Part shown: positions 1 through 35,725 of the stretch, piece after piece
How the letters are laid out: each line of letters starts with the position of its first letter
Position numbering within the stretch: position 1 is the first letter of the stretch
Assembly (NCBI GenBank): GCA_012838515.1
Contig: DUPA01000264.1
Coordinates: forward strand, 1 to 35,725
Direction of reading: 5' to 3'
Length of the DNA stretch: 35,725 nucleotides
Source of the DNA: Natronincola sp.
GTDB lineage: Bacteria; Bacillota; Limnochordia; Darwinibacteriales; Darwinibacteriaceae
Program-made: the position numbers and the translations under genes
The notes under the pieces: model-generated
Database searches by the model: none
The model's input: only the letters and a program-made list of their open reading frames with translations
Told to the model about the DNA's origin: nothing

Positions 1-2
1 AT

Positions 3-257
3 GGCGTAAACGAAATAGTTCTAGGAGATGGAACGGGCTCGATAGAATTTTTTGAGGAAATATCCAAAGAATTACCTCAACTCAAAGTAAATTTAGTTGA
101 TGAAAGCCACAGTACAGAAGAAGCTAGGCGACGGTATTGGATAGAAAATCCCCCTAAAGGATTGCGGAGATTTGCTCCAACGAGCATGCAGGTGCCACCG
201 GAGCCATATGATGAATATGTGGCCGTAATCTTAGCTGAAAGATATTTGCTAAAGTAA
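3..257 (+). CDS. YqgF/RuvX-like RNase H-fold protein, C-terminal part
   Basis: An open frame enters from the left edge and stops at TAA 255-257, giving 84 residues without a start. It contains a GDGTGS motif, a predicted strand ending VDESHST, then EARRRYW, a proline-rich PPKGLRRF segment, and ends DEYVAVILAERYLLK. This pattern resembles the C-terminal half of YqgF/RuvX-like (Holliday-junction resolvase or pre-16S rRNA nuclease fold) proteins found as stand-alone genes in Firmicutes and cyanobacteria. The N-terminal catalytic half lies outside the window, so activity cannot be judged. About 100 bases separate it from the next gene and no clear terminator lies between them. The family call is from memory of the motif pattern and is moderate. 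Confidence 0.5.
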   Translation, partial: GVNEIVLGDGTGSIEFFEEISKELPQLKVNLVDESHSTEEARRRYWIENPPKGLRRFAPTSMQVPPEPYDEYVAVILAERYLLK

Positions 258-355
258 GGTTAGTAGTTGTTGGAAAAGATGTAAAATAGCAGGTTTTTAT
301 ACCATCCGCGGAGAAAAGGTTCTTCTAGGTACAAATTCGAAAGGAGGGGGAATTA

Positions 356-1672
356 GTGCAGAAGCGATTTATTCTTTTTGTTTTCATTTTATTGTTTTGT
401 GTTTATTCAGGTTTTGCACCGACAGCATCTGCTAGTTCTTCCGCTTCAAATGTAGTTGTCTCCAGCGAAGATTGGACAATTACAGCAATTGAAAACCTTT
501 CTTCTACCCGGCAGATTCCCGGATTTGACATACCGAATAAAATCAATCGTACACAGGGTGCACTTTTAGTTTCCCGCCTTCTGCAGCATTTAACTGGTGA
601 GGACGAAGGCGATTCTCGCCGTTTTGGCGTGAGCAAAAATGTCTATTTGGATAATATGATTTTCACCTATAATCAGAGGGTTACTCCTGAAGAGGCATTA
701 ACAACAAATCAAGTTGAGGCATTATATTTGCTTGTTTTAGAATTCCGTGACGAATTGGAGATCTTGGGCTATTCTATTCAAGATTTTAATATGCTCGCCG
801 AAATGAGTCCAAGAAGAGGTCAACAAGGTCTGTTTTCTCAACGTCCACTTTTATATTCAGAACAGGCTTTATCTGCCGCTCGTAAACTTGATGACGAAAG
901 CAAGCTCAATGATTTTATCTTGCAGACTAAACAGAATAATCCGCAACAATTGGAGCAAAGTGTGGTTGAGATTATGCAACCTCCAATTGAACCTAAAAAC
1001 CTATGGACCGGACATTTTACATCAGAAGGCCGGTATTTGCCTCCTAGTAATCGTTTGATTGCACAAGAACCTACACCTGACTCACCACTAAATCCTATCC
1101 AATTAGGGGCTATAGAGGTAAGCGGAGCGTTGAGGGCTTTGGCCACGGATAATGAACCCCGTGATAAACAAGATGATTCTCAGAGCGGAGCGGGATATGG
1201 GATTCTTGTAAAGATGGGCGATCTCGCTCTGAATACAGCCTTAGATGTGGCGGTTGATCCTACTTTAGAACCGAAGATCGCTAGCACATCCGTTGGTTTG
1301 AGTTTGGATTGGGCTGACTTGTTTACCCTTAGTGCCGGAATCAAACAACAAGATTTGTTAAAGGCAGCTGCAGATGCAGAACCCGTCCTACCCTTGGTAA
1401 CTTCATTAGGTGTTGTCGTCCCCATAACTCGGGGAAGGGTACATTTGGGAATGAGTCAAGAGTGGCCAAAATCAAGTGGCGAAGAAGGAGAAAAGCCCCC
1501 TGACGATGAATCGAATCAAAGTGTGTTTTTGCCGAAGAATACTGCGGAAGTTGGTTTGAGATATGATTTTAAAAATGATAGTTCTCTGCGTTTAAATTAT
1601 ATGTTAATTGACTTTAGTGACGTTGAACAAGATCATTACAAGGCAAAAGCGGAATTTTCTATTAAATTTTAG
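356..1672 (+). CDS. Secreted SLH-like plus beta-barrel-like protein (OmpM-like candidate)
   Basis: 438 residues from a GTG start with a strong ribosome site (AAGGAGGGGG, 341-350). Residues 1-27 form a signal peptide ending near ASA. Residues about 40-80 (W40, IENL, INRTQGALLVSRLL) resemble one S-layer homology repeat, and a second helical stretch follows at 112-137. Residues about 170-205 are helical. From about 248 to the end the chain alternates polar and hydrophobic residues in short strands separated by acidic loops, and it ends EFSIKF with a terminal Phe, as many outer-membrane beta-barrels do. An SLH domain followed by a barrel is the layout of OmpM in diderm Firmicutes. I infer a cell-surface or outer-membrane protein; no sequence family was recognised with certainty. 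It sits directly upstream of another secreted protein and the polysaccharide exporter. Confidence 0.6.
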   Translation: MQKRFILFVFILLFCVYSGFAPTASASSSASNVVVSSEDWTITAIENLSSTRQIPGFDIPNKINRTQGALLVSRLLQHLTGEDEGDSRRFGVSKNVYLDNMIFTYNQRVTPEEALTTNQVEALYLLVLEFRDELEILGYSIQDFNMLAEMSPRRGQQGLFSQRPLLYSEQALSAARKLDDESKLNDFILQTKQNNPQQLEQSVVEIMQPPIEPKNLWTGHFTSEGRYLPPSNRLIAQEPTPDSPLNPIQLGAIEVSGALRALATDNEPRDKQDDSQSGAGYGILVKMGDLALNTALDVAVDPTLEPKIASTSVGLSLDWADLFTLSAGIKQQDLLKAAADAEPVLPLVTSLGVVVPITRGRVHLGMSQEWPKSSGEEGEKPPDDESNQSVFLPKNTAEVGLRYDFKNDSSLRLNYMLIDFSDVEQDHYKAKAEFSIKF

Positions 1673-1690
1673 GCAATGGAGGGGTAGGCT

Positions 1691-2614
1691 TTGAAAAAAA
1701 GTATAGCAATAGTATTAGCATTTCTTTTGTTAAGTGCCCTTGTTCCCCAGGGCGTTTTAGCAAACGTTACACCCTTGGATTCTTTAACTGAAGTGGAAAA
1801 CATACTTTATGGAAGTAGTCGCACCGGGGCGCTTTTAGAGCGTATTGAAGATGTTGAGACAGACATTTATGGTTCGGTGCAAGAAGGTGCAGTTTTGCTT
1901 CGAATTGCCAGAATACAAAAATTCTTAACAGATACTGGTGGAACCGGAGGCTTGCAGCTGTTTCTAAATCTTGCTGAGTGGGGATTCTCTTCCACCATGT
2001 CAACGCAGTTACCGTTCTTGCAGCGCCTTGAGGAGCTTGAAGTTGTTCTTTACGGAACTGTACAAGAAGGCTTTATTGCAAAACGGGCTGAAGAACTCAT
2101 GGAAGCAATTTGGGGAACCACGAAGCTTGATGTGAAGCAAGTTACTTTACCTGCGCGAACATTGGTTAAGATTGCTCTTTTAGAAACAGTTGATTCGGCT
2201 AACAATCAAATTGGCGATCCTGTATTATACAGGGTTGCCGAGGACGTTATGGTGGATGGTCGTATTGTGATTCCAGCGGGAACGATAGCTAATGGAACGG
2301 TTGCTGAAGTTACGTCTGCGGGGCGCTTAGGCAAAGACGGGCGAATATTACTTGAATTCAACCGTGTTACTGCATTAGATGGTACTTTGATCGGCCTTAA
2401 AGTAGATGAGACTGCAACCCAGAGAAATAAATCTCTTGAATTGGCTGCCGGTGCCAGTATGGCGGGTATTGTATTATTAGGTCCCGTTGGGCTTGTGGGA
2501 GGCTACTTCATTAAAGGAAAAGATGTGGCAATTGAAAAGAACTTACAGTTTTATGTGGAAACTACTAAAGCTATTAATGTCTCGGGCTTTCATTTTAGAC
2601 CGGCGTCTTACTAA
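1691..2614 (+). CDS. Secreted protein with YG-repeat N-terminus
   Basis: 307 residues, TTG start at 1691 behind GGAGGGG (1678-1684), 18 bases after the preceding gene, so probably co-transcribed. Residues 1-24 are a signal peptide (cleavage near VLA). The N-terminal part holds at least three copies of a degenerate 20-residue unit: a hydrophobic pair, YG, then T/S, G and an R-I/A-E end (about 35-53, 55-74, 115-134), plus a partial WGT at 141-143. Residues 150-250 look beta-rich, with IPAGT and DGRI motifs reminiscent of pore or secretin-accessory beta domains. A glycine-rich hydrophobic stretch lies at about 253-275. I do not recognise the family. A role in the envelope is inferred from the signal peptide and neighbours only. 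Confidence 0.6.
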   Translation: MKKSIAIVLAFLLLSALVPQGVLANVTPLDSLTEVENILYGSSRTGALLERIEDVETDIYGSVQEGAVLLRIARIQKFLTDTGGTGGLQLFLNLAEWGFSSTMSTQLPFLQRLEELEVVLYGTVQEGFIAKRAEELMEAIWGTTKLDVKQVTLPARTLVKIALLETVDSANNQIGDPVLYRVAEDVMVDGRIVIPAGTIANGTVAEVTSAGRLGKDGRILLEFNRVTALDGTLIGLKVDETATQRNKSLELAAGASMAGIVLLGPVGLVGGYFIKGKDVAIEKNLQFYVETTKAINVSGFHFRPASY

Positions 2615-2636
2615 GATTTAAGAAAACCTATTTTTT

Positions 2637-2669
2637 GAGAACCGAGGTCCTACGGGTTCCACGGTTCTT
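2637..2669 (+). terminator. Weak hairpin between secreted protein and exporter genes
   Basis: AGAACCG (2638-2644) can pair with CGGTTCT (2662-2668) across a 17-base loop. The following bases (TGTTATG) are not a proper U-tract, so this may be a weak terminator or only a leader structure ahead of the exporter gene. Confidence 0.3.
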
Positions 2670-2702
2670 GTTATGTAATTTGTAATAGGGGAATTCATTG
2701 AT

Positions 2703-4901
2703 ATGAGGTGTAGGGGCAATATGAGGAAATCGCGAACAAAAGTAACAATATGTATGTTTTTACTAGTAATATTGATTTATGGCCTGCCCGCTACGGCTAA
2801 CGAGTACTTACTTGGGGTAGGCGATGTATTAGCAATTTCGGTATGGGGTCATAATGAACTTACAACTGAAGTTGCCGTAAGACCGGATGGTTACCTCACT
2901 TTCCCCCTTGTCGGCGATATATGGGCTGTGGATAAAACCGCTAGAGCCCTGTCTAAAGAGATTCAAAGCCAGTTAGCCGAGTACATTGTCAATCCGCAAG
3001 TAACAGTGATTATTAGCCACTTTCGTACGCTTCAGGTACAAGTCTTAGGTGAAGTAAGATCCACAGGTTATTACAATTTAAAGTCAGGTTCAAGACTGAT
3101 GGATGTATTGGCTTTAGCGGGTGGACCCACTAAAAGCGCGGATCTTGATAAGGTTAGTATTACCCGTTACAATATGAATTCTCAGGGCATTGAGTTGACC
3201 AGTGTTTTGCACATAGACGTTAATCAGTTTATTCAAGGTGGAGACCTGAAATCAAATCCCATTATTCAAAGCGGTGATATGATTTTCATTCCCACCACAG
3301 GAAGGGCCACAATTTTTGGCGAAGTTCGTCAACCGACCAGTTACGATTTGGGTAGTGGGCTAGGTATTCTTGATCTTTTAGCTTTAGCCGGTGGCGCACT
3401 GGATTCGGCTGATTTGGCGAGGGTGGTTGTGACAAGTCAAGGCGAAGATAAACCAAATGAACGAATAGTTAATGTACAAAGCATAATGTCCGGTGGTAGT
3501 AAAGATGTGCGCATAGATCCAAATGATGTTGTCTTTGTTCCGAAGAAACAGCAAGTCATGTTATTTGGTGCAGTTAAATCGCCCGGTATTTATGTTCTGG
3601 ATAAAGAAACCTCTTTGATAGATTTGTTGGCGAGGTCCGGGGGTTTGTTACCTTCCGGCAATAGCTCTTCAATATCAATTACCCGAAACGTCGATGGCGA
3701 ACAGGATATTTCCATTGTAAACGCATCGCCGGGTCTTAGCGGACAAAAAGGTGGGGACAACCCGCTTCTAGTTGCCGATGATTTAATCTTCGTGCCTGAA
3801 GGAGAACAAAACGCATTGGTCTTAGGTGAAGTTCGTTCCCCGGGTGCATATGCGGTTAAGGAACATACTACAGTTTTAGATCTTTTGGCACAAGCCGGGG
3901 GCACCCATGAAAGGGCCGGAGAAAATATAACTTTAACAAGAAACGGTGAAAGTAAGGAAATTAATTTATATACCTTGGAACGCCAAGGGTTAAATAATGA
4001 AAAAGTAATGCCCGGTGATGTTATTTATGTAGCAGAGGTCAGACGGCAAGTCTTAGTATTGGGCGAAGTGCGCAATCCCGGTTACTTTCAATTTAGAGTA
4101 GGTGATCGGATATTGGACGCCATTGCTTCGGCCGGCGGGCTAACAAGCGATGCCCAAGAAGATCAAGTGTCTTTAACTCGACATACTCAAGAAAAAGTAA
4201 ATATCTCCATACACGACTTTGGAAGACTTATGACAGAACGCTCTTTGCCTGACAATGTTCTTCTGCATCCACAAGATGTGATTATAGTTCCGAAGGCCAA
4301 TCGCAATGTATTGGTTTTCGGGGAAGTGGCCAGATCCGGTGTTTATACATTACCGCCTGATGGACGTATTTTAGACATTCTGGCCCTAGCGGGTGGAGTG
4401 CAACAAACATCGGGTATTCAGACAATTGTCTTAACCAGACAGGATGGGGAAGACGAGAGGGTATGGCATGTTGATTATCAGGATCTTATGGACAACCAGA
4501 ATGAGCACAATTTAGCTGTTGATGGTGGAGACGTTATTTATGTTCCCGCATCTAAGAAGCAGATCTTAGTTTTGGGACAAGTTAAGAACCCCGGGGCCTA
4601 TAATTTACCCCCGGGAGGGCGCGTCATGGATGCTTTGGCACTCGCAGGGGGCCCATTAGAAAGGGCTGCTTTGGAAAACGTGGGAATTTATCGAGATGGA
4701 TCAGTTGAAGACTCTGAATCAGTAATTATGGGTAAAGATAAGGTCTTGTTTACAGGTGATGTGAAGGAAAATCCCCAACTAGAAGGTGGAGACATAATTT
4801 ATATACCGGAAACCAAAAAGCCGGATTGGCTCAAGATATTTAGTTTTGTTGGAGCAATTAAATCATTTAAAGATGCCGTGAAAAGCATACTTACTTTCTA
4901 G
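2703..4901 (+). CDS. Wza-like polysaccharide export protein with seven SLBB repeats
   Basis: 732 residues from ATG 2703. The in-frame ATG at 2721 (preceded by GAGGTG, 2705-2710) is the likelier start and leads straight into a signal peptide ending ATA-NE. Residues 35-106 match the Poly_export domain (YLLGVGDVL, VRPDGYLTFPLVG, NPQVTV). Seven SLBB-type repeats follow, starting near 110, 201, 284, 370, 449, 535 and 619; each carries a G-EV/AV-P-G-Y motif, then LD-LALAGG. The usual Wza has two SLBB domains, so this is strongly expanded. The last 25 residues (from W709) look like an amphipathic helix, comparable to the helix with which Wza crosses the outer membrane. There is no lipobox Cys. It heads a cluster with the chain-length protein, kinase and phosphatase, and probably forms the export conduit for a surface polysaccharide. 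Confidence 0.88.
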   Translation: MRCRGNMRKSRTKVTICMFLLVILIYGLPATANEYLLGVGDVLAISVWGHNELTTEVAVRPDGYLTFPLVGDIWAVDKTARALSKEIQSQLAEYIVNPQVTVIISHFRTLQVQVLGEVRSTGYYNLKSGSRLMDVLALAGGPTKSADLDKVSITRYNMNSQGIELTSVLHIDVNQFIQGGDLKSNPIIQSGDMIFIPTTGRATIFGEVRQPTSYDLGSGLGILDLLALAGGALDSADLARVVVTSQGEDKPNERIVNVQSIMSGGSKDVRIDPNDVVFVPKKQQVMLFGAVKSPGIYVLDKETSLIDLLARSGGLLPSGNSSSISITRNVDGEQDISIVNASPGLSGQKGGDNPLLVADDLIFVPEGEQNALVLGEVRSPGAYAVKEHTTVLDLLAQAGGTHERAGENITLTRNGESKEINLYTLERQGLNNEKVMPGDVIYVAEVRRQVLVLGEVRNPGYFQFRVGDRILDAIASAGGLTSDAQEDQVSLTRHTQEKVNISIHDFGRLMTERSLPDNVLLHPQDVIIVPKANRNVLVFGEVARSGVYTLPPDGRILDILALAGGVQQTSGIQTIVLTRQDGEDERVWHVDYQDLMDNQNEHNLAVDGGDVIYVPASKKQILVLGQVKNPGAYNLPPGGRVMDALALAGGPLERAALENVGIYRDGSVEDSESVIMGKDKVLFTGDVKENPQLEGGDIIYIPETKKPDWLKIFSFVGAIKSFKDAVKSILTF

Positions 4902-4913
4902 GGAGGTGATCTG

Positions 4914-6341
4914 ATGGATATGGAGGAAATGGATTTACGAGAATATTGGGAGATAATCATCAAAAAACGAGTGCTAATTTTAGTGGTTCTTTTTCTTGTG
5001 GTGTTAGCAGTAACAATATATAGTCTTGTTGCCACTCCAATATATGAGGCAACGACAACAGTCATTGTGCAGGAGCAAGGGGCAAGCCAAATGTTGTTTT
5101 TGGATGGTTTTTCGAATATGGGTAAAAATCAGGCCCAAAATTATATTCAGATTATGAAAAGCCGAAATATTTTGGAGCAAGTTCATGACAGGGCGGGGCT
5201 CTCCGAAGAGTATGATTTAATCAAGTTGGCTAAGAAGTTAAATATACAACCCGTTCAGGGCAGTGACTTACTGGCGATTAGCATACAATCCTCAGATCCC
5301 GAAGAAGCGCAATTAATAGTTAATTCATTGGCAGACGTTTTTATAAATTGGAATACTCTTTATAGGCAAGATGATGTACGTAGTGCAAGGGAGTTTATTC
5401 AAAGACAACTTATTACTGTTGAAGAGAATCTAAAGTTGGCCGAAGAAAATCTAAAGCAATTTAGGGAAGACGAAAAGCTTCTATCCCCAACGGAAGAAAC
5501 CATTGCAGGTATTGGGCAATTAGCAAACCTAGAAAAATTACAGGCTGAAGCGGATATTGCCATCAGAGAGACTCAAGAAAGAATTGAAAGGGTACATGCT
5601 AAATTATCAGCGGAAGAGGAAACATTTGTATCGAGCACGACAATTGGGGAAAACGCTTTCGTAACCCAATATAGGGCACGCTTGGCGGATCTGGAGATTT
5701 CGTTATCAGGCGCTAGAGAAAAATATACTGATTTACACCCTTCTGTACTGGCGATTCAGGCTGAGATAGAGGATATTAAAGAAAAACTGGCTGATCAAGT
5801 TGAACGAGTGATTGGAACTGAAACAAGAACCGTTAATCCAATACACCGCGAATTATATGGAAGTTTAATCGATCTTGAAGTGGGCTTGAATGCTTATCAC
5901 GCGCGTAAATTAGCTTTGCAAGAGATAATTGACTCTACAGAGGATAAACTTGGACTTTTACCCCAGAAGGAATTGCAATTAGTTCGCCTAATGAGGGATA
6001 GCAAAGTTCTAGAAGAACTCTATGTCATGCTACGTACTAAGGTTGAAGAAACTCGTATCACTGAAGCTATGCAAACTGCCGATGTACATGTTATAGATAC
6101 AGCTTTATTGCCGGAGCTTCCTGTTAAGCCAAGGGTTAAGTTAAATATAGCAATAAGTATCGTTCTTGGTGCTTTCTTAGGAGTTGGCTTGGCATTCTTA
6201 ATAGAGTTTATGGACAATACTGTGAAAACAAAGGAAGACGCCGAACGTCTCTTGGGAATTCCCGTTCTCGGTCAAATTCCCGATTTCGACTTTGGAAAAA
6301 GTATGGAAAAACGTAAAATCTTTACGAGAAAAAGGGTGTGA
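4914..6341 (+). CDS. Wzz/GNVR-type polysaccharide chain-length determinant and kinase activator
   Basis: 475 residues, ATG 4914 behind GGGAGGTGAT, 12 bases after the exporter gene. An N-terminal cytoplasmic stub (DLREYWEIIIKKR) leads into transmembrane segment one (about 18-42). A long extracytoplasmic coiled-coil region follows (about 150-375; many Leu, Glu and Lys), then the GNVR-like tail and a proline-containing ELPVKPR motif just before transmembrane segment two (about 405-428). The C-terminal cytoplasmic tail (DNTVKTKEDAERLLG, then PVLGQIP) is the part that in this family contacts the tyrosine kinase. Wzz-family proteins set polymer length and, in Firmicutes, activate the separate BY-kinase. 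Its stop overlaps the kinase GTG by four bases, implying translational coupling. Confidence 0.92.
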   Translation: MDMEEMDLREYWEIIIKKRVLILVVLFLVVLAVTIYSLVATPIYEATTTVIVQEQGASQMLFLDGFSNMGKNQAQNYIQIMKSRNILEQVHDRAGLSEEYDLIKLAKKLNIQPVQGSDLLAISIQSSDPEEAQLIVNSLADVFINWNTLYRQDDVRSAREFIQRQLITVEENLKLAEENLKQFREDEKLLSPTEETIAGIGQLANLEKLQAEADIAIRETQERIERVHAKLSAEEETFVSSTTIGENAFVTQYRARLADLEISLSGAREKYTDLHPSVLAIQAEIEDIKEKLADQVERVIGTETRTVNPIHRELYGSLIDLEVGLNAYHARKLALQEIIDSTEDKLGLLPQKELQLVRLMRDSKVLEELYVMLRTKVEETRITEAMQTADVHVIDTALLPELPVKPRVKLNIAISIVLGAFLGVGLAFLIEFMDNTVKTKEDAERLLGIPVLGQIPDFDFGKSMEKRKIFTRKRV

Positions 6342-7054
6342 GATTTGTGCGTAAAGGGCGTAAACAAGAAAATGGTAGGGCGCGCTTAATTGTGCATGAC
6401 GATCCTAAAGCGGTGGGAAGTGAAGCGTTTAGAACACTTAGGACTAATTTGCAATTCACTAGTCCCGATCAAGATTTAAAGTCAATTTTATTAACCAGTG
6501 CCGGACCGGGTGAAGGTAAATCTACAGTGTCAGCTAATTTGGCCGTTGCCTGGTCTCAATCGGGCGCAAAAGTTGTGCTAGTAGGTTGCGACCTTCGTAA
6601 ACCTGTTCTTCATGAAATGTTTTCCATTAGGAATGTTCCGGGTTTAAGTGCTGTGCTTTCCGGAGCCGCATCTTTAAAAGATGCTATCGTTTCCAGCAAT
6701 ATCCCCGGTTTAGATGTTATTCCCGCGGGTCCGCTTCCCCCAAACCCGGCTGAGCTTCTTCAATCTAAAGCAATGGTATCGGTTATTGAAGAACTGGAAA
6801 AAAGCTACGATATGGTTATCTTAGATGGTACTCCTGTGATTGCAGTTACAGATGCTGCTGTGATGGCAAATCAAGTAGATGGAATTGTGCTTGTTATAGG
6901 TTCTAATCAGGTGCCCAGGGAAATGGCTTTACAAGCTAAAAACTTGTTAGAGCAAGCGCAGGCCAAATTACTTGGGGTTATTATGAATAAGGTTAAATTC
7001 AAAGAATCAAATATGTATTACTATTATTATAATGAAGTGGATCAAGCGCAATGA
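6338..7054 (+). CDS. Bacterial tyrosine kinase (CpsD/CapB/PtkA family)
   Basis: 238 residues, GTG start overlapping the upstream stop (GTGA). Walker A is SAGPGEGKST (54-63), Walker A' is VVLVGCDLRKP (79-89; D85) and Walker B is VILDGTP (160-166; D163). The C-terminus carries five consecutive tyrosines (227-231), the autophosphorylated cluster of BY-kinases. The first Asp of the usual Walker A' pattern (hhhDxDxR) is replaced by Gly83, while the second is kept. In this family the kinase docks on the Wzz-like partner, and cycling of tyrosine phosphorylation controls polymer export. The gene sits between its presumed activator and its presumed phosphatase. Confidence 0.93.
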   Translation: MRFVRKGRKQENGRARLIVHDDPKAVGSEAFRTLRTNLQFTSPDQDLKSILLTSAGPGEGKSTVSANLAVAWSQSGAKVVLVGCDLRKPVLHEMFSIRNVPGLSAVLSGAASLKDAIVSSNIPGLDVIPAGPLPPNPAELLQSKAMVSVIEELEKSYDMVILDGTPVIAVTDAAVMANQVDGIVLVIGSNQVPREMALQAKNLLEQAQAKLLGVIMNKVKFKESNMYYYYYNEVDQAQ

Positions 7055-7809
7055 TAGATCTTCATACACACATTTTACCAACTGTAGATGATGGTGCTGC
7101 AGACTTGTCCATGTCCTTGGGCATGGGGAATTACGGGGTTGAGCATGGTGTAATCAAGGTGGCAGCCACCCCCCATTTCTATTCAATTCCGGATTGGTCA
7201 TTAATAAAAGAAAAAGTATCCCAATTACAGAGTGAATTCGATAATGCCGGGATCCCTATTGAGTTAGTCGCGGGAGCCGAGATTTTCGTAGATAATAGTA
7301 TTTTAGAATTGGATAAGGAAGATATCCCTACCTATGGCGATGGTGGTAAATATAGTCTCATTGAATTCCCGATGCAACAAGTGTCTTGGAATGCCGAACA
7401 AGTCATTTTTCATCTTCAGGTTAATGATATTACTCCGATTATTGCCCATCCTGAACGCTATAGGCAGGTGGTAGAGGATCCTGAAGTAGTCTTAAATTGG
7501 ATAAATTTAGGTTGCCTGATTCAAATGAATGCAGGTAGCATATTAGGTAGATTTGGCTCGAAGGTCAAGGAAACCTCTGAGATCATGCTCACCCATAACA
7601 TGGTACATTTGGTAGCAAGTGACGCCCACGGCTCAGAACGCCGTCGTCTCAATCTTCCGGAAGCTTACGAAGAATTAACCAAAGTAGTTGGAGAAGCTAA
7701 GGCTACTGATCTTGTACGTAATAATCCAAATTGTATATTAGAAGGGGATTTCCATCCCACTGAAGAACCGCTGAAATATAAGAAAAAGAAAAGATTCTTT
7801 TTCCTTTAA
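7051..7809 (+). CDS. PHP-family protein-tyrosine phosphatase (CpsB/CapC/YwqE)
   Basis: 252 residues, start overlapping the kinase stop (ATGA, 7051-7054). Metal-binding signatures of the PHP domain are visible: DLHTHILP near the N-terminus followed by DDG, then ATPHFY, IAHPERY, and ASDAHG near residue 192. These match the manganese-dependent tyrosine phosphatases CpsB (Streptococcus) and YwqE (Bacillus). It probably removes phosphate from the Tyr cluster of the neighbouring kinase. The C-terminus is a run of Lys and Phe. No glycosyltransferase, flippase or polymerase gene follows, so this is an export-and-regulation module without its biosynthesis genes in view. Confidence 0.93.
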   Translation: MIDLHTHILPTVDDGAADLSMSLGMGNYGVEHGVIKVAATPHFYSIPDWSLIKEKVSQLQSEFDNAGIPIELVAGAEIFVDNSILELDKEDIPTYGDGGKYSLIEFPMQQVSWNAEQVIFHLQVNDITPIIAHPERYRQVVEDPEVVLNWINLGCLIQMNAGSILGRFGSKVKETSEIMLTHNMVHLVASDAHGSERRRLNLPEAYEELTKVVGEAKATDLVRNNPNCILEGDFHPTEEPLKYKKKKRFFFL

Positions 7810-7857
7810 ATGAATACCATCTGCTGACTATCCGTATATTAAGGTCAGGAGGTGTTT

Positions 7858-7998
7858 GTGGTGGTATTTTGCCGTTTTACTTGCACTAAGAGAGATAAAT
7901 GCGATCAATTGGAGTTTTACTGTTCGCACTTTGAACGTCGCATGGAAATCGATTTGCTGGAAAAATGCCAACATTGTACAGAATACAAATCCATGTAA
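7858..7998 (+). CDS. Small cysteine-rich protein
   Basis: 46 codons from GTG 7858 (a second GTG follows at once), with an excellent ribosome site AGGAGGTG (7847-7854). The product is rich in Cys: C5, C9, C15, C23, C39 and C42. The spacings CxxxC and CxxC, plus histidines, suggest a small zinc-binding or redox protein. No signal peptide or membrane segment is seen. It lies between the phosphatase and VanZ-like genes on the same strand, about 33 bases before the next start. I do not recognise a family; I call it on the ribosome site, uninterrupted frame and Cys pattern. Confidence 0.55.
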   Translation: MVVFCRFTCTKRDKCDQLEFYCSHFERRMEIDLLEKCQHCTEYKSM

Positions 7999-8031
7999 GC
8001 ATCACCCCATAAGGAAAGGGGACTAATAGCA

Positions 8032-8487
8032 TTGCTCCGGTGGATGATCGTTATAGTCTATATTGCTTCAATGTTTTTATTCGCGGGCCAAGAAACATCT
8101 AGTGCAAATTTCACCAATAAATTCTTAGCGAAATTGTTGCCGCAATTAAGTCGTGCAGAGTTAAAGTCCTTTGTTCTAATATTACGCAAAGTTGGGCATG
8201 TTTTGGCATATGGAGTTTTAATGTACTTGATGTATAACGCGTGCCATAAGACGAAAAGTACACGACGAATTGCCTTACCATTAGCGGCTGTGGTAACTTT
8301 CTTGGTGGCAATGGCAGATGAAATGTATCAAATGCGACTTGTACATCGAACCGGGGCTTGGAAAGACGTGGCAATTGATAGTGGTGGGATTGTATTTGTT
8401 AGTCTTGTAATCTGGTTGCGGGAAACGATTAGAAAAAAGAAAACCTCCAAGCCGTTGGAGAAGGCTGGAGATGAGGATGTAAACTAA
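8032..8487 (+). CDS. VanZ-like membrane protein
   Basis: 151 residues from TTG 8032 with AAGGAAAGGGG about 10 bases upstream; ATG 8044 is an alternative. Four hydrophobic segments are visible (about 3-17, 58-69, 82-95, 117-131). The conserved VanZ signatures are present: RKVGHVLAYGVLMYL (second segment), then ADEMYQ, and W-KDVAIDSGG before the last helix. VanZ-family proteins are small polytopic membrane proteins; some are linked to glycopeptide tolerance, but most have unknown function. It is the last gene before a strong hairpin. Confidence 0.8.
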   Translation: MLRWMIVIVYIASMFLFAGQETSSANFTNKFLAKLLPQLSRAELKSFVLILRKVGHVLAYGVLMYLMYNACHKTKSTRRIALPLAAVVTFLVAMADEMYQMRLVHRTGAWKDVAIDSGGIVFVSLVIWLRETIRKKKTSKPLEKAGDEDVN

Positions 8488-8520
8488 AGCCTCTATCTAT
8501 CACTCTAGATAGGGGCTTTT
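8488..8520 (+). terminator. Terminator after the VanZ-like gene, probably bidirectional
   Basis: AGCCTCTATCTA (8488-8499) pairs with TAGATAGGGGCT (8506-8517) with one wobble, loop TCACTC, followed by TTTTCTATATT on the plus strand. On the minus strand the same hairpin is followed by TTAGTTT, so it can also end the convergent small gene. Confidence 0.8.
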
Positions 8521-8694
8521 CTATATTGATTTTTTTAGTAAAGCGTTTCTTTCGGCTTCAGACACTTGGGTGGACCGCTCAAGTTCTTCATCTGGGCTTT
8601 TAATACCGGCTGCTTTTCGCAACAAGCTATTTTCCAGTTTTAAGAGTTCAATTTCTTCGAGTAAGGCTTGAATTTTTTCTTCAGACTTATTCAC
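8521..8694 (-). CDS. Small coiled-coil protein
   Basis: 57 residues from a GTG at 8694, chosen because GGGAG lies 8 bases upstream; the ATG at 8709 has no ribosome site. Residues 3-27 form a regular heptad pattern with leucines and glutamates (EEKIQALLEEIELLKLENSLL), a short leucine zipper. The rest is charged (SPDEELER, SEAERNALLKK). A TATAAT with extended TG on the minus strand lies 70-80 bases upstream and the convergent terminator lies just downstream, giving it a possible unit of its own. It lies downstream of thiI. No family recognised; a role as a small dimeric adaptor is only a guess. Confidence 0.5.
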   Translation of the reverse strand: MNKSEEKIQALLEEIELLKLENSLLRKAAGIKSPDEELERSTQVSEAERNALLKKSI

Positions 8695-8766
8695 TAGAAA
8701 AACTCCCATCTGATTTTTTTTATTTTCTTCGGCAAATTTCGTCGTTTCCCTGCAAAAACTAGAAAA

Positions 8767-8776
8767 ATTATACCAT
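8767..8776 (-). promoter_or_regulatory. Extended -10 promoter candidate for the coiled-coil gene
   Basis: On the minus strand TGGTATAAT (TATAAT at 8772-8767) matches an extended -10 element. The -35 region is AT-rich without a good hexamer. It lies in the gap between thiI and the small gene. Confidence 0.35.
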
Positions 8777-8779
8777 ATT

Positions 8780-9943
8780 TTAAGAATTTAAATATAGAAG
8801 TTCTGTTTTTGCAAGGGCTTCCTCAACCAAATCATCAACGCGGAGTTCCTCTTCGGCCCTCAATACTTGTTCAATACTCGGCCTGGTGGCGGGGTTTTGC
8901 GGTACAAAAACAGTACAGCAATCTTCATATGGTAAAATTGAAGTTTCGTACGTTTCCATTTTAACGGCCAAGTCAATTATTTCTTGCTTATCTAAACCAA
9001 TTAGGGGGCGATAAACGGGCATGCTTGTCACGGCATTAATTGTGTGGATACTTTCCATGGTTTGACTAGCTACCTGGCCCAAACTATCGCCTGTTATCAG
9101 AGCAAAAGCATTTTCTCGTTCAGCTAATTTAGCGGCAATTCTTAACATAAAACGCCGCATAAGAGTAATATTTAAACTTGGAAAAGAACCCTTTTGTAGT
9201 TCTTTTTGAATTTCAGTAAAATAAACAACCCACAACTTCATTTTGCCTCCGGCGTTATAATGGCTGAGTCGTTTTCCTAGTTCAACGACCTTTTCCTTAG
9301 AACGTTCGGAAGTGAAGGGGTAGGAATGAAAATGAACACCCTCTATATCTACGCCTCTTTTCATAGATAAAAAGCCTGCCACCGGACTATCAATACCCCC
9401 GGAAAGCAGCAATAAACCTTTACCGGATGAGCCGGCGGGTAGACCGCCTTGACAAGGGATGACTTTGGAATATAGGAATGCCCCCTCTTGGCGAATCTCC
9501 ACATTTAGAACGAGCTCCGGTCGATGAACATCAACGGTCAAATTGGGGATGTTTCTCAATAGGTGCCCGCCTAATGCACTGCTTACCTCTGGAGATTTTA
9601 GGGGAAAACTTTTATTGGGGCGCCTGGTCTCAACTTTAAAGGTTTTACCCTCCGCTTCTTCCATTGCCTTGAAGGCACCGGCCTTTATATTTTCAATATC
9701 CAGTTCGGTTTTTAAAACCGGTGAAACTGAAACTATTCCAAAAACAGTTTGCAATCGTTCTGCTAATTCTCCCCAATTATCTTTGGTTTCTAAATAGATT
9801 CGACCAAAGGTCTTCGTTATGGCTCCGTGATCTATATCCCTTAGGGCAACACGGATATTTGTTAGTAATTTATCTTCAAAAACTCTTCTATTACGACCTT
9901 TAAGGCTTAGTTCTCCGTAACGAATGAGTAGTAAGGGGTACAT
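8780..9943 (-). CDS. thiI: tRNA 4-thiouridine synthase ThiI
   Basis: 387 residues, ATG 9943 with GAGGAG 8 bases upstream. The N-terminal ferredoxin-like and THUMP regions (about 1-165) include RYGELSLKGRNR and VFGIVSVSPV. The PP-loop SGGIDS is at 181-186, and the later motif LPYEDCCTVFVP is typical of the family. ThiI adenylates U8 of tRNA and transfers sulfur to give 4-thiouridine; in some bacteria it also serves thiamine thiazole synthesis. The E. coli C-terminal rhodanese domain is missing, as in B. subtilis, where a dedicated cysteine desulfurase (NifZ) supplies sulfur. The gene follows just such a desulfurase after 12 bases, so the two probably work as a pair. Confidence 0.95.
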   Translation of the reverse strand: MYPLLLIRYGELSLKGRNRRVFEDKLLTNIRVALRDIDHGAITKTFGRIYLETKDNWGELAERLQTVFGIVSVSPVLKTELDIENIKAGAFKAMEEAEGKTFKVETRRPNKSFPLKSPEVSSALGGHLLRNIPNLTVDVHRPELVLNVEIRQEGAFLYSKVIPCQGGLPAGSSGKGLLLLSGGIDSPVAGFLSMKRGVDIEGVHFHSYPFTSERSKEKVVELGKRLSHYNAGGKMKLWVVYFTEIQKELQKGSFPSLNITLMRRFMLRIAAKLAERENAFALITGDSLGQVASQTMESIHTINAVTSMPVYRPLIGLDKQEIIDLAVKMETYETSILPYEDCCTVFVPQNPATRPSIEQVLRAEEELRVDDLVEEALAKTELLYLNS

Positions 9944-9955
9944 GGAAACATCTCC

Positions 9956-11125
9956 TCACATATAAATATTACGAATTTCTTCAACTGTTTCTCTTAGACT
10001 ATAAACCACCTTATCAATTTGGGCAAGCGTTATTTGCGGCGAAAGGCTAATTCGGATTGACGATAATAGCTCATCTTCATGTAGGTTAATGGCTCTAAGA
10101 ACATGTGATGTTTCCTTGCTCCGTGATGAACATGCGGCCCCCATAGAGCAGTAGATATGTCGTTGCTCTAAAAAGTGAATCAGTACTTCCCCCCGCACTC
10201 CTTTAAAACTAACATTTAAAATATGTGGGGCTCCATCTATTGGGCTGTTCACCCTTGATTGAGGAATTGAATCTACACCTTCTAAAAGGCGGTCGCGCAA
10301 GTTAGTCAAACTTTGATTGTTTTTATCTAGGTTTTCTACTGCAATCTGTGTAGCCTTAGTAAGCCCAACTATACCCGGGATATTTTCGGTCCCCGGACGC
10401 AGCCCATTTTCTTGGTTACCTCCAAACAAGATTGGTCTTATCTGGGCTTCTTGATTTGCGTATAGTAACCCAACGCCTTTAGGTCCGAAGATCTTGTGTG
10501 CGCTAAAGGTCATTAGGTTAGCCTTTAACTCAGGAATGTTAACCTTGATCTTTCCGAGGGCTTGGATGGCATCAACATGGAAAACAATATTATGATTGCG
10601 CTTTTTATTTTCCCCCTCAAGAATTGTACCTATTTCGGCTATGGGTGCGATTGTACCTAACTCATTATTTACCATCATTACGCTAACTAGCTTTGTGTTC
10701 GGACGCAGGTTTTCTTTAACCTCAAGGGCATTTATTCTACCAAAACTATCAACGTTAAGATAGGTGACTTCCCACCCAGACTCTTCTAGATGCTTAATAA
10801 CATTAAGAACAGAAGGATGTTCCATGGGAGTGGTGATTATGTGTCCGGGGTTACGTAAAAAGAAAGGTATATTTGCCACTCCAAACAGTGCTAAGTTGTT
10901 GGCTTCCGTACCGCTAGCCGTAAAGTATAGATCCGAAACTTTAGCATCTAAAAGTTTACTCAATTGAGAGCGACACGAAGAGATGGTTCTTTCGGCGTCA
11001 ATCCCAAGCAAATGTGGTGAAGAAGGGTTACCAAATTGCCGAGACCAATATGGCTCCATTGCTTGTATGACTTTCTGATCTAGTGGAGTTGTTGCACTAT
11101 TATCTAAATATATATCTTCGGTCAT
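9956..11125 (-). CDS. Cysteine desulfurase (NifS/IscS class, NifZ-like partner of ThiI)
   Basis: 389 residues from ATG 11125. AAGGAG is 7 bases upstream of this ATG and would be only 1 base from the TTG at 11131, so I reject the longer start. Motifs include YLDNSATTP at the N-terminus, SGTEANNLAL (71-80), the PLP lysine in SAHKIFGPKG (K211) and the catalytic cysteine in GAACSSRS (C332). It removes sulfur from cysteine as an enzyme-bound persulfide. Position next to a rhodanese-less thiI matches B. subtilis nifZ-thiI, where the desulfurase is dedicated to tRNA thiolation. Assignment to a NifZ role is from context; general IscS activity cannot be excluded. Confidence 0.93.
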   Translation of the reverse strand: MTEDIYLDNSATTPLDQKVIQAMEPYWSRQFGNPSSPHLLGIDAERTISSCRSQLSKLLDAKVSDLYFTASGTEANNLALFGVANIPFFLRNPGHIITTPMEHPSVLNVIKHLEESGWEVTYLNVDSFGRINALEVKENLRPNTKLVSVMMVNNELGTIAPIAEIGTILEGENKKRNHNIVFHVDAIQALGKIKVNIPELKANLMTFSAHKIFGPKGVGLLYANQEAQIRPILFGGNQENGLRPGTENIPGIVGLTKATQIAVENLDKNNQSLTNLRDRLLEGVDSIPQSRVNSPIDGAPHILNVSFKGVRGEVLIHFLEQRHIYCSMGAACSSRSKETSHVLRAINLHEDELLSSIRISLSPQITLAQIDKVVYSLRETVEEIRNIYM

Positions 11126-11253
11126 ATTCAAACTCCTTATGTTCTCTGAAAAAGGTTATACTTTGTAATTTTAAAAGAAGGGTTGCATTTAAATTCTAGT
11201 TTTCACCTTGTTTTCCTCTTTCTAATATCTTAAGATTGGGGTAGGTGAGGAAA

Positions 11254-12405
11254 ATGCGTGGATGGTATTGGTATCTTGGTTTTAAGCAACTAAAACATCA
11301 CATAAAGCAAACTATGATTGGAGTAGGGGGCATAGCTGCTTCAGTTGTGGCGTTAATGGTGATCCTTTCTTTCAGCCAGGGTATTGAGGAATTTATTGTG
11401 GAGCGCATTTTACTCCTAACGCCTCACCTATCGGTGGAGGCGGGCTATAATGATTTTATCTTAGAAGATTGGCAAAATTCTTTAGAAGAGTTTCCCGGCG
11501 TCTACGGAAGTTCTCCTTATCTTCTGTTCCCCGGAGTCGTGCAAAGGGGATTAGTCAACGAATCAGTCGCTTTTAAAGCGGTTGACTGGGATTTAGAAGA
11601 TCAACTTTTTGATTTACAAACCCTCTTAGACGAGGGTGAATGGTCAAAAATAAGAAGGGGCAATGGTCTTGTTATAGGCGGTGAATTGGCTCTTAGACTC
11701 GGTGCTGACTTAGATGACAATATTACGGTTATTACTGCCTATGGAGCACGTAATTTAGAACTAATGGGTATATTTTATACCGGATACTATCCTTTAGATA
11801 GCGGTTTAGCTTTAGTTTCTTTAGGAGAAGGAAAGGATTTATTAGAAACAGATGGAGTAAGCGGTTATGGTCTGAAAATTAGAAATTTATCCCATGTAGA
11901 TCAGTATATCCTTCCCCTACAGGACTTAACCGGTTTATGGATACGTCCTTGGTATGACAAAGAGCAAAGTATGTTTATTACAATGTCAATTCAAAAAGTT
12001 GTACTTGTATGGATTACTGTATTTTCCCTTTTAATAGGTGCCCTTGGCATAATGAACATCTTCCTCCTAAGAAGCTGGCAACAAAGTCGTAGTGTAGGGG
12101 TTTTACGAACCCTTGGTGCCACGCCGAAGCAAATTGGGGCACTACTACGAACGCAGGGAGTTTATTGCGGGATTATGGGAGGCACTATAGGTATTATATT
12201 AGCACGTCTAGTTGTATTTATCCTTGGTAGGATAGATATTCGCCTTCCGCAGGTTTTTTATCTTGAAAGACTACCCATAAGCTGGGCACAAGGCGACCTT
12301 TGGTGGGTTGTTTTATTAGCCTTAATTACAGGGTTAGGAGCGGTTGTGTGGCCGGCCTTGCGTATGACTAGGATTGACGTGGGGGAGGTCTTAAGAAATG
12401 ATTAG
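11254..12405 (+). CDS. LolC/E-like ABC transporter permease
   Basis: 383 residues from ATG 11254 (GGTGA at 11244-11248 in front); a GTG at 11245 would add three residues. One transmembrane segment near the N-terminus (about 21-44) is followed by a large extracytoplasmic domain and three C-terminal segments (about 250-275, 300-325, 345-370), the topology of the MacB/FtsX/LolCE superfamily. LLLTPHLSVEAG after the first helix resembles the TPHxxV motif common in LolC/LolE. The C-terminal half contains RSVGVLRTLGATPKQI, typical of the FtsX-like domain. Only one permease gene is present, so it would act as a homodimer (LolF-like). Lol transporters extract lipoproteins from the inner membrane; other MacB-like exporters move peptides or drugs, so the substrate is inferred from context. 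Confidence 0.8.
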   Translation: MRGWYWYLGFKQLKHHIKQTMIGVGGIAASVVALMVILSFSQGIEEFIVERILLLTPHLSVEAGYNDFILEDWQNSLEEFPGVYGSSPYLLFPGVVQRGLVNESVAFKAVDWDLEDQLFDLQTLLDEGEWSKIRRGNGLVIGGELALRLGADLDDNITVITAYGARNLELMGIFYTGYYPLDSGLALVSLGEGKDLLETDGVSGYGLKIRNLSHVDQYILPLQDLTGLWIRPWYDKEQSMFITMSIQKVVLVWITVFSLLIGALGIMNIFLLRSWQQSRSVGVLRTLGATPKQIGALLRTQGVYCGIMGGTIGIILARLVVFILGRIDIRLPQVFYLERLPISWAQGDLWWVVLLALITGLGAVVWPALRMTRIDVGEVLRND

Positions 12406-13066
12406 CCTTTTAGAGTTTAGGAATGTATGTAAAGGATATCCAAAATTATCTGTACCCGTTATAGATGGAGTTAGCTTTAAAATAGAGCAAGGTGAACGGA
12501 TTGTTGTTCTAGGTGCATCCGGATCGGGAAAGACAACACTGTTGCAATTAATGGGACTTTTATTACGTCCCGATTCCGGAAATGTTCTGATTGAAGGCGA
12601 GGATGTTCAAGATTGGTCGGAGTCAAAGAGATCCCGCTGGCGTAATCAAAACTTGGGTTATGTATTCCAAGATTTTGGGCTAATCCCCGAACTAAATCTT
12701 GTGGACAATATAGAACTTCCTTTGCGAATTGCAGGTTTGAGAACTTCAGGTTTGGATGGAATGAAGTTTTTATCAGAAGTGGATTTGTGCGGTAGGGAAA
12801 AAGCATTTCCTGCCGAAATTAGTGGGGGAGAAAGTCAAAGAGTGGCAATTGCGAGAGCATTAGTTGGTCACCCCAAATTGATCTTAGCCGATGAGCCCAC
12901 GGGCAATTTACAAGGTCAACAAGGTAAGCAGATTGCCGAACTTTTTAAGAGATTACAAGTAAAACTCGGTTTTACTTTAATAGTCGCAACACATAACGAA
13001 GATTTAATTGAATTATTAGATGCGAAAACATGGATTTTGTCCGGTAGACTAACAAAATCTACATAG
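12398..13066 (+). CDS. ABC transporter ATPase, LolD/MacB-like
   Basis: 222 residues, overlapping the permease end by eight bases; GGGGGAGGT at 12381-12389 serves as ribosome site. Walker A GASGSGKTT (39-47), Q-loop VFQDFGLIPELN, signature ISGGESQRVAIARAL, Walker B LILADEPTGNL and the His switch ATHNED are all intact. The LIPELNLVDNIELPL segment and overall size match the LolD/FtsE/MacB subfamily of ATPases that pair with FtsX-like permeases. It would power the upstream permease. Confidence 0.93.
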   Translation: MISLLEFRNVCKGYPKLSVPVIDGVSFKIEQGERIVVLGASGSGKTTLLQLMGLLLRPDSGNVLIEGEDVQDWSESKRSRWRNQNLGYVFQDFGLIPELNLVDNIELPLRIAGLRTSGLDGMKFLSEVDLCGREKAFPAEISGGESQRVAIARALVGHPKLILADEPTGNLQGQQGKQIAELFKRLQVKLGFTLIVATHNEDLIELLDAKTWILSGRLTKST

Positions 13067-13084
13067 GAAGCGGAGGCTAATTTA

Positions 13085-13795
13085 ATGAAAAGAAAACTAA
13101 CTTTTTTACTACTTATTGCTATCCTTTTGACCGGATGCTTCGGACGGGAAAGGGTTATGGTCAAACCAAGGGTTGATATGGGAGCCAAAGTTGCCGTGAT
13201 CTATTTTTACAACTTTACTGACGAACCCATGATTACGAAAGATGTTGAAGATGCTTTAGTACTGGGACTATCCGACTACTATCAGGTCGTTAAACCCATC
13301 GACGCGGAAAGGGCCTTAATCGATCTAGGTTTACGACGCGGAGAAGAACCCACGGCTAAAGAAATTGTTCGGTTAGGGAAAAAACTAAATGTGGATTCTA
13401 TAGTATATGGCGAAGTAACCGGATATTTTGAACCCATTACCACCTTACCTGTATCAGTTATTGAAACACGGGTAAATGACGATGGGGAAAATGAGTATAA
13501 GTGGCAAGCGGGTCAAGTTACTCAAGTAATGATTAGTTTTTCCGGTAAAGTAATGGAAACAAAAGAGGGAAGGGTTGTATATCGTAATCGCGTTAAGGGT
13601 GAGAAAGAGTATACATCCACCACCACATTGCGACCTATCTGGTGGAAAGAGGGAAAGACTCCGGATGCCTGGGATATTCCGAGAACCCATAGAAAAGATA
13701 TTCCCGATGCCAGAAAGAAAGCGCTTAAGCAGGCAATTAATCAGTTTACAGCAGATCTCATGCCCACATATGTTTGGAAGAAAATCGAGGATTAA
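13085..13795 (+). CDS. CsgG/LpoB-like lipoprotein
   Basis: 236 residues, 18 bases after the ATPase gene. The signal peptide ends in the lipobox LLTGC (C18), so a lipid-anchored protein is expected. The mature part has VAVIYFYNFTDEP (about 38-50), then DVEDALVLGLSDYYQVV and AERALIDLGLRRGEEPT followed by VDSIVYGEVTGYF. This succession is characteristic of the CsgG/LpoB/DUF799 fold, whose members in diderm bacteria are outer-membrane-linked lipoproteins. The C-terminal part is rich in Trp and basic residues. Direct linkage with the Lol-like transporter makes it a plausible cargo. The exact family remains uncertain. Confidence 0.7.
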   Translation: MKRKLTFLLLIAILLTGCFGRERVMVKPRVDMGAKVAVIYFYNFTDEPMITKDVEDALVLGLSDYYQVVKPIDAERALIDLGLRRGEEPTAKEIVRLGKKLNVDSIVYGEVTGYFEPITTLPVSVIETRVNDDGENEYKWQAGQVTQVMISFSGKVMETKEGRVVYRNRVKGEKEYTSTTTLRPIWWKEGKTPDAWDIPRTHRKDIPDARKKALKQAINQFTADLMPTYVWKKIED

Positions 13796-13810
13796 TTGAA
13801 ACTGTGTTAT

Positions 13811-13844
13811 TTGACATAAATATGGTTCGATGGTAATATATAAT
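13811..13844 (+). promoter_or_regulatory. Sigma-A-type promoter of the S-box/metK unit
   Basis: A perfect TTGACA (13811-13816) is followed after 17 bases by TAATAT (13834-13839); an overlapping TATAAT occurs at 13839-13844. The start would fall just before the riboswitch. Confidence 0.6.
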
Positions 13845-13854
13845 GGTATTGATG

Positions 13855-13955
13855 CTCATCAAGAGTGGTGGAGGGACTGGCCCTATGAAGCCCGGCAACC
13901 AATAAAGTTTGGTGCTAAGTCCTGCAAAATCCTGGAGAGGGTTTTGATAGATGAG
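13855..13955 (+). ncRNA. SAM-I (S-box) riboswitch controlling metK
   Basis: The conserved S-box core is present: AGTGGTGGAGGGACTGGCCC, then GAAGCCCGGCAACC and GGTGCTAAGTCCTGC. Helix P1 is CTCATC (13855-13860) with GATGAG (13950-13955). GGAGAGG (13934-13940) is complementary to CCTCTCC (13977-13983), the left arm of the terminator just downstream, giving an antiterminator. When S-adenosylmethionine binds, P1 should form and release the terminator, switching metK off. An open frame runs back through this region but is not the gene start. Confidence 0.96.
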
Positions 13956-13976
13956 GAGTATTACTCGAAATCCGAT

Positions 13977-14004
13977 CCTCTCCCGCAAGGGAGAGGTTTT
14001 ATTT
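13977..14004 (+). terminator. Riboswitch-controlled terminator before metK
   Basis: CCTCTCCC (13977-13984) and GGGAGAGG (13989-13996) form a perfect 8-bp stem with loop GCAA, followed by TTTTATTT. The left arm is shared with the antiterminator. Confidence 0.92.
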
Positions 14005-14024
14005 ATGCAGAAAAGGTGGTTATT

Positions 14025-15209
14025 ATGGCAGGTAAAAAGTATTCATTTACATCCGAATCTGTAACAGAAGGGCATCCTGATAAGGTTTGCGATCAGATTT
14101 CCGATGCCATTGTTGATGCGATTTTAGAGAAAGATAAAAATGCCCGTATTGCATGCGAGACGGCCATCTCCACCGGATTAGTCTTGGTTTTAGGTGAAAT
14201 AACCACAGATTGCTATGTGGATATTCCCAAGATCGTGCGTGATGTGGTACGCGGTATTGGATATGATCGGGCAAAATACGGTTTTGATGCTGATACATGT
14301 GCTGTGCTTACAGCCATAGAGGAGCAGTCCCCGGATATTGCCCTCGGTGTAAATAAGGCTTTAGAAAAACGTGCAGGCGATGCGGATCTTGACTCACAGA
14401 TGGGTGCGGGAGATCAGGGCATTATGTTCGGTTATGCAACGGACGAGACACCTGAATATATGCCCATGCCCATTGCGCTAGCACATAAGTTGGCTAAGAG
14501 GTTGGCACAAGTTCGTAAGGATGGCACTATCCCTTACCTTAGACCCGACGGAAAAACTCAAGTATCCATAGCTTATGATCAAGACGATCGACCGATGAGT
14601 ATAGAAAATATCGTGGTTTCGGCCCAGCATCACCCCGATGTTGACCAACAGACCATATTTGATGACATATATAAACATGTGATATCTGCCGTTGCTCCTG
14701 AGCAGTTTGTGAAGGAAGATACTAAAGTATTGGTTAATCCCACCGGTAGGTTTGTGGTTGGCGGTCCTTTAGGTGATGCGGGGTTGACGGGAAGAAAAAT
14801 TATTGTAGATAGTTACGGTGGATTAGGTCGTCACGGAGGTGGGGCTTTCTCAGGTAAAGATCCATCTAAGGTTGATCGGTCTGCTTCTTATGCTGCGAGG
14901 TATGTGGCCAAGAACATAGTAGCTGCCGGGCTCGCGAGAAAAGTCGAGATTCAGGTGGCATATGCAATTGGTGTGGCTAACCCCGTTTCCCTTTATGTGG
15001 ATACCTTCGGAACAGCGGTTATCCCTGAAGAAGATATAGTACAGTTAATTCGGGAAAACTTCGATTTACGACCTGCCGCCATTATACGCGGACTCGATCT
15101 ATTAAATCCCATATATCGCCAAGTGGCCGCTTACGGACACTTCGGTCGCTTAGATCTGGACTTGCCTTGGGAGCGCTTAGATAAAGTTTCTGCACTTATA
15201 AAAGGATAG
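14025..15209 (+). CDS. metK: S-adenosylmethionine synthetase
   Basis: 394 residues, the usual size. I place the start at ATG 14025 (AAGGTGG at 14013-14019 in front, product [20 protein letters not shown]); the frame stays open further upstream, but that stretch is the riboswitch. Signature motifs [12 protein letters not shown] and [16 protein letters not shown] are intact, as are the N-terminal TEGHPDK and the later IIVDSYGG. MetK joins ATP and methionine into S-adenosylmethionine in the cytosol. Its product is the ligand of the riboswitch in its own leader and of the one in front of metN, giving feedback control of both synthesis and methionine uptake. Confidence 0.98.
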
Positions 15210-15235
15210 GAAGCTTATATTGTATAAGAAAAAAT

Positions 15236-15260
15236 ACAGCCCCTCGTTAAGAGGGGCTGT
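15236..15260 (-). terminator. Shared terminator between converging metK and metNIQ
   Basis: ACAGCCCCTC (15236-15245) and GAGGGGCTGT (15251-15260) form a perfect 10-bp stem with loop GTTAA. On the minus strand it is followed by ATTTTTTCTT, a good U-tract, so it mainly ends the metNIQ transcript; for metK the tail TCGCTATTT is weaker. Confidence 0.85.
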
Positions 15261-15273
15261 TCGCTATTTGGTT

Positions 15274-16059
15274 TTAGAAAACCGGCACTACACCGCCGCC
15301 ATAGCTTTCTTCAATGAATGTTTTAACTTTTTCGCTACGCAATATTTCAGCTAACTTTAGTAAATCAGGATTGTCTACATCATCGCTTCGTACAGCTAAA
15401 ATGTTAACGTACGGCGATTCTCCACCTTCTTAAAAGATAGAATCTTTTATGGGATTAAAATCGGCTTGTAGTGCATAGTTTCCATTAATTACGGCCGCGT
15501 GAACATCCGGTAAAGTGCGGCTTAACTGCGCTGCTTCAAGTTCTACAAATTTAATATTCAGTTTATTTTCAATAATATCAAAAACAGACGGCTCGATTCC
15601 TGCTTTCGGATCTAGTTTGATTAAGCCCGCTTCTTGCAGAAGCAATAGTGCCCTAGTTCCATTGGAGGCATCATTGGGAATAGAGATTTGTGCTCTCTTA
15701 GGTAGATCGGCAAGGGAGGAAATCTTTTGACTGTAGACACCTAGAGGTTCTACGTGAATACCAGCTAATGATACTAAATCAGCACCCCTATCTTCGTTAA
15801 AGCCTTCCAAGTACGGAAGGTGTTGAAAAAAGTTTGCATCTAATTCATTATCCTGTAAAGCAAGATTTGGTGTAAGATAGTCAGTGAACTCAATAATTTG
15901 CAAAGTGATTCCTTCGGTTTTGAGGTCTTCCACAATAATTTCTAAGATCTCCGCGTGGGGAACCGGCGTTGCTCCGACTTTTATAACTTTAGCGGTTGCT
16001 ATACCTGCAGTTAATAAGGAAAAAACCAAGATAGAGATAACTAATAAATTTCTTTTCAT
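15274..16059 (-). pseudogene. metQ: Methionine-binding protein MetQ, interrupted by in-frame TAA
   Basis: The frame from ATG 16059 (AGGAGG in front) codes for a NlpA/MetQ-type substrate-binding protein: signal peptide to about residue 23, then KVGATPVPHAEIL, DYLTPN, DANFFQHLPYL, IPNDASNGTRALLLL. It stops at TAA (15432-15430) after 209 residues, but the same frame continues for 51 more codons with clear MetQ sequence (GGESPYVNILAVR, then the C-terminal helices) to TAA at 15276-15274. One base change explains it. The product is missing part of the C-lobe. Either the gene is recently damaged, the stop is read through, or it is a sequence error. The signal peptide has no lipobox Cys (LLTAGIATAK), unusual for a Gram-positive binding protein. 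It is the third gene of metNIQ. Confidence 0.88.
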
Positions 16060-16071
16060 TTCATAAACCTC

Positions 16072-16707
16072 CTAATTTTTATGGTAAAGTTTGTGGGCAA
16101 TTTTATCACCCACCATTTGTATTCCTTGAACTAATATAATCAAGATAACAACTGTTTGTATCATAACATCTCCCCTGAAACGTTGGTAACCGAACCGTAT
16201 GGCCAAGTCACCTAAACCGCCTCCACCGATTGCGCCGGCCATGGCAGAATAACCAATGAGATTAACTGCAGTTAAGGTCACTGCTAAAACCAGGGCAGGG
16301 AGTGCTTCGGGAATCAAAACTTTATAAATAATTTCAGGGGGCGAGGCCCCCATACTTTCCGCCGCCTCAATAACACCGGGGTCCACTTCCTTGAGAGCCC
16401 CTTCAACTAACCTAGCCACAAAGGGTATGGCTGCAACTGTTAAGGGGACAATTGCTGCAGTTGTTCCAATGGAGGTGCCTACAATTTTGCGTGTAAAAGG
16501 AATTATGGCGACCATTAGGATAATAAAGGGGACTGAACGTCCGAGATTAACAATGGCACCGAGCGCTTTATTAAGCACAATTTGCTCTAAAATATGATTC
16601 TCTTCCGTCGTAGCTAATAGAATTCCCAGCGGTAAACCGATAATTGTGGCCAAAACTGTTGCTGAACTCACCATGAATAATGTTTCTAGTGTAGCATCCC
16701 AAAGCAT
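16072..16707 (-). CDS. metI: D/L-methionine ABC transporter permease MetI
   Basis: 211 residues with about five transmembrane segments. The permease EAA loop is clear (EAAESMGASPPEIIYKVLIPEALP, about residues 118-141), and GYSAMAGAIGGGGLGDLAIRFGYQRF is the conserved MetI C-terminal motif. Its ATG overlaps the metN stop by one base (TAATG), so translation is coupled. It forms the membrane channel of the MetNIQ importer for methionine and its analogues. The whole operon lies behind an S-box riboswitch. Confidence 0.97.
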   Translation of the reverse strand: MLWDATLETLFMVSSATVLATIIGLPLGILLATTEENHILEQIVLNKALGAIVNLGRSVPFIILMVAIIPFTRKIVGTSIGTTAAIVPLTVAAIPFVARLVEGALKEVDPGVIEAAESMGASPPEIIYKVLIPEALPALVLAVTLTAVNLIGYSAMAGAIGGGGLGDLAIRFGYQRFRGDVMIQTVVILIILVQGIQMVGDKIAHKLYHKN

Positions 16708-17705
16708 TAGTTTAACACCTCCACTTTTACACCATTGTTTCTGAGATAAGTAATGGCATTTTCTTTTTTCTCGTGATTGCCCGATAGCTCAATCAGAAGC
16801 ATTCCGAAAGGTGTCTCCTTCATTTGATCAACTCTTCCAAAGAGGATGTTTACATCCAATTCATATGCTCGTACCATTTGAGAAATAATGGGGTCATGTG
16901 TTTTTTTGTCTACAAATGTCAAGCGAAGTAAGGTATTAGAAATCTCGCTAGGTTGCGCTTTATAATTTGTTGCTAAAAACCCTTGCAACATCCTCTGAGT
17001 TGCTACGCTTTGCGGATTAGTGAACACATCTATTACGGGGCCGACTTCTTGTAAAAATCCGTTTTCCAAAACAGCCACTTTGTCGCAGATCTCCTGAATA
17101 ACCGACATTTCGTGCGTAATGATAACGATTGTCAATTGAAGTTTTTCGTTGATTTCTTGCAAAAGCTTTAATACGGAGGTTGTAGTTTCAGGATCCAATG
17201 CCGATGTCGCTTCATCGCAAAGTAATAATTTAGGTTCAGTTGCTAGTGCTCGAGCAATTCCGACCCTTTGCTTTTGACCCCCGCTCAATTGTTCGGGATA
17301 AGCATTAAGTTTATCCGTTAGCCCTACAAGGCTTACTAGATTTTGAACTTTTTCTTTTATTTCATCCTTGGAGGCACCGGCTAATTCTAATGGAAATGCA
17401 ATATTACCAAAAACAGTGCGGGAATTTAATAGATTAAAATGTTGAAAGATCATGCCAATTTTTTTACGTTCGATGCGTAATTCTTTAGCATCGAGATTGT
17501 TCATTAGTACTCCATCTACAATAATATCCCCTCGATCCGGCTTTTCTAACATGTTAATGCATCGAACTAAAGTGGATTTTCCCGCGCCGCTTTGCCCGAT
17601 GATCCCAAAGATTTTTCCCTCAGGAATATTTAGATTTATGTTTTTGAGGGCGTGGACGGTATCTTTACCTGCAAAAGTTCTGTCCACATTTTTAAATATA
17701 ATCAC
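16707..17705 (-). CDS. metN: Methionine ABC transporter ATPase MetN
   Basis: 332 residues, GTG start with AAGGAGG 6 bases upstream. Walker A GQSGAGKST, Q-loop MIFQHFNLLNSRTV, signature LSGGQKQRVGIARAL, Walker B LLLCDEATSALD and the switch ITHEMSV are intact. Residues from about 250 to the end form the NIL domain, which binds methionine and inhibits transport when internal methionine is high. First gene of the metNIQ operon, expressed from a promoter at 17914-17942 through an S-box leader. It therefore has two layers of feedback: S-adenosylmethionine at the RNA and methionine at the protein. Confidence 0.98.
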   Translation of the reverse strand: MIIFKNVDRTFAGKDTVHALKNINLNIPEGKIFGIIGQSGAGKSTLVRCINMLEKPDRGDIIVDGVLMNNLDAKELRIERKKIGMIFQHFNLLNSRTVFGNIAFPLELAGASKDEIKEKVQNLVSLVGLTDKLNAYPEQLSGGQKQRVGIARALATEPKLLLCDEATSALDPETTTSVLKLLQEINEKLQLTIVIITHEMSVIQEICDKVAVLENGFLQEVGPVIDVFTNPQSVATQRMLQGFLATNYKAQPSEISNTLLRLTFVDKKTHDPIISQMVRAYELDVNILFGRVDQMKETPFGMLLIELSGNHEKKENAITYLRNNGVKVEVLN

Positions 17706-17718
17706 TTTGTGCCTCCTT

Positions 17719-17750
17719 AAAAAAAAGACCTCTTCGTAAAAGAAGAGGTT
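17719..17750 (-). terminator. Riboswitch-controlled terminator before metN
   Basis: On the minus strand AACCTCTTC (17750-17742) pairs with GAAGAGGTC (17735-17727), followed by at least eight T. It lies between the S-box aptamer and the metN ribosome site, as expected for transcriptional attenuation. Confidence 0.9.
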
Positions 17751-17779
17751 CGCATCTGAATTTAACTAGAAGCTTACCC

Positions 17780-17886
17780 CTCATCTGTCTGGAAATCCAG
17801 CTGGAATTGGCACCTTGTAGGAATTAATTAAATCCACCGGTTGCCGGGCTTCACAGGGCCAGTCCCTCCACCTCTCTAGATAAGAG
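17780..17886 (-). ncRNA. SAM-I (S-box) riboswitch controlling metNIQ
   Basis: Read on the minus strand the segment shows AGAGGTGGAGGGACTGGCCC, then GAAGCCCGGCAACC, and AAGGTGCCAATTCCAGC. Helix P1 is formed by CTTATCT (near 17884-17878) and AGATGAG (17786-17780) with one G-U pair. It belongs to the same class as the metK element but differs in the variable arms, so it is not a recent copy. Confidence 0.96.
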
Positions 17887-17913
17887 TAGCATAAAAGATA
17901 TAATATTAAATTC

Positions 17914-17942
17914 AGTATAATAGGCAAGTATAACTTTGTCAA
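17914..17942 (-). promoter_or_regulatory. Sigma-A promoter of the S-box/metNIQ unit
   Basis: On the minus strand TTGACA (17942-17937), 17-base spacer, TATACT (17919-17914). This near-consensus promoter would start transcription some 20-30 bases before the riboswitch. Confidence 0.8.
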
Positions 17943-18049
17943 CAAGGAATTTCGGGCTTTAGCTGGAAATTAATAAGGAAGAAATGCTAATATCAATAAT
18001 ACTAATTAATTTAAATTTATGGAAAAATCAGTCGTTAGGAGGAGTGGTT

Positions 18050-19219
18050 TTGGAAAATCTGCGGTTGTCTTCGGAAATGCTAGAGAACATTGTCCAACGT
18101 ACTTTAAATGAACTTGAAAATGGACGCGCCCAGATCTTTCAATTTGCAGAGGCTGCTCGTGAGGAATGCACACGTGTCGAACGAGTTTTGGAGGCAGTGC
18201 AATTTGAATTGCAGTTAACAGTGGAAAATGTTGAAGACTTGACCACAAGATTTACAACTATTAGAGAAAGACTTTATGAAGTAAACAAGGAATTTCATGA
18301 GTACAGCGAAGAAAAAAAAGAAAATATTTACGAAGAAGCGAGTAAAGTAAGGGAAGAATTAGCCGCATCGAGGGAAAGGGAGCGGGTCTTAAGGGTCCGG
18401 CATCGCGAGTTAAAGCAAATTTTAACGAAATTTCAGCAGATCGCTGAGAAAGCCGAACGTTTAGTTTCGCAATTGGGTGTTGCATTAAATTATTTGTCCA
18501 ATGATGCAGAAAAAGTAAATGATCAACTCGGCACCTTGCAGGCAAGGGAAGTGGTGGGTCAACAGATTCTTAGAAGTAAGGAGCTTGAACGGAAAAGGAT
18601 GGCCGGGCTGTTGCACGATGGACCTGTTCAGGATTTAGCAAACCTAGGAATTCAACTCGAGGTTTGCGAGAAACTCCATAAGGAAGGAAAACACGAAGAA
18701 GCGATTAAGAGATTTGCCGAACTAAAAGGTATTGTTCAAGGAAGTTTAGGTAAATTGAGACATATAATCTATGATTTGAATCCAATGACATTGGATGATC
18801 TGGGACTTGCAGTAACCGTAAAGAATTTCTTAGTAAACTTATCAAATAGAACGGGTATTAACACCGAGTTCAATGTACTGGGAAAGGAAGTTCACTTAGA
18901 ACCATCGATCGAAATGGTTCTTTTTAGAATTATTCAAGAATCGGTTCAAAACAGTCATAAACATGCCAACCCTAACAGTGTTAAGGTGGTATTAGAATAT
19001 TCATCAAATTTCGTGTTAGTTGAGATAAAAGATGACGGAGAAGGTTTTGATCTTCAGGCGATAAAGAAAAAGATTCGGTCAGGTAATCATTATGGTCTTC
19101 TTAGTATGCAAAGTAGATTAGAACTGATCAAAGGAACCTTTTCCATAAAAAGCAGTCTCGGTGAAGGGACAAAGACCCTAGTTAAGGTACCATTGGATAA
19201 TGCTATACGGAGGTCTTAA
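18050..19219 (+). CDS. degS: DegS-like cytoplasmic sensor histidine kinase
   Basis: 389 residues from TTG 18050, chosen because AGGAGG (18037-18042) stands 7 bases upstream; the longer frame from 17984 has no ribosome site. There is no membrane segment. Residues about 1-170 are helical and coiled-coil (the DegS sensor region). The HisKA_3 phosphoacceptor is MAGLLHDGPVQDLANL (H189). The HATPase region has an N-box with QNSHKHA, DDGEGFD, and a final GEGTKTLVKVPL. Partner of the response regulator two bases downstream. In B. subtilis DegS-DegU controls exoenzymes, competence and motility, which fits the comF and flagellar genes that follow. Confidence 0.92.
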   Translation: MENLRLSSEMLENIVQRTLNELENGRAQIFQFAEAAREECTRVERVLEAVQFELQLTVENVEDLTTRFTTIRERLYEVNKEFHEYSEEKKENIYEEASKVREELAASRERERVLRVRHRELKQILTKFQQIAEKAERLVSQLGVALNYLSNDAEKVNDQLGTLQAREVVGQQILRSKELERKRMAGLLHDGPVQDLANLGIQLEVCEKLHKEGKHEEAIKRFAELKGIVQGSLGKLRHIIYDLNPMTLDDLGLAVTVKNFLVNLSNRTGINTEFNVLGKEVHLEPSIEMVLFRIIQESVQNSHKHANPNSVKVVLEYSSNFVLVEIKDDGEGFDLQAIKKKIRSGNHYGLLSMQSRLELIKGTFSIKSSLGEGTKTLVKVPLDNAIRRS

Positions 19220-19221
19220 AG

Positions 19222-19893
19222 ATGAAGGATATTAAAGTTTTGATTGCAGATGACCATCCTTTACTCCGCGGGGGCTTGTGTCGTCTTTTAGAATTGGAAA
19301 GAGGAATCTCCGTGGTTGGTCAGGCGAATAATGGTTTAGAGACACTTAGACTTGTTGAGGAACTGCAACCTGATTTGGTTTTACTAGATATAAATATGCC
19401 TGATTTAAATGGGATCGAGGTGGCTAAAAACCTACGGACCAATTTTCCGGAGATTAGAGTTTTAATCTTTACTATTCATGATAAAAGCTCTTACGTAAAT
19501 GAAATGATTCGGCTTGGAGCCCACGGGTATCTTTTAAAAGATGCTGAACCTAATAAGGTTGTTGATGCAATCAAAAAGATAATGGAAGGTGAAACCGTTT
19601 ATTCAGTTGATTTGATGGAACATGTTATGGAGCATTACCATCACATGGAAATACAGTACGGCCGATTGCAAAGTGCAGCTACGATTAGTGAATTGTCGCT
19701 AACAGCAAGAGAAACCGAGATCCTCGGATATATTGTTGAAGGATTAAGTAATAAAGAGATTGCTCAAGTTTTATCTATCACAGAAAAAACGGTAAAAAAT
19801 CATATTACCCGTATTTTTAAGAAACTAGACGTTGAAGATCGGACTCAGGCAGCAGTATTTGCAGTTAGTGAAGGCTTGTTTTCACTCGATTAA
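19222..19893 (+). CDS. degU: DegU-like response regulator (NarL/FixJ family)
   Basis: 223 residues. The receiver domain has ADDHP near the N-terminus, phosphoacceptor D56 in VLLDINMPDLNG, then IHDKSS and the conserved Lys in GYLLKDA. A LuxR-type helix-turn-helix occupies about 155-215 (LTARETEILGYIVEGLSNKEIA, then EKTVKNHITRIFKKL). It starts two bases after degS. DegU activates comK and regulates the flgM region and degradative enzymes in B. subtilis; here the same neighbours are present. Its stop overlaps the stop of the convergent HD-domain gene by three bases. Confidence 0.94.
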   Translation: MKDIKVLIADDHPLLRGGLCRLLELERGISVVGQANNGLETLRLVEELQPDLVLLDINMPDLNGIEVAKNLRTNFPEIRVLIFTIHDKSSYVNEMIRLGAHGYLLKDAEPNKVVDAIKKIMEGETVYSVDLMEHVMEHYHHMEIQYGRLQSAATISELSLTARETEILGYIVEGLSNKEIAQVLSITEKTVKNHITRIFKKLDVEDRTQAAVFAVSEGLFSLD

Positions 19894-20570
19894 TCTTCAG
19901 TAAGAACCCCCAAGAACTCTAATTCGTTAATAACTAAACGAAAACGGCATCCCAGAAGTGTTGAAGCTTTTTTGCACATTTCCATGCGCGAGAGGTATAT
20001 TTCAAAGAAGTCCATTATTTGGCAAATGCTCTGATCAAAACATAATTCCAGTGTAATGGTTTGTAATTCTCGCTCTAAATAAAGTTTGGTATCGGTGATG
20101 GCTAAGTTCACCCGATCGTGGATACTTGGGCGCTCTTCGTTGGCAAGCCGATTGGCTCGCGTACGGTGGGCGTCACTTTTGTCAGCCAAGATCAATGCCG
20201 CGGTAATTGGACTAACCGCTTCACCGATTTCCACTTCGTGGTTAGCAATAGCCATGGTAATTGCAGCAATTTCTTGAGGATCCATCCCTAAGCGCCGTAA
20301 TTCGTAATAGACAAGGTTTGCCCCTGAAATGCTGTGATATTTGCGATTCAGCATATTCCCCACATCGTGAAGGTATCCGGCGATTGCCCCAAGTTCAACC
20401 GTTCTTGAATCGTAACCCAATTCAGTAAGTATCTTAGCAGTTTTTTCGGACACATATGATACATGCCTGAAGCCGTGCTCAGTATAGCCTCGTGCGCGCA
20501 AATAAGTATTGGAATTGTTAATTAAGGTATGAAAGACCGGATCATTCTTAATATCGGCGAGAGTTATCAT
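19890..20570 (-). CDS. HD-domain metal-dependent phosphohydrolase
   Basis: 226 residues, ATG 20570 with TAGGAGGA about 6 bases upstream. HD motifs: HGFRHVSYV (first His), GAIAGYLHDVGN (His-Asp pair), KYHSISG and ANHEVE (later His), and ALILADKSDAHRTRANR. The C-terminal third (from about 140) has no recognised domain. HD proteins hydrolyse phosphate esters, often of nucleotides; the substrate is unknown. It lies on the opposite strand within an otherwise collinear degSU-comF order and shares its stop-codon bases with degU. Confidence 0.85.
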   Translation of the reverse strand: MITLADIKNDPVFHTLINNSNTYLRARGYTEHGFRHVSYVSEKTAKILTELGYDSRTVELGAIAGYLHDVGNMLNRKYHSISGANLVYYELRRLGMDPQEIAAITMAIANHEVEIGEAVSPITAALILADKSDAHRTRANRLANEERPSIHDRVNLAITDTKLYLERELQTITLELCFDQSICQIMDFFEIYLSRMEMCKKASTLLGCRFRLVINELEFLGVLTED

Positions 20571-20923
20571 TGTGATTCCTCCTAAATTGTGTTGATCTAT
20601 TTATATCATAGTGAAATTTTTACGGCAAGCTTCACGACGAAGGTCCTACACAAAGTGGGACTATAGTCCGCTATAAATTTAGTGTCTAAACTGTTATAAT
20701 TATATGCAATGGATTTTATATTTTTGTAAATACAATCCACAATAAGATTTATGCTTAAGCTTCATTTAGCTGAGCAAATTAGGAAAGCGGTAGCCACCCC
20801 CAACCCCGACCCAGGCTACTGCTTTTCTTTTTTTGTCCCTAGCATTTAGTTAGTCTTTATTGCAGGATTTTGAACGAATGGGGACGAAATAATTATGTGC
20901 CCAGGGTTCATAGGGAGGACCTT
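20571..20923. other. Gene-free stretch between HD gene and comFA
   Basis: About 350 bases with no convincing coding sequence. It contains a perfect 12-base palindrome GGACTATAGTCC (20658-20669), a TATAAT (20695-20700) on the plus strand without a good -35, an interrupted repeat TGGATT/AATCCA (about 20710-20739), and a terminator (20786-20834). The divergent HD gene and comFA must both find promoters here. The last 55 bases before comFA hold only its ribosome site. Confidence 0.6.
20786..20834 (+). terminator. Terminator-like hairpin upstream of comFA
   Basis: AGCGGTAGCC (20786-20795) pairs with GGCTACTGCT (20814-20823) with one G-U, an 18-base C-rich loop, then TTTTCTTTTTTT. With no plus-strand gene upstream it ends either a short untranslated RNA or an attenuated comF leader. 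Confidence 0.75.
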
Positions 20924-22600
20924 ATGCAAAAACTACAGATTTTTGTTGTTCGTTCAAATGATGAATTCCGGTTGGGCTTATGTCGTAATCCACTTCACCT
21001 TGTTAATATATGGCGTGGAGACTTAGAAGATATTATAATTTTATCAACACCATTACCTAGTACAGAGGCTTATCTGGAGCTTACGGTTTGGAAGCGGAGA
21101 TTTCTAGGTAGATTTAGCAAGTGTTGGTGGCATTATTTGCGTTTTAAACAAACTCACACCCTTCCCGCTAGATCCTCGAATGTTATCACCAAAGATGACT
21201 TGACCCCCATTTTATCTAATATTGAAACCCTTCTTTCCGGTCGCTTACTCTGTGAACAGCGCCTTTTTTCCACTTTGAGGCAAGAGGGATATTGGCCAAG
21301 TGATGTGAGCCGGGCCCTAGATTGGGGAATTTTTTCAGAAAAAATAATTCAGTTACCCGGTTTCAAAGAAGAAGCGTGGGGCCAGATCGTTTGCAATCGC
21401 TGTAATAGTACCAATGTAAATAAGCGCCCATGCTTAACATGCGGCAAATCCGATTGTCTTTACTGTAAAGATTGTTCAACCATGGGAAAGAACCGTGGCT
21501 GCAGTGTATTATTGGCGGTGGATAAAGATGATGATTTTGATCTTTCCGCCAACGCAAAGTTAGAATTGACCTATGAATTAACCGCGGCCCAACAGAATGC
21601 AAGCGATAAATTGCTCGATTCATGGTCTAATGGAATAAAGCAAACACTTATTTGGGCGGCTTGCGGGGCGGGCAAGACGGAGGTCACCTTTTCCTTGATT
21701 CAAAAGGTTCTCAATGAGGGTAAGCAAGTTCTTTTTGCCATCCCTAGGCAGGCCATAGTAAGGGAAATGGCACAACGTTTAGAAAAGGCATTTCCCGAGA
21801 CAGCCGTGGCGGTTCATTACGGCGGTCAACCGTGGTTTGCCCATGGAAACCTTGTGGTGGCCACCACACATCAAGTATTGCATTTTCGCAATCGATTTCA
21901 CCTCGCCATACTCGATGAAGTAGATGCTTTCCCCTATCACGGAAGCGAAATGTTGAGATTCGGTCTTTTGCGTTCGTTACGCCCACAAGGGCATTTAGTA
22001 GAGATGACTGCAACACCGAACTTTCAAAATAAATTTCAACATACTATTACTATCCCCGCACGGTATCATGGGTATCCTTTACCGGAGCCGCGACTTATCC
22101 ATTATAAATTACCATTATCATCACAACTCGAATCTCAAGACTTACCTTCTTTTGTGGTCGAAAAATTAAAGCAACGGGGATCGTGGTTGGTTTTTGTTCC
22201 CACCATTGCCGCTTGCACTGTTCTTCGTGATTGTTTGAGTGAAGTATTGGCGAAACCGGTGGGTATTTGCCATTCTCAAGAGCCAAATAGGGATCAAACC
22301 ATAATGGCTCTAAAAACAAATAAGCTAGATGTGGTGGTTACAACCTCTATCTTAGAACGTGGTGTTAATTTTCCCGGGATTGAAGTCATGGTTTTGTACG
22401 CAGATCATCCCCTGTTTTCCACTAGTGCTTTGGTGCAGATTGCCGGCAGAGTGGGGCGTAGCGCTGAATTTCCTGTTGGTCGAGTATTTTTTATAGGAAA
22501 TAGGGTCACCGCTTCCATGCGTGGGGCGCAAAATCTAATTAAAAAGCTAAACAACGAAGCAAGAGAACAGGGGTTGCTACCAAATGAAAAATCTACTTAA
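20924..22600 (+). CDS. comFA: ComFA-like DNA helicase for competence
   Basis: 558 residues from ATG 20924 (GGGAGG about 6 bases upstream); a TTG at 20870 would add 18 residues without a ribosome site. A cysteine cluster (CNRC, then CLTCGKSDCLYC, then CSTMGKNRGC) corresponds to the zinc-binding motif of ComFA. The DEAD-type motor follows: WAACGAGKTEV (Walker A), LDEVDAFPY (motif II), EMTATP (motif III) and a second domain ending with QIAGRVGRSAEFPVGRVFF (motif VI). ComFA drives uptake of transforming DNA on the inner side of the membrane. comFB is absent; comFC overlaps the 3' end. The N-terminal 150 residues are poorly conserved. Confidence 0.93.
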   Translation: MQKLQIFVVRSNDEFRLGLCRNPLHLVNIWRGDLEDIIILSTPLPSTEAYLELTVWKRRFLGRFSKCWWHYLRFKQTHTLPARSSNVITKDDLTPILSNIETLLSGRLLCEQRLFSTLRQEGYWPSDVSRALDWGIFSEKIIQLPGFKEEAWGQIVCNRCNSTNVNKRPCLTCGKSDCLYCKDCSTMGKNRGCSVLLAVDKDDDFDLSANAKLELTYELTAAQQNASDKLLDSWSNGIKQTLIWAACGAGKTEVTFSLIQKVLNEGKQVLFAIPRQAIVREMAQRLEKAFPETAVAVHYGGQPWFAHGNLVVATTHQVLHFRNRFHLAILDEVDAFPYHGSEMLRFGLLRSLRPQGHLVEMTATPNFQNKFQHTITIPARYHGYPLPEPRLIHYKLPLSSQLESQDLPSFVVEKLKQRGSWLVFVPTIAACTVLRDCLSEVLAKPVGICHSQEPNRDQTIMALKTNKLDVVVTTSILERGVNFPGIEVMVLYADHPLFSTSALVQIAGRVGRSAEFPVGRVFFIGNRVTASMRGAQNLIKKLNNEAREQGLLPNEKST

Positions 22601-23249
22601 ATGGTGGCACGCTTTTGATCAGCTTCTTTTTCCCAATGCGCCTTTATGTGGCTTATGTGCGCAAAATCCCAGTCTAGCCGTTGGGGTATGTGATGTTTGC
22701 CTTCGCTCATTGTCCATCGATTGGAAGGAAAGTTTAGTTTTTGGTCGTCCTTGTTTCTCCTTAGTTGCCTATCAGGGATATGTGAGGGATTTAATTCACC
22801 GGATGAAATTTCAATCGGGGTATGACACCGCCGGTTCTTTTGGATTCTTGCTTGGCCTTGCCGCACGCGAGGAGCCAAGGTTACAGCATATAGATTTTTT
22901 ACTTCCGGTGCCCCTCCACGATAATAGATTGTCAAAAAGAGGATTCAATCAAGCGAGTATTCTTGCCGATAACATAAATAGGGCATGGAAAAAACCAATT
23001 TGTAGCCATATGCTCCGTGTCCGTGACACTAAACCCCAAAGCGAATTATCTTCGGGTGAACGTAAAGATAACTTGTTAGGGGCATTTGATATGCTTCCGG
23101 GATTTGATTTTAAAGGAAAGACCTGCCTAATTGTTGATGATGTAATAACTTCGGGACATACGTTTATGGTGTTGGCTAATTTAGTTGAACAATATGGGGG
23201 TATCCCAATGGGGTTATTTGTTGCTCGAACAGAAGCGAGAAAGGAGTAA
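22584..23249 (+). CDS. comFC: ComFC-like amidophosphoribosyltransferase-fold protein
   Basis: 221 residues, ATG 22584 inside the comFA end (17-base overlap). The N-terminal zinc ribbon is CGLCAQ...CDVC. The phosphoribosyltransferase signature CLIVDDVITSGHT lies near residue 180, with LLPVPLHDNRLSKRGFNQA (about 112-130) typical of ComFC/GntX. Family members act in natural transformation with ComFA and may bind branched or single-stranded DNA. The operon order comFA-comFC-yvyF-flgM matches B. subtilis apart from loss of comFB. Confidence 0.93.
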   Translation: MKNLLKWWHAFDQLLFPNAPLCGLCAQNPSLAVGVCDVCLRSLSIDWKESLVFGRPCFSLVAYQGYVRDLIHRMKFQSGYDTAGSFGFLLGLAAREEPRLQHIDFLLPVPLHDNRLSKRGFNQASILADNINRAWKKPICSHMLRVRDTKPQSELSSGERKDNLLGAFDMLPGFDFKGKTCLIVDDVITSGHTFMVLANLVEQYGGIPMGLFVARTEARKE

Positions 23250-23255
23250 AGAATA

Positions 23256-23663
23256 ATGCTAAAAAACTGCGAAAAGTGTAATCGAGTTTTCGCCCACCCA
23301 ACAAGATCCATGTGTGAAGGGTGTTTCGAAGAAGAATTGGCGAACTTCGTTGCAGTAAAGGAATACTTAAAGGAAAATCCCGGTGCAAGTGTTGCCCAAG
23401 TGGCAAATGAAACGGAAGTGGATGTTGGAATAATTTATGAGTATATCCGCCAGGGAAGATTAGATATTATTCCTTCTGACGTGAAGTTTCATTGTGAAAT
23501 TTGTGGTGCGGAGATTTCTTCCGGTAGAATTTGCCCAAAATGTAAGGGAGATTTAGTTAAAGGATTTAGATCGCAACCCGTTTCAGAACCAGAACCTGAA
23601 AGTAAGCCGCGTGATAGGGGTTCCAAAGTGCATTACCTTGATCAAATCAAAGATCGTCGGTGA
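23256..23663 (+). CDS. yvyF: YvyF-like flagellar operon protein
   Basis: 135 residues starting 6 bases after comFC. Two zinc-knuckle pairs are visible: CEKCNRVF...CEGCF at the N-terminus and CEICGAEI...CPKC near residues 80-101. Between them is a small helix-turn-helix-like segment (VAQVANETEVDVGIIYEYIRQGR). This layout matches B. subtilis YvyF (TIGR03826), located between comFC and flgM. It may be a regulator of the flagellar operon; no activity has been assigned. The C-terminal 25 residues are proline and charge rich. Confidence 0.87.
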   Translation: MLKNCEKCNRVFAHPTRSMCEGCFEEELANFVAVKEYLKENPGASVAQVANETEVDVGIIYEYIRQGRLDIIPSDVKFHCEICGAEISSGRICPKCKGDLVKGFRSQPVSEPEPESKPRDRGSKVHYLDQIKDRR

Positions 23664-23664
23664 T

Positions 23665-23692
23665 TAAAGTTTTAATTAGGTATAGCCGAAGA
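23665..23692 (+). promoter_or_regulatory. Sigma-28 (sigma-D)-type promoter before flgM
   Basis: TAAA (23665-23668), 16-base spacer, GCCGAAGA (23685-23692), close to the flagellar consensus TAAA-N15-GCCGATAA. It lies immediately after yvyF and about 30 bases before the flgM start, matching the position of the sigma-D promoter of flgM in B. subtilis. Confidence 0.7.
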
Positions 23693-23721
23693 TTACAGTG
23701 AGGAAGGAAGGGGTTTTGGAA

Positions 23722-24006
23722 ATGAATATATCTAATAAGGCAGCAATCCAACGTGTTGCCCAGATTTACCAAGGACAACGGCAGACTAGTAAAGTTAAAA
23801 AGAAATCCGGCAGTGTCAATTATAACGATGAGGTGACTCTTTCTACAGAGGGCAAGGAGATGCAAACAATGCTTGAAAAGCTAAAAGCCACTCCGGATAT
23901 TAGACCTCAAGCAATGGAAATTAAGACGGCGATCGAAAATGGTACTTATAAGATTTCGGCTCGTCAAATCGCTCAAGGACTCGCGTCATCTTTAGATAGG
24001 AGTTAA
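23722..24006 (+). CDS. flgM: Anti-sigma-28 factor FlgM
   Basis: 94 residues from ATG 23722 (AAGGGG 8 bases upstream); an upstream GTG at 23698 is rejected as lacking a site. The N-terminus is polar and disordered; the C-terminal half (DEVTLSTEGKEMQTMLEKL, VEIK-like MEIKTAIENGTYKISARQIAQGL) is the sigma-28-binding helices of FlgM. It holds sigma-28 inactive until the hook is finished, then leaves through the export apparatus. A sigma-28-type promoter directly upstream implies the usual negative feedback. Confidence 0.92.
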   Translation: MNISNKAAIQRVAQIYQGQRQTSKVKKKSGSVNYNDEVTLSTEGKEMQTMLEKLKATPDIRPQAMEIKTAIENGTYKISARQIAQGLASSLDRS

Positions 24007-24010
24007 GCGA

Positions 24011-24469
24011 ATGGGCATTTGGGAAGACTTTGTGGTTGTTATCCAAAAAGAAAACGACTTGCTTAGTAAATTAGTTGATTTAAGTACGGAAAAGCAAAAG
24101 AAGATCAATGATGCCCAAGAAGTGGTGCGTTATGCCAGTGAAGAACAAAATATCTTAGTTCAACTCGAAGAAATTGATAAAGAGCGGGCAATACTTTTTG
24201 ATGCATTAGCTCCTGGTCTTGATCTAGAAGATTGGCTCCAATCTCTAGATGAAGAAAAGGAGAAAATAATTACACCATTAATTCTTCGTTTAGTGGAGAA
24301 CATTGGGGAACTTCAAAGGCTAAATGATCTTAACCAAGAACTATTGGCACAATCATTAAGTTTTGTCGAGTTTTCTTTAAATATCTTAATCGGTGATGAT
24401 GGTTCGCCCACATACCAAAGGCCCGGAGCTAATGCACGGGGAAAATCAATATTCGACCGAAAGGTGTAG
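24011..24469 (+). CDS. flgN: FlgN-like flagellar export chaperone
   Basis: 152 residues, starting 4 bases after flgM. Predicted to be almost wholly helical, with NDLLSKLVDLSTEKQKKI near the N-terminus and repeated Leu/Glu-rich helices (NIGELQRLNDLNQELL near 98-113). Such proteins guard FlgK and FlgL before export. Position between flgM and flgK matches FlgN (B. subtilis YvyG). Sequence conservation in this family is low, so context carries much of the call. Confidence 0.88.
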   Translation: MGIWEDFVVVIQKENDLLSKLVDLSTEKQKKINDAQEVVRYASEEQNILVQLEEIDKERAILFDALAPGLDLEDWLQSLDEEKEKIITPLILRLVENIGELQRLNDLNQELLAQSLSFVEFSLNILIGDDGSPTYQRPGANARGKSIFDRKV

Positions 24470-24475
24470 CTTATT

Positions 24476-25957
24476 ATGAGAACAACATTTAGCGGAATCT
24501 CAATTGCATTAAGAGCGCTGCAAGCCCAGCAAGTATCGCTGGACATTACGGGACATAACGTTGCTAATGCCAATAATCCTAATTATTCTAGGCAAACCGG
24601 GTTACATTCGGCTACTAGACCTTATCCCGCACCCATGATGGGGCACAATCCCTCTAATGGTCAATTAGGTACCGGGGTGGAAATCAGTCAAATTAATCGC
24701 ATGCGCGATACTTTTGTTGATTTACGCTTAAGGCAACAACTTAGTAGTTTTCATTATTGGTCTGCTATGGAAGACGGGTTATCGCAGGTGGAGTTGTTTT
24801 TTAACGAACCGGGTGAAAATGGAATTAATCAGGCTCTAGATCAGTTTTGGGATTCTTTGCAGGATTTAAGTAGAGAACCGGACTTTAACTCCGTTCGTGA
24901 AGTTGTGGTGCAAAGGGCGCAAGTTCTTGTGGAATCCATAACCACCACCAGACGGCAACTTCAAGATTTAAGGGAAAACATTAATGAAAATATACCCTTA
25001 AAGGTTCAAAAAATTAACTCTTTATCTAATCGTCTAGCTGATCTTAATGTGCAAATAGGAAAAATTAGTGCAACAGGGAGTTTGCCCAATGATTTACTTG
25101 ATTCTCGTGATGCAATTTTGGAGGAATTATCTGAACTAATAGATATTGAGGTGGTTCAAGATCACGTTAACATGGTTGGTGTTACTGTTGGAGGCGCCAG
25201 CTTAGTTCATCGTAGCACGGCTTATAATATGACCACCGTGGGACAAGCAAGTGAAGAACAGGGTTATCAAAAGAATATTGTGCGCTGGGCCACCACAGGC
25301 AATCTCGTGGAGATAAAATCAGGTGAAATCGGTGGTTTAGAAGCGTTACGTGATGTTGATATCCAGCGTGCCATAGATGATTTGGATAATTGGACCAAAG
25401 AGTTAGTTGAACGAGTTAACGAAGTGCACGATCAAGGCTGGGATTTAAAAGACAACGAGGATGCAGATGGCAACCTGGTAGAAAGCACCCCCTTCTTTGT
25501 ATTCCTAAATAATAATTCCGATTTTGCCGCTTTAAATATTATGGTTAATGAAGAACTCGCCAACGATGTTAGCCTTATTCGTGCAAGTTCAAGAGAAAAA
25601 GCCATCGGTAACGGTGAAAATGCCCTTAAACTAGCTCAGTTACGATTTAATAGAGTGCTTGATACAGGTATAGGTTCCGGCGATAACTCGAAGATTACAA
25701 TTGGCGATGCATTTCGCGCAATTGTTTCCAAGTTAGGCGTTAACACACAAAAGTCAATTAAAATGGTTGAAAATGACGAAACATTGGCGGGTCATTTAAG
25801 AAATTTAAAAGAATCTGTCTCAGGTGTGAGTTTAGATGAAGAAATGGCGAATATGATTCGCTTTCAGCATGCGTACGGCGCGGCAGCTCGCATGATGACC
25901 GCCGTTGATGAAAGTTTAGATACGATTATTAATCGCTTGGGAATTGTCGGTCGTTAG
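24476..25957 (+). CDS. flgK: Flagellar hook-associated protein FlgK (HAP1)
   Basis: 493 residues. The N-terminal rod/hook motif is present (SGISIALRALQAQQVSLDITGHNVANANNPNYSRQ in order across residues 4-40, with the conserved NVANANNPNYSRQ). The central domain contains the usual LVNRSSxY-like region, and the C-terminal helix is IRFQHAYGAAARMMTAVDESLDTIINRLG. FlgK is the first of two junction proteins between hook and filament. Collinear with flgL and the chaperone. Confidence 0.97.
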   Translation: MRTTFSGISIALRALQAQQVSLDITGHNVANANNPNYSRQTGLHSATRPYPAPMMGHNPSNGQLGTGVEISQINRMRDTFVDLRLRQQLSSFHYWSAMEDGLSQVELFFNEPGENGINQALDQFWDSLQDLSREPDFNSVREVVVQRAQVLVESITTTRRQLQDLRENINENIPLKVQKINSLSNRLADLNVQIGKISATGSLPNDLLDSRDAILEELSELIDIEVVQDHVNMVGVTVGGASLVHRSTAYNMTTVGQASEEQGYQKNIVRWATTGNLVEIKSGEIGGLEALRDVDIQRAIDDLDNWTKELVERVNEVHDQGWDLKDNEDADGNLVESTPFFVFLNNNSDFAALNIMVNEELANDVSLIRASSREKAIGNGENALKLAQLRFNRVLDTGIGSGDNSKITIGDAFRAIVSKLGVNTQKSIKMVENDETLAGHLRNLKESVSGVSLDEEMANMIRFQHAYGAAARMMTAVDESLDTIINRLGIVGR

Positions 25958-25970
25958 GAGGGAATGAATA

Positions 25971-26873
25971 ATGCGTATTACAAATAGGACAATTAATAAT
26001 AATATGCTTTTAAATCTTAATCGTGGTCTTCAACGTTTAGATCGCATTAATACCCAGTTAGGATCGAAAAAGCAAGTGAATGTACCTTCCGATGATCCGG
26101 TTAAGGCCGGAGTTATTTTACGGATGAATAGTTCCATTGCGGAAACGGAGCAGTATATCAGAAATAATGAGGCGGCGATTTCATGGTTAGATGCCTCAGA
26201 TGTGGTTTTCAAAGATGTAATTGAAGTAATCCATCGTGCTAAAGAATTGGCAAATCGAGGTGCAACAGATTCGCAAGATAGTACTTCGAGACAAGCCTTG
26301 GCCGATGAAATTGCTCAATTACATGATAGTTTACTTCAGTTGGCTAATTCGACCCATGGTGGCCGTTATTTATTTGCTGGACAACAAACACAGACCTTAC
26401 CGTTCGTTGTGGATCCGGATTTTGATCCGGAAGCCGGCGGGTTACCCACAATAATATATGAAGGGGACGAAGAGGAGATTAAGTTCGAAATTGGGGTAAA
26501 TGTAACCATGGGTGTGAATATGAAGGGCGATAAGTTATTTCCCCAAATTTTCGAAGCCTTAGGTGTTGTATATAATCAGCTTGTGGGTGAAGAACCCGAT
26601 CCCGATGCAACACCCTTAGACGATTTTGATAACGTTTTAGACGATGTCTTACAACACATGTCTGAATTGGGTGGAAAGCAGAATCGAGTGGATTTTGCCC
26701 ATGAACGTTTATTGGATATGAGACTTAACTTAATAAAGGTACTATCTGAAGCGCAAGATCTTGATTATTCTGAGGCGATTATGGATTTAAAGATGGAGGA
26801 ATTTGCTTATAGAACGGCCCTATCAGTTGGAGCCAGAATTATTCAGCCTTCATTAATTGACTTTCTACGCTAG
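25971..26873 (+). CDS. flgL: Flagellar hook-associated protein FlgL (HAP3)
   Basis: 300 residues, 13 bases after flgK. The N-terminal flagellin-like helix has MRITNRTINNNMLLNLNRG, RLDRINTQLGSKKQVNVPSDDPV and later ISWLDASD; these are the FlgL signatures. The C-terminal helix ends EEFAYRTALSVGARIIQPSLIDFLR. The middle (about 135-205) is an acidic beta domain. It forms the junction that takes on the first flagellin subunits. Confidence 0.96.
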   Translation: MRITNRTINNNMLLNLNRGLQRLDRINTQLGSKKQVNVPSDDPVKAGVILRMNSSIAETEQYIRNNEAAISWLDASDVVFKDVIEVIHRAKELANRGATDSQDSTSRQALADEIAQLHDSLLQLANSTHGGRYLFAGQQTQTLPFVVDPDFDPEAGGLPTIIYEGDEEEIKFEIGVNVTMGVNMKGDKLFPQIFEALGVVYNQLVGEEPDPDATPLDDFDNVLDDVLQHMSELGGKQNRVDFAHERLLDMRLNLIKVLSEAQDLDYSEAIMDLKMEEFAYRTALSVGARIIQPSLIDFLR

Positions 26874-26886
26874 GTAGGGCATAGAT

Positions 26887-27375
26887 ATGTTAAAAATAAC
26901 CACTACGTATCCGGAATTTCAATTAAAGACCTATCAACCACGGGCTGAGATCAAGCAAAAAATCATCCAGATTCAAATTGAACACGAGGGGCCCAGTTTG
27001 GAGATCGATCAGCTACAAAGCCGTAATGAATTGGGAATCGGAGGCTATGATCATTTAAGTAAGCAAATCAGAGATGAGGGTTTTCAAAAAACATTGGCCG
27101 CCATAAAGCAAATTGCTTGGGAGGGCGATGATGTAATGAATCGCGCGGGCCACTTTAGAGAGCAAATGATTTTTGCTGAACAGGCTAAAATGCGGATGGA
27201 GTCGGAAATTCCTGAGCTGAATATCCGCCCGGCCCCATCAACTAGGCCAAGAATCACATTTCATTATGAGCAAAGGATTTATTGGGAACCCGGTGCGGCT
27301 GAGATCACTCACTATTTACGTGACCCCGAGATTATTTGGGAATTAGGTAATGTACAAGTTGATTTACGGGGATAA
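26887..27375 (+). CDS. yviE: YviE-like flagellar operon protein (DUF6470)
   Basis: 162 residues, 13 bases after flgL. It begins ITTTYPEFQLKTYQPRAEIK and contains a middle helical region (GGYDHLSKQIRDEGFQ, then AIKQIAWEGDDVMN). Tail rich in aromatic and acidic residues. The position between flgL and fliW and the N-terminal pattern match B. subtilis YviE, a protein of unknown function conserved at this locus. No signal peptide. Confidence 0.82.
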   Translation: MLKITTTYPEFQLKTYQPRAEIKQKIIQIQIEHEGPSLEIDQLQSRNELGIGGYDHLSKQIRDEGFQKTLAAIKQIAWEGDDVMNRAGHFREQMIFAEQAKMRMESEIPELNIRPAPSTRPRITFHYEQRIYWEPGAAEITHYLRDPEIIWELGNVQVDLRG

Positions 27376-27391
27376 GAATGGGGTGTATAAA

Positions 27392-27886
27392 GTGGAACTA
27401 CAAACTAAAATAGGTACCATGCATGTAAAAAAAGAAGATATTATCAGTTTTCCCAAAGGCATCTTGGGCTTTGATGAATACCACGAATACGTTGTTATTA
27501 AGCAAGAAGAAAGTGTATTTAGCTTTCTTCAATCGGTGGAAGAACCGGATTTAAGTTTTGTAATTATTATGCCGGAATTGGTGCGAAGTGATTATTCGGT
27601 ACAATTGCAAAAAGACGATATCGAGCTTTTGCAGATTGCCTCGCCGGATGATGGAAGAGTTTATGCAATAGTAACTATTCCGGAAAATGTCGCGGATATG
27701 ACGGTTAATCTGCAAGCGCCGGTGGTGATTAATTCAAAGCGACGTATAGGAATGCAGATTATTGTATCCGGAGACACCTATCATACTAAGCATAATGTCA
27801 TTGCCGAAATGCAGAAAAATGCTTTTCTGCTTCAAAAACAAGCTTCCGAAGAACAAAATGATTCAAAAGTTCAAGAATCTGTCTAA
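27392..27886 (+). CDS. fliW: Flagellar assembly factor FliW
   Basis: 164 residues from GTG 27392, chosen because GGGGTG lies about 6 bases upstream; the ATG at 27350 inside yviE would add 14 residues. The sequence has ISFPKGILGFDEYHEYVVI and later VNLQAPVVINSKRRIGMQII, hallmarks of FliW. FliW binds CsrA to relieve its translational repression of flagellin, and flagellin in turn binds FliW. csrA follows after a 44-base gap. Confidence 0.94.
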   Translation: MELQTKIGTMHVKKEDIISFPKGILGFDEYHEYVVIKQEESVFSFLQSVEEPDLSFVIIMPELVRSDYSVQLQKDDIELLQIASPDDGRVYAIVTIPENVADMTVNLQAPVVINSKRRIGMQIIVSGDTYHTKHNVIAEMQKNAFLLQKQASEEQNDSKVQESV

Positions 27887-27888
27887 TT

Positions 27889-27918
27889 CTGGACTTATTC
27901 GGAAACAATAAAGTCCAG
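27889..27918 (+). promoter_or_regulatory. Hairpin with GGA loop ahead of csrA
   Basis: CTGGACTT-ATT (27889-27899) pairs with AAT-A-AAGTCCAG (27907-27918), about 11 bp with one bulge. The 7-base loop CGGAAAC holds GGA. A second GGA lies in the csrA ribosome site GGGAGGGACAAAC. This is the layout of CsrA-binding sites (GGA in a loop plus GGA at the ribosome site). No U-tract follows, so it is not a terminator. Confidence 0.5.
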
Positions 27919-27930
27919 GGAGGGACAAAC

Positions 27931-28167
27931 ATGCTGGTATTAACTCGCAAAACCGATCAAAGTATAATGATCGGTGAAAACATAAGGATTGTTGTTGTGG
28001 ATGTTCGTGGAGATCAAGTTAAAATTGGAATTGATGCCCCAAGGGATATAGCCGTCCATCGCGAAGAAGTTTATTTGGAGATTAAGGCCGAAAATAGACG
28101 TGCAGTGCTAAAAAAGGATATTGATTTAGGTGCTTTAGAACGTGCATTGCGAGATTCTAAAGCCTAG
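27931..28167 (+). CDS. csrA: Carbon storage regulator CsrA
   Basis: 78 residues. MLVLTRKTDQSIMIGENI, VRGDQVKIGIDAPRDIAVHREEVY and a charged C-terminus; the RNA-binding residues of CsrA are conserved (R6 near the N-terminus and the later VHREE segment). It binds GGA motifs in mRNA leaders and blocks translation, in Bacillus chiefly of hag, and is antagonised by FliW encoded just upstream. Hag is not in this window, so its target lies elsewhere. Confidence 0.97.
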   Translation: MLVLTRKTDQSIMIGENIRIVVVDVRGDQVKIGIDAPRDIAVHREEVYLEIKAENRRAVLKKDIDLGALERALRDSKA

Positions 28168-28173
28168 TTTACT

Positions 28174-28200
28174 TAAGTTATATATTTATTATGCCGATAA
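28174..28200 (+). promoter_or_regulatory. Sigma-28-type promoter before flaG
   Basis: TAAG (28174-28177), exactly 15 bases, then GCCGATAA (28193-28200), which equals the consensus -10 of flagellar sigma-28. It lies between csrA and flaG, so the flaG-fliS-fliT genes are probably a late flagellar unit independent of the upstream operon. Confidence 0.8.
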
Positions 28201-28234
28201 AGAATATGACTAATGTTATAAGGGGTGAACTATT

Positions 28235-28630
28235 ATGAGTCTGAGGGTACAGTCGAATTCTGATGTGATAACTAAATTGGAACCTACAACACCTCGGCAA
28301 CTTACGGAAGTATCTCAAAAATCAGCTGCACTCGATCTAGAAAAAAAGCATAATGCTAAGCAGAGACTAGACGTAGATCACGACTTAAGTGAATACGAAG
28401 ATGCAACTTTAGAAAACGTAGAAACAGCCGTCAACGGTATTAATGGGGCTATGGAGTACGTTAATCGAGGTTTAAGGTTTTCGATTCACGAAGGTACTCA
28501 GCGGGTAATGGTCAGGGTTGTGGATGTTTTGACGGATGAAGTGATCAAGGAGTTGCCACCGGAGGCCGTCTTAGATACGGCTGCACGTATTCGCGAAATG
28601 ATCGGACTTTTAGTAGACGAGCGGGCGTAA
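28235..28630 (+). CDS. flaG: FlaG-like protein
   Basis: 131 residues, AAGGGGTG before ATG 28235. The N-terminal half is polar and Lys/Glu-rich. The C-terminal half carries the FlaG domain: LRFSIHEGTQRVMVRVVDVLTDEVIKELPPEAVLDTAARIREM. FlaG influences filament length in several bacteria. In B. subtilis the same position is held by yvyC, followed by fliD; here fliS follows directly. Confidence 0.9.
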   Translation: MSLRVQSNSDVITKLEPTTPRQLTEVSQKSAALDLEKKHNAKQRLDVDHDLSEYEDATLENVETAVNGINGAMEYVNRGLRFSIHEGTQRVMVRVVDVLTDEVIKELPPEAVLDTAARIREMIGLLVDERA

Positions 28631-28648
28631 TAGTAAGGGGGTAATTCT

Positions 28649-29008
28649 GTGAGTGTTAATGCATATCAAGCTTATAAACAAACACAAGTTTCAACGGCTT
28701 CCCAAGGCGAGCTACTGATCATGCTATTTGATGGCGGTATTCGTTTTGCTAAGCATGCTAAAAAGCATTTAGAGGATGGCGATCTTGCACAGGCCAATGA
28801 TAAACTCATTCGGGCTCAAGATATTGTGAACGAGCTGATTCTTTCATTAAATCTTGATGTTGGGGAAATTGCCCAAAGTCTGCAGCAACTTTATACTTAC
28901 ATTTATGAACTTTTGGTACAGGCCAATGTGAAGAAGGAAACTAAGAAAATCGAAGAAGCTATTTACATGTTAACTGAATTGCGGGAGACATGGGAGCAGG
29001 TGGTGTAA
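28649..29008 (+). CDS. fliS: Flagellin export chaperone FliS
   Basis: 119 residues, GTG start behind AAGGGGG. NAYQAYKQTQVSTASQGELLIMLFDGGIRFAKHAK and a helical remainder match FliS. FliS caps the C-terminus of flagellin before export. Its partners flagellin and FliD are not encoded in this window. Starts 18 bases after flaG and is followed after six bases by the fliT-like gene. Confidence 0.95.
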   Translation: MSVNAYQAYKQTQVSTASQGELLIMLFDGGIRFAKHAKKHLEDGDLAQANDKLIRAQDIVNELILSLNLDVGEIAQSLQQLYTYIYELLVQANVKKETKKIEEAIYMLTELRETWEQVV

Positions 29009-29014
29009 ACACCA

Positions 29015-29479
29015 ATGAAAGAGATCCGCGAGAAAATTTTAGAACTTGTCAATGCTTACGAACGGCAATTAATGTTTTATGAGCAAATTCGCGAGGTTGG
29101 CTCTCAAGAAAAAGATTTAATTGCTAAAGGCGATTTAGAGTCCCTACTAAAGGTGTTGCGGCAAAAGGGAGTTTATTTGAAAAATGCAACGGGACAAGAA
29201 ACAGAAATAAAGTCGCTTCAGGCATTGTTGACACGTCATTTCCAGTTAGATGAGTTCTCCATACCTCAATTAAAATCAAAGGCATCAGATCGTTATCAAG
29301 GGGATTTTGAACAATTGGAAAGCGTAATTAATAAATTAGTGCCTATGTTAGAGGAGTTAGAGAACCAAGAAAGACGCAATGAACAATCATTAAGTCGTTA
29401 TATAGATGCTACAAAGGTCCAAACTCCGGGGAGACCTCAGATCAAATTAGCGCGCACCGCTTATGAAAAAAAGAAGTAA
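29015..29479 (+). CDS. fliT: FliT-like / FlgN-fold chaperone
   Basis: 154 residues, entirely helical by eye with heptad-like Leu/Glu/Lys patterns and a GSQEKDLIAKGDLESLLKVLRQK segment. Position after fliS is where FliT (chaperone of FliD) sits in B. subtilis. Sequence similarity in this family is slight, so the name rests on gene order; a FlgN-type chaperone is also possible. About 110 bases of spacer follow before the cold-shock gene. Confidence 0.7.
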   Translation: MKEIREKILELVNAYERQLMFYEQIREVGSQEKDLIAKGDLESLLKVLRQKGVYLKNATGQETEIKSLQALLTRHFQLDEFSIPQLKSKASDRYQGDFEQLESVINKLVPMLEELENQERRNEQSLSRYIDATKVQTPGRPQIKLARTAYEKKK

Positions 29480-29502
29480 AAGGCTGAGGTAATTTCCAAT
29501 CC

Positions 29503-29531
29503 TTGACAAATGCAATTGTATTATGATAAAG
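29503..29531 (+). promoter_or_regulatory. Candidate promoter of the cold-shock gene
   Basis: A perfect TTGACA (29503-29508) is followed by an AT-rich segment with GATAAA at 16 bases and TATGAT at 13 bases. The -10 choice is unclear. Transcription from here gives a roughly 50-base leader, containing CCGG repeats, ahead of the gene. Confidence 0.4.
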
Positions 29532-29588
29532 TTAAATTACCGGATAACTTGCGGCCGGAGTTTTACACTTTAGGAGGAATGTTTAATA

Positions 29589-29789
29589 ATGATTGGTAAA
29601 GTAAAATGGTTTAATGCTGAAAAGGGTTACGGATTCATTGAGCGCGATGATGGCGAAGGTGATGTATTCGTTCACTTTTCTGCGATTGAAGAAGAGGGAT
29701 TCAAATCTCTTCAAGAAGGCGAAAGCGTAGAGTTTGATATTGTATCAGGTGATAGAGGGCCGCAGGCATCCAATGTAGTTAAAATCTAA
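29589..29789 (+). CDS. Cold-shock-domain protein, CspA family
   Basis: 66 residues. [18 protein letters not shown] carries RNP1 (KGYGFI) and DVFVHFSAI carries RNP2; the rest matches the single OB-fold cold-shock domain. Strong ribosome site TAGGAGGA. Binds single-stranded RNA and DNA and keeps mRNA unstructured. Own terminator follows, so it is a single-gene unit interrupting the flagellar-hpf order; B. subtilis has no csp gene at this place. Confidence 0.97.
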
Positions 29790-29794
29790 TGGAT

Positions 29795-29828
29795 ATTGGA
29801 CTGAGTATAAACTCAGTCCAATTTTTTT
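29795..29828 (+). terminator. Terminator of the cold-shock gene
   Basis: ATTGGACTGAGT (29795-29806) and ACTCAGTCCAAT (29811-29822) form a perfect 12-bp stem with loop ATAA, followed by TTTTTTT. Confidence 0.95.
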
Positions 29829-29840
29829 GTTGAAGGATTA

Positions 29841-29870
29841 TTGATGGTTAATGGATAATATTACTAATAT
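29841..29870 (+). promoter_or_regulatory. Candidate promoter of hpf
   Basis: TTGATG (29841-29846), 18-base spacer, TAATAT (29865-29870), about 35 bases before the hpf ATG and directly after the cold-shock terminator. Confidence 0.35.
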
Positions 29871-29905
29871 AGGTTATCATACTTATCGTTGAAGGAGGAG
29901 TTAGG

Positions 29906-30454
29906 ATGGGTACTATTAGAATTAATATTTCAAGTAAAAATTTGGAGATTACACAAGCTTTAAGGGAGTATGTAGAAAAGAAAACTACCAAAATAGAAAA
30001 ATACATCAATGATAATCAGACTGCTACCGCAGAAGTCATGTTACGTACCGAACGGGGAGTTCATATCGCAGAGGTAACAATGAATTTATCCGGTATAATC
30101 TTGCGTGGTGAGGGTAAAACTTCCGATATGTATACATCAATTGATGCGGCAGTAAATCGTATCGAAAGGCAATTCAATAAATATAAGACGAAGATTTCCC
30201 GTAAAATTCACGGACCCAAGCTTGGCGAAGTGAGTGTTCCACCAACTGCTAAAGAAGCAGAAGCAGAATTTAGCCCTCGGATTGTGAGAACTAAGCGATT
30301 CGCTTTAAAACCCATGGATTCAGAAGAAGCGGTATTGCAAATGGAGTTACTGAGTCACGACTTCTTCGTTTTTAGAAATGCCCACAGTGGTGATGTGAAC
30401 GTGGTATACAAACGCCGTGATGGAAACTTCGGTTTGATCGAACCTGAGCACTAA
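29906..30454 (+). CDS. hpf: Ribosome hibernation promoting factor, long form
   Basis: 182 residues, GAAGGAGGAG in front of ATG 29906. The N-terminal S30AE domain (about 1-100) has the usual alternating pattern (RINISSKNLEITQALREYV, then TSIDAAVNRIERQFNKYK). The C-terminal domain (about 122-180) contains IVRTKRFALKPMDSEEAVLQME and VYKRRDGNFGLIEPE. The long form pairs ribosomes into 100S dimers in resting cells. Position near secA-prfB matches B. subtilis yvyD. Confidence 0.96.
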   Translation: MGTIRINISSKNLEITQALREYVEKKTTKIEKYINDNQTATAEVMLRTERGVHIAEVTMNLSGIILRGEGKTSDMYTSIDAAVNRIERQFNKYKTKISRKIHGPKLGEVSVPPTAKEAEAEFSPRIVRTKRFALKPMDSEEAVLQMELLSHDFFVFRNAHSGDVNVVYKRRDGNFGLIEPEH

Positions 30455-30455
30455 A

Positions 30456-31571
30456 ATGAATAAACAAGTTAGTTTAGTAATCTTAGAAGGTGGCACTATT
30501 TGCGGTCATTTGGAAAAACAAATACAGATGGTGAGACAGGCATTGGTGTTTGATTTGATCGATAGGGCTCGGGAGGCGGGATATAATCATATTGTGGTTG
30601 GAACCTCGTACACTGAGTTAGCTGATGCTTTACAATTTAGTGAAGTGGACGTTTTCTTGGATCAATCAACGAATAAAGAACCTTTTCATTTTGGCCAACG
30701 GCTACAGGGGATAGTTAATAAGTATGATTTGAAAAAGGTTTTATATATGGGGGGAGCATCTGCTCCCCTAATTTCTTCTTCCGAATTAAAGTACATCAAG
30801 GAAGTCTTAGAACAGAATGAGGATGTCTTCATGGCCAACAACTATTATTCCGCCGATATAGTTGGCTTTACCCCGGGTAAAATACTTAATAGAGTTAGCT
30901 TGCCGATGATTGATAATAGTTTACCACTAAGCCTGGGTAATGATGGTGGCTTACGTTTTCTACCAATGCAGCGAACTTTGGGTTTAAATTTTGATGTGGA
31001 CACACCCACAGATATACTGATCATGTCGGTGCATCCCAATTTAGGATCACACAGCAAGAAGGTGGTGGAAACCCTTTCTTGGGATCTGGAACGGTATAAA
31101 GTTCTAAAAAATTTATTGAATGATCCCCGGAGTGAACTTGTTATTTATGGAAGGGTTGGTTCCAATCTATTTCAATATCTTGACCAAAATACCCGTTGTC
31201 GTATTAGACTTTATTCAGAGGAACGGGGAATGAAAGCCTTAGGACGCGATCTGCGAGGTGAGGTAAAAACCCTTATGGGTGAGTTAGCCCGGACTCTCGG
31301 TTTCAAAAATTTTTTTGAATTTTTATCTCAAATTGCTAACGGGGCGGTCCTAGACACAAGGGTATTGTTCGAACACTTTCAATGGAAACTAAGTCAAGCG
31401 GATCGCTTCGCATCAGATCTGGGCGAAGTAGACCTGATTGAACATGCAGGTTTGCGGGAGTTTACGTTAGCGGCCATAAATGCACCCATACCAATTCTTT
31501 TGGGCGGTCATTCTTTAGTAACGGGAGGGCTTTGGGCGTTAATTGATGCTAAAGAAAAAGGGACCGGATAG
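30456..31571 (+). CDS. Unrecognised protein, possible MobA/CofC-like nucleotidyltransferase fold
   Basis: 371 residues, starting two bases after the hpf stop. The first 200 residues read like a Rossmann-type transferase: VSLVILEGGTICG, HIVVGTSYTELADAL, VLYMGGASAPLISSSEL, then FMANNYYSADIVGF and FDVDTPTDILIM; this order of a substrate pocket, a late acidic pair and a DVDTPTD motif recalls the guanylyl/cytidylyltransferase fold of MobA and CofC. The N-terminal Gly-rich nucleotide loop is not canonical. The remaining 170 residues are helical (ERYKVLKNLLNDPRSELVIYG and so on) and unrecognised. The gene lies between hpf and secA, where B. subtilis has none. Confidence 0.5.
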   Translation: MNKQVSLVILEGGTICGHLEKQIQMVRQALVFDLIDRAREAGYNHIVVGTSYTELADALQFSEVDVFLDQSTNKEPFHFGQRLQGIVNKYDLKKVLYMGGASAPLISSSELKYIKEVLEQNEDVFMANNYYSADIVGFTPGKILNRVSLPMIDNSLPLSLGNDGGLRFLPMQRTLGLNFDVDTPTDILIMSVHPNLGSHSKKVVETLSWDLERYKVLKNLLNDPRSELVIYGRVGSNLFQYLDQNTRCRIRLYSEERGMKALGRDLRGEVKTLMGELARTLGFKNFFEFLSQIANGAVLDTRVLFEHFQWKLSQADRFASDLGEVDLIEHAGLREFTLAAINAPIPILLGGHSLVTGGLWALIDAKEKGTG

Positions 31572-31579
31572 ACTTGTGG

Positions 31580-31608
31580 TTGCTAGGCGTTGCGTAGCAT
31601 AGTACAAT
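31580..31608 (+). promoter_or_regulatory. Candidate secA promoter
   Basis: TTGCTA (31580-31585), 17-base spacer, TACAAT (31603-31608), about 40 bases before the secA start. Small inverted repeat TGCTA/TAGCA lies in the spacer region. Confidence 0.45.
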
Positions 31609-31647
31609 GAATAGTGGAAGTGGGATATGTTATCGGGAGGTAGAATT

Positions 31648-34152
31648 GTGTTAAAAAGTATTAAGAACTTTTTTGATCCTACAGAACGGGAGTTAAAACG
31701 CCTGGCGGTTATAGTTGACGAGATTAATGAATTAGAAGCAAAAATGATGGCTGCAACCGATTTTGAATTATCCGGAAAAACGGATGAGTTTAGACGACGA
31801 CTCGAACAAGGCGAGACTTTGGAAGATTTATTGCCGGAAGCTTTTGCCGTTGTTAGGGAGGCTTCACGACGTGTGCTCGGCATGCGTCATTTTGATGTGC
31901 AATTATTGGGAGGAATCATTCTTCATCAGGGTCGCATTGCCGAAATGAAAACGGGTGAAGGGAAAACACTAGTTGCAACTTTGCCGGCCTATCTCAATGC
32001 TTTGACTGATCAAGGTGTTCATGTTATTACGGTAAACGACTATTTAGCCAGCCGCGACGCGGAATGGATGGGTCAAATCTATAAGTTTTTAGGTTTGGAC
32101 GTGGGCGTGGTTATTCATGGTCTTAGTTTTGAAGAGCGTCGCGAAGCGTATAATGCGCATATTACCTATGGAACTAACAATGAGTTTGGATTCGACTATT
32201 TGCGCGATAATATGGTGGTTTATGCAGATCAGATGGTGCAAAGACCCCTGCATTATGCGATTGTGGACGAAGTAGACTCAATTCTGATAGACGAAGCTAG
32301 AACCCCCTTGATTATCTCAGGTGCCGCGGAAGATTCTGCCCGGCATTATATGCAATTTGCCAAAATTGTCCCACAGCTAAAATCAGAAGAAGATTATGTC
32401 GTTGATGAAAAAGCAAAGACAATTGCCATTTCCGATGAAGGTGTGGCGAAAGTTGAAAAGATTCTTAATATAGAAAACCTCTTTGATGATACTAATTTCG
32501 AATTAAACCATTATCTAAATCAGGCATTAAAGGCAAAAGAACTTTTTGTCCGCGATCGGGATTACGTGGTTAAAGATGGAGAAGTGCTTATAGTTGATGA
32601 ATTTACCGGCAGATTAATGCCGGGACGACGCTATTCCGACGGGTTGCACCAATCCATAGAAGCTAAAGAAGGCGTATCTGTACTTCAAGAAAGCCAAACG
32701 CTGGCTTCCATAACGTATCAAAATTATTTCAGGATGTACAAAAAACTCGCAGGAATGACGGGTACAGCCAAGACAGAAGAAGATGAATTTAGAAAGATTT
32801 ACGGGTTTGATGTGGTGGTGATTCCCACCAATATGCCTATGATCAGAGAGGACTTTCCCGATGCGGTTTATAAAACGGCGGCGGGTAAGGCGCGGGCAAT
32901 CGTAGAAGACATTGCTGAGCGGCATGCTAAGGGTCAACCTGTATTGGTAGGTACCATAAGCATCGAGTCCTCCGAATTTTTCAGCATACTTCTGAAACGA
33001 AAGGGCATTCCCCATCAGGTTCTCAATGCTAAGCATCATGATCAAGAGGCCGAAATAGTAAAGCAAGCCGGTCAGCCCAGAACAGTTACCATAGCAACGA
33101 ACATGGCCGGTCGAGGAACAGATATTGTTTTAGGTGATGGCGTAGTTGGTCTCGGGGGTCTTCACATTATTGGAACTGAGCGCCATGAGTCCAGAAGAAT
33201 TGACAATCAACTTCGGGGAAGGGCTGGTCGTCAAGGTGATCCCGGCTCATCGAGGTTTTATGTGTCTTTAGAAGACGATATTATGCGATTGTTTGGATCT
33301 GAGCGAATTATGGGGATCATGGATCGACTAGGATGGGAAGACGACCAAGCGATTGATCATCCTCAGATTAGTAGAGCTATAGAAAATGCCCAAAAACGGG
33401 TTGAAAATCGTCATTTTGAAATTAGAAAACAAGTACTGGAGTACGACGATGTAATGAACCAGCAAAGGGAAGTCATTTATGCCCAACGTCGGGCTGTTTT
33501 GCTTAATGAAAATATAACCGAGCAGATTTACAATATGTTTGAACCGGTATTCGAAAGAGTAGTAAACGCTAACGCTGACGCAAAAGTTATTCCGGAAGAA
33601 TGGGATATAGATGCCATTCAGTTAAAGTATGAAGAAATAGTCGGCAAGCCCCTTGGTACGTCTAATGATGAATTGAGTATGCTCTCTCCGGAAGATACAG
33701 TTGCTCTATTGACAGACTCAGCTAGAGAAGCTTATAAAGAACGAACTGCAAAATACGGCGAAGAAATTCAAAGCCAAATTGAGAAATTCGTGCTACTACA
33801 GCTGACTGATCAAAAGTGGATGGATCATTTAAGGGGTATGGATGATTTGCGAGAAGGCATAGGTTTAAGGGCTTATGCTCAAAGAGACCCTCTACTTGAA
33901 TATCGCTTCGAAGCCTATGAAATGTTCCAACAAATGATTCACGCTATTCAGGAAGACTGTCTTAGTATGCTATTTAGAGTTCGCCCGGCTTCATCAGAGA
34001 CAAGTAAACCAAAGGATCGCTTAGCTGATGCTCATCTAAATCAAGGCGATTCCGTGCAGCCGCAACCTAGAAAAGCAGAAGATAGGATTGGTCGCAATGA
34101 TCCTTGTCCATGTGGAAGCGGGAAGAAATATAAAAGGTGCTGTGGGAGGTAA
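31648..34152 (+). CDS. secA: Preprotein translocase ATPase SecA
   Basis: 834 residues from GTG 31648, chosen because CGGGAGG is about 6 bases upstream; the ATG at 31627 would add seven residues and places the ribosome site inside the gene. Motifs: [20 protein letters not shown] (Walker A), [20 protein letters not shown] (Walker B/DEAD-like), [11 protein letters not shown] and [15 protein letters not shown] (helicase motifs V/VI), and a C-terminal zinc ligand motif [15 protein letters not shown]. SecA drives proteins through SecYEG. Size matches the B. subtilis enzyme. prfB starts four bases after its stop. Confidence 0.98.
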
Positions 34153-34156
34153 TCTT

Positions 34157-35237
34157 ATGCAAGAAATTTTAAAGGATCTCGGTCAACGGATAGACGAAAT
34201 GAGAGACTATCTTTGAAGTAGAAAACAAGCAGAGTAAACTATCTGAGTATGAAGAGAGAATGTTGGAACCCAATTTTTGGGATAACCAAGAATTAGCCCA
34301 GAATACAACAAAGAAAATTAGTGATCTAAAAAGAATTATTGGCCAATGGCAAGAGGTTCATACTCTATTTGAAGATGGCATGGTCTTTCTAGAATTATTT
34401 TTAGATTCGGGCGATCGATCTTTAGAAACTGAGCTAACGGGCATCTTACCGCAATTGCAAAAGGCTGTTGAGGAACTTGAACTTAAATCACTTTTAAGTG
34501 GGCAGTACGATGAGAATAATGCGATTTTAACAATTCACCCGGGTGCCGGGGGAACTGAGTCGCAAGATTGGGCTTCCATGTTATGGCGTATGTACACTCG
34601 CTGGGCTGAGAGCCAAGGATATACAGTTGAAGTTTTAGATTATCAGCCCGGTGAAGAAGCAGGCTTAAAGAGTATTACTCTATTAATTAGTGGTCTATAT
34701 AGCTATGGTTATCTTCGGGGAGAAAAAGGCGTACATCGCTTAGTACGTATTTCTCCATTCGATTCTTCCGGTAGAAGACACACTTCTTTTTCCTCTGTTG
34801 AAGTGTTACCTGAAATAGACGATGATTTAACTGTGGACATTAACGCAGACGATTTGAGGGTTGACACTTACCGCGCGAGTGGAGCAGGGGGACAGCATGT
34901 AAATAAAACGGATTCGGCAATTCGCATAACGCATTTACCTACGGGTATTGTTGTTCAGTGTCAATCAGAGCGCTCACAGCATGCTAATAGAGAAGCGGCC
35001 ATGAAAATATTGCGTGCCAGATTAATGGAGCGCCAAATAGAAGAGCAAAGGGAGAAACTCGAAAGCATTAAAGGGCAGCAACAAGATATTGCTTGGGGTA
35101 GTCAAATTCGTTCCTATGTTTTTTGTCCATATACAATGGTCAAAGATCACCGTACAAACGTGGAAACCGGAAATATTGATGCCGTAATGGATGGTGATAT
35201 CGAAATGTTTATTGAAGCTTTTTTAAAGCATCAATAA
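34157..35237 (+). CDS. prfB: Peptide chain release factor 2, programmed +1 frameshift
   Basis: Start ATG 34157 with GGGAGGT inside the secA end. The first frame codes for 19 residues and stops at TGA (34214-34216) after CTT (211-213). A +1 shift at CTTTGA moves reading to GAA at 34215 and the frame continues unbroken to TAA 35237, total 359 residues. RF2 signatures: SPF tripeptide in RISPFDSSGRRH (stop-codon recognition of UGA/UAA) and GGQ in SGAGGQHVNKTDSA (G244, G245, Q246), which triggers peptide release. Because RF2 itself reads the UGA, low RF2 favours the shift: autoregulation. The family usually measures 325-370 residues. Parts after 34260 code in one uninterrupted frame. Confidence 0.96.
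34202..34217 (+). promoter_or_regulatory. RF2 programmed +1 frameshift site
   Basis: The slip site reads AGAGAC-TAT-CTT-TGA-A. In the common form the positions before TAT are AGGGGG, a Shine-Dalgarno-like stimulator, and the base after TGA is C. Here the stimulator is degenerate and the following base is A. Confidence 0.9.
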
Positions 35238-35252
35238 TTTTCCCATAAGAAC

Positions 35253-35288
35253 CGGCCTTTTTCACTTGGGAGTGGGAAGGGCCGTTTT
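35253..35288 (+). terminator. Terminator after prfB
   Basis: GGCCTTTTTCACT (35254-35266) pairs with AGTGGGAAGGGCC (35271-35283) through several G-U pairs, loop TGGG, followed by GTTTTAG. Directly before the AGGAGG of the next gene. Confidence 0.6.
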
Positions 35289-35301
35289 AGGAGGAAGGTA
35301 C

Positions 35302-35646
35302 TTGAAACGGAACTGGCTTGTGGTAGTGTTAGCTTTACTTGTTTTGGGGATTGTGGCTATTCCGCGATTGGTGATAGTTCCTAGAGTTATTCAAGTAATC
35401 GAAGCTGAACTGAATAAAGAATTCGATTTAGCCAACGTCAAGATTCAAATGAAGGCGCCTTTAGGTTGGGAATTGCTCCTAGGTCGCATTCCGCAGTTAA
35501 TGGTTGAAGTGGAAAATATTGAGATAGACGGTCTAATTGTTGCGCAGACTATAATTAACGGAAAGAACATACTTTTTGATACCCATTCCTTACGGCAAAG
35601 AAATGAATATGTTTTTTCCGTTAATTATAGTATGCGCAACAATTAG
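35302..35646 (+). CDS. DUF2993/LmeA-like protein, truncated by fold-back
   Basis: TTG start at 35302 with AGGAGG (35289-35294) in front; the earlier ATG-like start at 35266 lies in the terminator stem. The first helix (about 4-22, VVVLALLVLGIVAIPRLV) anchors the protein in the membrane; the following VIQVIEAELNKEF, PLGWELLLGRIPQLMVEVENIEIDGL and IINGKNILFD look like the start of DUF2993. About 102 codons are genuine; the last dozen codons are read out of the inverted copy that begins at 35608, so the natural C-terminus is not in this window. LmeA-like proteins act at the cell envelope. Confidence 0.6.
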   Translation: MKRNWLVVVLALLVLGIVAIPRLVIVPRVIQVIEAELNKEFDLANVKIQMKAPLGWELLLGRIPQLMVEVENIEIDGLIVAQTIINGKNILFDTHSLRQRNEYVFSVNYSMRNN

Positions 35647-35725
35647 ACCGTCTATCTCAATATTTTCCACTTCAACCATTAACTGCGGAATGCGACCTAG
35701 GAGCAATTCCCAACCTAAAGGCGCC
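35454..35725. repeat. Terminal fold-back inverted repeat
   Basis: 35454-35571 and 35608-35725 are reverse complements over 118 bases with two mismatches (35547/35632 and 35565/35614), including 93 consecutive matching bases at the outer end. The loop is 36 bases. The right arm runs antisense to the DUF2993-like gene and ends on the last base of the window. Confidence 0.97.

Follow-up and report, generated by a model that had tools for sequence, protein, structure and literature searches.

Here, we describe a gene at positions 356–1672 (+ strand) of the window, i.e., the whole 35,725-nucleotide stretch of DNA that was analysed, which is one whole contig of a Natronincola sp. assembly. The encoded 438-aa protein combines an SLH-derived N-terminus with a small outer-membrane beta barrel, and family-level comparisons indicate that it belongs to a second, separate orthologous SLH-barrel family and is not the organism's OmpM. 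Our search of the open-access literature turned up no description of the family; Taib 2020 and Witwinowski 2022 may have placed it among OmpM paralogues.

Layout of the SLH-barrel gene and its product

The reading frame is uninterrupted and begins with GTG, 5 nt past a strong Shine-Dalgarno sequence (aaggaggggg, 341–350), and homologues without internal stops occur in 34 of the 37 genomes of the order. The signal peptide that a sequence-only reading of this DNA had proposed is borne out by its composition (KR followed by a hydrophobic stretch and ASA); it covers residues 1 to ~26 (356–433, + strand), with predicted cleavage after ASA, and is modelled as a helix at residues 2–18 and with low confidence thereafter. 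The remainder comprises a derived SLH domain (residues 35–78; 458–589, + strand) that keeps W40 and R65 and lacks the five-residue glycine loop, a helical region (residues 90–142; 623–781, + strand) with an invariant EL..LG motif that is also present in V. parvula OmpM, a linker (residues 143–240; 782–1075, + strand), and a C-terminal beta barrel (1076–1669, + strand) with a terminal Phe. Helices are modelled at residues 98–150 and 169–192, and apart from the second of these the linker is of low confidence in the model. The protein has no NCBIfam name, and a Pfam DUF2982 match (E=0.056) was dismissed as chance.

A real but divergent SLH domain

Neither this protein nor any other protein of the 2.16-Mb, 93%-complete genome matched the Pfam SLH model (PF00395), and phmmer with the single protein found no match in the PDB, OmpM being reached by profiles alone. 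With a profile of 28 orthologues, the E values were 4e-8 for V. parvula OmpM chains and 6e-4 for Deinococcus SlpA; with one of 45 sequences, they fell to 7e-17 for OmpM (8bys) and 6e-13 for SlpA, and the S-layer protein Sap was recovered at 0.005. Further, hhalign matched the N-terminal alignment to the neighbouring canonical OmpM of relatives with 97% probability (E=5e-11), and the reversed and column-shuffled controls all remained <1%. Members from other orders of the class retain full SLH motifs including TRYE (e.g., L099: GHWAYGALEQL...GYSSGFF...RRLTRYE) and PF00395 matches 3 of the 45 family members (E<=0.01), which together argue for a derived SLH domain and not a chance look-alike. Thus, the SLH-like segment that had been picked out by eye is, on these alignments, homologous to that of OmpM and real but divergent, although the PF00395 search proposed for confirming it finds nothing in this protein; a Pfam SLH search by itself overlooks such SLH-barrel proteins.

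In the alignment, the five-residue glycine loop is deleted throughout the window protein's order, and NRxQ or NRxE takes the place of TRYE in this protein and in most members of the order, so that the intact set of ligand motifs (Trp, glycine loop, TRxE) is not found here. Trp40 is conserved throughout, as is Arg65 apart from one Ser, and in SLH-SCWP structures (PMC10628300) the positions of these two residues make contact with the sugar and with the pyruvate ketal. The degenerate SLH in this order may have stopped binding wall polymer. If binding persists, the ligand is likely to be a pyruvylated wall polymer, given that the genome encodes CsaB (TIGR03609, above cut-off), the enzyme that pyruvylates SLH-ligand wall polymers.

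A small predicted outer-membrane barrel

The full-length AlphaFold model reached a pLDDT of 68 and a pTM of 0.42, and the barrel-only model a pLDDT of 80 and a pTM of 0.70, with ten long strands. Among the Foldseek matches listed, almost all were outer-membrane barrels or barrel-containing complexes, with modest scores (E 1e-3 to 1e-2, the barrel alone doing no better than ~6e-3; TM at most 0.58). The hydropathy alternation of the strands was 3.20, versus 1.55 in shuffled strands, and 0 of 5000 shuffles reached 3.20; the terminal Phe occurs in all aligned family sequences that extend to the end. The structure model thereby agrees with the barrel suspected from the letters, and the alternating strands leading to a terminal Phe were recovered as about ten amphipathic C-terminal strands. 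Weak similarity to Porin_4 was seen in 22 of 45 family members and to OMP_b-brl in 12 of 45. The count of ~10 strands comes from the model of the window protein only, and, as counted by eye in the alignment, additional hairpins bring the total to roughly 14 and 16 strands in families elsewhere in the order and class.

With V. parvula OmpM1 (PDB 8bys/8bym/8bz2), the protein shares the signal peptide, one SLH per chain, the EF..EL..LG start of the helix, a C-terminal outer-membrane barrel with a terminal Phe, and a gene position in an outer-membrane cluster. It differs in its divergent SLH, which lacks the glycine loop in this order, in its ~10 predicted strands versus 16 in OmpM1 and 16–30 among OmpM-like proteins generally, and in co-existing with a canonical OmpM in relatives. 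No long coiled-coil stalk appears in the full-length model (itself weak): the longest modelled helix after the signal peptide has 24 residues (169–192) and lies in an otherwise low-confidence linker, and the protein may form a short trimeric coiled coil. SlpA of Deinococcus (PDB 7zgx) likewise has SLH, helices, and barrel, and its profile match extends over the SLH, but it carries a 28–30-stranded barrel and a long coiled coil (PMC9388160).

Gene order and a separate canonical OmpM

The contig begins within a yqgF-like gene, the 3' part of which lies at 3–257 (+ strand), so the upstream canonical ompM would fall beyond the contig end. Sister genomes show the gene order fabZ - lpxB - lptB - coiled-coil protein - canonical ompM - yqgF - SLH-barrel gene - gene307 - OPX - Wzz - kinase - CpsB, with ompM two genes upstream of the SLH-barrel gene in 23 of 23 sister loci whose contigs reach that far. 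The canonical OmpM of these relatives has 733–885 aa and an intact SLH with GYPDG and TRYE, and hhalign detected no homology between its barrel and that of the SLH-barrel protein. Hence, the description "OmpM-like" survives for the SLH homology and the barrel but not as an assignment to OmpM itself, which is a separate gene.

A search of the organism's own genome for a canonical OmpM found only an SLH plus coiled-coil protein, on contig C111. An assembly gap is the most likely reason for the missing OmpM: the window opens partway through yqgF, and 9 of 29 sister contigs likewise stop within ompM or immediately ahead of it. Assemblies were seen to break repeatedly in or beside this gene (position 1 of the window; L034, L037, L038, L042, L044, L045, L047, L053, and L054), which would hide canonical OmpM from genome scans. 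The C111 protein (L097:1492-2562, G000:C111; 356 aa) has a signal peptide, an SLH-like segment, a long coiled coil, and a C-terminal hydrophobic helix, which is the layout of Thermotoga Omp-alpha; the latter is an SLH-based envelope spacer, as the SLH-barrel protein would be, but has no barrel.

Beyond the order, the family extends across the Limnochordia-like class and into other classes of the phylum. Other orders of the class keep lptB - coiled-coil - ompM - yqgF - SLH-barrel gene - gene307 (with two extra genes in L118), and the OPX module is often non-adjacent there. In a wider survey of a 399-genome sample of the phylum, ten further loci were inspected (nine outside the class), and all ten held a family member with gene307 immediately downstream, with a yqgF-like gene directly upstream in most and several kilobases off in three (L136, L137, and L139). 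Genomes with SLH-only matches (e.g., family f44) appear to lack the SLH-barrel family and, as a guess, may be Negativicutes.

The constant downstream partner, gene307 (1691–2614, + strand), encodes a secreted protein that carries YG..G....R repeats together with a glycine-rich hydrophobic segment; it follows the SLH-barrel gene in every locus that is long enough, and has neither an NCBIfam name nor a match in Pfam, NCBIfam, or the PDB. Within the order, its homologues are 43–65% identical to the window copy and better conserved than the accompanying barrel protein. Next lies an OPX (Wza/EpsE-like) polysaccharide export protein with repeated SLBB domains (2703–4901, + strand), a neighbour in some lineages only, and then a capsule or exopolysaccharide module of Wzz-type co-polymerase, tyrosine-kinase-like ATPase, and CpsB/CapC phosphatase (4914–7809, + strand). 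Separately, a 371-aa reading frame without a Pfam match lies at 30456–31571 of the window, between a ribosome hibernation factor-like gene and secA.

Outer-membrane machinery of the genome

The outer membrane that the sequence-only reading had deduced is well supported by the bamA gene on contig C46 (Omp85 E=7e-59; NCBIfam BamA just under cut-off) and by OmpH-like, LptF, LptC, and LptA-like genes on the same contig. The organism very probably has an outer membrane, and cultivated Limnochordia are visibly diderm (PMC11456536). The lipid A genes that had also been proposed as a check gave a different outcome: none of the 37 genomes of the order has LpxC, whereas 31 of the class's 36 other genomes do. 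In the order (L032:1272-3579), fabZ, an LpxB homologue (Pfam 184 bits), and Lpt genes are retained, where a class relative has lpxC - NTP transferase - fabZ - lpxA - PEMT - lpxI - lpxB at the matching place; the outer membrane of the order would have Lpt and LpxB yet lack the committed lipid A step.

No Pal/OmpA tether was seen in the genome, as its sole OmpA-domain match (PF00691) is MotB-like and sits beside a MotA-like gene, and was therefore rejected as Pal. Near bamA, the lptA/lptC/lptF-like genes are flanked by two proteins (707 and 727 aa; G000:C46; L061:2277-4400 and 5691-7874, - strand) that have no Pfam match and are candidates for LptD- or TamB-like components. The immediate neighbour of bamA encodes a protein of 580 aa that contains a SpoIVB-type S55 peptidase domain (L061:12809-14551, - strand).

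Proposed role and alternatives

We lean, with modest confidence, towards the SLH-barrel protein being a small non-porin connector between outer membrane and cell wall, with gene307 as its periplasmic partner. The protein would be exported by Sec and its barrel presumably inserted by BamA; anchored there, it would extend a short helical stalk, ending in the periplasmic SLH-derived domain, to the cell wall or a wall-linked polymer, where the gene307 product would join it in the periplasm. The tie between outer membrane and wall proposed earlier is, judged from sequence, plausible; wall binding, the non-porin nature, and the partnership with gene307 are all things we infer. Counting against a connector are the degenerate SLH of the order, the weak full-length model, the modest Foldseek E values, the lack of a long modelled coiled-coil stalk, and the canonical OmpM that already provides a tether in relatives.

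The protein might instead have no wall binding left and serve with gene307 as a biogenesis or lipid-transport accessory, the SLH remnant acting as a protein-protein docking domain. Its constant place in the outer-membrane cluster, after lptB and ompM and beside gene307, and the loss of the SLH loop in this order are consistent with such a role, and Antunes et al. (PMC5007114) found no LptD/E in diderm Firmicutes, which makes unassigned barrels there candidates for unfilled roles. However, W40 and R65 remain conserved, the SLH is near-canonical outside the order, and a direct link to lipid transport is lacking, and we regard this alternative as unlikely.

A small porin or specific channel that the SLH merely orients would accord with the weak Porin_4 and OMP_b-brl similarity in many members and with the higher strand numbers that more distant relatives appear, by eye, to have. 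Barrels of 8–10 strands are normally too narrow as diffusion pores, though, and the window protein is modelled with ten, so that we hold a channel to be quite improbable.

The gene order in the window and most order-level loci (SLH-barrel gene - gene307 - OPX - Wzz - kinase) suggested that the protein might supply the beta barrel of a composite polysaccharide exporter together with the OPX protein encoded two genes downstream, as EpsX/WzpB, likewise an outer-membrane barrel encoded near an OPX gene, does with EpsY. This reading was downgraded after synteny comparison: in other families of the class and order, the SLH-barrel gene-gene307 pair occurs without adjacent OPX genes (L050, L060, L117-L119, L122-L124), so the coupling is broken in many lineages, whereas EpsX/WzpB is tightly coupled to short OPX genes. 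Moreover, known OPX partner barrels are 18-stranded and paired with short OPX proteins (PMC9601211), versus ~ten strands and a long OPX here, and no SLH is described in those systems; we now consider an exporter role very doubtful.

Finally, SLH domains are frequent in monoderm surface proteins, but an ordinary S-layer or secreted protein of a single-membrane bacterium, with strands that form no barrel, is scarcely credible given the BamA, OmpH-like, and Lpt genes of the same genome, the terminal Phe and strand amphipathy, and models and Foldseek matches that point to outer-membrane barrels.

Implications for diderm Bacillota

Diderm Bacillota hold a central place in the debate over the gain or loss of outer membranes by bacteria, and OmpM has been proposed as the ancestral tether that doubles as the general porin. 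A conserved second SLH-barrel protein near OmpM, together with a constant partner gene, adds a candidate component to the envelope of these bacteria and offers a natural test case for whether tethering and diffusion can be separated. We tentatively raise the possibility, itself rather doubtful, that this family and gene307 form an unrecognised, ancient outer-membrane-cluster module in several diderm Bacillota classes, and that in this order the barrel shrank to ~ten strands and the SLH glycine loop was lost, as was lpxC. If so, wall anchoring and nutrient diffusion, which OmpM combines, would be divided between two proteins.
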